The notes beneath the pieces were generated by a model, which had not been told where the DNA came from, did not search any database, and saw nothing but the letters and a program-made list of their open reading frames with translations. Shown here in pieces: positions 1-64,000 of a stretch of DNA of 64,000 nt. Numbering within the stretch: position 1 is the stretch's first letter; each line of letters starts with the position of its first letter. The DNA is from Pseudoclavibacter sp. AY1F1 (lineage in GTDB: Bacteria; Actinomycetota; Actinomycetes; Actinomycetales; Microbacteriaceae): positions 310,001 to 374,000 of the forward strand of contig NZ_PSTQ01000001.1 of the NCBI RefSeq assembly GCF_002931075.1, read 5' to 3'. The position numbers and the translations under genes are program-made.

Positions 1-598
1 GAAGGCTCGCTGGCGGGACCTCTGGGCGCCCGCCCTCCGCCGGAGAACGGCGGCGCTCTGGGCGGTGTGGTTCTGCATCAACCTCAGCTACTACGGCGCC
101 TTCATCTGGATCCCGAGCCTGCTCGTCGGGCAGGGGTTCACGCTCGTGAAGTCGTTCGAGTTCACCCTCATCATCACGCTCGCGCAGCTCCCCGGCTATT
201 TCGTGGCGGCCTACCTCATCGAGCGGATCGGCCGGCGCGCGACGCTCGCGATCTTCCTGCTCGGCTCCGCCTGCGCCGCGTTCTGGTTCGGCTTCGCGAC
301 AACGGAGGGCACCATCCTCGCGGCCGGCATGTGCTTGTCCTTCTTCAACCTCGGCGCCTGGGGAGCGCTCTACGCGATCGGCCCGGAGCTCTACCCGACA
401 CGGCTTCGCGCGTCCGGGACCGGGGCAGCGGCCGGGTTCGGACGCATCGCCTCGATCATCGCCCCGCTGCTGGTGCCCGTGATGCTCGCCGCGGGCGGCA
501 GCGTGCTGGTCTTCGGCGTCTTCGCAGCCGCGTTCCTTCTCGCCGCGGGCGCGGCGTTCACGCTGCCTGAACTCATGGGGCGCGAGCTCGAGGAGTAG
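1..598 (+). CDS. MFS transporter, C-terminal part (5' end outside window)
   Basis: Carboxy-terminal part of a major facilitator superfamily permease; the frame is open from base 2 and the start lies before the window. About 198 residues remain, with roughly five or six hydrophobic segments, so this is the second half of a usual 12-helix carrier in the cytoplasmic membrane. The loop PELYPTRLRASGTG, encoded at about 382-424, matches the E-x-x-P-T-x-x-R-x-x-G loop of sugar-porter, aromatic-acid and SV2-like MFS branches. It ends in a short acidic tail (RELEE). The substrate cannot be assigned from this half. The next gene starts 80 bases downstream from its own promoter, so it is probably not part of this transcript. 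Confidence 0.85.
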   Translation, partial: KARWRDLWAPALRRRTAALWAVWFCINLSYYGAFIWIPSLLVGQGFTLVKSFEFTLIITLAQLPGYFVAAYLIERIGRRATLAIFLLGSACAAFWFGFATTEGTILAAGMCLSFFNLGAWGALYAIGPELYPTRLRASGTGAAAGFGRIASIIAPLLVPVMLAAGGSVLVFGVFAAAFLLAAGAAFTLPELMGRELEE

Positions 599-666
599 CC
601 GACGGGCCTTCACATCACGATGCCAGGACGCCGTGCGCGCCGCCGCACGCTCAGGCAAGCGCCGAC

Positions 667-672
667 TAGCCT
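667..672 (+). promoter_or_regulatory. -10 box TAGCCT, leaderless type, for the Rieske gene
   Basis: TAGCCT ends 6 bases before the GTG at 679, and there is no Shine-Dalgarno sequence in between. This fits an actinobacterial TANNNT -10 element with transcription starting at the start codon. Confidence 0.6.
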
Positions 673-678
673 GAGACC

Positions 679-1110
679 GTGAACGAACGACACGAACCTT
701 CACGACGCGGGGTCATACGGGGAAGCGCGGCCGTCGGCGGCGGGATCGCGACGGCGGCATTGCTCGCGGCGTGCGGAAGCGGCGAACCGCAAGGCGGGAC
801 CGGGTCGGACGGGGCGGCTGCCGAGGGTGGTGCGATTGCTCTCGCGGCGGTACCGGTCGGCGGGGGCGCGATCATCTCGGAGACCGAGACCGTCATCACG
901 CAGCCCGCCGCCGGCGAGTACTACGGGTTCAGCTCGATCTGCACGCACCAGGGGTGCCCCGTCTCGAAGGTGACCGCCGAGCACATCATCTGCCCGTGCC
1001 ATTCGAGTCATTACGACACGAGGACAGGAGAGCCGGTTTCCGGACCGGCCAATCAGGCCCTTGCCCCTCGCACTATCACCGTCACCGAAACTGAGGTCGA
1101 ATACTCGTGA
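679..1110 (+). CDS. Exported Rieske [2Fe-2S] lipoprotein
   Basis: A 143-residue Rieske iron-sulfur protein. A twin-arginine (R9-R10, SRRGVIRG) precedes a hydrophobic stretch and a lipobox LLAAC with Cys32, so it is probably exported folded by Tat and lipid-anchored outside the membrane. Box I is C88-T-H90 with C93, and box II is C105-P-C107-H108. C88, H90, C105 and H108 should bind the cluster, with a C93-C107 disulfide. The role is electron transfer; the partner is unknown. The GTG start sits 6 bases after a TAGCCT box. The stop overlaps the malQ start (GTGA at 1107-1110), so the two are translationally coupled although no functional link is obvious. Small free-standing Rieske lipoproteins are common in Actinobacteria. 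Confidence 0.93.
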   Translation: MNERHEPSRRGVIRGSAAVGGGIATAALLAACGSGEPQGGTGSDGAAAEGGAIALAAVPVGGGAIISETETVITQPAAGEYYGFSSICTHQGCPVSKVTAEHIICPCHSSHYDTRTGEPVSGPANQALAPRTITVTETEVEYS

Positions 1111-3242
1111 GCATCACCGACTTGACCGCGATCCGCGACCTCGCGACCAGCGCAGGACTCGAGGTCGAGTACTGGGGCTGGCGTGGCGAGAAGGAGCAGG
1201 TCGCCCCCGAGACGCTCGCGGCCGTCCTCGGCGCCCTTGGGCTCCCGGCATCCACGGACGAGGAGATCGCCGCCTCGGCACGTGACTTCGAGAGCCGTGC
1301 ATGGCGTCGCGCAGTTCCCGCCTGCACCACTGTGCGCGAGGGAAGGGCCGCGAGGGTGTTCGCGCATGTCCCGCACGGGAGCAGCGTTCGTGTGGAGGCG
1401 CACCTCGAGGACGGCTCCGTCCGCGGCCTCGAGCAGCTCGAGAACTGGGTCGACCCGAGGGTCATCGACGGCGAGCTCACCGGTCGTGCCACGTTTGCTG
1501 TGCCCGAAGACCTTCCGACGGGGTGGCACCAGCTCGTCGCGCGCGTCGGCGACGAGGCTTCTGCCGAGCCCGCAGAAGCGGGCACTCTGATCGTCGTGCC
1601 GACGAGCACACCATGGCCAGAGGAACGCTCGTGGGGCTTGTTCACGCAGCTCTACCAGCTCCGCTCATCCACCTCATGGGGGATCGGTGACCTGCGAGAC
1701 CTCGCGACGCTGACGGCCTGGGGCGCCGAGCGCACGGCGGACTTCGTGCTCGTGAACCCGCTCAACGCGAACCCTCCCGTCTCGCCGATCGAGCCGTCTC
1801 CGTACCTGCCGACGTCGAGGCAGTTCGGCGACCCGTTGATCCTGAACATCGACTGGGCCGCTGCATTCGTCGCTCGGCGCGTGGCCGTGCCAGCTGAAAC
1901 CGTCGAGCTGCTGTCGCGACTTGCCGGAGAGGCGATCCTCGGCAACGGAATCGATTCCATCGATCGTGACAGAGCCTGGTCGCTCAAGGAACCGGCGCTG
2001 CGCGCCCTCTTCGAGCTCTGGCAGTCGGCGAACGTCGTCGATGGCGACTTCGAGGACTTCCGGAGGTCGGCGGGCGAGCCCCTCGAGCGATTCGGCGTCT
2101 TCTGCGCAATCTCGCGAGTCCATGGGCGGGATGCGCGCGACTGGCCGAGCGAGCTCGCGACGGTGAACGGCAGCGAGGTGCTCACGTTCGCCGCGGCGCA
2201 CGCCGAGGACGCCGAGTTCTACGTGTGGCTGCAATGCCTGCTCGAAGCGCAGGCCAAGTTGGTGCAGGCGGATGCGAAGGCCGCTGGCATGTCCATCGGC
2301 GTGGTGCACGACTTGCCGGTCGGAGTTCATGCGGGCGGTGCAGACGCCTGGTCGTTCGGTGAGGCTATGGCCCGCGGCGTGACGGTTGGCGTGCCGGCGG
2401 ACCAGTACAACCAGTTCGGACAGAACTGGTCGCAGCCGCCCTGGCGGCCGGACATGCTCGCCGAGCTGGGCTACGCACCGTATCGGGACATGCTGCGGGC
2501 CGTGTTCCGCAACGCGGGCGCCGTGCGCATCGACCACATCCTCGGGTTCTTCCGCCTGTGGTGGATTCCGGAGGGCAACACGGCTAAGGACGGCTGCTTC
2601 GTGCGCACCGACGCCGAGGCCATGCTGGGAATCCTCGCCCTTGAGGCTGAACGAGCCGGTGCCGTCGTGATCGGCGAGGACCTCGGCACCGTTCCGCCTG
2701 AGGCGCGGGATGCACTCGCCGAGCGCGGCATGCTCGGCGCCTCGGTCCTCTGGTTCGAATGGTCTGAGGGCCGTGTCCCACTGGCCGCTGAGGAGTACCG
2801 CCGTGCCTGCCTGGCGACGGTCACGACCCATGACCTGCCGCCGACCGCGGGTTTCCTCGCTCTCGAGCACCTGGACGTGCGAGAGCGCCTTGGCCTTCTC
2901 GAAGGCTCCGTCGAGGAGGCGCGGGCCGAGGAGACCGAGACGATCGCGAAAGTCGTCGAGCGGCTCAGGCAGTCAGGGCTCGTGGGCGAGACGCCGAGCA
3001 ATGAGGACGTCGTCGTCGCGTTGCACGAGTATCTCGCCGGGTCCGCCGCGCAGCTCTTCGGTGTCGGAGTGTCCGACCTCGCCGGCGACCGGCGCGGGGT
3101 CAACCAGCCTGGGACCGCCGACGAGTATCCGAACTGGCGAGTGCCCATGACCGACGCGAGCGGGCAGCTGCTGACGCTCGAACAGCTTCTGGCTTCGCCA
3201 CTCGCGGACCGGATCGCCGCGGCCTCCGCACGAACGGCGTGA
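1107..3242 (+). CDS. malQ: 4-alpha-glucanotransferase (amylomaltase, GH77)
   Basis: A 711-residue cytoplasmic amylomaltase that disproportionates maltodextrins, transferring alpha-1,4-glucan segments and releasing glucose. Catalytic residues of family GH77 are visible: nucleophile Asp476 in AVRIDHILGFF, acid/base Glu524 in GEDLGTVPP, and Asp576 in TTHDLPPTAGF. The substrate-loop motif NPLNANPP...SPYLPTSR is also present. The first 160 residues form the extra N-terminal region typical of long actinobacterial and enterobacterial MalQ, consistent with the full length. The GTG start overlaps the Rieske stop, and its own TGA overlaps the next GTG, giving a three-gene coupled operon. No glycogen or maltose transport genes lie beside it, so its context is not a classical mal operon. 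Confidence 0.96.
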   Translation: MSITDLTAIRDLATSAGLEVEYWGWRGEKEQVAPETLAAVLGALGLPASTDEEIAASARDFESRAWRRAVPACTTVREGRAARVFAHVPHGSSVRVEAHLEDGSVRGLEQLENWVDPRVIDGELTGRATFAVPEDLPTGWHQLVARVGDEASAEPAEAGTLIVVPTSTPWPEERSWGLFTQLYQLRSSTSWGIGDLRDLATLTAWGAERTADFVLVNPLNANPPVSPIEPSPYLPTSRQFGDPLILNIDWAAAFVARRVAVPAETVELLSRLAGEAILGNGIDSIDRDRAWSLKEPALRALFELWQSANVVDGDFEDFRRSAGEPLERFGVFCAISRVHGRDARDWPSELATVNGSEVLTFAAAHAEDAEFYVWLQCLLEAQAKLVQADAKAAGMSIGVVHDLPVGVHAGGADAWSFGEAMARGVTVGVPADQYNQFGQNWSQPPWRPDMLAELGYAPYRDMLRAVFRNAGAVRIDHILGFFRLWWIPEGNTAKDGCFVRTDAEAMLGILALEAERAGAVVIGEDLGTVPPEARDALAERGMLGASVLWFEWSEGRVPLAAEEYRRACLATVTTHDLPPTAGFLALEHLDVRERLGLLEGSVEEARAEETETIAKVVERLRQSGLVGETPSNEDVVVALHEYLAGSAAQLFGVGVSDLAGDRRGVNQPGTADEYPNWRVPMTDASGQLLTLEQLLASPLADRIAAASARTA

Positions 3243-3931
3243 AGGCCGTGAGGCAGTCGGCTGAGCGGCGGTCGCCCTGTCTGCGAGCTCACTTCGCGGG
3301 TGGTGCCCTTGCTGCCGCGCTGCTGCTCGCCGCGTGCGCGTCGCCTGAGACGGTTGTCCCAAGTGAGTCCGCCGAAGCCGTCTCGGTCATCGCCACGCCG
3401 GGCGTGACGCAGACGCCGACTCCGACGGTCACGCCCGTCAATGTCCAGGTTGTGCCTGCACCCCGCGTCGCGGAGAACGAGAACCCGGAGCCGGTCGAGG
3501 GCGAGATGCGGTTCACGCGCGGGCAGTGGGCGACGGTTCTCGGAGCGAGCGGCACGCCCGTGGGTCGGTTCACGGTGACCGGCGTCGTCTTCGACGTGAG
3601 CTGCCTTGAAGAGGATCCACCGAAAGCGGACGGCAGCTACGTCGCGGTCCAGCTGCAGGTCGAGGGCTACGGTGCGCTCGGCGCCGAAGGCTACGAGGGG
3701 GAATTCGCGCCGGTCTTCGGCTTCAACCGGATGCAGCTGTTCGAGAAGAACTCGGACTCGCGCCTCGGTGAGTCGCTCGCCTACGACTGCATCGAGAGTT
3801 CAGTGCAGCAGCGCGAGTACGGGGTCGGCTCCGAGTCCGGCTACTTCGTCTTCGACGTTCCGAAGCAGAGGTTCGACGTGGTCTGGGAGTACGGCGATCA
3901 GACGTTCCGCTTCGTGAACCTCACGGCCTGA
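3239..3931 (+). CDS. Secreted lipoprotein, DUF4352-like fold possible
   Basis: A 230-residue protein starting at the GTG that overlaps the malQ stop. The signal peptide ends in lipobox LLAAC (Cys33), so it should be anchored outside the membrane. A Pro/Thr-rich linker (about residues 40-75) precedes one beta-rich domain. The pattern 'TVTGVVFDVSC ... GSYVAVQLQVEG ... GYFVFDVP' resembles telokin-like DUF4352 lipoproteins, but this is an inference from shape rather than a firm match. Two cysteines in the mature domain (near VSC and AYDC) could form a disulfide. It ends close to the convergent CPBP protease gene. Function unknown. Confidence 0.7.
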   Translation: MKAVRQSAERRSPCLRAHFAGGALAAALLLAACASPETVVPSESAEAVSVIATPGVTQTPTPTVTPVNVQVVPAPRVAENENPEPVEGEMRFTRGQWATVLGASGTPVGRFTVTGVVFDVSCLEEDPPKADGSYVAVQLQVEGYGALGAEGYEGEFAPVFGFNRMQLFEKNSDSRLGESLAYDCIESSVQQREYGVGSESGYFVFDVPKQRFDVVWEYGDQTFRFVNLTA

Positions 3932-3956
3932 GCCGAGGCATCACGCCAGGCGACGC

Positions 3957-4763
3957 TCAGGTGAAGAGTTGGGGGAGGAGGGCCGCGGCCAGCGGGTACC
4001 CGAGGAATGAGACCGCGTCGAGGATGAAGTGGGCCACAACAAGTCCGCCCACTCTGCCCTTCCGCAGGAACCACCACGAGAACAGGAAGCCCATGGCGAC
4101 GTTGCCGAGCGCCATCCCGGGGCCCTGATACAGGTGGTATGAACCACGAAGCAGGGACGACGCGACGATGATCTGCCAGGTGGCCCAACCTAGCTCGCGC
4201 AGCCTCGTCACGAGGTAGCCGACCACGATGACCTCCTCGAGAAGAGCGGCGCGCAGGGCGGCCAGCAGGAGCAGGATGACCGTCCACCAGGTGAGCTCCT
4301 GGGCGCTGGCCTCGACCGAGATCGTCAGCCCGAGTGCCCTGGTGGCCAGGTAGAACAGGATCCCAGGGATGCCGATGCAGGCGGCCAGCAGGAACCCGTG
4401 ACCCGTGTCGCGGAGCGGCTGGCGTGCATCCAGACCGAGCCTCCTGAAGCCGGAGACGGCGGGCGTCCAGAGCAGCCAGATCGCGAGGGCCACGGGCAGG
4501 AGATCGGTCGCGATGCTCATGAGCTGCAAGAGCGCGTCGAAGACCGGACGTGCGTCGCGAGTGGCGTTGAGGGTGGTCGTCTGGTCGGCGAGCGGAGTAT
4601 CGCGGGTGGCCCGCTCTGCGAGCGAAATGATCGCGTACAGACTCGAGGGGATGATCGCGATCGCGAGCACGATCCAGACCTCCCAGCGCAGTCGCACGCG
4701 CGCGGAGCGGTCCAACTTGCTCTGGCCCTCGCAGACCGTAACGTCAATGCGCGAATGTGACAT
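3957..4763 (-). CDS. CPBP-family intramembrane metalloprotease (Abi/Rce1-like)
   Basis: A 268-residue polytopic membrane protein with about seven or eight hydrophobic segments. CPBP (CAAX protease and bacteriocin-processing) motifs are present: Glu176-Glu177 in ALLEEVIVVGYL (motif 1), His210 in LLRGSYHLYQG (motif 2), and His245 with Asp249 in VAHFILDA (motif 3 and 4 region). Family members cleave within membranes or process prenylated or bacteriocin-type peptides; many bacterial ones have no known substrate. The arginine normally following EE in EExxxR is not at the usual spacing, so activity is not certain. The start is the ATG at 4763, 6 bases after a TAGACT box on the minus strand. It is monocistronic, divergent from the peptide ABC system and convergent with the lipoprotein. 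Confidence 0.85.
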   Translation of the reverse strand: MSHSRIDVTVCEGQSKLDRSARVRLRWEVWIVLAIAIIPSSLYAIISLAERATRDTPLADQTTTLNATRDARPVFDALLQLMSIATDLLPVALAIWLLWTPAVSGFRRLGLDARQPLRDTGHGFLLAACIGIPGILFYLATRALGLTISVEASAQELTWWTVILLLLAALRAALLEEVIVVGYLVTRLRELGWATWQIIVASSLLRGSYHLYQGPGMALGNVAMGFLFSWWFLRKGRVGGLVVAHFILDAVSFLGYPLAAALLPQLFT

Positions 4764-4769
4764 GTCCGC

Positions 4770-4775
4770 AGTCTA
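4770..4775 (-). promoter_or_regulatory. -10 box TAGACT, leaderless type, for the CPBP gene
   Basis: On the minus strand TAGACT is followed by 6 bases (gcggac) and the ATG at 4763. No Shine-Dalgarno sequence fits between. Confidence 0.6.
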
Positions 4776-4850
4776 CGAACGTTGACGGCCTTGTAAGAGA
4801 TGCACAAGACCCGTTTCGTGTGAGTAACGATCCCCTGAATTGGTGCAGGG

Positions 4851-4873
4851 CCCCGCGCGCGGGGGCGTAGGTT
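4851..4873 (+). promoter_or_regulatory. Possible operator and -10 region before the ABC substrate-binding gene
   Basis: A perfect 14-base palindrome of C and G (4851-4864) lies just before a TANNNT box, TAGGTT (4868-4873). If TAGGTT is the -10 element, the palindrome falls in the promoter spacer, where a repressor could act, and the leader would be about 70 bases. No good -35 hexamer was found, so this is tentative. Confidence 0.3.
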
Positions 4874-4951
4874 CAACGGGTATTTGTCGAGAATTCACAG
4901 AGTCCGTGGATCTCCGACGCTCACAGCCCCATGTTTCCCCAAGGAGGTCCT

Positions 4952-6820
4952 ATGAGGACATCACGAGTTATCGCCGTGGGAGCCATCGTCGCCACAAGCG
5001 CATTGGTTCTCGCCGGCTGCTCCGCCCCGAACCGCGATCCCGAGATCGTCGGTGGCTCCGCCATCACGGTTGCCTGGAACGACCCGTTCTTCGCGTTCAA
5101 CGTCAACACCTCGGCCAACAACGCCGCCGCGAACGCCAACATCGTCCACGTCACGTCGGACGGCTTCATCGATTACGACCCGACCCCCGCGCTGGTCGAG
5201 AACACCGACTTCGGCACGGTCGAAGAGGTCTCGAGCGACCCGCTCACGATCAAGTACACGGTGGCCGACGCGGTGACCTGGAGCGACGGGACGCCCTTCG
5301 ACGGCGCCGACCTGCTGCTCACGTGGGCCGCGAACACGACGCACCGCTCCGCCGGCGAGGTCCCAGAGGCCGAGTACGACGACGACGGCAACGTCACGAA
5401 CCAGGACGCCATCGACGCGGCAGCAGACGCCGGTGTCTACTGGGGAACCGACCCGGCTCCCGGCCTCCAGCTCGACCTCGCTTCAGCAGTTCCGACGCTC
5501 GCTGACGACAACAAGTCGTTCACGGTCGTCTACGACAAGCCGTACGCCGACTGGAAGACCATGTTCGCGCCTGACACCACGGCGATCTCTGCACACGGCA
5601 CTGTCCAGCTCGCCTACCCGGGCGAGTACGACGAGGCGCAGGCCGCGAAGGATGCACTCGTCACGGCCATCAACGACAACGACACCGCCTTCCTCGGCAA
5701 GGTCGCTACGGCGTACCGCACGGGCTACGACTACACGTCGATGCCCGAGGAGCCGCAGAAGACGCTCTCCAACGGCCCCTACACGATCACGGATCTCGTC
5801 GAGAACCAGTACGTGACGCTCACGGCGCGCGAGGACTACACGTGGGGCCCGCTGCCTCACTACGAGACCATCACGATCCGCTTCATCCCGGACCCGCAGG
5901 CGCAGGTGCAGGCGCTCCAGAACGGTGAAGTCCAGATCGTCTCCGGTCAGCCGACGACCGACCTCCTTCAGCAGCTCGAGGCCACAGAGGGCATCGAGTG
6001 GGAGTCCTCGCTCGAGGGCACCTACGAGCACGTCGACCTCCAGGTTGCCAACGGCGGCGTCTTCGACCCCGCCACCTACGGCGGCGACGAGGCCAAGGCT
6101 CAGCAGATCCGCGAGGCCTTCCTGCTCACGATCCCTCGCCAGGAGATCGTCGAGAAGCTCATCACCCCGATCGCACCGGATGCCACCACGCGTGACTCGC
6201 TCGTCTTCCTCCCCGGAGCAGACGGCTACGAAGAGTCCGTCGCAGCCAGCGGCGTCGACCGTTACTCGGGCGACGACGCCTCCATCGAAGAGGCCAAGGG
6301 CCTCCTCGCTCAGGCCGGAGTCGCGAACCCCTCGGTCCGCTTCATGACGGCGTCCACCAACCCGCGCCGCCAGCAGGAGCTGCAGCTCATCAAGGCCTCG
6401 GCCGAGAAGGCTGGCTTCACGATCGTCGACGCGAGCGCTGAGAACTGGTCAACCGTGCTCACGACGCAGACCGACGCCTACGACGCGGCCCTCTTCGGAT
6501 GGCAGTCCGAGGGTCTCGGTGTCGGAGAGCCGTCCCCGAACTACATCACGGGCGGCATCAACAACTACTACGGCTGGAGCGACCCGGAGCTCGACCAGAT
6601 CCTCAAGGACGTCGAGGTCACCCTCGACCCAGCTGAGGCTCAGGGCAAGCTCGTCGAGGCTGAGAAGATCATCATGGACAAGTCCTGGTCCGTGCCGATC
6701 TTCCAGTTCCCCGGCGTTGTTGCCTGGAGCGACGAAGTTGCCAACGTCAAGCCTGGCTTCCTCTCGCCCCAGTACTTCTGGAACGCCTGGGAGTGGGCAC
6801 CAGTGGAAGCCGCTGAGTAG
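4952..6820 (+). CDS. ABC transporter substrate-binding lipoprotein, family 5 (oligopeptide type)
   Basis: A 622-residue extracellular solute-binding protein of the OppA/DppA class (SBP_bac_5). I chose the ATG at 4952 rather than the one at 4931 because AAGGAGG (4941-4947) lies 5 bases before it, among the best ribosome-binding sites in the window, and because the signal peptide then begins MRTSRVIAVG and ends in lipobox LAGC. The mature protein has family features: an early 'AVTWSDGTPFDGADLLLTW' region, 'SNGPYTITD', and a C-terminal region with 'NNYYGWSDPELDQIL'. It should deliver peptides or similar solutes to the permeases at 6975 and 8564. The strong ribosome site and a hairpin after the gene suggest it is made in excess over the permeases. 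Confidence 0.93.
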   Translation: MRTSRVIAVGAIVATSALVLAGCSAPNRDPEIVGGSAITVAWNDPFFAFNVNTSANNAAANANIVHVTSDGFIDYDPTPALVENTDFGTVEEVSSDPLTIKYTVADAVTWSDGTPFDGADLLLTWAANTTHRSAGEVPEAEYDDDGNVTNQDAIDAAADAGVYWGTDPAPGLQLDLASAVPTLADDNKSFTVVYDKPYADWKTMFAPDTTAISAHGTVQLAYPGEYDEAQAAKDALVTAINDNDTAFLGKVATAYRTGYDYTSMPEEPQKTLSNGPYTITDLVENQYVTLTAREDYTWGPLPHYETITIRFIPDPQAQVQALQNGEVQIVSGQPTTDLLQQLEATEGIEWESSLEGTYEHVDLQVANGGVFDPATYGGDEAKAQQIREAFLLTIPRQEIVEKLITPIAPDATTRDSLVFLPGADGYEESVAASGVDRYSGDDASIEEAKGLLAQAGVANPSVRFMTASTNPRRQQELQLIKASAEKAGFTIVDASAENWSTVLTTQTDAYDAALFGWQSEGLGVGEPSPNYITGGINNYYGWSDPELDQILKDVEVTLDPAEAQGKLVEAEKIIMDKSWSVPIFQFPGVVAWSDEVANVKPGFLSPQYFWNAWEWAPVEAAE

Positions 6821-6876
6821 CCACACCGGCGTCGAACTCTCGACGCGCTGACCGCCGCGCGGTCAGACCAAGCGAC

Positions 6877-6917
6877 GGCGGGAGTACCGTAGTCTTCTCG
6901 ACTGCGGGACTCCCGCC
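6877..6917 (+). terminator. Hairpin between substrate-binding and permease genes
   Basis: Two stacked stems: GGCGGGAGT (6877-6885) pairs with ACTCCCGCC (6909-6917), and inside it CGTAGTC pairs with GACTGCG around a TTCTC loop. A smaller 7-bp hairpin lies just before (6848-6866). There is no T-run. It may be a partial terminator or an mRNA-stabilising structure that lets the binding protein be expressed above the permeases. Confidence 0.55.
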
Positions 6918-6974
6918 TCGTCTGTTCGCGGCCACACTCCCGGCCGAATGCCTCCTCCAGAACAGGACCCATCT

Positions 6975-8549
6975 GTGCTGAGATTCACCCTCCGACGCCT
7001 CTTCGTGTCGATCTTCATCCTGCTGGGCGCGCTCTTCATCGTGTACAACCTCGTCGCGATCTCGAAGGACCCGCTCGCAGACATCTTGGAGTCCACGGCT
7101 CCCAACAAGGAGCAGCTCATCGCCGCGCGCGTGGAGCTCCTGCAACTTGATGTGCCTGCCCCCGCACGCTTCTTCCTCTGGCTCGGCGGCATCCTCGGGT
7201 TCTTCATCCCGACCTTCAACGACCCGGACGGCCTGTTCGGCTTCCTGGGCAACAACTTCTCCATGGGCGTCAACATCGTCGGACAGGATGTCGGCCCGCT
7301 CATCGGCGCAGCGGTCGGCCAGACCCTGCAGCTCGTCACTGCCGCGACACTCATCGCTGTCGTCATCGGCGTCGCCGTCGGCGTGACGACCGCGCTCCGG
7401 CAGTACTCGGGCTATGACTACACGGTCACGTTCCTGTCCTTCCTCACGTACTCGCTGCCGATCTTCTTCGTGGCCGTGCTGCTCAAGCAGTACATGGCCA
7501 TCGGGTTCAACGACTTCCTGCAGGACCCGGAGATACCGATACCCCTCCTGCTGCTCATCGGCGTCATCATCGGCTTCATCTTCATGTCGATCATCGGCGG
7601 GCCCGCAAAGACGCGTGCCATGGTATTCGGCGGCGGAGCCCTCGGCACCATCGCGATCCTCTTCGGCATGGAGCTGCTCGACTGGTTCCGCAACCCCGGC
7701 CTCGGCACGGTGCTCATCATCGTCCTCGGCCTCGCCACGGTGCTCCTCACGGCTGCCCTTACGGTCGGGCTCTCGCACCGCAGAAACCTCATCGTCACCG
7801 GTGCCGTGGCGGTCGTCGGGGGAGCGCTGTGGTACCCGCTGCAGTTCGCGATGACCAATGAGATCGGCGCCTGGTTCCCGATCGTGCTCATCGTGGCGTT
7901 CACGGTCATCGCCTGGTTCGTCGGCAAGTACTTCGGTGGCCTCGACAAGCGCAACGTGGCGAGCAACACCGCGATCGTCGGTTTCGTCGTGTCGCTGCTG
8001 CTGGTCATCGACCGAGTCATGCAGACCTGGTCCGGCTACTACGACCAGACCGGCGGACGCCCCATCGCGACGGTGGGCGCATCCAGCCCGCAGCTCGGCT
8101 CGGACCCGTCGATCTGGCTGCAGATGCTCGACGGCTTCACTCACCTGCTGCTGCCGACCATCGCGATCATGGTCATCTCCATCGCGAGCTATAGCCGCTA
8201 CTCGCGTTCGAGCCTCCTGGAGATCATGAACCAGGACTACGTTCGGACTGCCCGCGCGAAGGGACTCCCGGAGCGCACCGTGGTCATGCGCCACGCCCTG
8301 CGCAACTCTCTCATCCCGATCACGACCATCGTGGCGGCCGATGTGGGCGCGATCATCTCCGGTGCGATCGTCACCGAGCAGATCTTCGGCTGGCGTGCCA
8401 TGGGCTCGATCTTCTCCGAGTCGCTCAAGGCGGTCGACCTGAACCCGCTCATGGGCTACATCCTCGTGACGGCGGCGCTCACCGTGATCTTCAACCTGAT
8501 CGCCGACATCCTGTACTCCGTCCTCGACCCGCGAATCCGCCTGAGCTGA
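6975..8549 (+). CDS. ABC peptide-type permease with an extra membrane insert (DppB/OppB-like)
   Basis: A 524-residue inner-membrane permease if started at GTG 6975 (VLRFTLRRLF); the ATG at 6948 is in frame but gives an unusual hydrophilic lead. The C-terminal part has the binding-protein-dependent permease signature, with the cytoplasmic coupling loop 'RTARAKGLPERTVVMRHALRN'. Usual OppB/DppB proteins are about 300-340 residues. Here roughly 200 residues, including about four or five additional hydrophobic segments, are inserted between the 'FLTYSLPIFFVAVLL' helix and the 'HLLLPTIAIMVI' helix. It should form the translocation pore with the next gene, 14 bases downstream. Confidence 0.92.
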   Translation: MLRFTLRRLFVSIFILLGALFIVYNLVAISKDPLADILESTAPNKEQLIAARVELLQLDVPAPARFFLWLGGILGFFIPTFNDPDGLFGFLGNNFSMGVNIVGQDVGPLIGAAVGQTLQLVTAATLIAVVIGVAVGVTTALRQYSGYDYTVTFLSFLTYSLPIFFVAVLLKQYMAIGFNDFLQDPEIPIPLLLLIGVIIGFIFMSIIGGPAKTRAMVFGGGALGTIAILFGMELLDWFRNPGLGTVLIIVLGLATVLLTAALTVGLSHRRNLIVTGAVAVVGGALWYPLQFAMTNEIGAWFPIVLIVAFTVIAWFVGKYFGGLDKRNVASNTAIVGFVVSLLLVIDRVMQTWSGYYDQTGGRPIATVGASSPQLGSDPSIWLQMLDGFTHLLLPTIAIMVISIASYSRYSRSSLLEIMNQDYVRTARAKGLPERTVVMRHALRNSLIPITTIVAADVGAIISGAIVTEQIFGWRAMGSIFSESLKAVDLNPLMGYILVTAALTVIFNLIADILYSVLDPRIRLS

Positions 8550-8563
8550 GAGAGGGCTGAGCT

Positions 8564-9703
8564 ATGACGACTCCGAACTTCACCGAGATCACCGCCCCGC
8601 AGCCTCACGGCCCGGGGGATGAGCTGACCATCGAACAGCGAGAGACCATCGGCCTCAGCCAGGGCCAGATCGTGTGGCGGCGCTTCGTGCGCCACACGGG
8701 CGCTATGGTCTCGACCGCCGTGCTGCTGATGATCGTGCTCCTCGTCTTCACCTCCGTCGGCATCGTCGTGCCGTGGTGGGACTTCTCAGAGGGCAAGTTC
8801 ATGCAGATCCAGGTTCCCGGTTGGTGGGCCTACGACTGGAACTCGATCGCCCCCATCGAGAACGGCGGCAACCCGACGTTCGTGAGCCTTGTCGACTGGG
8901 GCTCGCACCCGTTCGGCCAGGATGAGATCGGCCGCGACATCTTCGCCCGCGTCATGCGCGGCACGCAGCAGTCGCTCACGGTCATGTTCATCTACGGCGT
9001 CCTCGCGGCCGTCATCGGCATCATCGTCGGTGGCATCGCCGGCTACTACCGCGGCTGGGTCGACAACGTGCTCATGCGCCTGACGGACCTCTTCCTCGTC
9101 ATCCCGACGCTCGTCTTCGCGGCCGTGCTCGGCCAGCTCGCCGGCCAGAACGAGGTCCTGCGTGCGTACGGCGCGGTCTCGCTCGCCGTCGTGCTTGGCC
9201 TCGTCGGATGGATGTCGCTCGCGCGTCTGGTGCGCGGCGAGTTCCTCACGCTGCGCGAGCGGGAGTTCGTGGATGCGGCGCGCGTGGCAGGTGCTTCCGG
9301 GCGACGGATCATCTTCCGCCATATCCTGCCGAACGCCCTCGGCGTCGTCATCGTTTCCACGACCCTGCTCATGAGCGCCGCCATCATCCTCGAGGCGAAC
9401 CTGTCGTTCCTCGGTTTCGGTATCCAGCCGCCCGACGTGTCGCTTGGCCAGATCGTCCAGGAATACCAGGGCGCGTTCGCAACCCGCCCTTGGCTCTTCT
9501 GGTTCCCAGGCGCCTTCATCGTGTCCATCGCCCTGTGCATCAACTTCATCGGCGACGGCCTGCGTGACGCCTTCGACCCCCGCCAGCGAAAGATCCCGGG
9601 CAACGGCACGTGGTCTCGCATGTGGCGCACGCTCACGTCGCGCGACGGCCGTCCCACTCAGGGCGACTCGGACGGCAGCGGCACGAGCAAGGCGGATGCG
9701 TGA
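8564..9703 (+). CDS. ABC peptide-type permease (DppC/OppC-like)
   Basis: A 379-residue inner-membrane permease, second half of the channel. It has a hydrophilic N-terminus, one membrane helix, an extended outer segment, then the five-helix permease core. That core carries the 'DEIGRDIFARVM' motif usual in OppC/DppC and the coupling loop 'DAARVAGASGRRIIFRHILPN'. The ATG start follows GAGAGGG with suitable spacing, 14 bases after the previous stop. It is longer than the usual 290-300 residues because of the outer segment after helix 1 and a polar tail rich in Ser, Gly and Asp. The gene order then breaks: an antisense PH-domain gene separates it from its ATPase at 10482. Confidence 0.94.
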   Translation: MTTPNFTEITAPQPHGPGDELTIEQRETIGLSQGQIVWRRFVRHTGAMVSTAVLLMIVLLVFTSVGIVVPWWDFSEGKFMQIQVPGWWAYDWNSIAPIENGGNPTFVSLVDWGSHPFGQDEIGRDIFARVMRGTQQSLTVMFIYGVLAAVIGIIVGGIAGYYRGWVDNVLMRLTDLFLVIPTLVFAAVLGQLAGQNEVLRAYGAVSLAVVLGLVGWMSLARLVRGEFLTLREREFVDAARVAGASGRRIIFRHILPNALGVVIVSTTLLMSAAIILEANLSFLGFGIQPPDVSLGQIVQEYQGAFATRPWLFWFPGAFIVSIALCINFIGDGLRDAFDPRQRKIPGNGTWSRMWRTLTSRDGRPTQGDSDGSGTSKADA

Positions 9704-9744
9704 CGACCCACGTCGCAGCGCGCGCCGAGGCCTTCGCCACCCAG

Positions 9745-9763
9745 GCGCTCTCCTCAGGAGCGC
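9745..9763. terminator. Short inverted repeat between convergent genes
   Basis: GCGCTC (9745-9750) and GAGCGC (9758-9763) around a 7-base loop, between the stop of the permease and the stop of the antisense PH gene. The stem is short and lacks a T-run, so it is only a weak candidate for a shared terminator. Confidence 0.25.
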
Positions 9764-10368
9764 TAGATCGCGAAGAGCGCGCCCACGACAAGCAGGGTGG
9801 CGATGAGCACAACAGTGTTCGCGACGTTCTGCGTTCGCACGACGGGACCGAGCGGGACGCCGGCCTCTCGCTGCTGCTGAGCCCTGCGGTGCGTGAGGTT
9901 CACGGCCGCGTCGCCGGAGTACGTGCCAGGCGCCGCGCTCGTCCGGATGCTCTGCGACTCGTCGGTGAGGCGGCGCGGGTCCTTCCACAGGAGCGGGTCT
10001 CTCGGGTCCATGCGTTCAGCACTCAGGCGGTCGGGCGGGGGAGCAGCCCAAGCGCTCACCTTGCCTTCCGGCGTCGTGACGGTGAAGCCGCGCGTCGTCT
10101 CGACCAGCTCGATCTGGCCATATGGCACAACAGTCTTCTTGAGGGGGTTGTTCACCTCGAGCGCTGTCTCGGTGAAGACGACGCTCGGGCTCACGAGGGT
10201 GATCCAGCCGACGCCGAGCGCCAGGATGGGCAGTGGGAGCACCGACAGCAGGTGGCGACCAGCCCCCGGCGTCAGGATCACCGAGATGACGGCGACCAGC
10301 GCCATGGCGGCGATGACGCCGTAGACGACAAGACCCATGCGGGGGCGGAGAACTGTTCGCTCGGACAC
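9763..10368 (-). CDS. Membrane protein with bacterial PH domain
   Basis: About 201 residues starting at GTG 10368 (VSERTVLRPRMG). Two hydrophobic segments near residues 12-30 and 38-55 are followed by a small beta-rich domain containing 'ETALEVNNPLKKTVVPYGQIELVETT' spread over about residues 67-95. That pattern fits the actinobacterial PH-domain family (bPH6 type) of unknown role. A final hydrophobic helix closes the chain. The start is supported by GAGACT 6 bases upstream, a variant of the leaderless -10 pattern seen elsewhere in the window. It lies antisense inside the peptide ABC cluster, so it splits the permeases from their ATPase and forces the latter to have its own promoter. Function unknown. 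Confidence 0.72.
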   Translation of the reverse strand: MSERTVLRPRMGLVVYGVIAAMALVAVISVILTPGAGRHLLSVLPLPILALGVGWITLVSPSVVFTETALEVNNPLKKTVVPYGQIELVETTRGFTVTTPEGKVSAWAAPPPDRLSAERMDPRDPLLWKDPRRLTDESQSIRTSAAPGTYSGDAAVNLTHRRAQQQREAGVPLGPVVRTQNVANTVVLIATLLVVGALFAI

Positions 10369-10374
10369 CCGCCA

Positions 10375-10380
10375 AGTCTC
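10375..10380 (-). promoter_or_regulatory. Variant -10 box GAGACT for the PH-domain gene
   Basis: On the minus strand GAGACT is followed by 6 bases and GTG 10368. Only the first T of TANNNT is changed; GAGAAT occurs at the same distance before the genes at 27779 and 30103. Confidence 0.4.
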
Positions 10381-10395
10381 GCAGACGAATCGAGT

Positions 10396-10409
10396 CTCGC
10401 CGCGGCGAG
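10396..10409. promoter_or_regulatory. 14-base perfect palindrome between divergent genes
   Basis: CTCGCCGCGGCGAG is a perfect palindrome in the 113-base gap between the PH gene and the ABC ATPase gene, close upstream of the PH-gene -10 box. It could be an operator shared by both genes, or a chance GC-rich palindrome. Confidence 0.3.
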
Positions 10410-10481
10410 CAGGCCGACACACCTTGGCCGCATCCCTCAGACACCAAGCACTTTGACCGCAGCCCACCGGGAGGCACGATC

Positions 10482-12275
10482 ATGAGCACAACTTCACGCA
10501 AAGACGACACGACGCCGATCCTCGAAGTCCAGGACCTCAGCGTCGAGTTCTGGGTCGGCGGCGACTGGGTTACGGCCGCAAAGGACATCAACTACGTGGT
10601 GCGGCCCGGCGAGGTCCTGGCGATCGTCGGCGAGTCCGGCTCCGGCAAGTCCGTGTCGTCGATGACGCTGCTCGACCTGCTCCCCAAGAACGGGCGCACG
10701 TCAGGAAGCGCGAAGCTCAACGGCACCGAGCTCATCGGCGCACCGCAGTCGACGCTCCGACGCGCGCGAGGCAACGACATCGCGGTCATCTTCCAGGAGC
10801 CGATGACGGCACTCAACCCGGTGCTCACGATCGGCTTCCAGATCTCCGAGGCCCTGCGCATCCACAACCCCACGATGACGCCGAACGATGCTCGTGAGCG
10901 CGCGCTCGAACTGCTGCGCCTCGTGGAGATGCCGAACCCGGCGAAAGCCTTCGACTCGTACCCGCACCAGCTGTCCGGCGGCCAGCGACAGCGAGCCATG
11001 ATCGCGCAGTCGCTCAGCTGCGATCCGGACCTCCTCATCGCCGACGAGCCGACCACGGCGCTCGACGTGACGATCCAGGCCGAGATCCTCGAGCTCATGC
11101 GCTCCCTGCACGAGCGCTTGAACTCCGCGATCGTCATCATCACGCACGATATGGGCGTCGTCGCGGACATCGCGGACAACGTCATCGTTATGAAGGGCGG
11201 CGAGATCGTCGAGCGCGGCACCGTCCGCGAGATCTTCAAGAACCCGCAGCACGAGTACACGAAGACGCTCCTCGACGCGGTGCCGCACCTCGGCACGGGC
11301 GAGGCGAGCGGGCTGGACGCTCGAGAGTTCACCGGCGAGCCTGCGCTTGTCGTCCAGAACGCCGACATCGAGTACCCCAAGCAGGGGCGAGTGCCCGCCT
11401 TCAAGGCGGTCGAGGACGCGACCTTCGAGATCTACCCCGGCGAGATCGTGAGCGTCGTGGGCGAATCAGGCTCGGGTAAGACGACGGTCGCCCGTGCGGT
11501 TGTCGGCTTGCTCCCTGTGGCCGCAGGCTCGATGAAGCTCAACGGGGTAGAGCTGAACGGGGTCTCTCGGCAGGACCTCGCGCGTGTGCGCCGTGACATC
11601 GGCATCGTGTTCCAGGACCCGGGATCTTCGCTGAACCCGCGCTGGCCCGTCGGGCAGTCGATCGCGGAGCCGCTCATCCTCGAGAAGAAGCTCTCGAAGG
11701 CAGAGATCGAAGCGAGGGTCGGCGAGCTGCTCGACCAGGTCGAGCTTCCCCGCGCCTTCCGCAATCGCTACCCGAACGAGCTGTCGGGTGGCCAGCGGCA
11801 GCGCATCGGCATTGCAAGGGCACTTGCGCTCGAGCCCAAGCTGCTCGTCGCCGACGAGCCGACGTCAGCCCTGGATGTGTCGGTCCAGAAGCGCGTGCTC
11901 GAGCTCCTCGTCGAGATCCAGCAGCGGCTGCAGTTCGCCGTGCTCTTCGTGACACACGACCTCGCGGTCGTCGACCAGCTCGCCAACCGAGTGATCGTCA
12001 TGAACCACGGGAAGATCGTGGAGCAGGGTCCCACCGATCAGATCCTGCGAGCTCCCCAGGACCCGTACACGCAACGCCTCGTCGCCGCCGTCCCCGTCCC
12101 TGACCCCGACGAGCAGGCGATCCGCCGCGCGGAGCGCGCCGCGCTCAAGGCGGCGACCGCCGGCGCGGTCACGACCGAGGTACTCGGAGATGACATTGTC
12201 GTCTCGGACGCCACCTCGGAGCAGCAGGAGGAGATCCTGCGGGCCGAGGCCGAGGAGCGCGAATCCGGCCAGTGA
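10482..12275 (+). CDS. Fused double ATPase of a peptide-type ABC importer (DppD-DppF-like)
   Basis: A 597-residue cytoplasmic protein containing two complete ABC ATPase domains. Domain 1 (about residues 8-265) has Walker A GESGSGKS, signature LSGGQRQRAMI and Walker B LLIADEP. Domain 2 (about 290-545) has Walker A GESGSGKT, signature LSGGQRQRIGI and Walker B LLVADEP. In many bacteria these are separate OppD and OppF proteins; the fusion is common in Actinobacteria. It should power the permeases at 6975 and 8564, although an antisense gene lies between. The ATG follows GGGAGG. The C-terminal 50 residues are acidic (EEILRAEAEERESGQ) and probably unstructured. Confidence 0.95.
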   Translation: MSTTSRKDDTTPILEVQDLSVEFWVGGDWVTAAKDINYVVRPGEVLAIVGESGSGKSVSSMTLLDLLPKNGRTSGSAKLNGTELIGAPQSTLRRARGNDIAVIFQEPMTALNPVLTIGFQISEALRIHNPTMTPNDARERALELLRLVEMPNPAKAFDSYPHQLSGGQRQRAMIAQSLSCDPDLLIADEPTTALDVTIQAEILELMRSLHERLNSAIVIITHDMGVVADIADNVIVMKGGEIVERGTVREIFKNPQHEYTKTLLDAVPHLGTGEASGLDAREFTGEPALVVQNADIEYPKQGRVPAFKAVEDATFEIYPGEIVSVVGESGSGKTTVARAVVGLLPVAAGSMKLNGVELNGVSRQDLARVRRDIGIVFQDPGSSLNPRWPVGQSIAEPLILEKKLSKAEIEARVGELLDQVELPRAFRNRYPNELSGGQRQRIGIARALALEPKLLVADEPTSALDVSVQKRVLELLVEIQQRLQFAVLFVTHDLAVVDQLANRVIVMNHGKIVEQGPTDQILRAPQDPYTQRLVAAVPVPDPDEQAIRRAERAALKAATAGAVTTEVLGDDIVVSDATSEQQEEILRAEAEERESGQ

Positions 12276-12292
12276 TCCGGTAAGAACTTCGG

Positions 12293-12318
12293 CCAGCACA
12301 AGGGCTCCTTTGTGCTGG
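12293..12318 (+). terminator. Terminator hairpin after the ABC ATPase gene
   Basis: CCAGCACAAGG pairs with CCTTTGTGCTGG: a stem of about 11-12 bp (one G-T pair) with a very short loop, beginning 18 bases after the stop codon. It lacks a T-run, as is usual for terminators in this window. Confidence 0.7.
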
Positions 12319-12342
12319 TCGGGAGGCCTGCCCTCCGTGACG

Positions 12343-12348
12343 TAGGAT
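12343..12348 (+). promoter_or_regulatory. Candidate -10 box TAGGAT for typA
   Basis: TAGGAT lies 34 bases before the typA ATG, after the upstream terminator. It matches TANNNT; no clear -35 box was found. Confidence 0.4.
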
Positions 12349-12382
12349 GAACTGCCCTTTTCTCAAATGAAAGCACCCCTGA

Positions 12383-14299
12383 ATGACTGCTGTGCCTGTC
12401 GCCCACCGTTCTGAACTCCGAAACGTCGCCATCGTGGCGCACGTCGACCACGGCAAGACGACCCTCGTCGATGCCATGCTCAAGCAGACGGGCTCGTTTG
12501 GCGAGCACGACAGCAACTCGACCGAGGCCCGAGTCATGGACTCGAACGACCTCGAGCGTGAAAAGGGCATCACGATCCTCGCCAAGAACACGGCGATCTC
12601 CTACAAGGGGAAGCACGCCACGGATGGCCCGATCACGATCAACGTGATCGACACCCCAGGCCACGCCGACTTCGGTGGTGAGGTCGAGCGCGGCCTCTCC
12701 ATGGTTGATGGTGTCGTCCTGCTCGTGGACGCCTCTGAGGGCCCGCTTCCGCAGACCCGATTCGTGCTCCGCAAGGCACTCGCGGCGAAGCTCCCCGTCA
12801 TCCTTTGCGTCAACAAGACAGACCGCCCGGATGCTCGCATCGAAGAGGTCGTCGCCGAGAGCCAGGACCTCCTCCTCGGCCTCGCGTCCGACATGGCTGA
12901 CGAGGTCCCGGATCTCGATCTCGACGGCATCCTCGACCTCCCCGTGCTCTACGCCTCCGGCCGCGCAGGCGCCGCGTCGCACAACCGGCCCGCCGACGGC
13001 GAGCTGCCCGACAACGACGACCTCGAGCCGCTCTTCGAGACGATCCTCAAGCACATCCAGCCGCCGGTCTTCGACCCGGAGGCGCCTCTGCAGGCGCACG
13101 TCACCAACCTCGATAGCTCGCCGTTCCTCGGCCGTCTTGCCCTGCTGCGCGTCTTCAACGGCACGCTCAAGAAGGGCCAGAACGTGGCCTGGGTCAAGAA
13201 CGACGGCTCGGTGCACAACGTGCGCATCACGGAACTGCTCGAGACGAAGGCGCTTGACCGCGTCCCGACCGACTCCGCTGGCCCCGGCGACATCGTCGCC
13301 GTCGCAGGTATCCCCGAGATCATGATCGGTGAGACGATCGCCGACCCGGAGGACATCCGTCCGCTTCCCGGCATCACGGTCGACGAGCCCGCCATCTCGA
13401 TGACGATCGGCACCAACACCTCACCCATCATGGGCAAGGTCAAGGGCCACAAGCTCACCTCGCGCATGGTCAAGGACCGCCTTGACCGCGAGCTGATCGG
13501 TAACGTCTCGATCCGCGTGCTCGACATCGGTCGCCCCGATGCCTGGGAAGTCCAGGGTCGCGGCGAGCTTGCGCTCTCCGTGCTCATCGAGAACATGCGC
13601 CGCGAGGGGTTCGAGCTCACGGCAGGCAAGCCGCAGGTCGTCACGAAGATCGTCGACGGTAAGACGCACGAGCCTTACGAGCACCTCACGATCGACTCGC
13701 CTGAAGAGCACCTCGGTGCTATCACGCAGCTGCTCGCTGCCCGCAAGGGCCGCATGGAGTCGATGTCGAACCACGGCACCGGCTGGGTTCGCATGGAGTT
13801 CGTCATCCCGTCGCGTGGCCTCATCGGCTTCCGCAGCGAGTTCATGACGAGCACGCGTGGAACGGGCATCGCGAACGCGATCTCGCACGGCTACGAGCCG
13901 TGGGCCGGCCCGATCACGACCCGCATCTCGGGTTCGATCGTCGCCGACCGCGCAGGAGTCGCGACGCCGTTCGCCATGCAGGCCCTGCAGGAGCGCATGT
14001 CGTTCTTCGTGCAGCCGACCGAAGAGGTCTACGAGGGCATGGTCATCGGCGAGAACTCGCGCGCTGACGACATGGACGTCAACGTGACCAAGGAGAAGAA
14101 GCTCACGAACATGCGTTCCGCCAACGCGGACACGTTCGAGTCGATGACTCCCTCGCGCGTCCTGACGCTCGAGGAGTCACTCGAGTTCGCTCGCGAGGAC
14201 GAGTGCGTCGAGGTCACGCCCGAGAAGATCCGCATCCGCAAGCTGCTCCTCGACGGCAACGCACGTGCTCGTGCGACGTCGCGCGCCAAGAAGCAGTAG
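12383..14299 (+). CDS. typA: Ribosome-associated GTPase TypA/BipA
   Basis: A 638-residue translational GTPase of the EF-G-like family that binds the ribosome and supports 50S assembly, stress adaptation and growth at low temperature. The G domain is complete: G1 AHVDHGKTTL near residues 16-25, the switch sequence GITILAKN, G3 DTPGHADFGGEVER, and G4 NKTDRPDAR. These are followed by the beta-barrel, the alpha/beta domains and the TypA-specific C-terminal domain (SRGLIGFRSEFMTSTRGTG). The length is normal (about 600-640). The ATG at 12383 has only a weak ribosome site; the reading frame upstream gives no better start. It is flanked by a terminator upstream and is probably monocistronic. Confidence 0.97.
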   Translation: MTAVPVAHRSELRNVAIVAHVDHGKTTLVDAMLKQTGSFGEHDSNSTEARVMDSNDLEREKGITILAKNTAISYKGKHATDGPITINVIDTPGHADFGGEVERGLSMVDGVVLLVDASEGPLPQTRFVLRKALAAKLPVILCVNKTDRPDARIEEVVAESQDLLLGLASDMADEVPDLDLDGILDLPVLYASGRAGAASHNRPADGELPDNDDLEPLFETILKHIQPPVFDPEAPLQAHVTNLDSSPFLGRLALLRVFNGTLKKGQNVAWVKNDGSVHNVRITELLETKALDRVPTDSAGPGDIVAVAGIPEIMIGETIADPEDIRPLPGITVDEPAISMTIGTNTSPIMGKVKGHKLTSRMVKDRLDRELIGNVSIRVLDIGRPDAWEVQGRGELALSVLIENMRREGFELTAGKPQVVTKIVDGKTHEPYEHLTIDSPEEHLGAITQLLAARKGRMESMSNHGTGWVRMEFVIPSRGLIGFRSEFMTSTRGTGIANAISHGYEPWAGPITTRISGSIVADRAGVATPFAMQALQERMSFFVQPTEEVYEGMVIGENSRADDMDVNVTKEKKLTNMRSANADTFESMTPSRVLTLEESLEFAREDECVEVTPEKIRIRKLLLDGNARARATSRAKKQ

Positions 14300-14344
14300 T
14301 CGAACGTGCGAGCCTCCAGGGTTCGCGGTGAAGATTAAGGTCGT

Positions 14345-14815
14345 ATGACGGAAGTCATCGAACAGCCCGTTGTAGAGCAGCGAACCGGGGAACGTATCCT
14401 CGGCGCGCTGCTCTACGCGCTTTTTGGCGTTATCGTCGGGACAGTGACGACGTTCCTCCACCGGGGGCGTGTCGAGATCTTCGACATCACGCTCTGGGTG
14501 GGCATCGTACTCGGCCTCGCGTGCATCCTGTGTCTCGGAATCGGACTGCGCCTGTACCTCGTCGACCGGTGGATGACCACCGGGTTCGCGGTCGGGGTTG
14601 TTGTGGCTGTCGGCGGGCTCGGGCTGTGGAATCCCGGCTCGAGCGTCGTGGTCGTCGGCGACGCGTTCGGGCTTGCCTGGCTGGCCCTGGCCTCGCTGGT
14701 CGCTGCCGCCTGCGCCTTCTGGCCCGAGCTGCCGAACCGCCGAGTGCGGACAGCACGCGCCCGCGACGAGTACGATGGAAGATCGCACTCGAACGAGGAG
14801 GAGTCACCCCAGTGA
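14345..14815 (+). CDS. Small four-helix membrane protein (DUF6113-like)
   Basis: A 156-residue protein with four hydrophobic segments (about residues 20-40, 48-72, 78-98 and 103-122) and polar ends. The last 30 residues are charged ([22 protein letters not shown] region). It resembles the membrane protein commonly found just before ferredoxin in Microbacteriaceae (DUF6113, from memory). Its stop overlaps the ferredoxin start (GTGA at 14812-14815), so it heads a coupled operon with fdxA and dapC. No enzymatic motif was seen and its function is unknown. Confidence 0.75.
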
Positions 14816-15138
14816 CCTACGTCATCGCCCTTCCCTGTGTCGACGTGAAAGACCGGGCCTGCATCGATGAGTGCCCCGTCGACTGCATCTACGAGGGCGA
14901 TCGGATGCTTTACATCCATCCTGACGAATGTGTCGACTGCGGTGCCTGCGAACCCGTCTGCCCCGTCGAGGCCATCTACTACGAAGATGATCTGCCGGAC
15001 GAGTGGAGTGAGTACTACACCGCCAACGTCGACTTCTTCAGCGAGATCGGATCCCCGGGCGGCGCCGCCAAGGTGGGGGTCATCCACCACGACCACCCGC
15101 TGATCGCCGCGCTCGACCCGCAGGGGGAAGGCGCGTGA
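14812..15138 (+). CDS. fdxA: Seven-iron ferredoxin FdxA/FdxC
   Basis: A 108-residue soluble electron carrier starting at GTG 14812, preceded by GAGGAGGAG about 10 bases upstream. The N-terminal half has the cysteine pattern of 3Fe-4S/4Fe-4S ferredoxins: C-x7-C-x3-C-P ([14 protein letters not shown]) and then [12 protein letters not shown]. The long tail after the clusters ([14 protein letters not shown]) is characteristic of actinobacterial FdxA/FdxC, which serve cytochrome P450s and other redox partners. It overlaps the upstream membrane protein gene and the downstream dapC start (GTGA), so the three are translated together. Confidence 0.95.
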
Positions 15139-16265
15139 CGCTCGGCGAGCTCCCCGACTACCCGTGGGACCAGCTCACCCCATACATCGAACGTGCGAAG
15201 GCGCATCCGGCCGGAGCGGTCGATCTCTCCATCGGCTCGCCAGTCGACCCGACTCCAGAGATCGTGCGCACGGCGCTTCGGGAGCACGCGGACGCGCACT
15301 CGTACCCGACGACGATCGGCACCAACGAAGCCAGGGACGCCGTCGTCGCGTGGTTCGCAAGGAGCCGTGGTGTCACCGGCCTCGAGCGGGCGAACACCAT
15401 GCTCACCGTCGGTTCCAAGGAGTTCGTCGCGACGGCCGCATTCTTCTTGCGCCTGGGTGTCGGCGACACGGTTGTCTACCCGTCCCGCGCCTACCCGACC
15501 TACGAGATCGGTGCCGTCTTCGCCGGTGCGACCGGGTTTGCGAGCGACGACCCCGCCGCCTGGCCTGATTCGACGAAGCTGATCTGGCTCAACAGCCCCG
15601 GCAACCCGGACGGGCGAGTCCTCGGGGCCGGCGAGCTGAAGGCCGCTGTCGAGCGCGCCCGCGAGCTCGGCGCCGTCATCATCAACGACGAGTGCTACGC
15701 GGAACTCGGGTGGGGCGACTGGGCGGGGGAGCTCATCCCGAGCATCCTTGACGAGCGGGTCACCGGCAGCGACCTGACGAACATCCTCGCATGCTCGTCG
15801 CTCTCGAAGCGGTCGAACCTCGCGGGGTACCGTGCGGCCTACGTCGCAGGCGACGCGGCGCTCATCTCCAGGCTCCTCGTGGCGCGCAAGCACGCCGGCC
15901 TCATGGTGCCTGCCCCAGTGCAGGCTGCCGTTGCAACGGCTCTTGGTGACGACGAGCACGCCGTCGAGCAGTACCACCGCTACCGGAGGCGCCGGGAGGT
16001 CCTGCTTCCGGCACTCGAGGCTTGGGGGCTGCGCATCGAGCACAGCGAGGCCGGCTTGTACCTGTGGGGCACCAAAGGCGACGACTCGTGGGTCACGATC
16101 GAAGAACTCGCCGGTCTCGGCATCATCGGCGGGCCAGGGGTCTTCTATGGAGACGCCGGAGGGAGGCACGTACGAGTCTCGCTCACGGCCACTGATGACC
16201 AGGTCGACGAGGCAGCACGCCGGCTCCTCGCGGCCAGCGGCGACAATTCCACGAAAGCTCAGTAG
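15135..16265 (+). CDS. dapC: Succinyldiaminopimelate transaminase
   Basis: A 376-residue PLP-dependent fold-type I aminotransferase. It is the actinobacterial DapC of the succinylase branch of lysine and meso-diaminopimelate synthesis, converting N-succinyl-2-amino-6-ketopimelate to N-succinyl-LL-diaminopimelate with glutamate as donor. The PLP lysine is Lys225 in SSLSKRSN. '[11 protein letters not shown]' near the start and '[11 protein letters not shown]' are conserved PLP-pocket and substrate features of this subgroup. The GTG start overlaps the ferredoxin stop. Its pathway partners dapD and dapE lie 1.7-3 kb downstream, so lysine genes are grouped though not in one transcript. Confidence 0.94.
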
Positions 16266-16325
16266 ATAACTGACAGCACATCGCGCGTTTCATTGTGGAT
16301 TCGCATAGTCACCTTGTCGAGCGAT

Positions 16326-16331
16326 TAGGCT
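16326..16331 (+). promoter_or_regulatory. Candidate -10 box TAGGCT for gltA
   Basis: TAGGCT lies 65 bases before the gltA GTG, giving a leader of about 58 bases that contains the Shine-Dalgarno sequence GAGGAGGA. No confident -35 box. Confidence 0.4.
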
Positions 16332-16395
16332 ATGAGGACACTGCGCGTTCTGCGTGCTCGCCGGGGAGCATCCCCCACCCGCTCGAGGAGGATCT

Positions 16396-17730
16396 GTGAC
16401 TGAACAGCACAAGCAGGCTGAGGCCCACCAGCACGAGGCGGACTCGGCCACCTTCAGGATCGGCGACAGGACAGCTGAGTTTCCCGTTCTGCGCGCCACG
16501 GAAGGTGCTGACGCGGTCGATATCTCGACCTTCATGAAGCAGACCGGGTACACAACGCTCGACCAGGGCTTCGTCAACACGTCGTCGACCAAGTCGGCCA
16601 TCACCTACATCGATGGTGCCAACGGCATCCTGCGCTACCGCGGCTATCCGATCGAGGAGCTCGCCTCAAAGTCGAGCTTCCTCGAAGTCGCGTACCTCCT
16701 TCTCTACGGTCAGCTCCCCACCGAGTCCGAGTACGAGAACTTCACGGACCGCATCCGCCACCACACGCTCCTGCACGAGGACCTCAAGCGCTTCTTCACG
16801 GCACTGCCGCCGCACGCGCACCCGATGTCCGTGCTCTCCAGCGCAGTCAACGCGCTCTCGACCTACTACGAAGACTCGCTCGACGTCCACAACCCCGAGA
16901 TGGTCGAGCAGTCCACCATCCGCCTCCTCGCGAAGATCCCGGTCATCGCCGCCTACGCGCACAAGAAGAGCATCGGCCAGGCGTTCCTGTACCCGGACAA
17001 CTCGCTCGACTTCGTCGACAACTTCCTCAAGCTCAACTTCGGCAACCTCGCGGAGCCGTATGAGGCCAACCCAGTGCTCTCGAAGGCGCTCGAGCGCCTG
17101 CTCATTCTGCACGCCGACCACGAGCAGAACGCGTCGACCTCGACTGTGCGTCTTGTTGGCTCGACCGAGGCGAACATGTACTCGTCGATCTCGGCTGGCA
17201 TCAGCGCCCTCAACGGCCCGCTCCACGGCGGGGCCAACGAGGCCGTTCTCAAGATGCTCGCGCAGATACAGGAATCCGGCGAGGGCGTCGACCGCTTCGT
17301 CGAGCGCGTGAAGAACAAGGAAGACGGCGTGCGCCTCATGGGGTTCGGCCACCGCGTCTACAAGAGCTACGACCCCCGCGCGAAGCTCGTCAAGGAGTCC
17401 GCTGACGAGGTACTCGCCGCCCTCGGTGTCAACGACCCGCTTCTGGAGCTCGCCACGCAGCTCGAGCAGGTCGCACTCAACGACGACTACTTCAAAGAGC
17501 GAAGCCTCTACCCGAACGTCGACTTCTACACGGGCCTCATCTACAAGGCCATGGGCTTCCCCACGCGCATGTTCACGGTGCTCTTCGCCATCGGCCGACT
17601 ACCTGGCTGGCTCGCGCACTGGCGCGAGGCAAACGCTGACGCGAAGACGAAGATCGGTCGCCCGCAGCAGCTGTACACGGGTGAGCCGGAGCGGCACTAC
17701 CCGGAGAACCGCGGCTTCCAGCTCCTCTGA
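16396..17730 (+). CDS. gltA: Citrate synthase
   Basis: A 444-residue type II citrate synthase, which condenses acetyl-CoA and oxaloacetate at the entry to the TCA cycle. The start is GTG 16396 (MTEQHKQAEA) because GAGGAGGA precedes it at proper spacing; the more upstream GTG at 16354 lacks this. Active-site segments are present: the His in GPLHGGANEAV, the His in GFGHRVYKSYDPRAK, and the Asp in YPNVDFYTG. The C-terminus (PERHYPENRGFQLL) is conserved in actinobacterial enzymes. A strong hairpin follows the stop. It has its own candidate promoter and is likely monocistronic. Confidence 0.97.
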   Translation: MTEQHKQAEAHQHEADSATFRIGDRTAEFPVLRATEGADAVDISTFMKQTGYTTLDQGFVNTSSTKSAITYIDGANGILRYRGYPIEELASKSSFLEVAYLLLYGQLPTESEYENFTDRIRHHTLLHEDLKRFFTALPPHAHPMSVLSSAVNALSTYYEDSLDVHNPEMVEQSTIRLLAKIPVIAAYAHKKSIGQAFLYPDNSLDFVDNFLKLNFGNLAEPYEANPVLSKALERLLILHADHEQNASTSTVRLVGSTEANMYSSISAGISALNGPLHGGANEAVLKMLAQIQESGEGVDRFVERVKNKEDGVRLMGFGHRVYKSYDPRAKLVKESADEVLAALGVNDPLLELATQLEQVALNDDYFKERSLYPNVDFYTGLIYKAMGFPTRMFTVLFAIGRLPGWLAHWREANADAKTKIGRPQQLYTGEPERHYPENRGFQLL

Positions 17731-17751
17731 CGCTGGCCGGGCGAAAGCAAA

Positions 17752-17803
17752 AGAGCCGCCGGAGCATGGAAACCCCTGGGAGGGCTTCCGCTCCGGCGGC
17801 TCT
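17752..17803 (+). terminator. Strong terminator after gltA
   Basis: AGAGCCGCCGGAGC (17752-17765) pairs perfectly with GCTCCGGCGGCTCT (17790-17803): 14 bp with a 24-base loop. The flanking AAAGC and GCTTT can extend it past a small bulge. Confidence 0.85.
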
Positions 17804-17825
17804 CGCTTTACGCTGAACGAACAAG

Positions 17826-17870
17826 ACACTCCCCGCTCGAGCCGCACGACAGGTGGCCAGCGGGGAGTGT
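17826..17870 (-). terminator. Terminator after dapD
   Basis: ACACTCCCCGCT (17826-17837) pairs perfectly with AGCGGGGAGTGT (17859-17870): 12 bp with a 21-base loop. It lies 30 bases beyond the dapD stop on the minus strand and next to the gltA terminator, so each convergent gene has its own hairpin. Confidence 0.75.
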
Positions 17871-17899
17871 TGTTCTGTCTCCGGGGATCGGAGCAGCCC

Positions 17900-18883
17900 C
17901 TACGCGTGCAACGCGTCGTTGAGCTGGATACCCGAACCCGTCCGCGCGATCGCCTCGACGGCGCCGTTGAGCGAGTTCCGACGGAACAGTAGGTTCGGCA
18001 CGCCGGAGAGCTCGGCTGCCTTCACTGAACGGGGCTCGCCGATCTGGCCGTCGGGGTCGCTTTGGCCGACGAGAGAGACCTTCGTGCCAGCGGTGACGTA
18101 CAGGCCGGCCTCGACGATCGAGTCGTCGCCGAGGGAGATTCCGATACCGGAGTTCGCTCCGAGGAGGGCGCGCTCGCCGATGCGGATGCGCTGCACGCCG
18201 CCGCCCGAGAGCGTGCCCATGATGGATGCGCCGCCGCCGATGTCGCTGCCCTCTCCAACGATGACGCCCTGCGAGACGCGACCCTCGACCATGGAACGGC
18301 CGAGCGTGCCAGCGTTGAAGTTGACGAAGCCCTCGTGCATGACGACGGTGCCGGGAGCGAGGTGCGCGCCCAGGCGCACGCGGCCGCCGTCGGCGATGCG
18401 CACATCCGCTGGCATCACGTAGTCGAGGAGTCTCGGGAACTTATCGATCGCGTAGACCTGGATGCCCTCGCGCTGGAGGGTTGCACGCGAGTTGGCAGCC
18501 AGCTCAGGCCGCATGGGGCCGACGTTGGTCCACGCGTTTGTCGGCAGGTGCCCGAAGATGCCATCGAGGTTGATGCTGTTCGGCTCCACCACAAGGTGGC
18601 TGAGCAGGTGCAGGCGGAGGTACGCGTCGACGACGCTCTCCACCGGCTCGTCGAGCTTGACGGTGACCGTGACCGGGCTGACCTGCACCTGGCGGCGTTC
18701 GTCGTCGTAGGCGAGCGCTGCGAAGCTGGCGGGTGAGATGTGCGGGTCGCGGCCGTCCGGCAGTGGGCCGAGCGCTGGCGTCGGGAACCAGGCGTCGAGC
18801 ACCTGTCCGTCGTTCGTGATCGTGGCGAGGCCGTCGCCCCACGCTGTCCGCGGGTCGTTGGATGTGGGTGCATCGTTGGTCAT
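17900..18883 (-). CDS. dapD: Tetrahydrodipicolinate N-succinyltransferase
   Basis: A 327-residue enzyme that transfers succinyl from succinyl-CoA to tetrahydrodipicolinate, the first step of the succinylase branch toward meso-diaminopimelate and lysine. The C-terminal half shows the left-handed beta-helix (hexapeptide repeat) pattern: 'VVMHEGFVNFNAGTLG', 'GVIVGEGSDIGGGASIMG', 'IRIGERALLGANSGIGISLG', 'STIVEAG'-like turns. Its sequence type is the actinobacterial DapD rather than the proteobacterial one. I chose ATG 18883 (MTNDAPTSND) although the frame stays open far upstream: a TAGCCT box lies 7 bases before it, and the upstream frame is antisense to dapE. It is divergent from dapE. Confidence 0.95.
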   Translation of the reverse strand: MTNDAPTSNDPRTAWGDGLATITNDGQVLDAWFPTPALGPLPDGRDPHISPASFAALAYDDERRQVQVSPVTVTVKLDEPVESVVDAYLRLHLLSHLVVEPNSINLDGIFGHLPTNAWTNVGPMRPELAANSRATLQREGIQVYAIDKFPRLLDYVMPADVRIADGGRVRLGAHLAPGTVVMHEGFVNFNAGTLGRSMVEGRVSQGVIVGEGSDIGGGASIMGTLSGGGVQRIRIGERALLGANSGIGISLGDDSIVEAGLYVTAGTKVSLVGQSDPDGQIGEPRSVKAAELSGVPNLLFRRNSLNGAVEAIARTGSGIQLNDALHA

Positions 18884-18890
18884 GCGCTCC

Positions 18891-18896
18891 AGGCTA
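18891..18896 (-). promoter_or_regulatory. -10 box TAGCCT, leaderless type, for dapD
   Basis: On the minus strand TAGCCT is followed by 7 bases and the dapD ATG at 18883. Confidence 0.6.
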
Positions 18897-18945
18897 CCCA
18901 GCGTTGGCCCCGCGCGGGCGCCGCTGACCCTTCCTCGGGAGGACT

Positions 18946-18951
18946 TAGGCT
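18946..18951 (+). promoter_or_regulatory. -10 box TAGGCT, leaderless type, for dapE
   Basis: TAGGCT is followed by 7 bases and the dapE ATG at 18959. CTGACC, about 16 bases upstream, could be a -35 element. It lies in the same 75-base divergent region as the dapD promoter. Confidence 0.65.
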
Positions 18952-18958
18952 TGAACGC

Positions 18959-20089
18959 ATGTCTTCTTTCGTGAGTGCCGAGACCATCGACCTGACGCGA
19001 CCCTCGACCGAACTCACAAGGATGCTCTGTGACATCCCTTCGGTGTCGGGTGACGAGGCGAGGATCGCCGACGTGATCGAGGCGGCACTGGTGCCGTTTG
19101 CGCATCTCCACGTGCTTCGCCTCGGCAACACGATCGTCGCGCGCACCGCTCTGGGGCGGGCTAAGCGCGTCGCGATAGCCGGTCACATCGACACGGTGCC
19201 GATCAACAACAACCTCCCGACGCGACCAGAGGTGCTCTCGCCCGAGCAGGCGGCCGCCGACGTGCCAGGCACGCCCGCGGGGGAGTACCTCTGGGGTCGC
19301 GGCACGGTAGACATGAAGGCGGGAGTGGCGGTGCAGCTGCGACTCGCTGCGGAGCTCACGGAGCCCGCGGTCGATGTGACCTGGATCTGGTACGACAACG
19401 AGGAGGTCGCGTCTGACCTGAACGGGCTGGGTCTGCTCGCCGAGGCACGCCCGGACCTGCTTGCGGCGGACTTCGCGATCCTCGGTGAACCCACGAAGGG
19501 CGAGGTCGAGGGGGGATGCAACGGCACGATCCGCGTCGATATCCGGACGCGGGGGAAGCGAGCGCATTCCGCGCGAGCCTGGGTGGGGGAGAACGCGATC
19601 CACAAGGCTGCGCCGATCCTCGCGAGGCTCGCGGAGTTTACTCCGGAGACGGTGCCCGTGGAGGGCCTCGACTACCGGGAGGGGCTCAACGCCGTGCGCA
19701 TCTCCGGCGGCGTCGCAGGGAACGTGATCCCGGATGAGTGCGTCGTGCACGTCAATTACCGGTTCGCGCCAGACAAGTCGCTCGACGAGGCTGAGGCGAG
19801 GCTCCGCGAATGGTTCGGCGATTTCGAGCTCGATTTCGTCGACCGTTCTCCCGCCGCGAGGCCCGGGCTGGACGCGCCGCTGGCCCGCGGCTTCCTGGAA
19901 GCCGTCGGCGCGGAGGCGAAGCCGAAGTACGGGTGGACGGACGTCGCCCGCTTCTCGGCGCTCGGCATCCCGGCCGTCAACTACGGACCAGGGGACCCGC
20001 TCAAGGCGCACGCTGACGACGAGCGCGTGCTGCTCTCCGAGATCACTCGCGTCGAGGAGGGACTCCGAACGTGGCTGACCTCACGCTAG
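18959..20089 (+). CDS. dapE: Succinyldiaminopimelate desuccinylase
   Basis: A 376-residue zinc-dependent M20-family amidase that releases succinate from N-succinyl-LL-diaminopimelate, following DapC in lysine synthesis. Metal-site motifs are present: 'AIAGHIDTVPINNN' (His and Asp), 'LWGRGTVDMKAGVA' (bridging Asp), 'DNEEV' (catalytic Glu-Glu), 'LGEPTKGEVEGGCNG', and the late His in 'DPLKAHADDERV'. The start is ATG 18959 (MSSFVSAETIDL), 7 bases after TAGGCT; the frame is open upstream only as antisense of dapD. The end overlaps the next gene by 19 bases, suggesting coupled translation with the membrane glycosyltransferase. Confidence 0.95.
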   Translation: MSSFVSAETIDLTRPSTELTRMLCDIPSVSGDEARIADVIEAALVPFAHLHVLRLGNTIVARTALGRAKRVAIAGHIDTVPINNNLPTRPEVLSPEQAAADVPGTPAGEYLWGRGTVDMKAGVAVQLRLAAELTEPAVDVTWIWYDNEEVASDLNGLGLLAEARPDLLAADFAILGEPTKGEVEGGCNGTIRVDIRTRGKRAHSARAWVGENAIHKAAPILARLAEFTPETVPVEGLDYREGLNAVRISGGVAGNVIPDECVVHVNYRFAPDKSLDEAEARLREWFGDFELDFVDRSPAARPGLDAPLARGFLEAVGAEAKPKYGWTDVARFSALGIPAVNYGPGDPLKAHADDERVLLSEITRVEEGLRTWLTSR

Positions 20090-21330
20090 CGAGGACTGGA
20101 CGCGACGAGTTCACCGTCGCGTCTGACACGAGGCCCACCTACTTCTCCTACTACTGGAGTCGCCTGCCCGCGCTGGCGCAGGTGGCCATCATTTTCTTCG
20201 CCTCCCGAGTCGTCACGACGGTCTTCCTGCTCGCGTTCGCGTCGCAGCAGGAGGAGACGTGGCAGTCGCCTGCGAAGCCGGACCTGTGGACCTTCTCGAA
20301 CCTGTGGGACTCCGCCTGGTACGAGCGGATCGCGACGGGCCCGTACGGCTACTCCAGTGAGCTGCCCCGGAACGATGAGGGGCAGGTGACCGAGAATGCC
20401 TGGGCCTTCATGCCCGTGTATCCCATGCTCGTCCGTGCGCTCATGGTCGTGACGACGCTGCCCTGGGAGGTGGCCTCGGTACTCGTGGCGACGGCCTTCG
20501 GGTTCGCCGCGGCCTGGGTCTTCAACCGCACGCTCGCGCTGGTCGTGGACAAGAGCACCACGGCATTCGCGACGCTGCTCTTCTGCATCGGGCCGACAAG
20601 TCCACTCCTGCAGCTCGGCTACGCCGAGAGCGCGCAGAACTTCTTCGTCGCGCTGCTGCTGTACCTGCTCATCAAGCGGCAGTGGCTTGTCATGCTTCCC
20701 GTCATCGTGGTCGCATCCTTCACTCGCCCCACAGGTCTCGCCTGGGCCATGACGCTCGGTCTGTACTTCCTGGCGCGGTGGTGGATGCACGCGAAGGGAC
20801 GCGAGGACTTCCCCCGCCCCGAGGTCATCAGAGTGATGGCGGCCGGTCTCCTGTCGGCGGTTGCAGGCTTCGGCTGGCTGCTCATCGCGTGGGCGGTGAC
20901 GGGGGTGCCCTCTGCGTACATCGATACCGAGTTGGCATGGCGCATCCACTACACGGGTCCCATCGAGCTGGTTCCCTTCACGGGGTGGTTCCACGGATCG
21001 ACGTTCTGGTTCGGGCAACCGATCGGCGCGATCATCGTCGTGCTCTTCGTGGTTGTCGTGCTCGGCGTCATCGCGCTTCCCGTCATGCGCAGGCTCGGCA
21101 TCGAGATCCGGATCTGGCTCCTCAGCTACTTCACCTACCTCTTCGCCGTGTTCTTCCCGCAATCGAGCACCTTCCGCCTGCTCATGCCGATGTTCCCGGT
21201 TCTGGGGGCGATCGCGATCCCAAAGTCACCGCTCTATCGGGTTGGCGTTGTGGTGTTCATGCTTGTTGGCCAGCTGCTCTGGCTGTACTTCTGCTGGTAC
21301 ACGGTCGAGGGCGACTGGACGCCGGCTTAG
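20071..21330 (+). CDS. Membrane mannosyltransferase-like protein (PIG-V / GT-C type)
   Basis: A 419-residue polytopic membrane protein with about nine or ten hydrophobic segments. The sequence runs 'WDSAWYERIATGPYGY' early, then 'AFMPVYPMLVRAL', then 'LQLGYAESAQNFFVALL'. It resembles PIG-V-type GT-C glycosyltransferases, in which a D-x-x-W-Y segment after helix 1 and a Y-[TS]-E-S loop are typical; the substrate would be a polyprenyl-phosphate sugar. Actinobacterial relatives act on cell-envelope glycans or lipids, but the acceptor here is unknown. The GTG start lies 19 bases inside dapE and is preceded by GAGGAGGG, which supports the overlap. Confidence 0.75.
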   Translation: MADLTLARTGRDEFTVASDTRPTYFSYYWSRLPALAQVAIIFFASRVVTTVFLLAFASQQEETWQSPAKPDLWTFSNLWDSAWYERIATGPYGYSSELPRNDEGQVTENAWAFMPVYPMLVRALMVVTTLPWEVASVLVATAFGFAAAWVFNRTLALVVDKSTTAFATLLFCIGPTSPLLQLGYAESAQNFFVALLLYLLIKRQWLVMLPVIVVASFTRPTGLAWAMTLGLYFLARWWMHAKGREDFPRPEVIRVMAAGLLSAVAGFGWLLIAWAVTGVPSAYIDTELAWRIHYTGPIELVPFTGWFHGSTFWFGQPIGAIIVVLFVVVVLGVIALPVMRRLGIEIRIWLLSYFTYLFAVFFPQSSTFRLLMPMFPVLGAIAIPKSPLYRVGVVVFMLVGQLLWLYFCWYTVEGDWTPA

Positions 21331-21402
21331 TTCGGTCCAAACCGACACCGATCCGTGTCCGCTGCGTTAGCGTTTCGGCCTACGGAACCCCCGGTCAGCC
21401 CC

Positions 21403-21408
21403 TAGATT
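21403..21408 (+). promoter_or_regulatory. Candidate -10 box TAGATT for the lipoprotein gene
   Basis: TAGATT lies 55 bases before the ATG at 21463; the leader carries a GGGGGAG ribosome site. No clear -35. Confidence 0.4.
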
Positions 21409-21462
21409 GAGTGCACGCAACAGCACCGGCGCGAAGGCGCCGACAACACGGGGGAGCAGGAC

Positions 21463-22206
21463 ATGGAACGACTCAGGGTGGGGCGGATCGCAGCGATCGC
21501 GGCGGTCGGCATGCTGGCACTGACGGGGTGCCAGCCGACTCAGGGAGAGGCCACGCCTGCGGTCACTCCCGAGGTCACGTCCTCACCCGTCGAGACAGCA
21601 TCTGCAACGCCGGCGCCCACGGCCATGCCGTCGACTCAGCCCGAGGAGACGGAACAGTCTCCTCTTCCCTGGGCGGTCACCTCGCTCGATTCGGCCGAGC
21701 AATGCGCGTTCTTCACCGACGCCATGCTCGGAGACCTGAACGCTCCTCGACTCGCGCCATTCGAACAGGCATTCAGCCTCGAGCAGCACCCCGATCTGAC
21801 GCAGCTCGCGGACGCCGCCCCTGAGCTCTGCAACTGGGTTCCGGCCAAGGCAGGCGACGTGGAGGGAACCGGCGGCGGTGTCCCGTCCGCGAAGTGGCGA
21901 TCGACGTTCCTCCACATCGCGACAGTCCCGGGCAGCGAGGCGCTCGACGCCGAGAACATGTTCGACGAGTTCGAGAGTTTCAGCGAGGGCTTCTCGGTCG
22001 GCACAAACCCGTACATGACACAGGAACTCGGCGACGGTGCTGTCTACTTCCTCGAGAACAAGACGCACGGCGAGACTGTTCAAGCCGATATCTGCCACTA
22101 CGTCGAGGGACAGACGGTGATTACGATCGTGCGGGAGACCGACGGGCAGTGCCTCGCTTCACTCGAGCAGGTCATCGCCATCGCGAAGGGTGATTACGGC
22201 TCTTGA
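21463..22206 (+). CDS. Secreted lipoprotein of unknown function
   Basis: A 247-residue protein with a signal peptide ending in lipobox LTGC (Cys24), then a Pro/Thr/Ser/Glu-rich linker (about residues 25-70) and a compact domain. Three cysteines in the domain (near EQCAFF, ELCNWV and DICHYV) plus one near the end (GQCLAS) suggest disulfides outside the cell. The arrangement resembles DUF3558-type actinobacterial lipoproteins, but I cannot assign it firmly. The ATG follows GGGGGAGCAGG. It ends at a long hairpin shared with sodA. Confidence 0.7.
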   Translation: MERLRVGRIAAIAAVGMLALTGCQPTQGEATPAVTPEVTSSPVETASATPAPTAMPSTQPEETEQSPLPWAVTSLDSAEQCAFFTDAMLGDLNAPRLAPFEQAFSLEQHPDLTQLADAAPELCNWVPAKAGDVEGTGGGVPSAKWRSTFLHIATVPGSEALDAENMFDEFESFSEGFSVGTNPYMTQELGDGAVYFLENKTHGETVQADICHYVEGQTVITIVRETDGQCLASLEQVIAIAKGDYGS

Positions 22207-22216
22207 GCCAGCACAA

Positions 22217-22250
22217 CGATCGCCGCATCCATCACTGGATGCGGCGATCG
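22217..22250. terminator. Bidirectional terminator between lipoprotein and sodA
   Basis: CGATCGCCGCATCCA (22217-22231) and TGGATGCGGCGATCG (22236-22250) form a perfect 15-bp stem around a 4-base loop. The flanking bases can extend the pairing. It lies between two convergent stop codons (22206 and 22274). Confidence 0.88.
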
Positions 22251-22273
22251 CCATGTGTTGGTCTTCTCGCGAC

Positions 22274-22870
22274 TCAGGCGCGAGCGGCGTCGAGGCGCTC
22301 GCCGACATTCTTCCAGTTGACGATGTTCCAGAACGCCTTGATGTAGTCGGCGCGCACGTTCTGGTAGTCGAGGTAGTAGGCGTGCTCCCACACGTCGAGT
22401 TGCAGCAGCGGCGTGACCCCGAACGGGATGTTGCCCTGCTGGTCGAACATTTGGAACGTGGTCAGGTTGCCGCCGGTCTGCTCGTAGCCGAGTACCGCCC
22501 AGCCGGAGCCCTGGACGCCGAGAGCTACAGCCGTGAACTGCGCCTGGAACTTGTCCAGGCCGCCAAACTGCTCGTCGATGGCGTCCTTGATGCCGCCCTC
22601 GGGCTCACCGCCATCAGGCGAGAGGTTCGTCCAGAACACGCTGTGGTTCACGTGTCCGCCGAGATTGAAGGCAAGGTCCTTCTCGAGCTTGTTGATGTTT
22701 GCGAGGTTGCCGCTGTCACGCGCTTCGGCGATCTGCTCGAGCGCCGTGTTCGCGCCCTTCACGTAGGTCGCGTGGTGCTTGTCGTGGTGCAACTCCATGA
22801 TTCGGGCCGAGATGTGGGGCTCGAGTGCCGCGTAGTCGTATGGAAGGTCGGGAAGCGTGAATTCAGCCAC
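22274..22870 (-). CDS. sodA: Superoxide dismutase, Mn/Fe family
   Basis: A 198-residue cytoplasmic superoxide dismutase that converts superoxide to hydrogen peroxide and oxygen. All four metal ligands are present: His28 in MELHHDKHH, His76 in VNHSVFW, and Asp159 and His163 in LDVWEHAYY. 'GGHVNHS' (Gly rather than Gln at the second-sphere position) together with a glutamine in 'MFDQQGN' leans toward manganese, but metal choice cannot be settled by reading. The GTG start at 22870 is preceded by AAGGACC. It is followed by a bidirectional terminator and is monocistronic. Confidence 0.97.
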   Translation of the reverse strand: MAEFTLPDLPYDYAALEPHISARIMELHHDKHHATYVKGANTALEQIAEARDSGNLANINKLEKDLAFNLGGHVNHSVFWTNLSPDGGEPEGGIKDAIDEQFGGLDKFQAQFTAVALGVQGSGWAVLGYEQTGGNLTTFQMFDQQGNIPFGVTPLLQLDVWEHAYYLDYQNVRADYIKAFWNIVNWKNVGERLDAARA

Positions 22871-23022
22871 GGGAGGTCCTTTCGATCATCTGGCTAGAGC
22901 AGAAGGCACCCTCGGTGCCAGCAGAAACCGACGCTACACCTCGGTTCTGGTCGTTCCCCGCGTCGCTTGGGCGCAAGTCGGCACGGTTTCGATTCGCGAC
23001 TTTCCACATTCCGGAGGGCCGA

Positions 23023-23053
23023 TTGCACACTCCGTCCACGAATTTGGGATACT
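23023..23053 (+). promoter_or_regulatory. Possible promoter of the DUF3117 gene
   Basis: TTGCAC (23023-23028) and GATACT (23048-23053) with a 19-base spacer. Both hexamers are imperfect and the spacer is long. Confidence 0.3.
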
Positions 23054-23087
23054 AGGGAGACACTGCACAAATCTTGGAGGCGCAATT

Positions 23088-23258
23088 ATGGCCGCGATGA
23101 AACCGCGTACTGGTGACGGACCTATGGAAGCCATCCGCGAAACACGGCTGATCATCGTCCGTGTACCCCTTGAGGGCGGCGGGCGCCTCGTGGTGTCCGT
23201 CAACGACGACGAGGCCCGCGAGCTTCGCGATGCGCTGAGCGCAGTCGTCGGCGAATAG
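23088..23258 (+). CDS. DUF3117 small conserved protein
   Basis: A 56-residue protein, short and highly conserved across Actinobacteria, beginning MAAMKPRTGDGPMEA. The start is ATG 23088, with TTGGAGG 7 bases upstream; the longer frame back to 22857 runs over the sodA promoter region and is not credible. The predicted fold is small alpha/beta, and the motif 'ETRLIIVRVPLEGGGRLVV' fits the family. Its function is unknown in all species I know of. It is followed by a strong hairpin and stands alone. Confidence 0.93.
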   Translation: MAAMKPRTGDGPMEAIRETRLIIVRVPLEGGGRLVVSVNDDEARELRDALSAVVGE

Positions 23259-23272
23259 CCGTTTCGCACGAA

Positions 23273-23308
23273 AGGAAGGGCGTCGACCACTCGGTCGACG
23301 CCCTTCCT
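23273..23308. terminator. Bidirectional terminator between DUF3117 and the O-methyltransferase
   Basis: AGGAAGGGCGTCGACC (23273-23288) pairs with GGTCGACGCCCTTCCT (23293-23308): a perfect 16-bp stem with a 4-base loop, followed by a pyrimidine-rich stretch. Confidence 0.9.
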
Positions 23309-23327
23309 CTCTGCCGGGTCGAGGTGT

Positions 23328-23957
23328 CTAGCGCAGCTTCGTGAGCTGCAGGATTCCGCCATCAAGGGGCAGCAGGGAGAGCCGCAGGTCGTCCTGCAGG
23401 TCGAACTCGGAGTAGAGCGCACGCAGCCCGCTGGTGAGGGCGTCGCGCCGGGCGGGGGACGCCACCTTGCCGCCGTTGAGGGCCCCGAGGGCGACGATCG
23501 TCCCGCCTGGGCGGATCAGGCGGAGTCCATGCTGGAGGTGGGCGCCGATGTGGGCGACGTCGCCGCCGATCACGACGAGGTCGTAGCCGCCTTCGGTCAT
23601 GCGGGGCAGCACGTCCTGCGGGTGGCCAGTGATGAATCGGAGGCTCGCGCCGCGCGCGCCGGCGGAGATCAGCAGGCGTCGCGCGTGACCGAGATACTCG
23701 GGCTCGGCATCGATGCACGTGATCGTCGAGTCAGGCGCGCCGCGCCAGACTGCGTGGGTCAGCACACCTGCGCCAGTCCCGATCTCGATGATCGTGGATG
23801 CGCCTGTCGCGGCGGCGAGGAACGTCAGGTGGGCGGCGGTCGCCGCAGACGGCAGCGGAAGGCCGAGCTCGAGAGTCAGCTGACGAGCATCCCGGACGAA
23901 TGCATCGTCCACGATTCGCTCGTTGATGTAACGCGAGCTGAGCTCCAGTTCAGACAT
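23328..23957 (-). CDS. O-methyltransferase family protein (SAM-dependent), atypical metal site
   Basis: A 209-residue class I SAM-dependent methyltransferase of the COMT-like Methyltransf_3 group. The SAM-binding motif is IEIGTGAGVLT (about residues 57-67), followed by ITCIDAEPEY for the ribose-binding acidic residue. Where the family normally has a D-A-D-K metal-binding site, this protein reads 'VVIGGDVAHIGAHL', so the first Asp is replaced by Gly. Metal-dependent catechol-type chemistry is therefore doubtful. It is related by position to the gene upstream of tatB in other Actinobacteria. It starts at ATG 23957, 6 bases after TAGTCT on the minus strand, and is divergent from tatB. Confidence 0.85.
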   Translation of the reverse strand: MSELELSSRYINERIVDDAFVRDARQLTLELGLPLPSAATAAHLTFLAAATGASTIIEIGTGAGVLTHAVWRGAPDSTITCIDAEPEYLGHARRLLISAGARGASLRFITGHPQDVLPRMTEGGYDLVVIGGDVAHIGAHLQHGLRLIRPGGTIVALGALNGGKVASPARRDALTSGLRALYSEFDLQDDLRLSLLPLDGGILQLTKLR

Positions 23958-23963
23958 TCTTCA

Positions 23964-23969
23964 AGACTA
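23964..23969 (-). promoter_or_regulatory. -10 box TAGTCT, leaderless type, for the O-methyltransferase
   Basis: On the minus strand TAGTCT is followed by 6 bases and ATG 23957. Confidence 0.6.
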
Positions 23970-24049
23970 GCGTCGGCTTGGGCCGCGGGACCCGAATGTC
24001 GAGTCGCGGCTGGCGGGCCTCGAGTGCCGCGCCCGCGCATCCCAGAGCC

Positions 24050-24055
24050 TATGAT
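24050..24055 (+). promoter_or_regulatory. -10 box TATGAT, leaderless type, for tatB
   Basis: TATGAT is followed by 6 bases and the GTG at 24062. It is the box closest to the TATAAT consensus among those seen. Confidence 0.65.
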
Positions 24056-24061
24056 GGGACG

Positions 24062-24505
24062 GTGTTTGGGCTGACGTTTGAGAAGTTGCTGTTGATCGGC
24101 ATTATCGCGGCCTTCATCATCGGTCCCGACAAGCTCCCGAAAGCTGCCGAGCGTCTCGCTGATGCGGTCAAGTGGCTTCGTGGGGCATCCACGAATGCGA
24201 AGTCGCGCATGAAAGAAGAGATGGGCGACGACTTCGCGGACGTCGACTGGCGCAAGCTCGACCCCCGCCAGTACGACCCTCGTCGCATCATCCGTGACGC
24301 GCTGCTGTCCGAGGACGAGCCAGCGGCGCCGGAGCCGGCTCCCGTGAACGCAGCTTCCGGCGCAGCAGCGTCCAGCGTCGGCGCGGTCGCAGCTGCCGGG
24401 GCCGCCGCCGCGGTCGGTGGAGCATCTCGACCAAGCTGGGCGTCAAGCGCGGTGCCCGTGCCTTCCGTTATCGGCCCCGTGCCGTTCGACGGCGAAGCGA
24501 CCTGA
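24062..24505 (+). CDS. tatB: Sec-independent translocase subunit TatB
   Basis: A 147-residue membrane protein of the twin-arginine translocation receptor complex. Residues 1-20 (VFGLTFEKLLLIGIIAAFII) are the single membrane helix, followed by the hinge G-P-D-K-L-P and an amphipathic helix with 'AERLADAVKWLRGAS'. This is the TatB layout, and the W-R-K-L-D-P-R-Q-Y-D-P segment after it is typical of actinobacterial TatB. The tail is Ala/Pro-rich and probably disordered. I chose GTG 24062 over upstream in-frame codons because TATGAT lies 6 bases before it and the protein then starts directly at the helix. Its substrates in this window include the Rieske lipoprotein. Confidence 0.9.
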   Translation: MFGLTFEKLLLIGIIAAFIIGPDKLPKAAERLADAVKWLRGASTNAKSRMKEEMGDDFADVDWRKLDPRQYDPRRIIRDALLSEDEPAAPEPAPVNAASGAAASSVGAVAAAGAAAAVGGASRPSWASSAVPVPSVIGPVPFDGEAT

Positions 24506-24565
24506 TCTCGCGCGCCTCCTCGGCCCTACCCTGAGCTGTTGCTGTGTCCCTGAAGCGCGCTGCCG

Positions 24566-25699
24566 TCAGACGAGTGTCACGGGGAGTCTGCGCCCGCTGA
24601 GCCCGCGCGGTTGCGCCAGGAGTGCGTCCGCCGCCTGCTGCAGCGCTCGACCGGCCGGGCTGCTCGGCGCCTCTCGCAGGAGCGGCGTGCCTGCGTCTCC
24701 CGACTCGCGGAGCGGCTGGCTCACGGGCACTTCGGCAAGCAGTTCGACCGGTGCGCCCTCCTCACTGAGCCTGGTCGCGACGGCCCTGCCGCCCCCTTCG
24801 CCGAAGAGCGCGACGACCTCTCCGTCGGAGGTCGAGAACGGCGACATCGTCTCGATGACGCCGACAACGCGCTGACCGGTCTTCCTCGCCAGCGCACCCG
24901 AGCGCCAGGCGACCTCCGCAGCCGCTGCCTGAGGGGTCGTGACAACAACAACCTCCGCCGCCGGCAGGAGCTGTCCAAGCGAGATCGCGATGTCGCCAGT
25001 CCCAGGCGGAAGATCGAGCAGCAGGACGTCGAGGTCGCCGAAGTACACGTCCGTGAGGAACTGTTCGATCGTGCGGTGCAGCATCGGGCCGCGCCAGGCG
25101 ACCACCTGCGAGTCGTCGCCCAGGAACATCCCGATCGAGATGAGCTTCACCCCGTGCGCTTCAGGTGGCACGATCATGTCGCCGATCCGGGTCGGGGAGA
25201 CGTCGTCGCCCAGACCGAACAAGCCAGGGATCGAGTAGCCGTGCACGTCGGCGTCGATAAGCCCGACGCTCAGGCCCCGCCGCGCGAACGCTGCGGCGAG
25301 GTTCGCGGTGACGGTCGACTTGCCGACACCGCCCTTGCCGCTCGTGACGGCTATGACACGCGTGAGGGAGTCTCGACCGAATGGATGCACTCGGCCGGCT
25401 CGCGAGCCGCGGAGTCGCTCGGTGAGCGCCGTGCGCTGCTCACGCGTCATGACGCCGACCTCGAGATCGTACGGTGCGTCATCCAGAACGGACTCGATTG
25501 CTGAGCGCACCTCCCGCTCGATCTGCCGGGCGGCCGGGCAGCCGACGATCGTGAGCCTGAGCTCGACCTCGATGGTCCCGTCGGCACGCTCGTCGACGCG
25601 CTCGATCATTCCGAGCTCGGTCAGTGGTCGACGCAGCTCCGGGTCGCTGACCCCGGCGAGCGCGTTCCAGATGTCCTCGGCAAGCGTCACGCTGCTCAC
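24566..25699 (-). CDS. mrp: Mrp/NBP35-type Fe-S cluster carrier ATPase
   Basis: A 377-residue cytoplasmic P-loop ATPase thought to carry or insert Fe-S clusters. The N-terminal domain (about residues 5-90) is a MIP18/DUF59 domain with the conserved cysteine in IVGCPAA (Cys54). The ATPase domain begins with the deviant Walker A SGKGGVGKST (Lys127) and continues with 'DADVHGYSIPGLFG' and 'LLLDLPPGTGD'. The C-terminal C-P-x-C motif that binds the bridging cluster in many Mrp proteins is absent; the region reads 'GVIETMSPFSTSDGEVV', which I believe is usual in Actinobacteria. The GTG start overlaps the stop of the upstream DUF1003 gene by 4 bases. Confidence 0.93.
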   Translation of the reverse strand: MSSVTLAEDIWNALAGVSDPELRRPLTELGMIERVDERADGTIEVELRLTIVGCPAARQIEREVRSAIESVLDDAPYDLEVGVMTREQRTALTERLRGSRAGRVHPFGRDSLTRVIAVTSGKGGVGKSTVTANLAAAFARRGLSVGLIDADVHGYSIPGLFGLGDDVSPTRIGDMIVPPEAHGVKLISIGMFLGDDSQVVAWRGPMLHRTIEQFLTDVYFGDLDVLLLDLPPGTGDIAISLGQLLPAAEVVVVTTPQAAAAEVAWRSGALARKTGQRVVGVIETMSPFSTSDGEVVALFGEGGGRAVATRLSEEGAPVELLAEVPVSQPLRESGDAGTPLLREAPSSPAGRALQQAADALLAQPRGLSGRRLPVTLV

Positions 25700-26355
25700 G
25701 CCTGCTCTTCTGCCGACTTGGCCGCGCGCTTCCTGTCTCGGATCGCTTCCGCGCGGCGACGCGCGGAGTCGCTGACGCGCTGCTCTTGGCGCGAGATGGT
25801 CTCAGAGCCCTCCTCGTCAGGGTCGTCGAGATCCTCGATGTCTTCGAGGAGCGCGCGCAGCTCAGCACGGATGAAGTCCTTCGAAGCCAGGTCCTTGGTG
25901 AGCACTCGGAGCGCGACGATCTCTCTCGCGAGATACTCGAGGTCGGCGGAGTTGCGCTCAGCTCGCTGGCGATCCTGGGCGATCTGCACGCGGTCGCGGT
26001 CGTCCTGACGGTTCTGCGCGAGCAGCAGCATGGGTGCGGCGTAGGAAGCCTGGAGCGACAGCATCAGCGTCAGGGCGATGAAGCCGAGGTCGGCGGAGTC
26101 GAAGCGCAGCTCGATGGGCGCCATCGAGTTCCACACGACCCAGAAAATGACGAACAGGGAGAGGCCGACGAGGAACGCGGGCGTTCCCATGGCGCGCGCA
26201 AACGCCTCCATTCCACGGCCGAACGCATCGCTCCGCTCGTGGTCGCGGTTCTCGGAATCGTCCCCGCGCGAGTCCCGCCTGGGCTTGGGGCGCGGTCGAC
26301 GGAGGTGGAGGCCCTTCACCTTGGGGCGCTCGAGATCGTCTTCACGACGTGCCAT
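25696..26355 (-). CDS. DUF1003 membrane protein
   Basis: A 219-residue protein: a basic N-terminus (about residues 1-45), a pair of membrane helices with the family sequences 'MGTPAFLVGLSLFVIFWVVWN' (split here as MGTPAFLVG and IFWVVWN) and 'LSLQASYAAPMLLLAQNRQ', and a long charged C-terminal region likely to be coiled-coil ('DRVQIAQDRQRAERNSADLEY'). DUF1003 proteins are common and uncharacterised. The start is ATG 26355, which has GGAGG upstream and lies 14 bases inside the preceding CBS-domain gene. It overlaps mrp by 4 bases, so the three genes form one tightly coupled operon. Confidence 0.9.
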   Translation of the reverse strand: MARREDDLERPKVKGLHLRRPRPKPRRDSRGDDSENRDHERSDAFGRGMEAFARAMGTPAFLVGLSLFVIFWVVWNSMAPIELRFDSADLGFIALTLMLSLQASYAAPMLLLAQNRQDDRDRVQIAQDRQRAERNSADLEYLAREIVALRVLTKDLASKDFIRAELRALLEDIEDLDDPDEEGSETISRQEQRVSDSARRRAEAIRDRKRAAKSAEEQA

Positions 26356-27682
26356 GAGTCCTCCGGGCTGCTGGGGAGTTCGCGGGGGCCGTGACGGCGC
26401 GCTTGGTGCCGACTCGTTGCGAGACGCGACTCGGCACGACTTCTCCCTCGGCGTCGACCTGGCGCCAGTCCTCTGGCAGGAGGTGGTCGAGGACATCATC
26501 GATCGTCACGACACCGACAAGTCGATGGGCGTCGTCGATGACGGGAAGGGCCACGAGGTCATAACTCGCGAGGACGCGAGCAACCTCGGCGTCGCGCATC
26601 GTGGTGGGCGCCGGCTCCATCTCACGGTCCAGGATCGTGTCGAGCCGCTCGTGCGGCGGGTACCTGAGGAGCCTCTGGAAGTGAACGAGCCCGAGGTAGC
26701 GCCCCGTCGGCGGTTCGTACGGCGACAGCGTGACGAAAACACTCGTCGCGAGAGCCGCGGGGAGGTCCTTCCGACGGATGAGGACAAGGGCTTCGGCGAC
26801 GGTCGCGTCGCCGGGCAGGATCACCGGGTCCGTGGTCATGAGCCCGCCGGCCGTATCCGGGGCGAACTCGAGGAGCATACGCACCTCTTCGGCCTCCTCA
26901 GGGTCCATGCGCTGGAGCAGAGCCTCGCTCTTGACCGCGTCGAGCTTGGCAACGAGGTCGGCGGCGTCATCTGGCTGCATCTGGTCGAGCACGTCCGCAG
27001 CGTGCTCCTCATCGAGCCACTCGATGATCGTCACCTGGTCGGACTCCCGCATCTCCTCAAGGACATCCGCGAGCCGCTCGTCTGGCAGCATGCTCACGAC
27101 CTCTTTGAGGCGCGCATCCGGCAGATCGAGGAGCGCGGTGGCGAAGTCGCTTGGCTTCATCTCCGAGTGGGCCGTGAGGAACTGCGTTGCGGCCTGCTGC
27201 TCACCGATCGTGAGTTCGGGAGTGACCTCGCCCCAGGTCGCGAAGCGAGTCGGCCCGGTGCCGAAGAGCTGTTTGCTCTTGCGCGGCAGGCGCACGAAGA
27301 GCTGTCCGACGCTCCAGTTGCCCTGCGCGTCCTCCTCGATCTGGACGTCCTCGATCGTGCCGGAGGCGGTCCCGTCGTTGAACGTCACGGATCGGTCCGC
27401 GAGGTCCGCGAGGACCCGGACCTCCTGCCCGTGCTGCACGAACGGCCGCGAGTCGATCTCGCCGCTCACGACGATCTGGCCAGAGCCGATTGACTCGACC
27501 TGGCGGATGGGGATGAAGATCAGCCGTTTGCTCTTGGTCTCGACGACGAGTCCGTTGACCCTGGGGGAGTGCGCTGCGCGATACTCGACGATGACATCGC
27601 GGACCTTGCCGATCCGGTCCCCGTCTTCGTCGAAGACGGGGCACGCGGAAAGACGCGCGGTAAAGACCTTGGAGACGCTCAC
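26342..27682 (-). CDS. Soluble MgtE-N/CBS protein with PRC-barrel N-terminus
   Basis: A 446-residue protein with no membrane helices. The first 150 residues look like two PRC-barrel-type beta domains ('VFDEDGDRIGKVRDVIV' and 'GTIEDVQIEEDAQG'). Residues of about 170-275 form the helical MgtE intracellular N domain ('LPDERLADVLEEM', 'EEHAADVLDQMQPDDAADL'), and about 280-410 a pair of CBS domains ('LVALPVIDDAHRLVGVVTIDDVLDHL'). In MgtE magnesium channels these two domains sense cytosolic Mg2+; here the channel part is missing. It probably senses a nucleotide or Mg2+ for the co-transcribed DUF1003 membrane protein. The start is GTG 27682, 6 bases after TACCAT. Confidence 0.88.
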   Translation of the reverse strand: MSVSKVFTARLSACPVFDEDGDRIGKVRDVIVEYRAAHSPRVNGLVVETKSKRLIFIPIRQVESIGSGQIVVSGEIDSRPFVQHGQEVRVLADLADRSVTFNDGTASGTIEDVQIEEDAQGNWSVGQLFVRLPRKSKQLFGTGPTRFATWGEVTPELTIGEQQAATQFLTAHSEMKPSDFATALLDLPDARLKEVVSMLPDERLADVLEEMRESDQVTIIEWLDEEHAADVLDQMQPDDAADLVAKLDAVKSEALLQRMDPEEAEEVRMLLEFAPDTAGGLMTTDPVILPGDATVAEALVLIRRKDLPAALATSVFVTLSPYEPPTGRYLGLVHFQRLLRYPPHERLDTILDREMEPAPTTMRDAEVARVLASYDLVALPVIDDAHRLVGVVTIDDVLDHLLPEDWRQVDAEGEVVPSRVSQRVGTKRAVTAPANSPAARRTHGTS

Positions 27683-27688
27683 GGGCCA

Positions 27689-27694
27689 ATGGTA
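27689..27694 (-). promoter_or_regulatory. -10 box TACCAT, leaderless type, for the CBS/MgtE_N operon
   Basis: On the minus strand TACCAT is followed by 6 bases and GTG 27682. This box fixes the start, because the open frame runs more than 700 bases further upstream over another gene. Confidence 0.6.
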
Positions 27695-27766
27695 GTCGCC
27701 GCTGACTGCTCGCCAGCCAACAGCGAACATGTGACTCACCCGACGCGTTTCCGCAGGCCGGGCTGA

Positions 27767-27772
27767 GAGAAT
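27767..27772 (+). promoter_or_regulatory. Variant -10 box GAGAAT for the YflT-like gene
   Basis: GAGAAT is followed by 6 bases and ATG 27779. The same hexamer and spacing precede the aminopeptidase gene at 30103. Confidence 0.45.
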
Positions 27773-27778
27773 GGCGGC

Positions 27779-28513
27779 ATGACAACCCCAGGCACGACGA
27801 CACGTGGCGCTCGCAGCCGGTTCCCCAAGGTCCCAGAGGGCGACGTGATCGCAAGCCTCGACAGCTACGAGGCAGCCCGCTCTGTGGTGGACGGCCTCGC
27901 GAAGCAGGACTTCCCTGTCTCGACGGTCTCCATCCTCGGCAGCCACCTTCGAACCGTCGAGCGGGTCACTGGCCGGATGTCCTTCGGCAAGGCCGCCCTC
28001 GGCGCGGTCGGCACCGGCGTCATGCTCGGCCTCTTCGTCGGCCTCCTCGTGCTCATCGTGACGCCCGGCGTCGGCTTCGAGACGCTGATCGCCATCCTCC
28101 CGGTCGCGATCGGCTTCTCGGTCATCTGGAGCGTCATCGGCTACGCGCTGAACCCCCAGCGCAGGCAGTTCACCTCCGTCATGCAGGTTGTCGCAACCCA
28201 CTTCGACGTCGTGGTCCCGCGAGAGCACGCTGAGAAGGCCCGCGGACTGCTTGGCACGACCCGGCCGACGGCTGCCCCCGTGCCGCAGCAGACGCCGGTG
28301 CACACTCAGAGCGTCGTGCCCGCCGCCCCGCAGTCGCCCGTGCTCGCAAACGGCCAGGCTCAGCCTGGCGACGCTGCGCCCACCGAGCCGCAGGAGCCCG
28401 CCGCGCCGCGCCGCACGTACGCGGAAGCGCAAGCGGAGATGCGCCGGCTAGAGCGCGAAAAGCGCGCCGAGCAGGCCGCGCAGGACCGCTCGGGGTCGAG
28501 CACAAGCTCCTGA
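27779..28513 (+). CDS. General stress protein, YflT/GSP17M-like, membrane-associated
   Basis: A 244-residue protein. Residues of about 20-65 match the start of the YflT/general-stress-17M domain ('VIASLDSYEAARSVVDGLAKQDFPV', in two parts ASLDSYEAARSVVDGL and QDFPVSTVSILGSHL). Two adjacent hydrophobic helices follow (about 75-95 and 102-122), and then a 'THFDVVVPREHAEKAR' segment completes the domain. The last 90 residues are Pro/Ala/Gln-rich and then a charged helix ('EAQAEMRRLEREKRAEQAAQ'), likely disordered or coiled-coil. It is divergent from the CBS/MgtE_N operon; the same pairing is, from memory, conserved in mycobacteria. Function unknown. Confidence 0.82.
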   Translation: MTTPGTTTRGARSRFPKVPEGDVIASLDSYEAARSVVDGLAKQDFPVSTVSILGSHLRTVERVTGRMSFGKAALGAVGTGVMLGLFVGLLVLIVTPGVGFETLIAILPVAIGFSVIWSVIGYALNPQRRQFTSVMQVVATHFDVVVPREHAEKARGLLGTTRPTAAPVPQQTPVHTQSVVPAAPQSPVLANGQAQPGDAAPTEPQEPAAPRRTYAEAQAEMRRLEREKRAEQAAQDRSGSSTSS

Positions 28514-28531
28514 CCCCGGCGGTGGCGCTGC

Positions 28532-30103
28532 CTATCGCTCGTTGAGCCTCGTGAACCACGCCTCGACGTCTGCGACTGTCCGAGGGATGCTCAGCGACAG
28601 GTTCTCGGCACCGTCGGCGGTGACGAGGATGTCGTCCTCGATGCGCACGCCGATGCCCCTGAGCTGCTCCGGGACCGTGAGGTCGTCCGGCTGCAGGTAG
28701 AGCCCAGGCTCGATGGTGAAGACCATGCCCTCCTCGAGCACTCCATCAAGGTAGAGCTCGCGGCGGGCCTTCGCGCAGTCGTGCACGTCAATGCCGAGGT
28801 GGTGGCTTGTGCCGTGCACCATGTAGCGGCGGTAGAGCTGCTCGGCAGGATCGGCTTCGCCGAGCCCCAGCGGCATGCCGAGCTCCTGCGTGCGCCTGGC
28901 GATGACTTCCATCGCGGTGTCGTGAATGGTGCGGAACGTGATGCCGGGGCGGACGATCGCAAACGCAGCGTCTGCCGCCTCGAGCACGATCTCGTACACC
29001 AGACGCTGCTCGTCGGTGAATCGGCCCGTCACAGGGATCGTCCGCGTGATGTCGGCTGTGAAGAGGGAATCGACCTCGACGCCCGCATCCACGAGGATCA
29101 GCTCGCCCGGGTGGACCGCGCCGGAGTTCTTCGTCCAGTGGAGGATGCACGCGTGGCTCCCAGAGGCGGCGATCGTGTCGTAGCCGACATCGTTGCCCTC
29201 GAGCCTGGCCCGAGCCTGGAAGACGCCTTCCACGATGCGCTCACCTCGCGTGTGTGCGGAGGCCTTCGCGAGCGAGGCCACGATGTCGTCGAAGCCCGCA
29301 GCCGTGGCAGCAACAGCCTCGCGCATCTGGTCAACCTCGTAGGCGTCCTTCACGAGCCTCAGCTCGCTCAGGTCCTGAGCGAGGAGCGCGTCGTCGGCGA
29401 GGAGCGCATCGAACTCGGCGTCGGGGAGGGACATCGTGCGACGCGCCTCGTCGACCCGCTCCGTGAGAGCTGCGTCGGCCTCTCTCAGCAAGAGCGTGCG
29501 TGCGTCCGTGACCAGACCGAGCTCGGAGAACTCGGCGAGGTCGCGCGCCGCGACGTAGAGGTCGGCCGCCGTCTGCGCGAGTGAGGGACGCGGCCCGATC
29601 CAGAACTCGCCGATCTCGGAGTTCGCGTAGAACTCGTCACTGTCGCGGCCGGCACGCTCACGAAAGTACACGGTGGCCTCGTGCCCGTCGTCGACGGGGT
29701 TGAGGACAAGGACGGCGCCCGGCTCCGCGTCGGAACCCCACCCCGTCAGCTGCGAGAAGGCAGAGTGCGCGCGGAACCTGTAGTCGGTGTCGTTCGAGCG
29801 CTGCTTGAGGCTCCCGGCCGGGATGACGAGGCGCGCGCCGCGGTGGCGCGCCGAGATTGCCTCTCGGTGCGCCGAGGCAGTGGGGACCGAGACTCTGGCC
29901 GCAGGAAGGGGCTCCTCGCGATTCGCCCAGCCCTGCATGATCTGCGCACGGAACGCGTCGCTCCTCGGCGTCGTGCTGCGGTTCTCGTTTGCTGGCGCCT
30001 CGCCTGGCTGCTGGCCGCCTGCGGCCGTGTCGGCGGTCTCGTTCTGGGGCCCGGAGACGGAGTCGGTGGCGGACAGGGTGATGGCGCGGTCGGAGGTAGT
30101 CAC
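28532..30103 (-). CDS. pepP: Xaa-Pro aminopeptidase (aminopeptidase P, M24B)
   Basis: A 523-residue cytoplasmic metallopeptidase that removes N-terminal residues followed by proline. The N-terminal domain spans about residues 60-240. The pita-bread catalytic domain holds the metal ligands: Asp in LVDAGVEVDSL, Asp in FTADITRTIPV, His in MVHGTSHHLGID, Glu in VFTIEPGLYL and Glu in GVRIEDDILV. The first 55 residues are Ala/Gln/Asn-rich and are not part of the fold. The GTG start at 30103 has GAGAAT 6 bases upstream. It lies 67 bases downstream of the EEP phosphoesterase on the same strand but seems to have its own promoter. Confidence 0.95.
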   Translation of the reverse strand: MTTSDRAITLSATDSVSGPQNETADTAAGGQQPGEAPANENRSTTPRSDAFRAQIMQGWANREEPLPAARVSVPTASAHREAISARHRGARLVIPAGSLKQRSNDTDYRFRAHSAFSQLTGWGSDAEPGAVLVLNPVDDGHEATVYFRERAGRDSDEFYANSEIGEFWIGPRPSLAQTAADLYVAARDLAEFSELGLVTDARTLLLREADAALTERVDEARRTMSLPDAEFDALLADDALLAQDLSELRLVKDAYEVDQMREAVAATAAGFDDIVASLAKASAHTRGERIVEGVFQARARLEGNDVGYDTIAASGSHACILHWTKNSGAVHPGELILVDAGVEVDSLFTADITRTIPVTGRFTDEQRLVYEIVLEAADAAFAIVRPGITFRTIHDTAMEVIARRTQELGMPLGLGEADPAEQLYRRYMVHGTSHHLGIDVHDCAKARRELYLDGVLEEGMVFTIEPGLYLQPDDLTVPEQLRGIGVRIEDDILVTADGAENLSLSIPRTVADVEAWFTRLNER

Positions 30104-30109
30104 CCTGCC

Positions 30110-30115
30110 ATTCTC
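30110..30115 (-). promoter_or_regulatory. Variant -10 box GAGAAT for pepP
   Basis: On the minus strand GAGAAT is followed by 6 bases and GTG 30103, exactly as before the gene at 27779. Confidence 0.45.
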
Positions 30116-30169
30116 GCGCGGAAAACTGGATGGGGCGCTCAGCCGCCCCCATCTTGACGAGTGAGGCCC

Positions 30170-31225
30170 TCAGCTTGCCGAGGTCGGGGTGAGCTGCGCG
30201 AACACAGGGCGGTGGTCGCTGCCCGCGGAGTCACGGGAGAGGAGCACCTCGAAGCCCGTGACGCTCCACTCGGGTGTCGCCATGACGCGGTCGATGTTCG
30301 CGCCGAGCAGCGGGGGGACGCCCGCCGTCCACGTGCCGACGGCCCCGTTCCCCGAAGCGAGCGCGGCATCCGCGCACGACCCGAGCTGGCTGTTGTCGTC
30401 CGCGCCGAGCCCCGACAGGTGATCAAGCGTCGAGTTGAAGTCGCCCGCCACGATGGTGTTGCTCGAGCACTGGGCTGCAAGCCACTCGAGGTCGGTGTTC
30501 CACGAGCTCATGTTGCCCGGAGTGGGAGACACGGGGTGGGCCGCAATGATCGTCGGACCGTTGCCGTCCACCGGAACCGCGATGACCGTGGGCAGCGTGC
30601 TCGTGTCGCCCCTGTCGGTGACGACCTCGTAGTCGCCGAGGTCTGGTGAGATGAGCAGCGTCGTCGAGGTGGCTTTGTAATCCTCATCGATGGTGTGCGT
30701 GTGCACCCACATTGGGGAGCCCGCCTCGGACATCTGGGCAGCGATCTCCACGCCGAGCTCCTCAGTCGTCTCGGGGAGCACCACGACGTCCGCGCCGACC
30801 TCGATGGCGAGTTCCGCGACTGAAGGCGAGCCAGGGGCATCTCCTCGCGTGTTCCAACTCAGGATGTTGATGCTTTCGGGCGAGTCCGCCGCCGCCACGG
30901 GAGAGCCGAGCCCCCGGTCGACGAGCAGGGCGGCCGTCGCCGCGACGAAGACCGCGATGACAAGCGTCGTCATCCCGAGGACGGCCCTGGCCTTGCGAGA
31001 GGCAAGGACCGGGATGAGGAGCAGCAGCATGATCGCCGTCGCGCCGATCGCTACCGGGAGCCGGAACGAGATCGCCTGCGCGACGAGCGGTGCTCGCTGG
31101 AGGTCGAGCAGCTGCGGCCAGCCGAGGACGATCGCCGCGGCGAGCGCGACGAGCCCAAGCAGGAGCCCCGCTATTCGGTAACCGGCAATGGCGGATCGTC
31201 TGGGTGGTGGAGAAGTACGCGGCAT
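30170..31225 (-). CDS. Membrane-anchored endonuclease/exonuclease/phosphatase-family protein
   Basis: A 351-residue protein with three membrane helices (about residues 15-35, 48-68 and 78-100) followed by an extracytoplasmic EEP (DNase I-like) domain. EEP motifs: 'NILSWNTRG' (Asn), 'VVLPETTEE' (metal-binding Glu), 'IIAAHPVSP', 'IVAGDFNST' (Asp, Asn), 'NIDRVM' and 'AGSDHRPV' (Asp-His). The helix-helix-helix-EEP layout is common in Actinobacteria and is annotated as endonuclease/exonuclease/phosphatase; the substrate may be a lipid phosphate, nucleic acid or envelope phosphodiester. I chose ATG 31225 (MPRTSPPPRRS) rather than the in-frame codon 48 bases upstream because TACGCT lies 9 bases before it. 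Confidence 0.88.
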   Translation of the reverse strand: MPRTSPPPRRSAIAGYRIAGLLLGLVALAAAIVLGWPQLLDLQRAPLVAQAISFRLPVAIGATAIMLLLLIPVLASRKARAVLGMTTLVIAVFVAATAALLVDRGLGSPVAAADSPESINILSWNTRGDAPGSPSVAELAIEVGADVVVLPETTEELGVEIAAQMSEAGSPMWVHTHTIDEDYKATSTTLLISPDLGDYEVVTDRGDTSTLPTVIAVPVDGNGPTIIAAHPVSPTPGNMSSWNTDLEWLAAQCSSNTIVAGDFNSTLDHLSGLGADDNSQLGSCADAALASGNGAVGTWTAGVPPLLGANIDRVMATPEWSVTGFEVLLSRDSAGSDHRPVFAQLTPTSAS

Positions 31226-31234
31226 GACGGCCTC

Positions 31235-31240
31235 AGCGTA
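31235..31240 (-). promoter_or_regulatory. -10 box TACGCT for the EEP gene
   Basis: On the minus strand TACGCT is followed by 9 bases and ATG 31225; the transcript would have almost no leader. Confidence 0.45.
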
Positions 31241-31311
31241 GCCCCCGGGGTCTCGCGACTCTGGGAGGCGCATGGCGTTGAGCTCTCCGCGCCCTGTGCT
31301 TTGATCGGGGC

Positions 31312-32187
31312 ATGACCTCCTTCGACAAGCCAGGCATCGACCTCCACACCCATTCCGTGGTCTCTGATGGCACCGAATCGCCCGGCGAGGTCGTCCGACA
31401 GGCAGCGAAGGCTGGCCTCGACGTGATCGCCCTCACCGATCACGACACGACCGCTGGCTGGGCCGAAGCGAGCGTCGCGGCGAGAGAGACCGGGGTGACG
31501 CTCATCCCCGGCATCGAGTTCTCCTCGCAGCTGAACCACGCGAGCGTTCATGTGCTCGGCTACCTCATCGATCCAGCCAACGAGGTCATGCTCGCGGAGA
31601 TGCAGCAGGTGCGCGCGTCGCGAGTCTCTCGCGCCGAGCGCATGGTGCGGATGATCGGCGCCGACCACGACCTCGACTGGGACGACGTGCTCTCGGTCAC
31701 GGAGCCTGGGGCGACTGTCGGCCGCCCGCACATCGCCGACGCGCTTGTCGCGAAAGGTATCGCAGAGAGCCGCGTGGCCGCGTTCGAGACGATCCTCCAC
31801 TGGCGAGGCGGATACTACGTCGCGCACTACGCGCCAAGCCCGTTCGACGCCGTCAAGTTGATCCGCCGGGCGGGTGGCGTGCCGGTGCTCGCGCATCCCG
31901 GGTCGCGCGGAAAACGGGGGATGGCACAGGATGTCGTCGGGCAGCTCGTGCAGGCCGGGCTCGCCGGGCTCGAAGTCGGGCACAGGGAGAACGACGCCGA
32001 GAGCCGCGCGCTCCTGCTCGAGATCGCAGCCGAGCACAATCTCATCGTCACGGGATCAAGCGACTACCACGGGGCGGGGAAGCCCAATCGTCTCGGCGAG
32101 AACACGACAGCGCCCGAACAGCTGCAGCGCATCCTGGACCAGGCGACTGGCAGCGAACCTGTGTTCGCCGAACCGAACGCGCTCTAG
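31312..32187 (+). CDS. PHP-domain phosphoesterase
   Basis: A 291-residue PHP-family metal-dependent phosphoesterase. Characteristic motifs: 'DLHTHSVVSDG' (residues 8-18, two His), 'IALTDHDTTAGW' (Asp-His), 'IPGIEFSS' (Glu), 'HVLGYLID' (His), 'VPVLAHPGS' (His), and 'GSSDYHGAGKPN' (Asp-His at the end). This set matches the stand-alone family of RNase AM/3',5'-nucleotide phosphatases (Trph/YciV type), which act on 5' ends of short RNAs or on nucleoside 3',5'-bisphosphates. Gly/Ala content is normal for the genome. The ATG at 31312 has no good ribosome site, and TTTGAT lies 6 bases before it. It is divergent from the EEP gene and ends at a strong hairpin. Confidence 0.93.
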   Translation: MTSFDKPGIDLHTHSVVSDGTESPGEVVRQAAKAGLDVIALTDHDTTAGWAEASVAARETGVTLIPGIEFSSQLNHASVHVLGYLIDPANEVMLAEMQQVRASRVSRAERMVRMIGADHDLDWDDVLSVTEPGATVGRPHIADALVAKGIAESRVAAFETILHWRGGYYVAHYAPSPFDAVKLIRRAGGVPVLAHPGSRGKRGMAQDVVGQLVQAGLAGLEVGHRENDAESRALLLEIAAEHNLIVTGSSDYHGAGKPNRLGENTTAPEQLQRILDQATGSEPVFAEPNAL

Positions 32188-32248
32188 CGAGAAGCAGCGT
32201 GCCGCGGTGCGCACGTCTCGCGCACCTCGCCCGCGCTTCCAGTGAGAC

Positions 32249-32286
32249 GCAGAACGGCGCCGAGCGGATACTCGGCGCCGTTCTGC
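32249..32286. terminator. Bidirectional terminator between the PHP and DEAD-helicase genes
   Basis: GCAGAACGGCGCCGAG (32249-32264) pairs perfectly with CTCGGCGCCGTTCTGC (32271-32286): a 16-bp stem with a 6-base loop, between convergent stops at 32187 and 32301. Confidence 0.9.
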
Positions 32287-32300
32287 TGTGCTCTTGCGAA

Positions 32301-33806
32301 TTACTCGCTTGGCTGCGTCTCCTGGCTTGGCTGCGAGTCCTGGCGCGGGGCGCCTGATTCGCTCGCCGAACCGCCGCGACGACGACGGCGACGGCGAGCT
32401 GGACGCTCGGCCCCGGACTCACCGGCCGGCTGCTCAGCAGGAGCCGACTCTGTCACGGATGTCGTCGCGTCAGGTGCTGTCGCTGCGTCGTCGCCGCGAC
32501 GACGCGAGCGCGAACGAGCCGGGCGCTCAGACGAACCGCGGGAGGACGAGCCACCCCGTTCGCTGCGCTCGCCGCGGTCGCTGGAAGTGTGCCGGCTGCC
32601 GGGTGACTGCACCTCGCGCTTCGGGGCAGCGATCCGTCCCTTCGTGCCTTCAGGGATGCGCATGTCCGCATAGAAGTGCGGGGACGACGAGTACGTCTCA
32701 ACCGGCTCCTCGGCGCCGAGCTCGAGGGCCTTCGAGATGAGCGCCCACTTGTGCAGGTCGTCCCAGTCGATGAAGGTCACAGCGATTCCGGTATTGCCAG
32801 CACGTCCGGTGCGGCCCACGCGGTGGAGGTAGGCCTTCTCATCCTCCGGGATCGTGTGGTTGATGACGTGCGACACGTCGTCGACGTCGATGCCGCGGGC
32901 GGCGACGTCGGTCGCGATGAGGACGTCCTTCTTGCCAGCCTTGAACGCGGCCATTGCGCGCTCACGCTGCTCCTGGTTGAGGTCGCCGTGAACGGCAGCG
33001 GCCTTGAACCCACGGTCGGTGAGCTCCTCCATGAGCTTCGCGGCAGCGCGCTTGGTGCGCGTGAAGATGACGGTCTTGCCGCGACCTTCTGCCTGGAGGA
33101 TGCGCGCGATCATCTCGTCCTTGTCGAGCGGGTGAGCTCGGTAGATGACGTGTTCGATGTTCGCCTGCGTGATGCCCTCGTCCGGGTCGGTCGCGCGGAT
33201 GTGGATGGGCTTCGTCATGAAGCGGCGCGCGAGGGCCACGATCGGGCCGGGCATCGTCGCGGAGAAGAGCATGGTGTGGCGCGTCGCGGGCGTCTGCGCG
33301 AAGAGGCGCTCGATGTCGGAGAGGAAGCCGAGGTCGAGCATCTTGTCGGCCTCGTCGAGCACCATCTCGCGCACGTTGGAGAGGTTGAGCATCCGCTGCT
33401 GCGCGAGGTCGAGGAGGCGACCCGGCGTGCCGACCACGATCTGGGCGCCGGCCTTGAGCTGCTCAATCTGGCCCTCGTACGCCTTGCCGCCATAGATCGG
33501 GACGACGGTCGTCTTGCGGCCCGAGACGGCGATCTCGAGGTCTTCGTAGACCTGGACGGCGAGTTCACGCGTTGGCACGACGACAAGCGCCTGCACGCCG
33601 TGGGCGGGCTCGAGGCCGAGCCGCTGAATGAGCGGGAGGCCGAAGCCGAAGGTCTTGCCAGTGCCCGTCTTGGCCTGGCCGATGATGTCCTGCCCGCTCA
33701 GCGCGAGAGGAATCGTCTGCTCCTGGATGGGGAACGGCTCGGTGATGCCGTGTCCCTCGAGGGCCGAGACGATGTCGGCATCGATGGAAAGGTCGGAGAA
33801 CTTCAC
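32301..33806 (-). CDS. DEAD-box RNA helicase with Arg-rich tail
   Basis: A 501-residue ATP-dependent RNA helicase from GTG 33806 (VKFSDLSIDADIV). All core motifs are present: Q motif 'ITEPFPIQEQT', motif I AKTGTGKT (Lys51), Ia 'VVPTREL', Ib 'GTPGR', DEAD at residues 151-154, III 'SAT', and VI 'HRVGRTGRAG'. The last 90 residues alternate Ser/Arg/Gly ('SDRGERSERGGSSSRGS') and poly-Arg ('RPARRRRRRRGG') with acidic patches, a low-complexity RNA-binding tail usual for RhlE/CsdA-type helicases active in ribosome assembly and cold adaptation. A TAGACT box (33889-33894) on the minus strand would give a leader of about 75 bases, common for cold-responsive helicases. Confidence 0.95.
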   Translation of the reverse strand: MKFSDLSIDADIVSALEGHGITEPFPIQEQTIPLALSGQDIIGQAKTGTGKTFGFGLPLIQRLGLEPAHGVQALVVVPTRELAVQVYEDLEIAVSGRKTTVVPIYGGKAYEGQIEQLKAGAQIVVGTPGRLLDLAQQRMLNLSNVREMVLDEADKMLDLGFLSDIERLFAQTPATRHTMLFSATMPGPIVALARRFMTKPIHIRATDPDEGITQANIEHVIYRAHPLDKDEMIARILQAEGRGKTVIFTRTKRAAAKLMEELTDRGFKAAAVHGDLNQEQRERAMAAFKAGKKDVLIATDVAARGIDVDDVSHVINHTIPEDEKAYLHRVGRTGRAGNTGIAVTFIDWDDLHKWALISKALELGAEEPVETYSSSPHFYADMRIPEGTKGRIAAPKREVQSPGSRHTSSDRGERSERGGSSSRGSSERPARSRSRRRGDDAATAPDATTSVTESAPAEQPAGESGAERPARRRRRRRGGSASESGAPRQDSQPSQETQPSE

Positions 33807-33888
33807 GAGTGAAACGCCCTGTCTGCAGTTGTGGGATGCGCCCGGGAGGTCGAAGGGCGCCGAACGGCCGCGGTCGCGGCATCGCCAC

Positions 33889-33894
33889 AGTCTA
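33889..33894 (-). promoter_or_regulatory. Candidate -10 box TAGACT for the DEAD-helicase gene
   Basis: On the minus strand TAGACT lies 82 bases before GTG 33806, so the mRNA would carry a leader of about 75 bases. No good -35 hexamer seen. Confidence 0.35.
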
Positions 33895-33992
33895 GCGAAT
33901 AGGTCCAATCCGGTCTCCTCTGGCGTGAATGGCGCACAGATAGCCCCGCACGGACCGCTGAGGGGTGCGACGAGTGCGCCTCGTCTGGCACA

Positions 33993-33998
33993 TAGGAT
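33993..33998 (+). promoter_or_regulatory. -10 box TAGGAT, leaderless type, for the ferritin-like gene
   Basis: TAGGAT is followed by 6 bases and GTG 34005. The in-frame GTG at 33999 directly abuts the box and would lie upstream of the RNA start. Confidence 0.55.
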
Positions 33999-34004
33999 GT
34001 GCGT

Positions 34005-34736
34005 GTGAAGCCAGTATTCGGAAGGCGCGGCGGAGACCGATCTCAGGATGACGCAGCCCCGGCATCGGCGCCGAAGCCAGCGACGTCGCTGAAAGACCTG
34101 CTGGTTCCCGTCGACGTGCTTGTGGCGCGCGCCGCGTATCTCGAGCTACTGCTTTTCCAGGAGCTCTCGGCCATCGTCAACGAGGCGCCCGCGCTTGCCA
34201 ACAAGCAGCACATCGGCGCAGCGGCGAACGCCGCGCTCGAGCGTCATAGGGCGCTGCTCGGAGGCGCTGAAGCCGCTGCGGAAGCGGCTGCCATCGCCCG
34301 CATCGGCGAGGCTGCCAAGCACTTTGCCGGCTACCCGGAACGTGTACTCGGGCACGACTGGGCCCAGCGGCTCCTGAGCTGCCACCTCTCGTCAGGCTTT
34401 TTCCGCGACTTCTTCGGCGAGGTCGCCGAGCACGGCGGGCGGAGCTACCGCGATGCGCTCGCGCCCGTCTTCATCACCGACGAGGAACGCGACCAGCTGC
34501 TACCGGTCATCGAGGCCGCCATCCACTATGAGGACGGGCTCGGCGACAGGCTTGCCATGTGGGGTCGGCGCATCGTCGGCGACACGGTGCTCGCGATCCG
34601 GCTCGCGCTGGACGTCCCGCTCGGATCGAGCGGCGATGCACGCCTCCCCGACGGGGAGGCGCAGCTCGAGAAGCTCGCCTCTGTGCTCTACGCGGGCCAT
34701 TCGCGCCGGATGAACACGCTGGGCCTCGCCGCCTAG
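34005..34736 (+). CDS. Ferritin-like/MiaE-like fold protein
   Basis: A 243-residue helical protein. It contains four long helices with acidic/His positions that fit a ferritin-like diiron fold: 'AAYLELLLFQELSAIVNEAP' early, 'SCHLSSGFFRDFFGEVAEH' in the middle, and 'AAIHYEDGLGDRLAMWGRRIVGD' late (given here as fragments). Relatives in Actinobacteria are called ferritin-like fold-containing proteins, distantly similar to the tRNA hydroxylase MiaE. However, a full E..ExxH...E..ExxH ligand set is not evident, so metal binding is uncertain. GTG 34005 was chosen because of the TAGGAT box 6 bases upstream. From memory, homologues lie beside the DEAD helicase in mycobacteria. Confidence 0.7.
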   Translation: MKPVFGRRGGDRSQDDAAPASAPKPATSLKDLLVPVDVLVARAAYLELLLFQELSAIVNEAPALANKQHIGAAANAALERHRALLGGAEAAAEAAAIARIGEAAKHFAGYPERVLGHDWAQRLLSCHLSSGFFRDFFGEVAEHGGRSYRDALAPVFITDEERDQLLPVIEAAIHYEDGLGDRLAMWGRRIVGDTVLAIRLALDVPLGSSGDARLPDGEAQLEKLASVLYAGHSRRMNTLGLAA

Positions 34737-34799
34737 GGCGGCGTCCGACACGCGGCCGGGCATCGCTCGGGGCGTCGAGGCAGGACCCCTGGCACGCCG

Positions 34800-34852
34800 A
34801 AGGGCCCCGCTGCTCGGCACTCCCAAAGGTGTGCTCGAGGACCGGGGCCCTT
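34800..34852. terminator. Terminator-like inverted repeat after the ferritin-like gene
   Basis: AAGGGCCCCG and CGGGGCCCTT (ends 34800 and 34852) form a 10-bp stem with a 33-base loop that can fold further. It lies between convergent stops at 34736 and 34882. Confidence 0.55.
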
Positions 34853-34881
34853 GGCGCTGTGCGAGTCTCTGCCCGCTTCGC

Positions 34882-35205
34882 CTACGTGGTCTGCGCTCGG
34901 CCCAGGTGGCTGAGGCGGTGCAGGAGATCGTCGTCGTCGTGCTGGCGGCGGTTGCTCAGCGACCATCCGACGACCACAGTGGCAATCGCCGAGGCTGCAA
35001 GCGTGATCACCCAGATCCAGCCACCGTCGTAGGCCAGCCACGGGGCAGCGCCCTGGAGCCAGGTCAGCGCCTGCCACACGACGAGTGCGACGATGCCGCC
35101 GAGCGCTGGGAGCAGCACCGGGCCACGCGTGGCACGGTGCGGCGCGGCGAACTGCACGGCGACGCCGAGCAGGATCCCCGCGAGGCCCGCGAACATGAGT
35201 TCCAT
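34882..35205 (-). CDS. Small three-helix membrane protein, unknown
   Basis: A 107-residue protein with three hydrophobic segments (about residues 5-22, 30-50 and 62-82) and a charged C-terminus (SNRRQHDDDDLLHRLSHLGRAQ). No conserved catalytic residues were recognised. The ATG at 35205 lies 10 bases after the DUF3107 stop on the same strand and has only a weak ribosome site, so it is probably read with DUF3107. I do not recognise the family. Confidence 0.65.
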   Translation of the reverse strand: MELMFAGLAGILLGVAVQFAAPHRATRGPVLLPALGGIVALVVWQALTWLQGAAPWLAYDGGWIWVITLAASAIATVVVGWSLSNRRQHDDDDLLHRLSHLGRAQTT

Positions 35206-35214
35206 GGCGAAGGG

Positions 35215-35439
35215 CTAGGCGATGAAGCCGACGCGGCGAGCCTGGTCGCCGGAGAGCTCCACGTACAGGATGTTCGCGGTCGCGACGAGGTACGAGCGCG
35301 ACTTCGAGTCGTGCAGCTTGACGATCGCCGCGTCCTTCGCGACCGCTTCTTCGATGATGCGCTCGAAATCGTCCTTGGTGAGATCAGTCTCGAACGAGAG
35401 CTCTCGTGGGGCGTGCTTGATGCCGATGCGAACTTCCAC
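35215..35439 (-). CDS. DUF3107 small conserved protein
   Basis: A 74-residue protein, starting GTG 35439 (VEVRIGIKHAPREL). AAAGG lies just upstream, and a TAGCCT box at 35474-35479 (minus strand) would give a leader of about 28 bases. DUF3107 is widespread and short in Actinobacteria. The sequence 'VGFIA' ends it, and the segment 'SRSYLVATANILYVEL' suggests a small beta-sheet domain. Function unknown. It is divergent from adnA. Confidence 0.9.
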   Translation of the reverse strand: MEVRIGIKHAPRELSFETDLTKDDFERIIEEAVAKDAAIVKLHDSKSRSYLVATANILYVELSGDQARRVGFIA

Positions 35440-35593
35440 TTGGCGCCTTTCGGATGCGAACGGGTGTCTGGCTAGGCTACCGGCAGCCCGAGGGCCTGGC
35501 TCGCATTGGCTCCGTCTTTCGCCGTGGGCGCAACACGCCTGCCCGACCGCGGGCGAAATCGCGGGGCTTCTCTCGAATGTCGGTACCCCGAGA

Positions 35594-35599
35594 TACCGT
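35594..35599 (+). promoter_or_regulatory. -10 box TACCGT, leaderless type, for adnA
   Basis: TACCGT is followed by 6 bases (gactcc) and ATG 35606. It would drive the adnA-adnB operon. Confidence 0.6.
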
Positions 35600-35605
35600 G
35601 ACTCC

Positions 35606-38600
35606 ATGACTTCAGGACCTGCACACGAGGCTGCGTTCCTCGACGCCACGCAGCGCTTTGTTCTCGACGCCGACACCGAGGCGCACCTCAGCGTCGTCGG
35701 GGCGCCAGGGTCTGGGAAGACGACAACACTCGTTGAGCTGCTCGCCGAGCGCGTCCTCGTGGGTGGGCTCGCGACCACCGAGGTGCTTGCGCTGACGCCG
35801 GACAGGCGGAGCGCGGCTCGGCTCCGAGAGGTGATCGGTGAGCGCCTGGCGGTCAGCACTCCTGGCGCGATGGCGCGCACGCCGGAATCCGTGGCGTTCG
35901 AGATCGTTCGGGCCGACCGCGCGCGGCAGGGGCTGCAGGCACCTCAGCTGTTCACCGGGGCGGATGAGGACACGATCCTCGCGGAGCTCATCCAGAGCGA
36001 TCTCGAGGCGCGCGCGGCGACGGAGCCAGCGCAGCTGAACGCGGCGCCGATCGAGTGGGTACCGCCCGTCACCCTCGAAGCCATCGGACTGCGCGGGTTC
36101 CGAGCAGAGATCCGCGACCTCCTGGCGGCGATGTCCGAGTACGACGTGACGCCCGAGCGCCTCGAGGAGCTCGCGCACCTGCGACCCGTGTGGTCCGGCG
36201 CTGCGGCCCTGGCGAGGCAGTTCCGCGAAAGCGTTTCGCAGGCGAAGCCGAACGCCTTCGACACTCCCGGCATCGTGCTGGAGGCGGTGAGCATCGTGCA
36301 CTCTGCGACGCGCCTCGACTCCTTCTCGGATCTCAAGCTGCTCCTCGTCGACGACGTGCACGAGTTCACGGAGTCAGGCAGGCGACTTCTTGTCGCCTTT
36401 GCGCTGCGCGGAGTCCGCGTCGTCTCCTTCGGCGACCCGGACATCACGACGGGGGGATTCAGGGGGTCAAGGCCTGAGCTCGCCGCCGACTGGCGAGGTG
36501 AGACCCGAGGTGCACTGCAGGAGCCGCGTCGGCTTGTCCTCGGCACCGTCCATCGGGGCAGCGCCGAGCTCAGGGCGTTTGTGCGCGGGGTCACGGAGGG
36601 CATCGGCGTCCAGCGCGAATCTCGGCACCGGCTGGCGGAGGCAGTACACGCCGCTTCTCCGCCAGCATCCGTGCCCCCGGCCGTCGCTCGATTCTCCGCG
36701 CCCTCGTCGGCGGCGGAGTGCCGCGGCATCGCCGACTATCTCCGGGAGCTGCACCTCCTCCACGACGTGCCATGGGACCAGATGGCCGTCATCACCCGTC
36801 GGGGCGGCAGCATCGAATCCCTCAGGCGCCAGCTCGCGAAGCTCGAGGTGCCGACGAGTTCCTCGCAGGCCCTCCCTGCGGCGCGGGACAAAGCAGTCCA
36901 GGCCGTCGTCAAGCTCGCTGCTATCGCGAGCGGGGCTGAGGAGCTCACCCCAGAAGCCATCGCAGAGCTCGCCGGCTCTCCGGTCTTCGCGATCGACCCC
37001 GTGCAGCTGCGCCGCGTTCGACGGGCGCTGCGTCTCGACGAGATCGCCGCAGGGGGAAACCGGCCGGCAGATGAGCTGCTCGTCGAAGCGGTCTCCCGGG
37101 TGGCCGGCCTGCGGCTCCTCACCGACCCGGACGCCCCGGCATCCGCGACGTTCGAGCGGCTGCTCGCGACCGGCGGCTCCGCGACCGGACGGAGCGCAAC
37201 GAGGGCACTGCAGCAGCTCGGTTCGCTGCTCCGTGCGGTCGCGGGGGAGATCGAGGCCGCGGGGGGCCAACAGCGAAGCATCGCCGCCGACGAGGTCCTC
37301 TACTCGGTGTGGGAGCGTCTCGGCCTTGCCAAGACCTGGCGCGAGGCGGCCCTCGGCTCCGGCCCGCGGGCCGAGCAGATCGGCGCCCACCTCGATGCCC
37401 TTGTCACGCTCTTCGACGTTGGCAAGAGATTTGTCGAGCGGCAGCCGGACGCGAGCATCGACGACTTCCTCCTGCAGTGGTCGGGCAGCGAGGTGACGGC
37501 CGACTCCCTGGCCGGTCGGACGGACGGCGGGACGGTCACCGTCACGACGCCCGCGGCGGTGCTCGGTCGCCAGTTCAGGGTGGTTGTCGTCGCCGGACTC
37601 TCCGATGGCGTCTGGCCGAACCTCCGCCTCCGCGATTCCCTGCTTGGAGCCGGCCAGCTGGCCGAGCTCGAACGCGGCATCGACACAACGAGGGACCTCG
37701 TCGATCGCCGACTCGAGGTGCTGTACGACGAGCGCCGCATGTTCGCGCAAGCCGTCTCCCGATCGTCTGAGTGGCTGCTTCTGACCGCGGAGGAGAGTGA
37801 GGACAGTGCCCCGTCACCATTCTTCCTTCTGTCCTCACGCACCTGGGACGACGCAGCAGCGGAAAACGCTGAGTCAGCGCTGGGCGCGTTGACACTGCGT
37901 GGGCTCGTCGGTGAGCTGCGTCGCGCCGCGATCGTTCGGGGGATCGATCCGTCGGAGGCCGCCGGCCTCGCGAGGCTCGTCGAAGAGGGCGTCCCGGGTG
38001 CCGATCCCGCGCAGTGGTACGGACTTGGCGGTCCCACCACCGGGAGACCGCTCCACGACCCGAGTGACCCGAACACGAGCATCCCCGTCTCGCCCTCGAA
38101 CATCGAGAGCTTCGAAGACTGTGGAGTCAACTGGTTCGTCAGCGCTCACGGAGGGGGCAGTACCAGCGAGAGTATGAACGTCGGCAACATCGTGCATGCA
38201 GCGGCCGAGTTCGACTTCCCAGATCTCGAGGCGCGCACGGCCTTCGCCCAGGCGCGCCTCCGCTCGAGCGACTTCGACGCGCCCTGGCAAGAGACGGCGG
38301 CTCGCGCGAAGGTCGATGAGCTCGTCCGCAATCTTTCGGCCTACCTGCACCGAGTGAATCTCGGGGGAGGAGCACTCCTCGGGGCCGAGCGGTCCTTCAC
38401 GGTCGAGGTGCGCGTCGAAGGCGAGGAGAGCGCGAAGATAACACTCCGCGGCAAGATCGACCGCATCGAGAGCACAGCCGCAGGCTCGATAGACGTCGTC
38501 GACTTCAAGACCGGGAAATCGATGCCGTCGAGCGACTCGATGTCCACGAATGCCCAACTCGCCGCGTACCAGCTCGCCCTGTCGACGGGAGCAGTGAGCG

Positions 38601-38962
38601 ACCCCGTCGAGCGCCCAGCTCAAGCGGTTGCGCTGCCGCCGCGGAGTGACCGCGGGGAGACGATTCCGGCGGCCCAGGTGCACGAGGCGAAACTCGTCTT
38701 CCTCGCAAAGCCGACAACCAAGCAGGAGTGGAGCGAGCGCACGCAGCAACCCTTCGATGAAGCGGAGACCTCCGAGTTCTTCGACCGCGTCCGGAGCGTC
38801 GCCCTCGGGATGATCGGCATCCCAGCGTCCCACGATCGTCGATCCCCGGCGGATGCGGTCGCATCCGCCCACTACGAAGCCCACCTCGAGTCCCACTGCC
38901 TTGGCTCGTTCGGTGGCGGACGAGCGTGCGCACTGCACGCCGCATCGGAGGTCACCGAGTGA
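35606..38962 (+). CDS. adnA: AdnA-like helicase-nuclease subunit (RecB/AddB-type)
   Basis: A 1118-residue UvrD-like helicase with a C-terminal PD-(D/E)XK nuclease, one half of the AdnAB heterodimer that resects double-strand breaks in Actinobacteria. Walker A is GAPGSGKTT (Lys38). The motif II position reads LLVDDVHEF (D249-D250-V-H-E253) instead of DExQD, and motif III reads 'FGDPDITTGGFRG'. The nuclease motif is VDVVDFKTGK (Asp966, Lys968). Cysteines near 'FEDCGVNWF' and 'SHCLGSFGGGRACAL' resemble the Fe-S staple of AddB-type nucleases, but one of the usual four is missing. I chose ATG 35606, 6 bases after TACCGT. Its stop overlaps the adnB start (GTGA). Confidence 0.88.
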   Translation: MTSGPAHEAAFLDATQRFVLDADTEAHLSVVGAPGSGKTTTLVELLAERVLVGGLATTEVLALTPDRRSAARLREVIGERLAVSTPGAMARTPESVAFEIVRADRARQGLQAPQLFTGADEDTILAELIQSDLEARAATEPAQLNAAPIEWVPPVTLEAIGLRGFRAEIRDLLAAMSEYDVTPERLEELAHLRPVWSGAAALARQFRESVSQAKPNAFDTPGIVLEAVSIVHSATRLDSFSDLKLLLVDDVHEFTESGRRLLVAFALRGVRVVSFGDPDITTGGFRGSRPELAADWRGETRGALQEPRRLVLGTVHRGSAELRAFVRGVTEGIGVQRESRHRLAEAVHAASPPASVPPAVARFSAPSSAAECRGIADYLRELHLLHDVPWDQMAVITRRGGSIESLRRQLAKLEVPTSSSQALPAARDKAVQAVVKLAAIASGAEELTPEAIAELAGSPVFAIDPVQLRRVRRALRLDEIAAGGNRPADELLVEAVSRVAGLRLLTDPDAPASATFERLLATGGSATGRSATRALQQLGSLLRAVAGEIEAAGGQQRSIAADEVLYSVWERLGLAKTWREAALGSGPRAEQIGAHLDALVTLFDVGKRFVERQPDASIDDFLLQWSGSEVTADSLAGRTDGGTVTVTTPAAVLGRQFRVVVVAGLSDGVWPNLRLRDSLLGAGQLAELERGIDTTRDLVDRRLEVLYDERRMFAQAVSRSSEWLLLTAEESEDSAPSPFFLLSSRTWDDAAAENAESALGALTLRGLVGELRRAAIVRGIDPSEAAGLARLVEEGVPGADPAQWYGLGGPTTGRPLHDPSDPNTSIPVSPSNIESFEDCGVNWFVSAHGGGSTSESMNVGNIVHAAAEFDFPDLEARTAFAQARLRSSDFDAPWQETAARAKVDELVRNLSAYLHRVNLGGGALLGAERSFTVEVRVEGEESAKITLRGKIDRIESTAAGSIDVVDFKTGKSMPSSDSMSTNAQLAAYQLALSTGAVSDPVERPAQAVALPPRSDRGETIPAAQVHEAKLVFLAKPTTKQEWSERTQQPFDEAETSEFFDRVRSVALGMIGIPASHDRRSPADAVASAHYEAHLESHCLGSFGGGRACALHAASEVTE

Positions 38963-41900
38963 CACACATCTGGCCTGCAGGAGCCGTTACCCACGGCGAC
39001 ATCGCGTTAGCGCTCGCCGACAACGACCCAGCTCGAATGCTCGAGCCCACGGCCGAGCAGAGACTCGTGATCGAGGCACCTCCGGTGCCGAGCCTGGTCA
39101 TGGCAGGCGCAGGCAGCGGCAAGACGCAGACCATGGTCCAGCGCATCGTCTGGCTCGTGGCAGCCCAGGGCGTGCACCCCACCGAGATACTCGGGCTCAC
39201 CTTCACCCGCAAAGCGGCAGGAGAGCTGCGGGAGCGAGTGCAGCTGGCCCTCGCGCGGCTCCGCAGCGAAGGGCTCATCGGCGGAGACGAGTTCGCGACA
39301 CCCGAGGTCTCTACCTACAACTCGTTTGCAAACCGTGTGTTCTCGGAGAACGCGCTCCTCATCGGGCAGGAGCCAGATGCGCGCATCGTTGACGAGATGA
39401 CGGCCTTCGCTCTCATGAGGAACGTCGTGCTCGCGAGCGACGACTCGCGGCTGAGCTCCCTCGACCTGCAACTGAGCGCGATCACGAACCTGGCGCTCAA
39501 CGTGGCGCGCGCGCTGCGCGACAACCAGCTCTCGACGGCCGCGTGCGACGCATTCGTGGCGGAGTTCCGAAGGGTCGGTGACCTGCCGGGCCGGGGCAAG
39601 GCGAATTCGCCGAGCAAGCCCGTTGTTGATGCAGTCGCGATCTTGGATGAGCTGCCGATCTTCGTGGCGCTCGCCGAGCGCTATCAACTCGAGAAGCGCA
39701 AGCGAGGGCTCATCGAATTCTCTGACCAGGTCACGTTCGCGGCGGAGATCTGCGCGGCGACACCGGCCGTCGTCGAGGAGCTCCGCACCAGGCACCGCTT
39801 CGTTATCCTCGATGAGTACCAAGATACGAGCGTCGGCCAGACTCGCCTGCTCGGCACGATCTTCAGCGATCACCCCGTGCTTGCAGTTGGCGATCCCAAG
39901 CAGTCGATCTACGGGTGGCGGGGCGCCAGCCCAGGCAACATGCGCCGGTTCCACGGAGACTTCAGGTCGCGCATCGTGCCACCCGCCCAGGAACCCACCT
40001 TCCAGCTCTCCATCTCTTGGCGGAACGATGCCAGGATCCTCGACGCCGCGAATCAGGTGGCGTCACGGCTGCCGGAGGCAAGCGACCCGGGCGTCACGCA
40101 GCTCGGAACGCGCCCGGGCGCGGGAGACGGACGCGTCTCGCTCGCCTTTGCGGAGACTCTCGATGAGGAAGCCGAGGCCGTGGCGACCTGGATGCGCGAG
40201 CGCATCGTCGTCGAAGGTGAGCGGCAGCCTCCCTCTGGTGCCGTGCTCCTGAGAGCGCGCAAGCTCCTGCCCCTCTTCTCCGCGGCGCTGACCCGCGCCG
40301 GCGTGCCCAACCGAGTCATCGGGTTGGGAGGGCTCCTGTCCGCACCGGAGGTCGTGGACCTGCGCTGCGCCATGCGCGTCGCACACGATTCCACGGCAGG
40401 CAACGAACTCATCCGCCTGCTCGTCGGCGCCAAATACCAGTTCGGGATCGCCGATGTGAAGCTCATCCACGACGTCTCGCGCAGCCTCGCGAACAGGGAC
40501 GTCACGATGCAGTCGCTCGCCGACGACGTACGGGCGAGCAAACGCGAACTCGCAACCGGCGACGACGAGGTTCCCCTGCAGGAGGCGCTCGACTTCCTCG
40601 CGGCCAGGATCACTGCCGAAAGAAGAAGGGACGAGCCGGACTCCTGGCTCATGGGCCTCAGCGAGGAAGCCCTTCGGCGCATCCCCCTCGTGAGCCAACT
40701 CATCGGCGAGCTCCGGCGCAGCGTCGGCCTCCCCATCACGAGCTTCGTCGATGCCACTATCTCGATCATGGGCCTCGACCTCGAGGTCACGGCGAACCCC
40801 GGGAACATCGCGAGAGTCGGCAACCTCGATGCGTTTGCCGAGGCGGCCGCCGCGTTTGCATCAGCAGAGCCTGACGCAGATCTCGGCGCCTTCCTGGACT
40901 GGGTCGAGATCGCGGCGGGAGACGATTCCCTCGCTCCGGTCCAGGAACAAGCGGAGCCCGGCGTTGTCCAGTTGCTCAGCATCCATGGTTCGAAGGGCCT
41001 CGAGTGGGACTTCGTCGCGGTGCCTCGCAGCGTCGAGGGCGAGATGCCGAGCACCTCGCGGGACGGACTCGGTTGGATCAGGCGCGGCGTGATCCCATAC
41101 GAGCTGCTGCTCGACGCGCATGACCGCCCCGAGCTCCCCTGGAGAGGCGCGGAGACGCAGAAGGAGCTCGCCGACCTCATGGTGGAGCTCAAGCAGCTCA
41201 TCAAGGAGCGAAACGACGACGAGGAGCGTCGGCTGGCGTACGTCGCCTACACCCGGGCACGCCACGAGCTGCTCATCTCAGGGTCCTACTGGAGCGCCAT
41301 CCATAAGTCGGCGCGCAAGGTCTCCGTCTTCGTCGACGAGCTCGCCGAAGCTGGCATCATCGAAGCCCCGCCAGCGAACACGCTCGAGTCTGCGCCTGCC
41401 TCGCTCGCCGCGGACAGCATCGTCTGGCCGCACAGGCCGTTCAGCCCGGACCGGCTCGAACGCGTCCAGGGGCTCGCTGCCGCGGTGGATCACGCTCTCC
41501 GGTCCGGTGCTGTCCCAGAGAGCCAGCTCGGGAAGCGCATCGACCTGCTGCTCCGGGAGCGCGCTGACCGGGGCACTCTCGGCGGCATCCAGCTGCCTGC
41601 GCGCTTCGCGGCCTCCAAATTCAAGGACCTCGTCACCGATCCGGCAGAGATCGCAGCGCAGCTGCGGCGGCCTATGCCGCAGAAGCCGTTCAGGCAGACG
41701 CGCATAGGAACGATGTTCCACGCTTGGGTCGAGGCCCACTACGCGGCGCCAAACGTCGGCGGGGACCTCCTCGGCATGGCGGAGCTCTTCGGGACAGAAG
41801 ATGCGGCGCTCAGCGGCCTCGCCGATGCGTCGAGTGCCGATTTCGCTGAACTCGAGCGCTTGCAGGACGCGTTCCTGGAGACCCCGTGGCCCCACAGGTC

Positions 41901-42249
41901 TCCGATCCTCGTCGAGCAGACCATCGAGTTCCGCCTCGGCGAGCGGACGGTCGTCTGCAAGATCGACGCGGTCTTCGAGCACAACGGCCGCGTCGAGGTC
42001 GTCGACTGGAAGACCGGAAGAGTGCCAAGCGGGGAGAGCGCACGCTGGGAGCGCCAGCTCCAGCTGGCGCTCTACACCCTCGCTTACTCCGAGCACACCG
42101 GGGTGCCTCCCGAGCAGATCGATGCCGTGCTCGTCTACGTCCGCGAAGGCGAGGAGATCCGAGTTCCGGAGGTCACCGGACGAGTCGAGCTGGAGCGTCT
42201 GCTGGCGGAGGCCGAAGCAGCACTCAGCGTCGCGAATCCGTCCGCATGA
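38959..42249 (+). CDS. adnB: AdnB-like helicase-nuclease subunit (AddA-type)
   Basis: A 1096-residue SF1 helicase-nuclease partner of the upstream gene. The motor is canonical: Walker A AGAGSGKT (Lys55), Ia 'TFTRKAAGELRER', II LDEYQDTS (Asp285), III 'GDPKQSIYGWRGA', V 'IHGSKGLEWD', VI 'VAYTRARHELL'. The C-terminal nuclease has VVDWKTGR (Asp1016) followed by 'RQLQLALYTLAY'. By analogy with mycobacterial AdnAB, this is the likely lead motor, while the AdnA motor has degenerate features. It starts at GTG 38959, overlapping the adnA stop. The last 26 bases overlap the convergent kinase-like gene. Confidence 0.93.
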   Translation: MTHIWPAGAVTHGDIALALADNDPARMLEPTAEQRLVIEAPPVPSLVMAGAGSGKTQTMVQRIVWLVAAQGVHPTEILGLTFTRKAAGELRERVQLALARLRSEGLIGGDEFATPEVSTYNSFANRVFSENALLIGQEPDARIVDEMTAFALMRNVVLASDDSRLSSLDLQLSAITNLALNVARALRDNQLSTAACDAFVAEFRRVGDLPGRGKANSPSKPVVDAVAILDELPIFVALAERYQLEKRKRGLIEFSDQVTFAAEICAATPAVVEELRTRHRFVILDEYQDTSVGQTRLLGTIFSDHPVLAVGDPKQSIYGWRGASPGNMRRFHGDFRSRIVPPAQEPTFQLSISWRNDARILDAANQVASRLPEASDPGVTQLGTRPGAGDGRVSLAFAETLDEEAEAVATWMRERIVVEGERQPPSGAVLLRARKLLPLFSAALTRAGVPNRVIGLGGLLSAPEVVDLRCAMRVAHDSTAGNELIRLLVGAKYQFGIADVKLIHDVSRSLANRDVTMQSLADDVRASKRELATGDDEVPLQEALDFLAARITAERRRDEPDSWLMGLSEEALRRIPLVSQLIGELRRSVGLPITSFVDATISIMGLDLEVTANPGNIARVGNLDAFAEAAAAFASAEPDADLGAFLDWVEIAAGDDSLAPVQEQAEPGVVQLLSIHGSKGLEWDFVAVPRSVEGEMPSTSRDGLGWIRRGVIPYELLLDAHDRPELPWRGAETQKELADLMVELKQLIKERNDDEERRLAYVAYTRARHELLISGSYWSAIHKSARKVSVFVDELAEAGIIEAPPANTLESAPASLAADSIVWPHRPFSPDRLERVQGLAAAVDHALRSGAVPESQLGKRIDLLLRERADRGTLGGIQLPARFAASKFKDLVTDPAEIAAQLRRPMPQKPFRQTRIGTMFHAWVEAHYAAPNVGGDLLGMAELFGTEDAALSGLADASSADFAELERLQDAFLETPWPHRSPILVEQTIEFRLGERTVVCKIDAVFEHNGRVEVVDWKTGRVPSGESARWERQLQLALYTLAYSEHTGVPPEQIDAVLVYVREGEEIRVPEVTGRVELERLLAEAEAALSVANPSA

Positions 42250-43414
42250 AATCGTTCGGGGGAGTGTCGTCGTCGAGGTCGTCCTCCGCCGCGTGATCGA
42301 CGTCCGTGTTTGGGCTGTCGTCCGGATGCACGCCAGCCGGGGCTCCTGAACTGGCCTCGTGCAGGAGACCAGGCAGTACGGCGCTTCCCGTGTCCTGGGC
42401 GTCCGTCTGATGCGCAGGTCGCCTGGCCGCAGCCTCCTTGAGGAGCTCCTGCACCTCGGCGATATCGAGCACGGGGAGCGTCTCGTGGACAAGCGGCTGT
42501 GCCGGCGCGCGATGGATTCGGTCAACCAGCGAGTCGAGCATCCCCTCCGCATCCGCGATGATTTCAGCGTCGCTTGCGTCCACACCGTGCAGCAGCCAGC
42601 GGGCGAGCTCGAGTTCGGCGTAGAGAAGCGCGCGCTGCCGCAGCTGCCTGTCGACGGTTCCCGGGGCCTCATCCGTGTACTCGTCAAGGATGCCTCGCGC
42701 GATCGCGCCATCCAGGGAGGAGATCCAGTGGAGGTCGCGGGCGGGGTCACCCACGCGGAGGTCACTCCAGCCGAGCACCCCCCTCACCTGATTCCCGTCG
42801 GTGATGATCGAGGCGAGCCCGAGCGCGCCGTGGATGACAGTCGGCTGGAACTGCCAGAGCGAATCGTCGTCGACGGCCGCAGACCAACGACGGTCGAGGG
42901 TCACCGGTAGCCGGCCGGTCTCCTTCGCCCGCGCGATGGTCTGCGCCGCGGCCTGCCTGGCTTCGGTGGCCGAGAGCGCGGGCATGCCCGCGGCCTCCAC
43001 TGGCCCCTTCGGCAGGGAATGGATGGCGGCGATGGCACGACCGAGGCTCACGAGGAACAGAGTGCCAGGCTCGAGCGTCTCCTGGTCGGCGGGGATACCG
43101 CGCAGGAAGGTGTAGACGGCGACCCGCTCGCGCTTCTCCGCCAGGCTGCCGAGGACCTCGGAGACCTGGAAGGGAAGTCGGCTGCGCATGCCGGGCGTCA
43201 GCACGGCGAGCGCCCGGACGTCGGCAAGCTGCTCCTGCGCCGCCGCCGCCGACGTCGGGCGCCGCGCGATGATCGTCTCGCCATCCCGGAGAGTCAGCAA
43301 CGCGGCGTCGAAGTCGCCGTGCGCTTCGTACGTGTGCTCGAGGGCCGCAGCCACGTCGAGGTCGGGGACAGCGGCCACGGCAAGTGCCGCGAGTTCCAGC
43401 GAGAGCTCAGCCAT
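42224..43414 (-). CDS. APH-fold phosphotransferase-like protein, catalytic Asp missing
   Basis: A 396-residue protein with an aminoglycoside/macrolide-phosphotransferase (APH) fold. At the catalytic loop, where active kinases read H-G-D-x-x-x-x-N, this one has VIHGALGLASI (H195-G196-A197), so the base Asp and the metal-binding Asn are both lost. The next motif is VLGWSDLRVGDPARD with Asp218 retained. It may be a pseudokinase that binds but does not phosphorylate. The last 80 residues are acidic and low-complexity. It starts at ATG 43414, 6 bases after TACCCT, and its 3' end overlaps adnB by 26 bases. Confidence 0.85.
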   Translation of the reverse strand: MAELSLELAALAVAAVPDLDVAAALEHTYEAHGDFDAALLTLRDGETIIARRPTSAAAAQEQLADVRALAVLTPGMRSRLPFQVSEVLGSLAEKRERVAVYTFLRGIPADQETLEPGTLFLVSLGRAIAAIHSLPKGPVEAAGMPALSATEARQAAAQTIARAKETGRLPVTLDRRWSAAVDDDSLWQFQPTVIHGALGLASIITDGNQVRGVLGWSDLRVGDPARDLHWISSLDGAIARGILDEYTDEAPGTVDRQLRQRALLYAELELARWLLHGVDASDAEIIADAEGMLDSLVDRIHRAPAQPLVHETLPVLDIAEVQELLKEAAARRPAHQTDAQDTGSAVLPGLLHEASSGAPAGVHPDDSPNTDVDHAAEDDLDDDTPPNDFMRTDSRR

Positions 43415-43420
43415 GGGACC

Positions 43421-43426
43421 AGGGTA
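43421..43426 (-). promoter_or_regulatory. -10 box TACCCT, leaderless type, for the APH-fold gene
   Basis: On the minus strand TACCCT is followed by 6 bases and ATG 43414. Confidence 0.6.
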
Positions 43427-43480
43427 GGAGGCAGGGCCGAAGCTGGGTGAGTGCCACGCCCGCAGGGCCTCGAGGCGACC

Positions 43481-43486
43481 TAGGAT
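43481..43486 (+). promoter_or_regulatory. -10 box TAGGAT for nudC
   Basis: TAGGAT overlaps the first in-frame ATG (43485), which therefore cannot be in the mRNA. The next ATG is at 43497, 10 bases after the box. Confidence 0.5.
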
Positions 43487-43496
43487 GAATCCGCCT

Positions 43497-44447
43497 ATGA
43501 ATCCCTTCATGTCTCGTCTCCCACTCGCCCAGCAGCAGACCGATCGCGACCACGAACGCCGAAGCGAACCTGGGCTCGTGCAGTCGCTGTTCGCTGACGG
43601 AGCCACCCGCGTCCTCGTCCTCAGCGGCGGCAAGGCGCTCATGCGTTCGGCCGGCGACGGCCCCAAGCTCGATCTGCTGCCCGCTACAAGCCTTCGCGCA
43701 GCGGCTCTCGAGCCCGCCATTGCCGACGCCATCTACCTCGGTAGGACGCTCCATGACGACGAGGATCTGCCGAAGGGCACCTCCGTGCTGTCCCTCAGCA
43801 TCGACGAGAACCTGGCCTCGGCCCTCGAACCTGATGCGCGCCTCTGGGCCGGGCTCATGGAGACCGCCGCGCATCTCGGGGCCGTGCACTGCGGGCTCTT
43901 CACCGAAGCGCTCGCCATCACGAACTGGCACGACACGCACGCGTTCTCGCCGCGCACCGGTTCCGCGACGAGCTCGGGACTCGCGGGCTGGGTGCGCCAG
44001 GCGGAAGGCGAGTCGCACGTCAGCTTCCCGCGGACCGACGCCGCCATCATCGCCGCGGTCCTCGACCGTGACGACCGGATCCTGCTCGGCGCGAACGTCA
44101 GGTGGAATCCTCGGCGGTTCTCGCTCCTCGCCGGTTTCGTCGAACCAGGCGAGTCCTTCGAGGCCGCTGTCGCGCGAGAGATCTACGAGGAGGCGAGGGC
44201 GCACGTCGTCGAGCCGCGGTACCTGGGCTCGCAGCCGTGGCCGTTCCCCGCGAGCATCATGGTCGGCTTCACCGCCAAGCTCCACCCAGACCAGGACCCT
44301 GAGACCGTCGAGCCGGACAACGACGAGATCGTCGAACTCGGCTGGTTCACGCGCGACGAAGTGCGTGCCATCGAGGACCGCCTCCCCGGCCAGACCTCCA
44401 TCGCCCGCGCGATCATCGATGCCTGGCTCAGTGGTCACCTCGACTGA
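43497..44447 (+). CDS. nudC: NudC-like NAD(H) diphosphatase without zinc ribbon
   Basis: A 316-residue Nudix hydrolase of the NADH diphosphatase/NAD-decapping group. The Nudix box lies at residues 213-235 (GFVEPGES...REIYEEARA), with Arg where the last glycine is usual. The NudC signature SQPWPFPAS is at 245-253. The zinc ribbon that normally precedes FPRTD has lost all four cysteines: the segment reads HAFSPRTG (149-155) and VRQAEGESH where family members have CxxC pairs. I chose ATG 43497 because the ATG at 43485 lies inside the -10 box; ATG 43509 is also possible. It overlaps the downstream uvrD start. Confidence 0.88.
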   Translation: MNPFMSRLPLAQQQTDRDHERRSEPGLVQSLFADGATRVLVLSGGKALMRSAGDGPKLDLLPATSLRAAALEPAIADAIYLGRTLHDDEDLPKGTSVLSLSIDENLASALEPDARLWAGLMETAAHLGAVHCGLFTEALAITNWHDTHAFSPRTGSATSSGLAGWVRQAEGESHVSFPRTDAAIIAAVLDRDDRILLGANVRWNPRRFSLLAGFVEPGESFEAAVAREIYEEARAHVVEPRYLGSQPWPFPASIMVGFTAKLHPDQDPETVEPDNDEIVELGWFTRDEVRAIEDRLPGQTSIARAIIDAWLSGHLD

Positions 44448-46203
44448 CGCAGACAGCCAGTCACCGGCGCCGACGGCGGATGTGAGCCTGCTCGCCTCGC
44501 TCAACGACGCTCAGCGCGAGGCGGCGCTCGCGCTCGTCGGCCCCGTCTGCATCCTGGCAGGCGCGGGTACGGGCAAGACCCGAACCATCACACACCGCAT
44601 CGCCTACGGCATCCGCTCTGGCGTGTACGACCCGTCCCGCGTCCTCGCGCTCACCTTCACGTCGAAGGCGGCGGGGGAACTGCGTGGTCGGTTGCGCGAT
44701 CTTGGCGCCTCCGGTGTCGCCGCGCGGACATTCCACGCGGCGGCCCTGAGCCAGCTGGGCTTCTTCTGGCCGCACACCGTCGGCGGCCCCGCTCCAGCGA
44801 TCGTCAAAGGCAAGGGCAGGCTCATCGCTGAATCCGGCGAGCGCATCGGGCTGCGCCTCGATCCCGCCGGCGTGCGAGACATGGCGACCGAGATCGAGTG
44901 GCGCAAGGTGCGCGAGCTTTCGCTCGAGGAGTACGCGATCCAGCTGCGGACCTCCCGCTCGCTGCCGAAGGGCGTCAGCGACGATGCGGCGCTCGCCCTG
45001 CTCCAGGCGTACGAGGACATCAAGGACGAGCGCCGCCAGATGGACTTCGAGGACGTTCTCCTGGCGACCGTCGGCATGCTCGAGCTGGAACCCTGGGTGA
45101 CCCAGCGTGTGCGGGAGCAATACCGCTTCTTCGTCGTCGACGAGTACCAGGACGTCTCGCCGCTGCAGCAGCGCCTCCTTCAGCTGTGGCTCGGTGAGCG
45201 GCGCGAGCTGTGCGTCGTCGGCGACGCCGCGCAGACGATCTACTCGTTTGCCGGCGCATCCAGTTCTTTCCTGACCGGATTCCCCGAGCGCTACCCCGAC
45301 GCACGGGTTGTGCGTCTCGAGGACAACTACCGCTCGTCATCCGCCATCATCGGCGTTGCGAACGAGGTCGCACGACACGTGCCCTACGCGCTCACCCTCG
45401 AGCCAGCGGCCGAGACGCCCAGGCGTGAGCCCCTCCCCGAGGTGCTGCAGTTCCATGACGATGACGACGAGGCAAGGGGTGTTGTCCACCGTATCGGCGA
45501 GGACCTCCGCAGCGGCATCCCGATCGAGAGCATCGCGGTGCTCTACCGCACGAACGTGCAGGCCGCTGCCGTCGAGCGCGCACTGCAGGACGCCGGAATC
45601 GCGTACTCGGCCATCGGTCAGCGCCGGTTCTTCGAGCAGCCGGAAGTCCGCCAGGCGCTCAGCGCGCTGCGAGCGGCGGTCATGCAGGAGACGGAGGGCC
45701 CCCTCTTCCAAGCGGTGAGCGACGTGCTCCGTGATCTCGGATGGACCCACGAGCCACCGGCCGACTCAGGTGCGCTCAGGGACCGCTGGAACTCGTGGGA
45801 TGCGCTCCTGCGTCTCGCCGACGCGCAACCGCACGGCACCAAGCTCGCCGAGTTCTCGGCTGAGCTGCAGCAGCGAGCGAAGATGCAGTACGAACCCGAG
45901 CTGCGGGCCGTGACGCTCTCGAGCATCCACGCCGCGAAGGGGCTCGAATGGGACAGTGTCACCATCATCGGTGTGAGCGAGGGGCTCCTGCCCATCTGGT
46001 ACGCGGAGTCTCAGGCGGAGCTTGATGAGGAGCGTCGCCTGCTCTACGTGGCAGTCACGCGCGCGCGGAAGCGTCTGCGTCTGACGCACGCGCAGTTCGG
46101 CGGGCGGCGGGACGCCGAGCGGCCCGCTTCTCGCTTCCTGGCACAGCTCGGCACCCGCATTCGTCGTGGAACGAACGGCGCGTTCGGCGGATCTCGCAGG
46201 TGA
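44431..46203 (+). CDS. uvrD2: UvrD/PcrA-type SF1 DNA helicase (UvrD2-like)
   Basis: A 590-residue 3'-5' helicase. Motif I is GAGTGKTRT (Lys49), followed by Ia 'TFTSKAAGELR', II 'VVDEYQDVSP', III 'GDAAQTIYSFAGA', IV 'EDNYRSS', V 'IHAAKGLEWD' and VI 'YVAVTRARKRL'. Its position after nudC and its sequence fit actinobacterial UvrD2. It is shorter than mycobacterial UvrD2 (about 700 residues) because the C-terminal tetracysteine and HRDC domains are absent. The start could be GTG 44431 (VVTSTDADSQ) or ATG 44419; both lie inside nudC, so translation is coupled. The 3' end overlaps the convergent cyclodehydratase-like gene by 149 bases. Confidence 0.92.
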   Translation: MVTSTDADSQSPAPTADVSLLASLNDAQREAALALVGPVCILAGAGTGKTRTITHRIAYGIRSGVYDPSRVLALTFTSKAAGELRGRLRDLGASGVAARTFHAAALSQLGFFWPHTVGGPAPAIVKGKGRLIAESGERIGLRLDPAGVRDMATEIEWRKVRELSLEEYAIQLRTSRSLPKGVSDDAALALLQAYEDIKDERRQMDFEDVLLATVGMLELEPWVTQRVREQYRFFVVDEYQDVSPLQQRLLQLWLGERRELCVVGDAAQTIYSFAGASSSFLTGFPERYPDARVVRLEDNYRSSSAIIGVANEVARHVPYALTLEPAAETPRREPLPEVLQFHDDDDEARGVVHRIGEDLRSGIPIESIAVLYRTNVQAAAVERALQDAGIAYSAIGQRRFFEQPEVRQALSALRAAVMQETEGPLFQAVSDVLRDLGWTHEPPADSGALRDRWNSWDALLRLADAQPHGTKLAEFSAELQQRAKMQYEPELRAVTLSSIHAAKGLEWDSVTIIGVSEGLLPIWYAESQAELDEERRLLYVAVTRARKRLRLTHAQFGGRRDAERPASRFLAQLGTRIRRGTNGAFGGSRR

Positions 46204-46975
46204 GCGCGTCGATCGTCCATGCATCCGAGCTGCAGTAGGCGGATGCTGTGCCGTCGGCGAGCCACGAAGACACGCAATTCGATACCAGGCTCCGCACGAG
46301 CTCCCTCGCGAGGCGAGACAGCGGGGCCCTGCTGGTCACCGCGAGCTGCGTCGCAATGGCCGCCCATGAGCGGTCGGCGTCGAGTCGGTTGAGGTCGTCG
46401 CAGCGCACGCAGGGCGTGCGGCCTGGGAGCACGAACGGCCCGACCGTCGCCCCGTCATCCTCAGCGATCACAGCGAGGTGCGGTACGTCACCCGCCATGA
46501 GCGGGGTGAATCGTCTCGGCGGCAGGACGTAGTCGGCGCAGTCGACAACAAGCCCGATCTCCGCTGGCTGGGGTGGCTGGTAGTCGTCGCGGGCCCGCCG
46601 CACGGCGCATCCGAGAGTGGCGATGTGCTCGGCGAGATCGTCGCCGGCTACCGTACCTCGCACAAGAACCACTGGCGGACGACCCCCGCTGCCGCGTGCA
46701 GGCCCGGCCGAGCGCTTGCGAGGCGAAACGGGCGCGGCATCCAGGAGCGTTCCGACGGAATCGAGTAACGCACGTACCTCGGCGACGGCGAGGCCCAGCC
46801 GAGCTCCGCGCTCGTGAAACTGTTCAAGCGTGCCTGGACGGCGCAAGGACTCGAGGAAGCGCTCGGCGCTGACACTCGGCGAGACGATGACCGCACGTGC
46901 GGTGACACCGCCGAGTTGAAGCTCGGTGGGGGAGCGCCACACTATCGGCATGCCAGGGGGTAGTCGCAGGTCCAT
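46055..46975 (-). CDS. ThiF/YcaO-partner-like (TOMM cyclodehydratase C-domain type) zinc protein
   Basis: A 306-residue protein of the family annotated in Actinobacteria as TOMM precursor leader-peptide-binding or cyclodehydratase. Zinc-type cysteines are Cys189-V-R-Cys192 in GRTPCVRCDDL and Cys273-G-Cys275 in HDECGCRA. The 'VGPFVLPGRTPC' segment is the family hallmark. No precursor peptide or YcaO gene lies nearby, so the biosynthetic role is doubtful and a housekeeping role is more likely. The C-terminal 50 residues, including the CGC pair, are encoded antisense to the end of uvrD2. The start is ATG 46975. Confidence 0.8.
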   Translation of the reverse strand: MDLRLPPGMPIVWRSPTELQLGGVTARAVIVSPSVSAERFLESLRRPGTLEQFHERGARLGLAVAEVRALLDSVGTLLDAAPVSPRKRSAGPARGSGGRPPVVLVRGTVAGDDLAEHIATLGCAVRRARDDYQPPQPAEIGLVVDCADYVLPPRRFTPLMAGDVPHLAVIAEDDGATVGPFVLPGRTPCVRCDDLNRLDADRSWAAIATQLAVTSRAPLSRLARELVRSLVSNCVSSWLADGTASAYCSSDAWTIDALTCEIRRTRRSFHDECGCRAVPGSEKRAARRPAARRTARASDADASARA

Positions 46976-47038
46976 GCGGCGATCATCCTGGAAGCACCCG
47001 ACGAACGCAGAAGTTCTCCACAGGGGCAGGAGAGCGGG

Positions 47039-47067
47039 GCGGTCGGCGGCTCGGGACCACCGACCGC
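47039..47067 (-). terminator. Hairpin after the DUF2342 gene
   Basis: GCGGTCGG (47039-47046) pairs with CCGACCGC (47060-47067): 8 bp with a 13-base loop, immediately beyond the stop of the minus-strand gene ending at 47074. Confidence 0.5.
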
Positions 47068-47073
47068 GCCCGT

Positions 47074-48441
47074 TCAGTTCACCGGCTTGTCGCCGCCCTC
47101 AGGCGCATCTCCGAACGCCGACGGATCGTCGAGGAACTTCGCCAGCGCCTCGTCGTACTCGTCGGCCGGGAGCTCGCCGAAGCCGAGCCTCGTGACAAGC
47201 GCCTCTGGATGGTCGATGTCTTCAGTCGTTGGCAGCGCATCGAAGTGCGCCCAGAGCTCATCACGAACCTTTGCGCCGTGGGCCTCGGAGACCGCGCGCC
47301 ACATGGCTGCTGCCTCGCGGAGCCGTCTCGGGCGCAACTCGAGTCCTACGAGCGAGGCGAACGCGCGCTCGGCGGGGCCACCGACAGCCCGCCGGCGGCG
47401 AACGGTCTCGGCAAGGGCGACGGACTTCGGCAGCCTGGAGGTGGCGTCCTCCGTCACGACATCAACCCAGCCCTCGATGAGGGCGAGCATCGTCTCGAGG
47501 CGAGCGAGCGCCGCCTCCTGCTGCTCGGTCCGGGGAGGGATGAACGCGCCCTCGGAGAGCGCTGCCCTGATGCCGTCCGGGTCGCTGGGGTCGAGCGTCT
47601 GCGCGAGCTCCTCCATCCGCGACACGTCGATGCTCACGCCACGTGCGAACTCGGTGATCGAGGAGATGAGGTGCAAGCGGAGCCACTTCGCGTGCTGGAA
47701 CAGCCGCGCATGAGCGGTCTCGCGCACGGCCAGGTAGAGCTCGATCTGCTCGCGATCGACGTCAAGTCCCTCCGCGAAGTCGTCAATGTTCTGAGGAAGA
47801 AGCGACGGCCTGCTGTGGTCGAGGACCGGCACGCCGATGTCGCCGCCGGCGACAACCTCCTCCGCGAGATTCCCGACGACCTGGCCGAGCTGCACGGCAA
47901 ACATCGCGCCGCCGATGCCCCGCATCATCGAGGACGACTGGCCGAGCAGCTGCGCCATCTCGGGTGGCGTCTGCTCGGTGAGCACGTTCATGAGGGCATC
48001 AGCGATGCTCGTGGCGACAGGCTCCGACAGTGAGGTCCAGAACTGGATCGAGCCGGTGATCCACTCGAGTCGGGTGAGCGTCGCGGGGGATTCGCTGATC
48101 TCACCGAGTTCCGTCGCCTCGCTCAGCCAGAGCTGGGCGACTCGGAAAGCCTGGTCGAACCTCGCGGCCTCTTCGTGGCTGATCTCCCGGTTCCCCGGCT
48201 GAGCCACTCGGCGGGCCTGATCGCGTGCGACCTGCCAGTCGAGGCCATTCCCCGGGTTCGCGACGGCCGCCTGCAATTGCGACAGCAGCGCCTGCACCGC
48301 GGCAGGGTCGTTCGGGAGTCCCGCGACTCCCGCGAGCTTGGCGGGGTCGAAACCACCCTGCCCGCTCAGCAGCTCACGAAGCAGCTTGCGCAGCTCGTCC
48401 TCGGATCCGTCGTCGGGAATAGGTCCCTGTGCATCACTCAT
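47074..48441 (-). CDS. DUF2342 zinc-dependent metalloprotease-like protein
   Basis: A 455-residue protein of the DUF2342 family, often annotated as zinc-dependent metalloprotease or putative hydrolase. The N-terminal 80 residues are acidic with 'ELRKLLRELLSGQGGFDP'. The conserved core has 'GSIQFWTSLSEPVA', 'SMMRGIGGAMFAVQLG', 'LPQNIDDFAEGLDVD' and the His-containing helix 'RETAHARLFQHAKWLR', which is the putative metal site (H-x5-H spacing rather than HExxH). It starts at ATG 48441 with GGGAGG 6 bases upstream, and TAGCGT (48467-48472, minus strand) could be the -10. It is divergent from the PDZ protease, as I remember for the mycobacterial locus. Confidence 0.88.
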   Translation of the reverse strand: MSDAQGPIPDDGSEDELRKLLRELLSGQGGFDPAKLAGVAGLPNDPAAVQALLSQLQAAVANPGNGLDWQVARDQARRVAQPGNREISHEEAARFDQAFRVAQLWLSEATELGEISESPATLTRLEWITGSIQFWTSLSEPVATSIADALMNVLTEQTPPEMAQLLGQSSSMMRGIGGAMFAVQLGQVVGNLAEEVVAGGDIGVPVLDHSRPSLLPQNIDDFAEGLDVDREQIELYLAVRETAHARLFQHAKWLRLHLISSITEFARGVSIDVSRMEELAQTLDPSDPDGIRAALSEGAFIPPRTEQQEAALARLETMLALIEGWVDVVTEDATSRLPKSVALAETVRRRRAVGGPAERAFASLVGLELRPRRLREAAAMWRAVSEAHGAKVRDELWAHFDALPTTEDIDHPEALVTRLGFGELPADEYDEALAKFLDDPSAFGDAPEGGDKPVN

Positions 48442-48571
48442 TCCGCACCTCCCAGCGCTTGGATCTACGCTAGCTCGTGGCCCCTCCAAGGAAGGGTCGC
48501 CGTGACTGCGTATGCGCCGTGTGCCTTGCGCCACGGGCGAACAATGGCCGCAGGACATCGAAACGAGCGCA

Positions 48572-49789
48572 GTGACCTTCTTCTCCGAACCCTCTTCAGA
48601 GGGCGATGCCCGTGTGCGCGAGCAGTCTGAAGCGTTCGCAAGAGCGCACGAGGCGAACCGTCGTCGAAGCGAGGAGGGATCTCGCCGGGCGCGCATCGGC
48701 CTCGTCTTCCTCTCCGTCGGGATGCTCCTGCTCGTCGCGCTCGGTTTCAGCCCAGCCCCCTACGTGGTTCGCTCGCCCGGGCCGGTCTTCGATGCGCTCG
48801 GCACCGTGCAGGCGTCCCAGGACGACCCGACCCAGGTCGAGGTCATCACGATCGGCGGCGCGGACACGTTCGAGCCGTCGGAGGGCCAGCTCGACGTCAT
48901 GACAGTGAACGTCGGTGGACGGCCGGAGAACCTGCCCAACTGGTTCGAGGTCTTCCTCGCGCTCGTCACGCCCTCGAACGACGTGCTTCCCGTCGAGGCC
49001 TACTACGCCGATGCCGAGACCGGCGAGCAACGGGACGCGCAGAACGCCGCCCTGATGCAGGGGTCAGAAGCGGACGCGATCGCTGCCGCACTGATCAACG
49101 AGGGCTACGACGTCGGGACGGCGCTCGCCGTCGTCTCCGTGGGCGACGACGGGGCGGCTGCCGAGATGCTCGAGCCTGGCGACATCGTCACCTCGGTGAG
49201 CGGCATCCCCGTCGAGTCGACCGACGGTCTGCCCGCGGCTGTCGCCGAGGCCTCAGGTGGCGATCTCAGCAACTTGCAACCGGTCGACGTCGTCGTCGAC
49301 CGGGGTGGGGAGCCCCAGACGTTCTCCATCACGCCACGCGCGGGCGTCGTCGAGGGGGAGGAGCGCGCTCTCCTCGGCGTGACGGTCGCCACGCAGCACG
49401 AGTTCCCCATCGACGTGAGCATCGAGCTCGGGAACGTCGGGGGGCCGAGCGCTGGCCTCATCTTCGCCCTCGCCGTCTCCGACAAACTCGCCGACGGCGA
49501 CCTCACCAGGGGGCTGCACGTCGCGGGCACCGGCACGATGTCGCCAGACGGCACGGTCGGCAGCATCGGCGGCATCACGCAGAAGCTGTATGCGGCTGTC
49601 GAGGTCGGAGCCGACCTCTTCCTCGCGCCGGCGGACAACTGCCAGGACGTTCTCGACGGGGGCATCCCCGGCGACATCCCGGTCTACGCAGTCTCAACGC
49701 TGGACGAGGCCGAACAGGTCATCCAGGCCGTCGGAGACGGTGGCGACACGGCCTCTCTGCGCACCTGCGAGTCGGTACTCGGCTCCTGA
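48572..49789 (+). CDS. ylbL: PDZ-domain membrane-anchored Lon-like protease (YlbL)
   Basis: A 405-residue protease: one membrane helix (about residues 46-66) followed by an extracytoplasmic PDZ domain (about 190-270) and an S16/Lon-type peptidase domain. The catalytic dyad is Ser293 in GGPSAGLIF and Lys338 in GITQKLYAA, with the conserved 'GTGTMSPDGTVGSIGGI' before it. The start was set at GTG 48572 (VTFFSEPSSEG); an in-frame ATG lies 60 bases upstream. The ribosome site is weak. It probably acts on membrane or secreted proteins, and lies just upstream of the UPF0182 gene. Confidence 0.92.
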   Translation: MTFFSEPSSEGDARVREQSEAFARAHEANRRRSEEGSRRARIGLVFLSVGMLLLVALGFSPAPYVVRSPGPVFDALGTVQASQDDPTQVEVITIGGADTFEPSEGQLDVMTVNVGGRPENLPNWFEVFLALVTPSNDVLPVEAYYADAETGEQRDAQNAALMQGSEADAIAAALINEGYDVGTALAVVSVGDDGAAAEMLEPGDIVTSVSGIPVESTDGLPAAVAEASGGDLSNLQPVDVVVDRGGEPQTFSITPRAGVVEGEERALLGVTVATQHEFPIDVSIELGNVGGPSAGLIFALAVSDKLADGDLTRGLHVAGTGTMSPDGTVGSIGGITQKLYAAVEVGADLFLAPADNCQDVLDGGIPGDIPVYAVSTLDEAEQVIQAVGDGGDTASLRTCESVLGS

Positions 49790-49890
49790 GGCGGCTCAGT
49801 CTCAGTTTTGCCAGGCACTTGCCAGATAAACTCCTCTAGTTCCCCTTTCTCGGAAAACAAACGGCCCTTCCAGGCAATGACAGGTACGAC

Positions 49891-52890
49891 GTGACAAGCA
49901 CTGCAGCTCAACAGCCCCAGAGTCCGAAACCCGCCAGCCGACGTCGGATGGGACCGCTCACGATCACACTGCTGATCGTCGTGGCGCTTCTCGTCGTCTT
50001 CTTCTGGTTCGCCGGCAGATATGCGGACGTGCTCTGGTACGACCAGCTCGGCTTCCTCCAGGTCCTTCTCACGGAGTGGGGTGCAGGCGCGATCATGTTC
50101 GCGATCGGACTCGTCGGTATGGCGGTTCCCCTGTACGTGAACCTGCAGATCGCCTACCGTGCGCGGCCCGTCTACGCGAAGCTCAACGAGCAGCTCGATC
50201 GTTACCAGCAGGTCATCGAGCCCATCCGCCGCGGCGCCATGGTCTTCGTGCCCGCCATATTCGGTCTGTTCGCCGGTGTCGCGCTCATCGCGTCCTGGCA
50301 GACGGTTCTGATGTGGATGAACGCCACCCCGTTCGGCGAGACCGACCCGGTCTTCAACCTGGACGTGTCGTTCTACATCTTCCAGCTGCCGTTCTTCCGA
50401 GGTGTCGTGGCCTTCGTGAGCGCCGTCGTGCTGCTCTCGCTCATCCTGACCGCAGCGACCCTGTACCTGTACGGCGGCATCCGAGTCACCGGGCGCGAGG
50501 TCGTCATCTCGAAGAGTGCACGCACGCACATCGCGATCCTGGCCGGCCTCTACATGCTCGTGCAGGCAGTCAGCTTCTGGCTCGACCGCTACGCCGCGCT
50601 CAACACGCTCTCCGGGCGCTGGACCGGTGTCCTCTACACCGAGGCCAACGCGACCATCCCCGGGCAGGGAATCCTGGCCGGAGCCGCGATCGTCGTCGCC
50701 GTGCTCTTCTTCATCGCGGCCGCCATCGGCCGCTGGCGCCTCCCGCTCGTCGGGACGGCGCTGCTCGTGATCGTCGGACTTGTCGTCGGCATGGTCTACC
50801 CGTGGATCGTTCAGCAGTTCCAGGTCGGACCAAGCGAGCAGGCCCTCGAGACCCCGTACATCCAGAACAACATCGATGCCACGCGAAGCGCGTACGGCCT
50901 CGATCAGATCGACGAGGTCAACTACGCCGCCGAGACCACGGTCAGCCAGGGGCAGCTGCGTGACGACGCCGACACCACGGCGAACATCCGCATCCTCGAC
51001 CCCTCGCTCGTCTCGCCCACGTTCGCGCAGTTCGAGCAGGAGCGCGCCTACTACCAGTTCCCTGACCGACTCGACGTCGACCGCTACGAGATCGACGGCC
51101 AGGTCCAGGATGCCGTCGGCTCCGTCCGCGACATCAACATCGCGGGTCTCGGCGCCGACGCCCAGTCATGGGTCAACAACACGATCGTCTATACACACGG
51201 CTACGGGCTCGTCACGGCCTTCGGAAACCAGCGTGGTCCCGACGGGCAGCCCCTCTTCATCGAGGGCGGCATGCCGAGCGAAGGCGCACTCGGCGAGTTC
51301 GAGCCCCGCGTGTACTTCGGCGAATCCTCTCCCGAGTACTCCATCGTGGGCGCCCCTGAAGGCTCCGAGCCGGCAGAGTTCGACCACGTGTCGGGAGCGG
51401 ACGGGGCAACGCAGACCTACAACACGTTCACGGGTGAGGGCGGCCCCGACCTCGGGAACTTCTTCAACCGTCTCGTCTACGCGATCAAGTTCCAGTCTGA
51501 GCAGATCCTCCTGTCCGAGTACGTCAACGACGAGTCGCAGATCCTCTACGACCGCGACCCTGCCGAGCGCGTGCAGGCCGCGGCCCCGTACCTGACGATC
51601 GACTCCGACCCGTACCCCTCGGTGGTCGACGGACGACTCACCTGGATCGTCGATGGCTACACCACGAGCAACAAGTACCCGTACTCGGAGCTCGCCGGTC
51701 TGCAGAACCTGCTCGAAGATGCGGACACCCCCGCATCGTCGCTGCCGCCTGAGGTCATCAACTACATGCGCAACTCCGTGAAGGCGACCGTCGACGCGTA
51801 CGACGGAACCGTCACGCTGTACGCGTTCGACGAGACCGACCCGATCCTGCAGACGTGGCAGAAGGTGTTCCCGTCGACGCTCAAGAACGTGTCGGAGATG
51901 TCCGGCGACCTGCTGAGCCACATCCGCTACCCCACGGACATGTTCAAGGTGCAGCGCGAGATGTTCGCGAGGTACCACGTGACCGACGCGAGCACGTTCT
52001 ACAACCAGACGAACGCGTGGCAGCTGCCGCAGAACCCGACAGGGGGAGAAGCTTCACAGCCTCCGTACTACCTGACGATGCAGCTCCCGGGCCAGGAGTC
52101 GGCGTTCTCGATCTACTCCACGTACATTCCGTTGACCAACGCGAACGCGCAGTCAAGGAACGTGCTGAGGGGCTACCTGGCAGCGAACTCGAACGCGGGT
52201 TCGACCGATGGAACGGTCGCTGACACCTACGGGAAGATCACCCTGTTGAGGGTGGAGAACGACAACGTCAACGGTCCAGGCCAGGTCCAGAACATCTTCA
52301 ACTCGAACGAGACGGTCGCCAACCAGCTCAACCTGCTCGAGCGAGGCGGTCAGACGCAGGTGCTGCGAGGCAACCTCCTCACGGTGCCGGTCGGCGAGGG
52401 CTTCCTGTATGTGCAGCCCGTGTACGTCGAGTCGACCGGTGAGACCAGCTACCCGCTGCTGAGGCGCGTGCTTGTCGCGTTCGGTGACAAGATCGCGTTC
52501 CAGCCGACGCTCGACGAAGCGCTCGACGAGCTCTTCGGCGGCGACGCCGGTGCAGACGCGGGTGATGGTGGCGTCGAAGTCTCCGAGGACGACGTGCCGG
52601 TCGAGTCGGTCCCGGACGACCCGAATGCGACCCCTGCGCCCACGGCGACCACTCCACCGGCAGGCGGAGGAACGGGGACTCCGCAGGAGCAGCTCTCGAC
52701 GGCCCTGGCCGACGCTGAGCAGGCCCTCGAGGACCGCACGGCGGCGTACGCGAACAACGACCTCGTTGCCGCTGCAGAGGCCGACAAGCGCCTCACGGAG
52801 GCGCTCAACCGGGCGCGCGACGCTGACAGCCAGGTGTCGGGCACCTCGACCACGCCGAGCGATTCCCCGCAGCCCACGCCAACAACGTAG
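49891..52890 (+). CDS. UPF0182 family large membrane protein
   Basis: A 999-residue protein with about seven membrane helices in the first 330 residues and a large extracytoplasmic domain in the rest. 'DVLWYDQLGFLQVLLTEW' after the first helix and 'NDESQILYDRDPAERVQAAAPYL' in the outer part are family signatures (here in fragments). The C-terminus is acidic (GGDAGADAGDGGVEVSEDD), then Pro/Thr-rich, and then holds a helix 'ALADAEQALEDRTAAYANNDL'. UPF0182 is universal in Actinobacteria and of unknown function. The GTG start at 49891 has no clear ribosome site. A TTGCCAG-N4-TTGCCAG direct repeat lies at about 49808-49825 and could bind a regulator. Confidence 0.93.
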   Translation: MTSTAAQQPQSPKPASRRRMGPLTITLLIVVALLVVFFWFAGRYADVLWYDQLGFLQVLLTEWGAGAIMFAIGLVGMAVPLYVNLQIAYRARPVYAKLNEQLDRYQQVIEPIRRGAMVFVPAIFGLFAGVALIASWQTVLMWMNATPFGETDPVFNLDVSFYIFQLPFFRGVVAFVSAVVLLSLILTAATLYLYGGIRVTGREVVISKSARTHIAILAGLYMLVQAVSFWLDRYAALNTLSGRWTGVLYTEANATIPGQGILAGAAIVVAVLFFIAAAIGRWRLPLVGTALLVIVGLVVGMVYPWIVQQFQVGPSEQALETPYIQNNIDATRSAYGLDQIDEVNYAAETTVSQGQLRDDADTTANIRILDPSLVSPTFAQFEQERAYYQFPDRLDVDRYEIDGQVQDAVGSVRDINIAGLGADAQSWVNNTIVYTHGYGLVTAFGNQRGPDGQPLFIEGGMPSEGALGEFEPRVYFGESSPEYSIVGAPEGSEPAEFDHVSGADGATQTYNTFTGEGGPDLGNFFNRLVYAIKFQSEQILLSEYVNDESQILYDRDPAERVQAAAPYLTIDSDPYPSVVDGRLTWIVDGYTTSNKYPYSELAGLQNLLEDADTPASSLPPEVINYMRNSVKATVDAYDGTVTLYAFDETDPILQTWQKVFPSTLKNVSEMSGDLLSHIRYPTDMFKVQREMFARYHVTDASTFYNQTNAWQLPQNPTGGEASQPPYYLTMQLPGQESAFSIYSTYIPLTNANAQSRNVLRGYLAANSNAGSTDGTVADTYGKITLLRVENDNVNGPGQVQNIFNSNETVANQLNLLERGGQTQVLRGNLLTVPVGEGFLYVQPVYVESTGETSYPLLRRVLVAFGDKIAFQPTLDEALDELFGGDAGADAGDGGVEVSEDDVPVESVPDDPNATPAPTATTPPAGGGTGTPQEQLSTALADAEQALEDRTAAYANNDLVAAAEADKRLTEALNRARDADSQVSGTSTTPSDSPQPTPTT

Positions 52891-52906
52891 GCAGACGCAG
52901 CTCCAC

Positions 52907-52951
52907 ACGCCGACGGGCGTCGTCCTCGCTGAGGGCGGCGCCCGTCGGCGT
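52907..52951 (+). terminator. Terminator after UPF0182
   Basis: ACGCCGACGGGCG (52907-52919) pairs perfectly with CGCCCGTCGGCGT (52939-52951): 13 bp with a 19-base loop, 16 bases after the stop. Confidence 0.8.
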
Positions 52952-53070
52952 CTCTGCGCGCGTTTGTACCGCGTGAGAACCCGCCGCCCGAACAGCATCC
53001 CAAGCGTGAAAGTTGTGGCCTGCTGCCGCTTCGGAACCTGCCGGCGGTACTTCGCCACAACTTTCTGCGC
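52952..53070. other. Structured intergenic stretch with interleaved inverted repeats
   Basis: No gene was recognised between the UPF0182 terminator and the tRNA promoter (52952-53269). It contains a perfect 12-bp inverted repeat (53008-53019 with 53054-53065) and another 7-bp one, GTACCGC/GCGGTAC (52966-52972 with 53044-53050). The arms interleave, so an RNA could form either stem or a pseudoknot. TCTGCGCGC occurs twice, at 52953 and 53065. Long open frames across it are antisense or tRNA-derived noise. Confidence 0.35.
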
Positions 53071-53245
53071 GCAGCGGTGCTGGTGTGAGGTGAGACGCGT
53101 CGCTCCGAGTGAGCGCGACTCGCCCGGGATGCACGACGGCGCTCGCGTGAGAGTGCGGATCTGGTCGAATTCGCTCGTTCTGAGCCGATTTCACGCGATG
53201 TCCGGTCGCCCGGGGCACGCGCTCGATACCCCCGACACGCCGTGT

Positions 53246-53257
53246 TTTCCGCGGAAA
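53246..53257. promoter_or_regulatory. Perfect palindrome TTTCCGCGGAAA before the tRNA promoter
   Basis: A 12-base perfect palindrome 12 bases upstream of the tRNA -35 box. The position suits an operator or an upstream activating element; no known site was recognised. Confidence 0.35.
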
Positions 53258-53269
53258 GAGCACCCCAAG

Positions 53270-53298
53270 TTGCACGACGTCAGGACCGCTGGTAATGT
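53270..53298 (+). promoter_or_regulatory. Promoter of the initiator tRNA gene
   Basis: TTGCAC (53270-53275), 17 bases, TAATGT (53293-53298). Spacing is ideal for the housekeeping sigma factor, and the tRNA begins 12 bases after the -10 box. This is the best two-part promoter in the window. Confidence 0.8.
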
Positions 53299-53310
53299 TT
53301 TCTCTTGTGC

Positions 53311-53387
53311 CGCGGGGTGGAGCAGTTCGGTAGCTCGCCGGGCTCATAACCCGGAGGTCGTAGGTTCAAATCCTGCCCCCGCAACCA
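53311..53387 (+). tRNA. Initiator tRNA-fMet (CAU)
   Basis: A 77-base cloverleaf with anticodon CAU in the loop CTCATAA. Initiator features are clear: C1 faces A72 (unpaired acceptor end), and the anticodon stem has three consecutive G-C pairs (CCGGG...CCCGG). The T stem-loop is GTAGG-TTCAAAT-CCTGC, and CCA is encoded (53385-53387). It has its own promoter and is followed by a hairpin. Confidence 0.97.
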
Positions 53388-53404
53388 AAACCGCACAAGT
53401 TGGG

Positions 53405-53468
53405 TTGCTCGAAAGAGCAAGCATGAACTGCGGCACAAGGCCCGTTTCCTCTCGAGGAAGCGGGCCTT
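53405..53468 (+). terminator. Terminator after the tRNA gene
   Basis: AAGGCCCGTTTCC (53437-53449) pairs with GGAAGCGGGCCTT (53456-53468): 13 bp including one G-T pair, with a 6-base loop. A small TTGCTC-GAAA-GAGCAA hairpin (53405-53420) precedes it and may guide 3' processing of the tRNA. Confidence 0.75.
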
Positions 53469-53599
53469 TCGCGTACCCGGCTGCGGAATGCTCGAGCAAG
53501 CCGACGCCGGCTTGCCTCAGCAGTCCAGACCGGTGCAGCGGCTAGTCTCGGCCATTCGACAGACTCTGCCATCCGATGGGATGGGATAGGCGGTGCCAG

Positions 53600-54490
53600 G
53601 TGGCCAGGTTCACGAGCCTCGAGCAGCGTATCGACGACTTCGCGGGACGGCTCCTCGAGAACGCCCCCTCGCACGGCTTCAGAGCTGGCCTGGTCGAGTT
53701 CCTGGTCTTCGGTCTGAAGCAGGCCTGGGCCTGCATCTTCGGGGCGCTCATGCTCGTCATGATCCTTGCGGCGCGACTCTGGTACCCGGATGACGCCCTG
53801 CTCGCCAGGAACGACGCGCTCGTCATCGGCGCAGTCGCGATCCAGGTCTTCATGATCGCCGCGCGACTCGAGACCGGACGAGAGCTGCTTGTCATCCTCG
53901 CCTTCCACGTTGTGGGCACGGGTATGGAGCTGTTCAAGACCAGCGTCGGATCGTGGAGCTACGCCTCAGGGGGAGTGCTGCACATCGGCCCCGTGCCTCT
54001 GTATACGGGCTTCATGTACGCCGCCGTCGGCTCGTACATGTGCCGCGTGTATCGCCTCTTCGACCTGCGCTTCTCGAGGTATCCGCGCATCTGGTTGACC
54101 GTCGTGGCTGCCGCCTTGATCTACGTGAACTTCTTCACCCACCACTACACGTTCGACTTCCGGTACGTGCTGCTGCTCTTCGTGGCCGTGCTGTGGGGCC
54201 GCACGTGGATGCACTTCCGCGTGTTCCGGAAGACGCTCCGCATGCCGCTGCTGCTCGCGTTCCTGCTCGTGGCGCTCTTCATCTGGTTCGCAGAGAACAT
54301 CGGCACCCTCGCGGGGGCGTGGGTATACCCGAACCAGGAGCACGGCTGGGAGCTCGTGTCCATCACCAAGCTGCTCTCGTGGTTCCTGCTCATGATCATC
54401 TCGGTCGTCATGGTCACGCTCGCCTACCCGCCGAGGCCGCCTGGGGCACTCGAGCGGGCCGCAGACACCGACGCGGACGGTGTCCGCTAG
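53600..54490 (+). CDS. DUF817 membrane protein
   Basis: A 296-residue protein with about eight membrane helices. Family features are 'GTGMELFKTSVGSWSY' and 'GPVPLYTGFMYAAVGSYM', near residues 105-150. The function of DUF817 is unknown. The start is either GTG 53600 (VARFTSLEQR), with AGGCGG 6 bases upstream, or ATG 53576; I prefer the former. The C-terminal 20 residues are polar. Its TAG stop shares CTAG (54487-54490) with the stop of the convergent histidine kinase gene. Confidence 0.85.
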   Translation: MARFTSLEQRIDDFAGRLLENAPSHGFRAGLVEFLVFGLKQAWACIFGALMLVMILAARLWYPDDALLARNDALVIGAVAIQVFMIAARLETGRELLVILAFHVVGTGMELFKTSVGSWSYASGGVLHIGPVPLYTGFMYAAVGSYMCRVYRLFDLRFSRYPRIWLTVVAAALIYVNFFTHHYTFDFRYVLLLFVAVLWGRTWMHFRVFRKTLRMPLLLAFLLVALFIWFAENIGTLAGAWVYPNQEHGWELVSITKLLSWFLLMIISVVMVTLAYPPRPPGALERAADTDADGVR

Positions 54491-56016
54491 TCCCAGGCCT
54501 TGGCCGCGGGTATGCGCACGATGAACGAAGCGCCGTCGTTGGACTCGACGGCGATCTGCCCGCCGTGCGCTTCGACGATGGACTTCACGATCGCCAGTCC
54601 AAGGCCCGTGCTGCCGGATGCGCGGGTCCTCGCCGAGTCGCCCCGGGCGAAGCGTGAGAAGAGATCTTGGCGGAGCCCCTCCGGGATGCCTGGGCCGTCG
54701 TCGCGGACAACAAGCACCGCCTCGCGGCCGGTGGCCGATGCGGAGGCGAGCTCGTAGCGGACGGAGACGTTGACGTGCGTGCCCTGCGGGGTGTGCTGGC
54801 TGGCGTTCGAGAGCAGGTTCACGACGATCTGGTGGAGACGCTCCCAATCGCCGAGCACCGACACCTCGCTCGGGGGGACGGTCGCGCTCCAGTGACGATC
54901 GGCGTCGCTTGCCTGCGCGTCGCTCACGGCGTTGATGACAAGCTCGGAGAGGTCGACGGTGTCGAGCTGGAGGTCCTGCCCCTCGTCGAGGCGCGCGAGC
55001 AGCAGCAGGTCGTTGACCAGCGAGCTCATCCGGGTCGCCTCCGACTCGATGCGAGCCAGGGAGCGCTCCGTCGTGTCTGGCAGCGATGCGGAGTCCTGGC
55101 GGGTGAGCTCGGCGTAGCCCTGGATCGCGGCGAGTGGGGTGCGCAGCTCGTGGCTCGCGTCGGTGACGAAGCGGCGCATCCGCTGGTCTGCAGCAGTGCG
55201 AACGGCGAATGCCTCGTCGACGTGCGCGAGCAGCTTGTCGAGCGCCTCGCTCACCTTGCCGACCTCGGTCCGTGGGTCGATGTCGTTGAGCTGCACGGCT
55301 TTGCGGAGGCCCACCTCGCCGGAGGCCAGCGGCATCTGCGCGACGTTCTCAGCCGCCGTGACCACGCGGGAGAGCGGGCGCATGGCGACGCGCATGACCA
55401 GCGCGACGAGCAACACGATGAGGCCGATGCCAAGCGAGGAGAGGACAAGCGTGAGGACCGTCTGGTTGAACGTGGCGTCGCGCGCCGTGTCGAGTGAGAC
55501 GGCCGAGATGAGGGCGTAACTGGGGTCACCATCCCACTCGTGGATCATGACGCGGAAGTCGCCGGCGACGTCGTCGAGCTTGATTGTCTCGAGGAGCGAG
55601 TGTTGGGCCTCGAAGCTGTCTGACTGCGCGAGGGTGGCGAGCTCGTTCTTGATGGTCTGGTCGCATTCGACGGCGGAGGTCTCGCTGAACGATGCTGAGT
55701 CGATGATCTCGCCGTTGTGCGCCAGGGCGATGATGGTGCCTGGCGCGTGCCCGACGAAGTTGACGAGCGGCTTGATCTTCGGTGCCGGCGACTCGCCGTT
55801 CTTCGGTGGGTGCGGGTGCGTGCCCGGCACGTCGTCCCTGTACTTGTCGACGGAGTTCTCGAGCACCGACATGGATGCGGCGAGTTGCGTGTTCACGACG
55901 CTCGTGATCGCGGAGTTGAGGGTGACGACGTTCATGATGCCGATCGCGCTCATGACAAACGCGACGACGAGGGTGACGCCGACGATGATGCGCGCGCGCA
56001 GCGTCCACGGCCTCAT
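54487..56016 (-). CDS. Sensor histidine kinase
   Basis: A 509-residue membrane sensor kinase. Helix 1 (about residues 11-32) and helix 2 (about 186-208) flank an outer sensor domain of about 150 residues with a proline/histidine-rich part (GTHPHPPKNGE). A HAMP domain follows, then the H-box FVTDASHELRTPL with phosphorylated His289. The ATPase part has N-box 'VNLLSNASQH', G1 'VRDDGPGIP', F 'LFSRFARGD' and G2 'GSTGLGLAIV'. It overlaps the upstream response regulator gene by 4 bases (ATGA at 56013-56016), so the pair is one operon. The signal sensed is unknown. Confidence 0.95.
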   Translation of the reverse strand: MRPWTLRARIIVGVTLVVAFVMSAIGIMNVVTLNSAITSVVNTQLAASMSVLENSVDKYRDDVPGTHPHPPKNGESPAPKIKPLVNFVGHAPGTIIALAHNGEIIDSASFSETSAVECDQTIKNELATLAQSDSFEAQHSLLETIKLDDVAGDFRVMIHEWDGDPSYALISAVSLDTARDATFNQTVLTLVLSSLGIGLIVLLVALVMRVAMRPLSRVVTAAENVAQMPLASGEVGLRKAVQLNDIDPRTEVGKVSEALDKLLAHVDEAFAVRTAADQRMRRFVTDASHELRTPLAAIQGYAELTRQDSASLPDTTERSLARIESEATRMSSLVNDLLLLARLDEGQDLQLDTVDLSELVINAVSDAQASDADRHWSATVPPSEVSVLGDWERLHQIVVNLLSNASQHTPQGTHVNVSVRYELASASATGREAVLVVRDDGPGIPEGLRQDLFSRFARGDSARTRASGSTGLGLAIVKSIVEAHGGQIAVESNDGASFIVRIPAAKAWD

Positions 56017-56792
56017 TCTGCTGGCCTGATGACGTAGCCGACGCCGCGCACCGTGTGGATCATTGGTGTGCGGCCTGCGTCGATCTTCTTGCGGAGGTAC
56101 GACACGTAGAGGTCGACGATGCTGGCCTTGCCCGCGAAGTCGTAGTTCCAGACTCGATCGAGGATCTGCGCGCGGCTCAGCACGCGCTTGGGGTTGCGCA
56201 TGAAGTAGCGCAGCAGCTCGAACTCGGTGGTCGTGAGCGCGACGGGGTCGCTGCCGCGGCGCACCTCGTAGCTGCTCTCATCGAGGAAGAGGTCGCCCAC
56301 GCGGAGCTGGGAAGCGTCGTCGGCCACCGCTTCGCCTGCGCGCTGGATGAGGCCGCGGAGCCTTGCGACGAGTTCCTCGAGACTGAACGGCTTCGTCATG
56401 TAGTCATCGCCGCCGGCAGTGAGGCCGATGATGCGGTCGTCGATCGAGTCCTTGGCGGTGAGGAAGAGGACCGGTGTGGCGTGTCCCTGACCTCGGAGGT
56501 TCCTGAGAATGCTGAGCCCGTCGATGTCCGGGAGCATGATGTCGAGGACCACCACGTCTGGCCGCTCCGCTGTGAACTTGGCGAGCGCATCCCGTCCGTT
56601 GTTGGCGACGTCGACCTGCCAGCCCTCGTAGGAGAGGGCGAGGCTCACGAGGTTCGTGAGGGTCTCTTCGTCGTCAACGAGGAGCACGCGGATGGGCGTG
56701 CCGTCTGGGCGGTGGAGACGGGGGAGCTGCGCGAGGACCGCCCGACGGCGCCCGGGCTCGATGATCGGGTCAGCGGCAGGAGAATCGGGCAT
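56013..56792 (-). CDS. OmpR-family response regulator
   Basis: A 259-residue DNA-binding response regulator, partner of the kinase at 54487-56016. An N-terminal extension of 33 residues (MPDSPAADPIIEPGRRR) precedes the receiver: acidic pair Asp40-Asp41, phospho-acceptor Asp84 in VVLDIMLPD, and Lys in MTKPFS. A winged-helix domain follows ('LTTTEFELLRYFMRNPKRVLSR' in fragments, ending 'TVRGVGYVIRP'). The start is ATG 56792; CACGAT, a weak variant of the leaderless box, lies 6 bases before it. Sequence alone does not name the regulon. Confidence 0.95.
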   Translation of the reverse strand: MPDSPAADPIIEPGRRRAVLAQLPRLHRPDGTPIRVLLVDDEETLTNLVSLALSYEGWQVDVANNGRDALAKFTAERPDVVVLDIMLPDIDGLSILRNLRGQGHATPVLFLTAKDSIDDRIIGLTAGGDDYMTKPFSLEELVARLRGLIQRAGEAVADDASQLRVGDLFLDESSYEVRRGSDPVALTTTEFELLRYFMRNPKRVLSRAQILDRVWNYDFAGKASIVDLYVSYLRKKIDAGRTPMIHTVRGVGYVIRPAE

Positions 56793-56798
56793 TGGATC

Positions 56799-56804
56799 AT
56801 CGTG
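56799..56804 (-). promoter_or_regulatory. Variant -10 box CACGAT for the response regulator
   Basis: On the minus strand CACGAT is followed by 6 bases and ATG 56792. Only A2 and T6 of TANNNT are kept, so it is weak. Confidence 0.25.
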
Positions 56805-56890
56805 TCATGTGAGGGGCATCGCGGTGTGATGTGGGCCCCTCCTCATAGGAAGCTCAAATCTTCTCTTACCCGGGGCATGAGGGGAGTTCG

Positions 56891-56896
56891 TAACCT
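56891..56896 (+). promoter_or_regulatory. -10 box TAACCT, leaderless type, for the acetyltransferase
   Basis: TAACCT is followed by 7 bases and ATG 56904. Confidence 0.55.
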
Positions 56897-56903
56897 GCGA
56901 CGC

Positions 56904-57533
56904 ATGACCCTCCAGCGAATCCAGCAGCCCGATCTCGGGAGCCGTGCGCCGGGCGTCAAGAAGGACTTGCAGGGTGGACTGTTCCACCGGCCGAGGTTCC
57001 TCCGTGGCCCACGCACCGAGCGGCCGTTCGACGCGCCCCAGCTCTTCACGGAGCGTCTTGTGCTCCGCCCCCACACGCTCCGCGACGCCGACGCCTGGCA
57101 CGAGATCGTGTCGGACACCGAGGTGGTCCGCTACCTGCACTGGAAGCAGCGCGACCTGGTCGAGGCGACCGAGCACCTGAGCCGCCGCACGACCCAGACG
57201 AGGCTCTGGCAGACGGGGGACTTCATGGCGCTTGCCGTCGAGCGCGACGGGAAGCTCATCGGCGACGTCTCCGTGCACCTGCGTGAAGTCGAGCTTGACC
57301 ACCGTTCCGCCGAGCTCGGGTGGATCATGCACCCGGGATGCGCGGGTCAGGGCTTCGCGACTGAGGCGGCGGATGCGCTGGTCGAGTACCTGCGCGACTA
57401 CGTTGGCGTGAAGCGCGTGCTGGCGGTCATGGATCTGGAGAACGGGGCCTCCTATGCCCTCGCGAGGCGCCTCGGCTTCTCTGAGGTCGCCCGCTCTGAC
57501 GACTCGAGGACCACGGCGCTTGATCTGGTCTGA
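56904..57533 (+). CDS. GNAT-family N-acetyltransferase (RimJ/RimL type)
   Basis: A 209-residue GNAT acetyltransferase. The domain begins at about residue 48 with 'LFTERLVLRPHTLRDADAWHEIV', the RimJ/RimL-type start. The acetyl-CoA motif is 'IMHPGCAGQGFATEAADAL' (Gly-x-Gly with the usual spacing), followed by 'RVLAVMDLENGASYALARRLGF', the family's conserved C-terminal part (in fragments here). The first 45 residues are extra and basic. It may acetylate a ribosomal protein N-terminus or a small substrate; unknown. The start is ATG 56904. Its 3' end overlaps dnaE2 by 82 bases on the opposite strand. Confidence 0.88.
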   Translation: MTLQRIQQPDLGSRAPGVKKDLQGGLFHRPRFLRGPRTERPFDAPQLFTERLVLRPHTLRDADAWHEIVSDTEVVRYLHWKQRDLVEATEHLSRRTTQTRLWQTGDFMALAVERDGKLIGDVSVHLREVELDHRSAELGWIMHPGCAGQGFATEAADALVEYLRDYVGVKRVLAVMDLENGASYALARRLGFSEVARSDDSRTTALDLV

Positions 57534-60500
57534 GCGGAGCTGACGCCACGCGTCCGCTCTGCTGACGCGGCTGCGCTGGCCGCGCTCGACGTCGCCATGA
57601 GCTGTGCGACCTCCAAGAGGTCCCACGCCATGTCGCCCGTCACGGAGATACCTCTGGCACCCGACCTGCGCGTCGTACCTCGCACGAGCATGTAGTGCGT
57701 GCGGAACACGCGATTGCCTGCGCGCTCCTGGGCGTCGTGGAAGAACACGGTCTGCGAGAGGCCCGTGCTGTCGTCGAGGGAGACGAACACCGTGCGGCGT
57801 CCGCCGCGCATGGGTGGCGTGTTGGTTGCGCGCCGGACTCCGGCGATGAGCACCTCTGTGCCGCCGGGCAGGTCGATGAGGGTGCTCGCTGGAACCACGC
57901 CGAGCTGCCGGAAGAGCGGGAAGAAGCGCTCCATCTGGTGGCGGCTCACGCCGAGGCCAAGCTCCTGCAGCTCGAGATCGGTCTGCGTCTTGCCGTGCAG
58001 GTCCATCGCGGTCACACCGCGCAGCTGGGGCACGGGGAGCGCAAACGCGAATGCCTGCTGGTGCTCTGGCACCCGTGTGGGGGTGCTCGTGAGTGAGCGG
58101 ATGAACGCGAGCAACTCGTGCCGCCTGCGCGGTTCGTAGTCGATGAACGCATCGAGCGCCCCGACCCTCGCGAGGGAGTCCAGGGTGCTGCGTCGCGGCC
58201 GCACTCTGGCCCTGAAGTCGGCGAGCGAGTCGAACGGCTGGTGCTCCGCGACCCGGTCGCGTTCCGCCGAGGACATGCCGCGCACATCCGCGAGGGACAT
58301 GCGCACCCCGTCTCGTCCGTCAGGGAGCGGCTCGACCGTGTACTCGAGGCCCGAGCGCTGCACGTCGATCTGCAGGAACGGGATGCCGAGGTGCCTGGCT
58401 TCGGCGACGATGAGGTCTTTGCCCCACATGCCGGGGTCGTGGGTGAGGAGTCCCGCCCAGAAGTGCGAGGCGCGGTGGGTCTTGAGCCAGGCGCTCTGGA
58501 AGGTGGGCAGGGCGAACGCCGCGCCGTGGGCCTTCGCGAAGCCGAAGCTGCCGAAGCCGGCGAGCACTTTCCAGGATCGCTCGATGATGTCGGGCGGGAA
58601 CCCGCGCTCGGCGGCCTTGCCTCGCACCAGCTCCTCGATGCGTGGCACGAGCTCTGGCTTCGCAAGCCACCGCCGGTACACGTCGGCCAGCTCGAGGCCG
58701 CACCCGGTGAGCTCGTCGAAGATGCGCATGACCTGCTCGTGGAAGACGACGACGCCTTTCGTCTCGAGCAGGATGGGCTTGAGCCTCGGATGGATGTAGT
58801 CCGGCATGACCTCGCCGTGGCGCGCTCTGAGGAAATGGAGGGGCATGTTGTTCTGCATGGGGCCGGGCCGGAACAGGGAGATGTCGATGATGAGGTCGTT
58901 GAACACCTTCGGCTGCAGCTTCCCGACGAGCTCCATCTGGCCGGGGCTCTCGACCTGGAAGATGCCGAGGGTCTTCGTCGAGCGGATGGTCTCGTAGGTC
59001 GCCTCGTCGTCGAGGGGCAGCGCGTCGAGGTCGAGCTCCTCGCCGCGGGTGCGTTTGAGCTCCTTCACGGCGTGGGCCATGGCGCTCTGCATGCGTACAC
59101 CGAGGATGTCGAGCTTGATGAGGCCCATCGGGTCCATATCGTGCTTGTCGAACTGGCTCATGGGCAGGCCGATGCCCGACATCTGCACGGGAGTACGGTC
59201 GAGCAGGGAGATGTCGGAGAGGATGACGCCGCACGGGTGCACGGAGATGTGCCTCGGCAGGGAGTCGAGCCGCTCCGTCGCCTCGACGAGCACGTCGAGC
59301 TGGCGCGAGCGGCGCACCTCCTCGGCGAACTCCCGAAGCTCGGGCTTCTCAGCGAGGGCCTGCCGGAACCGCTTCGCGGAGAAGCGCCACAGCTCCTTGG
59401 CGATGCGGTCGACCTCGCCGTCCGCGAGCCCGAGCGCGAGGCCCGCGTCGCGCACGGCGCCCCTTGAGCCGTACGTGTTGACCATCGACATGAGCGTGAC
59501 CCGCTCGCCGCCGAACTCGTCGAAGATGCGGTGGTACACGCGGTGGCGTTCTGCGCTCTCGACGTCGAGGTCGATGTCTGGCAGCGTGCGTCGCTCGTCG
59601 GAGAGGAAACGCTCCCAGATGAGCCCGAGGGAGACGGGTTCGACGTGGCTCGTGTACAGGAGGTAGTTGAGCAGCGAGCCGACCCCTGACCCCCTGGCCT
59701 GCACCCGAACACCCATGTCCTTGATGAGCTCGACGACATGCGAGACGGTGAGGAAGTACGGGGCGAAGCCCAGCTTGCGCACGGTCTTGAGCTCGTGCGC
59801 GAGGCGGTCGTGCAGCTCGCGCTCGTGGGCGGTGGAGACGCCGGGGTAGCGGGCGGGGATCGCGGCCTCCGCCTTCGCCCGCAGCACCTCGAACGGGTCG
59901 TCGTGGATGCCGAAGCGCGTGACCTCCGGCATGCGCGGGGTGCCGATCCCCGCATCCCGTTCGAGGTCGATGACGCAGGCGTCGGCGAGCGCCCTCGTCT
60001 GAGTGAGCAGTTCGTCGGCTGCCGAGGCGTCGTGCCCGCCCGCATCCACGACCATGCGGGCGACCTGCCGCATGAGGCTCGCCGGTTTGAGCCACGCCTG
60101 CGCCGTCGGGGCCAGCTCGATGTCGTCGAGCGCTCGCCGTGCTCGGACGGCGTCGGCGATGTCGACGGTCGCGGCCTCTTCCGGCGAGGCGTAGCGGACC
60201 GCGTTCGTGAGCACAGCCCGCAGCCCGCACTCCGTGGCCAGCCCCAACATTCGAGTGGCCGCCGTGACGGAACCGGGGGTGCCTGGCTCGGCAAGGTGGC
60301 AGACGACCTCCACGACGAGCGAGCAGCGGGGGATTCCACGCAGCCACGTGTGCAACCGCTCTCGCGCCAGGCCGAGCTGGGCCGCGGAGGCTGCCGTGCC
60401 GACGTCGCTTGTCGGGCCGAGCAGGACGGTCAGTCTCGTGGCACCATCGTCGGTCGTCGCGAGCTGAGCCAGCCTGGGAAGCGGGATGCTCGGCTCGTGG

Positions 60501-60841
60501 ATGCCCGTCGGGGCGCTCGCGGTGGTCTCGTGGGCTGCTGACACGGCCCGGCAGAGCGCCGCGTATCCGGAACCGTTGTCACCGCCTGCCGCGAGCACGA
60601 CGACTCGTCCGAGGGGCTCGCCCCGCTCGTCGTGCACGGCGAGCTCGCTGCCGAGCACGGCCCGCAGCTTCGCGTCTCTACAGGCGAGGAGGTGCTTGAC
60701 GGCGCCGGAGATGCCGTCGCGGTCAGTGAGCGCGATCGTGTCGAGTCCCCGCTCGACGGCAGCCTGGGCGAGTACCTCGGGTGGGGAGACGGCGTAGTGC
60801 GCGCTGAAACCTGACGAGACGTGCAGGTGCGGGAAGCTCAT
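57452..60841 (-). CDS. dnaE2: Error-prone DNA polymerase DnaE2 (ImuC)
   Basis: A 1129-residue C-family DNA polymerase of the damage-inducible DnaE2 type, used in translesion synthesis and induced mutagenesis. The N-terminal PHP domain starts 'FPHLHVSSGFSAHY' and has 'IALTDRDGISGAV', the DnaE2 pattern. The catalytic Asp pair is in LPDIDLDVES, with a third Asp in 'LIKLDILGVRM'. The C-terminal OB-fold is present, followed by a 45-residue Ala/Ser/Arg tail overlapping the GNAT gene. The start is ATG 60841, 7 bases after the DUF6504 stop, so they are co-transcribed. ImuA and ImuB are not nearby. Confidence 0.95.
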   Translation of the reverse strand: MSFPHLHVSSGFSAHYAVSPPEVLAQAAVERGLDTIALTDRDGISGAVKHLLACRDAKLRAVLGSELAVHDERGEPLGRVVVLAAGGDNGSGYAALCRAVSAAHETTASAPTGIHEPSIPLPRLAQLATTDDGATRLTVLLGPTSDVGTAASAAQLGLARERLHTWLRGIPRCSLVVEVVCHLAEPGTPGSVTAATRMLGLATECGLRAVLTNAVRYASPEEAATVDIADAVRARRALDDIELAPTAQAWLKPASLMRQVARMVVDAGGHDASAADELLTQTRALADACVIDLERDAGIGTPRMPEVTRFGIHDDPFEVLRAKAEAAIPARYPGVSTAHERELHDRLAHELKTVRKLGFAPYFLTVSHVVELIKDMGVRVQARGSGVGSLLNYLLYTSHVEPVSLGLIWERFLSDERRTLPDIDLDVESAERHRVYHRIFDEFGGERVTLMSMVNTYGSRGAVRDAGLALGLADGEVDRIAKELWRFSAKRFRQALAEKPELREFAEEVRRSRQLDVLVEATERLDSLPRHISVHPCGVILSDISLLDRTPVQMSGIGLPMSQFDKHDMDPMGLIKLDILGVRMQSAMAHAVKELKRTRGEELDLDALPLDDEATYETIRSTKTLGIFQVESPGQMELVGKLQPKVFNDLIIDISLFRPGPMQNNMPLHFLRARHGEVMPDYIHPRLKPILLETKGVVVFHEQVMRIFDELTGCGLELADVYRRWLAKPELVPRIEELVRGKAAERGFPPDIIERSWKVLAGFGSFGFAKAHGAAFALPTFQSAWLKTHRASHFWAGLLTHDPGMWGKDLIVAEARHLGIPFLQIDVQRSGLEYTVEPLPDGRDGVRMSLADVRGMSSAERDRVAEHQPFDSLADFRARVRPRRSTLDSLARVGALDAFIDYEPRRRHELLAFIRSLTSTPTRVPEHQQAFAFALPVPQLRGVTAMDLHGKTQTDLELQELGLGVSRHQMERFFPLFRQLGVVPASTLIDLPGGTEVLIAGVRRATNTPPMRGGRRTVFVSLDDSTGLSQTVFFHDAQERAGNRVFRTHYMLVRGTTRRSGARGISVTGDMAWDLLEVAQLMATSSAASAAASAERTRGVSSAQTRSSAVVLESSERATSEKPRRLARA

Positions 60842-60848
60842 CGCCTGC

Positions 60849-61133
60849 TCACTCCCAGCTCAGGGACAGCTGCCAGCCGTCTGAGGCGTGGCACAGGTCG
60901 TAGAGGTGCTCGTTGTGCTGCTCGGGTGAGCCGTCGCGAACGGCGGTGACGCGCCAGAGCTCCTGATCGATGCGCTTGGAGGGGGAGCCTCCGTGCCACC
61001 ACGGCGGGAGCCTGCGGAAGTACGCCTGGGGCTGGCCCGTGACGGTATAGAGGAAGCGCTGCCACACGAAGGAGACCGGCTGCCCGTCCGGGCTGAAGGC
61101 GACATCGATGGTGTCGTCGATGACGGTTGGCAT
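60849..61133 (-). CDS. DUF6504 small protein, dnaE2 partner
   Basis: A 94-residue protein, starting ATG 61133 (MPTVIDDTIDVAF) with AAGGAGGAG just upstream, a very strong ribosome site. The sequence 'PVSFVWQRFLYTV', 'YFRRLPPWWHGG' and 'ELWRVTAV' is the DUF6504 pattern, which I remember as a neighbour of the DnaE2/ImuB cassette in Actinobacteria. It ends 7 bases before the dnaE2 start. Its conserved Trp/Arg-rich surface suggests a protein- or DNA-binding accessory factor of the mutasome; this is an inference. A LexA-like palindrome lies upstream. Confidence 0.85.
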   Translation of the reverse strand: MPTVIDDTIDVAFSPDGQPVSFVWQRFLYTVTGQPQAYFRRLPPWWHGGSPSKRIDQELWRVTAVRDGSPEQHNEHLYDLCHASDGWQLSLSWE

Positions 61134-61151
61134 GGCTCCTCCTTCACGTAA

Positions 61152-61167
61152 TCGAATCTGTATTCGA
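61152..61167. promoter_or_regulatory. LexA/SOS-like box before DUF6504-dnaE2
   Basis: TCGAAT-CTGT-ATTCGA: a 16-base palindrome with a 4-base centre. The actinobacterial SOS box is TCGAAC-N4-GTTCGA; here both half-sites carry the same compensating change. It lies 19 bases before the ATG of DUF6504 on the minus strand, where LexA would block transcription. Confidence 0.72.
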
Positions 61168-61256
61168 ACGTGAACCAAGCGTAAATCGCACCACCGACAG
61201 TGGCAACCGCAAGTCTCAGTCAGAGGGTGAGGGTGTGACGAGCGGAGCCAAGCAGC

Positions 61257-62000
61257 TCACGAGCTCGCAGCGCCGACAGGCGCCATGAGCTGCGCCCCCG
61301 TGCTCGACACCCGACCAACTTCGGGCCCGACCTCGTGCATGACCAGCGTCGAGGCGAACTCGACCCCCGCCTGGCTCGCCTCGTCGAGCAGCCCCTGCGT
61401 GCCGACCACCGACTGGTCCAGCCACTGGTCCCACAGCGCTCGCGGCAGCATGAGGGGCATACGGTCGTGGATGCCCGCCAGTTCACCCGTGGACCCCCGC
61501 GTGAGGATCGTCGTCGACAGCACCCACCTGGACGGGTCGTCGGCAGGCTTCATCGGGTCAGCCCACCACGAGTACAGGCCAGCAAACGCGATGAGGTCAA
61601 CGTCCCGTTCCGGGCGGATGAAGAACGGCGTCTTCGAACCCGCCTTCGTGCCATCCGCCGTCTTGCGCCACTCGTAATAGCCGACAGCAGGCACGATCGC
61701 GCGCCGTTGCTTCACCGGCCCCCGGAACGTCGGCTTCTCCAGCACCGTCTCGATGCGCGCGTTGAACGCCTTCGAGGAGAAGCTCGGATTCTTCGCGAAC
61801 GGGGGAAGCAGGCCCCACCTCGCGCGCTCGATGCGGCGCACCGCATCCCCTCCGCCCTTCGGCTCCGGCTCCACGACAACGGGCACCGGATCCGTCGGCG
61901 GGGTGTTGTAGGAGGGCTCAGGCAGATCGGCGCCGAGCGCCTCGATATCGAAGAGCGCCTCGACATGCTCAACAGCTGGGGTGACGTAGCGACCGCACAT
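61257..62000 (-). CDS. HMCES/YedK-like SRAP protein (abasic-site DNA-protein crosslinker)
   Basis: A 247-residue SRAP-domain protein. HMCES/YedK proteins bind abasic sites in single-stranded DNA and form a protective thiazolidine crosslink through Cys2. All key residues are present: Cys2 (MCGRYVTP), Asn80-x-Arg82-x-Glu84 in FNARIET, Glu110 in VGYYEWRK, and His178 in GIHDRMPLML. It starts at ATG 62000, so after Met removal Cys2 is the N-terminus; TAGCGT lies 6 bases upstream. The C-terminal 30 residues are less conserved. It lies next to DUF6504-dnaE2 on the same strand, with the LexA-like box between. Confidence 0.95.
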   Translation of the reverse strand: MCGRYVTPAVEHVEALFDIEALGADLPEPSYNTPPTDPVPVVVEPEPKGGGDAVRRIERARWGLLPPFAKNPSFSSKAFNARIETVLEKPTFRGPVKQRRAIVPAVGYYEWRKTADGTKAGSKTPFFIRPERDVDLIAFAGLYSWWADPMKPADDPSRWVLSTTILTRGSTGELAGIHDRMPLMLPRALWDQWLDQSVVGTQGLLDEASQAGVEFASTLVMHEVGPEVGRVSSTGAQLMAPVGAASS

Positions 62001-62006
62001 GCCCCA

Positions 62007-62012
62007 ACGCTA
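62007..62012 (-). promoter_or_regulatory. -10 box TAGCGT, leaderless type, for the SRAP gene
   Basis: On the minus strand TAGCGT is followed by 6 bases and ATG 62000. This start is fixed independently by the need for Cys2. Confidence 0.65.
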
Positions 62013-62057
62013 CGACGCGAGAGGTCACGGCGCGCTCTCCAAGCTTCGGATTCTCTG

Positions 62058-62063
62058 TACGCT
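62058..62063 (+). promoter_or_regulatory. -10 box TACGCT, leaderless type, for the aminotransferase
   Basis: TACGCT is followed by 6 bases and ATG 62070; the 6-base spacer holds GGAG but too close to serve as a ribosome site. Confidence 0.6.
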
Positions 62064-62069
62064 CGGAGC

Positions 62070-63137
62070 ATGGTCAAGCAGCGCAGTGCCCTCGAGCGCA
62101 TCCCCGCGTACAAGCAGGGCGCCATGCCCAGCACCAGCGACGTCGTGAAGCTCTCCTCCAACGAGAACCCCTTCCCGCCACTCGCCTCGGTGCGGGAGGC
62201 GGTCGCTGCCGAGCTCGAGCGCATCCACCTCTACCCGTCGATGGCCGCCCCCGAGCTCACCGCGCGCATCGCGGAGCTGCAGGGTGTCGAGCCGGAGAAC
62301 ATCGTCTTCGGTGCGGGCTCCGTGGAAGTCGCGACGCAGCTCGTGCAGGCGAGCGCCGGGGAGGGCGACGAGGTCATGTTCGCCTGGCGCAGCTTCGAGG
62401 CGTACCCGATCATCGCGATCGGAGCAGGCGCCACCCCCGTGCAGGTGCCCCTCACCGCCGACGAGCGCCACGACCTCGACGCAATGGCCGACGCCATCAC
62501 CGACCAAACCGCCATCATCTTCGTCTGCAACCCCAACAATCCAACTGGCGCGACCCTGACCCACGCCGAGGTGCGCGCATTCCTGGGTCGCGTCCCAGAC
62601 GACGTGCTGGTCGTCATCGACGAGGCCTACGAGCACTTCAACAGGCACGCGGACACCGCCATCGGCATCGACCTGTACCGCGAGTTCCCCAACGTCGCCG
62701 TCCTGCACACCTTCTCTAAGGCCTACGGCCTCGCAGGCCTGCGCATTGGCTACGCCGTCGCCCAGGCAGACGTCGCCGCGAACCTCCGCAAGGTCGCCGT
62801 CCCCTTCGCCGTCTCCGCCCTCGCCCAGACCGCCGCCGTCGCCTCACTCGACGCCGAAGCCGAGCTCGCCACCCGAATCGACGACATCGTCAGCGAACGC
62901 GCCCACGTCACGGCAGAACTCCGAGCGCAAGGCTGGGACGTCAAAGACTCGCAGGCCAACTTCGTCTGGCTCCGGCTCGGCGACGACACCCAGCGCGTCG
63001 ACGCGGCGCTCACCGAGGCCGGCGTGCTCGCACGGGCATTCCCCGGCGAAGGCATCCGCATCACCATCGGCGCACCAGAAGCCAACCGCCGCGCACTCGC
63101 CGCGCTCGCGGGAGCACAAATGGAGGCACGACGATGA
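62070..63137 (+). CDS. hisC: Histidinol-phosphate/aromatic aminotransferase (HisC/Pat family)
   Basis: A 355-residue fold-type I PLP aminotransferase. The PLP lysine is Lys217 in HTFSKAYGLAG. The family motifs 'LSSNENPFPP' (start), 'VFVCNPNNPTGA'-like segment (IFVCNPNNPTG) and 'VVIDEAYEHF' are present, with the late arginine in 'EGIRITIGAPEANR'. The sequence is close to the actinobacterial Pat (phenylalanine aminotransferase) branch; without the his operon next to it, it may be Pat rather than HisC. The start is ATG 62070. Its stop overlaps the next ATG (ATGA), so it is coupled to the GNAT-AAA+ gene. Confidence 0.9.
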   Translation: MVKQRSALERIPAYKQGAMPSTSDVVKLSSNENPFPPLASVREAVAAELERIHLYPSMAAPELTARIAELQGVEPENIVFGAGSVEVATQLVQASAGEGDEVMFAWRSFEAYPIIAIGAGATPVQVPLTADERHDLDAMADAITDQTAIIFVCNPNNPTGATLTHAEVRAFLGRVPDDVLVVIDEAYEHFNRHADTAIGIDLYREFPNVAVLHTFSKAYGLAGLRIGYAVAQADVAANLRKVAVPFAVSALAQTAAVASLDAEAELATRIDDIVSERAHVTAELRAQGWDVKDSQANFVWLRLGDDTQRVDAALTEAGVLARAFPGEGIRITIGAPEANRRALAALAGAQMEARR

Positions 63138-64000
63138 GCACCTGGCGCATTCGAGATTTCCAGCCGACGGACATGGATGCTCTGCTCCGCCTCTGGGAGC
63201 AGCACCGCAGCTCCGGAACCGAGCCCGTGTACGGACTCAGCGAGGTCATCGCGTCGACGCGAAAGGACACCGCCGTCGTCGCCGTCGCGGGGGAGAAGAT
63301 CGTCGGTGTCGCTGTGGCTCGAGCGGCCCACGACCAGGGCTGGATCGTGTTCTTCGCGACGGATGACGAATGGCGCAGGCGCGGGATCGGCGGGGCGCTG
63401 CTCGCCTCTCTCGAGCAGCGCATGGCCCAGCACGGCCTCCAGAAGCTCACGATCCTCGTGCCGGACGAGCAGACGCAGGTCGGCGCGCTCACGAAGGCTG
63501 GCTTCGCTGACAAGCGGCACCTGCGCTACTTCGAGCGGGAGATCCGCGTCAAGCAGCAGGAGATGGTCGCGCTGCGGGAGCTCGGCGGACGTATTCTGCC
63601 CTCGGACCGCTGGGACGCGATCGGCGGCATGCAGCACGAGAAGGACGTGCTCGAGCGGCGCCTCGTGCTGCCGCTCAGCGACCCGGACCTCGCGGAGGAG
63701 TACGGCGTCGTACCGCCACGCGCGATCGTGCTCTTCGGCCCTCCTGGCACGGGCAAGACGACCTTCGCGAAGGGCATCGCCTCTCGCCTCGGCTGGCCGT
63801 TTGTCGAGGTCTTCCCGTCGCGCCTCTCCGCGTCGCCGCGCGGGCTCGCCGGTGAGCTTCGTGAAACCTTCGAGCAGGTCGAGTCGCTTGAGCACGCCGT
63901 CGTGTTCATCGACGAGGTTGAGGAGATCGCGTCGCACCGAGGTGGAGAGCCGCCGTCGCCTACGCAGGGCGTCACGAACGAACTCCTGAAGATCATCCCG
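63134..64000 (+). CDS. GNAT acetyltransferase fused to AAA+ ATPase (3' end outside window)
   Basis: The first 289 residues of a protein that runs off the window. Residues of about 1-135 form a GNAT acetyltransferase domain, with acetyl-CoA motif RRRGIGGALL (81-90) and 'ALTKAGFADKRHLRYFERE' closing it. After a linker (about 140-165) an AAA+ ATPase begins: Walker A FGPPGTGKTT (Lys208) and Walker B VVFIDEVEE (Asp260-Glu261), in the Cdc48/FtsH-like class with a GGMQHEK segment before it. GNAT and AAA+ in one chain is rare. ATG 63134 overlaps the aminotransferase stop, so the two are co-translated. Function unknown. Confidence 0.88.
   Translation, partial: MSTWRIRDFQPTDMDALLRLWEQHRSSGTEPVYGLSEVIASTRKDTAVVAVAGEKIVGVAVARAAHDQGWIVFFATDDEWRRRGIGGALLASLEQRMAQHGLQKLTILVPDEQTQVGALTKAGFADKRHLRYFEREIRVKQQEMVALRELGGRILPSDRWDAIGGMQHEKDVLERRLVLPLSDPDLAEEYGVVPPRAIVLFGPPGTGKTTFAKGIASRLGWPFVEVFPSRLSASPRGLAGELRETFEQVESLEHAVVFIDEVEEIASHRGGEPPSPTQGVTNELLKIIP

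Follow-up and report, generated by a model that had tools for sequence, protein, structure and literature searches.

Results

A GNAT domain and an AAA module in one reading frame

The window, by which we mean the whole 64,000-nucleotide stretch of Pseudoclavibacter sp. AY1F1 that was analyzed, ends within a gene whose product has an N-terminal GNAT domain followed by one complete AAA module similar to Cdc48/p97 D2. The features of this GNAT-AAA gene and of its upstream neighbor are given below (residue numbers are those of the GNAT-AAA protein; rows are those of a 118-row alignment, which includes near-duplicates).

62070..63137, + strand: hisC/Pat-type aminotransferase, 355 aa, the upstream neighbor; its stop codon shares ATGA with the start codon of the GNAT-AAA gene
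63134..64000, + strand: first 289 codons of the GNAT-AAA gene (open reading frame), which runs on beyond the window
63134..63538, + strand: GNAT domain, residues 1-135 (Pfam; predicted element order b-a-a-b-b-b-a-b-a)
63374..63391, + strand: acetyl-CoA motif RRRGIG, residues 81-86 (sequence and conservation)
63539..63580, + strand: linker containing a short helix, residues 136-149 (predicted structure)
63581..64000, + strand: first part of the AAA domain, residues 150-289, with the remainder beyond the window (alignment, Pfam, structure search)
63737..63760, + strand: Walker A GPPGTGKT, residues 202-209 (K208 in 118/118 rows)
63821..63850, + strand: counterpart of pore loop 1, residues 230-239, no aromatic (alignment; 117/118 rows without F, W or Y)
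63896..63916, + strand: Walker B strand, residues 255-261, ending in D260 and E261 (both in 118/118 rows)

The reading frame that opens at 63134 is still open at 64000, where the window edge cuts it. We took the missing 3' part from the same contig, on which the stop ends at L005:8424 (64423 in window numbering, by extrapolation). The whole gene, 63134 to about 64423, encodes 429 aa, with the complete AAA module in frame behind the GNAT domain. RRRGIG, GPPGTGKT and FIDEVEE all lie within this single frame, which bears out the claim of an earlier, sequence-only reading that an intact acetyl-CoA motif and an intact AAA+ core occur in one chain. The Pfam search proposed there agrees: The protein scores above the cut-offs for Acetyltransf_1 (44.3 bits; cut-off, 20.7), AAA (91.6 bits; cut-off, 21.2) and AAA_lid_3 (27.7 bits; cut-off, 27.2). 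An AAA fold with its lid is present.

The fused frame is conserved among relatives

We consider the probability of an artifact, in which a frameshift or sequencing error joined two genes, negligible. A scan of species genomes with the full-length query gave at least 553 relatives, of which the 80 with the highest scores were kept; the fused frame is retained at 80 of these 80 loci, with lengths of 422 to 444 aa. Because it was chosen by best score against a full-length query, this set leans toward full-length relatives. The record titles of these best 80 of at least 553 are Actinomycetota except for one MAG; a search across the phylum had been proposed in the sequence-only reading. Most rows from three draws of GTDB genomes, which overlap one another, are likewise full length, with matches in 29/396 genomes of the phylum draw (E ≤ 1e-60), 63/299 of the family draw (E ≤ 1e-40) and 52/345 of the class draw (E ≤ 1e-50). 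The artifact is refuted by these fused loci; what speaks for it is that frame-broken copies exist in other genomes, and nothing in the genome of the window points that way.

Some rows depart from full length. The phylum draw has one such row, G070, at a contig edge. In the family draw, G589, G667 and G554 lie at contig ends, G433 is frame-broken and G483 has an internal TAG. In the class draw, G710 has a frame break near residue 316, and a second copy in G838 has its two domains in different frames. Thirteen further class-draw rows, all from one genus, end at query residues 382-401; three of them were fetched, and their tblastn alignment reaches residue 429. Candidates for AAA-only homologs proved to be frame-broken copies (G433, the second G838 copy and G710) or contig-edge matches, and no AAA-only homolog was confirmed among matches within the E-value limits of the draws. 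The frame-broken copies of the gene seen in three genomes (L170, L172 and L180) reflect either decay or assembly errors.

The GNAT domain retains its acetyl-CoA motif in most lineages

The strict acetyl-CoA motif, [QR]xxGx[GA], occurs in 99/118 rows, and 8 further rows have Ser in the last position. The motif departs from this pattern in 11/118 rows, 9 of which belong to one clade. Eleven loci fetched later gave nine with the strict motif; G710 is off at the last position alone, and the frame-broken G838 copy keeps the motif. The prospect that most members might lack the acetyl-CoA-binding residues, raised in the sequence-only reading, is therefore contradicted by the alignment, and we favor a GNAT head that would be active in most lineages.

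The nearest solved GNATs are remote in sequence (YpeA, E = 1.2e-6; an Ard1-type enzyme, E = 1.7e-4). YpeA and the Ard1/RimI-type GNATs are alike in the RxxGxG motif region and in domain length, but the similarity is remote and those chains have no motor. In the GNAT part of our structure model, no strand follows residue 107, a region in which GNATs usually have β6 and β7. The result lists of whole-model structure searches, for both models, were filled by AAA chains, so a GNAT fold is assigned from Pfam, from sequence search and from the order of predicted elements.

The motor resembles a Cdc48-type ATPase

The AAA part looks like a working ATPase of the Cdc48 type. It has the Walker A, Walker B, sensor 1 Asn and RxxR arginine fingers of classic AAA proteins, and K208, D260, E261, N304, R315 and R318 are invariant in 118/118 rows. 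With Cdc48/p97 D2, VAT and Vps4/spastin/FIGL-1, it has in common the fold, Walker A and B, N304, RxxR and a C-terminal helix. It differs from them in having one AAA module, a GNAT N-domain and no aromatic in pore loop 1. Scores for named families fall below their curated cut-offs, both for TIGR01243 (CDC48 subfamily; 135.4 bits against 802.65) and, over the AAA region, for the anti-phage ATPase IteA/IetA (NF042959; 92 bits against 510).

Two loosely coupled enzymes could also account for the fusion: The GNAT domain would acetylate a small molecule, and the AAA ring would mainly oligomerize it. In its favor are the lack of a conserved partner gene and the fact that YpeA, the best match among solved GNATs, is small and free-standing. 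A mere scaffold, however, would need no ATPase residues, and here these are identical in 118/118 rows. We regard this explanation as improbable.

At the position of pore loop 1, the alignment shows ASPRGLAG, where three of the four modules we compared read MWFGES, KWVGES and KYYGQS; the fourth, a D1 module, reads MAGES and likewise has no aromatic. No F, W or Y is found at residues 230-239 in 117/118 rows, which weakens the case for threading. The earlier suggestion of an unfoldase, in the threading sense, is thus poorly supported.

An unfoldase might instead feed a protease, of the proteasome type or ClpP, and proteasomal ATPase profiles do give subthreshold matches (PAN, 133 of 500 bits; Mpa-type, 74.7 of 504.75 bits). 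This is very unlikely. The 20S proteasome family was found in 1/299 host-family genomes, as a marginal match, and not in the genome of the window (G000), in a search that detected it in 10/14 known genomes; the fusion occurs in 63/299. The C-terminal triplets are xRx in 118/118 rows, not HbYX, and the missing pore-loop aromatic also argues against delivery to a protease. A link to the proteasome is accordingly disfavored.

Selection on the two domains and a clade without the motif

Purifying selection acts strongly on both domains among near congeners. By simple Nei-Gojobori counts, dN/dS values for the window's protein against three near congeners are 0.018, 0.000 and 0.007 for the GNAT domain and 0.019, 0.030 and 0.031 for the AAA domain, versus 0.144, 0.141 and 0.104 for hisC. 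Against the more distant L009, they are 0.226 (GNAT), 0.211 (AAA) and 0.454 (hisC), and against L010 they are 0.126 (GNAT) and 0.134 (AAA). The GNAT domain is thus constrained as much as the motor here.

The nine rows of the motif-less clade have all lost G84, and eight have also lost Y132, while the motor residues are kept. Acetylation would therefore be dispensable for the role of the motor in this clade. Seven of the nine rows were placed in trees, where a single branch sets them apart, with SH-aLRT support of 100 (AAA) and 99 (GNAT); these values come from a quick search with long-branch warnings. Five members were scanned against Acetyltransf_1, and two fall just below the cut-off of 20.7 (20.3 and 20.1). 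A model of a degenerate-clade protein still predicts a GNAT-like element order, although the model is weaker (mean pLDDT, 80.6; pTM, 0.55). By simple Nei-Gojobori counts on five sequences, with nonindependent pairs, dN/dS in this clade is 0.25-0.57 for the GNAT domain (10 pairs) and 0.07-0.12 for the AAA domain (9 usable pairs of 10, dS being saturated in the other). Selection on the degenerate GNAT domain is hence relaxed, yet not absent.

Four loci of the clade (L138-L141) have one neighboring ORF in common, which presumably encodes a sensor histidine kinase. Note that the G309 contig may be mis-binned, since it is the sole match in 39 genomes of its class and its motif region is the same as that of G200, which belongs to another family.

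This clade bears on a reading in which the work is done by the motor and the GNAT domain serves as its ligand- or client-binding head, so that bound acetyl-CoA (or a client) gates remodeling with little or no acetyl transfer. We hold this to be a real, if doubtful, possibility. The AAA domain is the better conserved half (mean identity of 0.56 versus 0.36 for the GNAT domain in 17 deep intact rows, and 0.79 versus 0.45 in 7 degenerate rows), and the degenerate clade keeps a domain of GNAT-like element order despite its higher dN/dS. Against this, the GNAT domain is nearly frozen among near congeners, and 107/118 rows retain the motif, either strictly or with the G-to-S change.

A patchy distribution, mostly with one copy per genome and sometimes on plasmids

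Genomes with a match have one each, apart from G838 and G867 (two matches each, class draw) and G211, which has an additional, partial second match. Within the family draw, the gene is present in 25/85 genera. Among plasmid records, 119 have some match, and in 25 of these a single stretch matches 80% or more of the query; carriers include Arthrobacter, Rhodococcus, Tsukamurella, Saccharopolyspora and Streptomyces. Copies from Tessaracoccus and Flaviflexus branch among those of Microbacteriaceae, a tree placement that suggests horizontal transfer of the gene. A phage origin is rejected on the evidence of phage records: Of the 15 with a match, none covers over 80% of the query, and all matches begin at residue 128 or later, so that they touch the AAA part. 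One protein from a MAG labelled Acidobacteria (L051) sits among those of Cryobacterium, and its contig may be mis-binned.

Neighboring genes are not conserved beyond close relatives

The aminotransferase upstream scores above the cut-offs for PRK03321 (489.3 bits; cut-off, 374) and hisC (312.2 bits; cut-off, 276.55). The sequence-only reading had taken the ATGA overlap to mean joint expression of the two genes. The overlap is there, but the arrangement is local: The genes adjoin in 5/10 genomes of the genus, lie about 3.4 kb (G664) and 3.8 kb (L009) apart in two further relatives, and a match to the ORF holding the aminotransferase is found in 6/110 loci, some of which have short flanks. We therefore give very little credence to a partnership of the two proteins in amino acid metabolism, which the overlap and the adjacency within the genus would favor and which the separation in relatives, the rarity of the neighbor and the weaker constraint on hisC oppose. 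A second hisC-like aminotransferase, 57% identical to that of the window, is encoded elsewhere in the same genome (G000:C24:60776-61819; L168).

Comparison of ORFs between nine reference loci and 110 loci found no neighbor in common beyond close relatives, and neither did comparisons among 45 loci or in two deep groups; flanking sequence was short at many loci, and length was the sole criterion for calling ORFs. The surroundings of seven plasmid copies differ from one another, except for two near-identical Arthrobacter-type plasmids. On plasmid pDK2 of Rhodococcus sp. DK17 (L128), the gene has two Hsp20 genes and a Dyp-type peroxidase/encapsulin pair in its vicinity, a setting absent from the other plasmid contexts read. 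On the minus strand of the window are three adjoining ORFs: a large DNA polymerase III alpha-like ORF (57452-60841), which we take to be DnaE2-like; a small ORF (60849-61178); and an ORF starting with MCGRY (61257-62000), presumably an SOS-associated peptidase.

Discussion

The best explanation, which we hold tentatively and at somewhat less than even confidence, is that this protein is a GNAT-headed AAA remodeler, probably an ATP-coupled protein acetyltransferase. The protein would most likely assemble into a ring of six subunits that carries its GNAT domains on one face. Each GNAT head would bind acetyl-CoA and acetylate an amino group of a protein client, and ATP-driven movements of the ring might capture, reshape or release that client, which would not be handed to a proteasome. 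We favor a remodeler that does not feed a proteasome because of the missing pore-loop aromatic, the lack of 20S in the host family (one marginal match aside) and the xRx C-termini. The order of events suggested earlier, acetylation followed by remodeling, is possible. Several observations weigh against the remodeler. One clade has lost the acetyl-CoA motif, together with Y132 in 8/9 rows, and keeps the motor residues; the model has no strands past residue 107 of the GNAT part; no conserved partner or substrate gene lies close by; and the remote matches to YpeA and an Ard1-type enzyme do not separate small-molecule from protein substrates. A more specific version strikes us as unlikely: an ATP-powered actinobacterial acetyltransferase ring whose Cdc48-like motor would open clients and so expose buried sites to acetylation by its own GNAT heads, independently of the proteasome, with the heads of one lineage decayed to pure client-binding domains.

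ATP hydrolysis and a GNAT domain are known in one chain from the RNA cytidine acetyltransferases TmcA/NAT10, which are a precedent. However, these have a helicase-type module, a different domain order and an RNA substrate. AAA motors with client-binding heads are also known. Among the bacterial lysine acetyltransferase types I to V, a GNAT domain is joined to a second domain in types I to III, type III placing a regulatory domain at the N terminus and the GNAT at the C terminus, and bacterial protein acetyltransferases with metabolite-sensing domains have been described; no AAA motor is named among the five GNAT types in the main text of that review, where "AAA" occurs 0 times (PMC11254643).

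The architecture, which the sequence-only reading could not name, does have a name in NCBI and is thus already on record: Two Rhodococcus opacus plasmid copies carry the product name "bifunctional GNAT family N-acetyltransferase/ATP-binding protein," and other copies are named just GNAT or ATP-binding protein. The R. opacus B4 protein WP_007297117.1 (plasmid pROB01) has the same architecture, with 48% identity over residues 1-428. The bifunctional entry is a name in a database only. We found no study of a GNAT-AAA architecture in the open-license literature, which is weak evidence of absence. The architecture is conserved and apparently unstudied, a variant that combines known GNAT enzymes with classic AAA proteins.

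An enzyme head and a motor in one conserved chain would tie a covalent mark directly to mechanical remodeling, and the fusion may be a new coupling of protein modification with protein remodeling. Because its host family is without a proteasome, the usual account of a Cdc48-like single ring falls away. In the clade that no longer has the acetyl-CoA motif, a natural experiment has separated the roles of enzyme head and motor.
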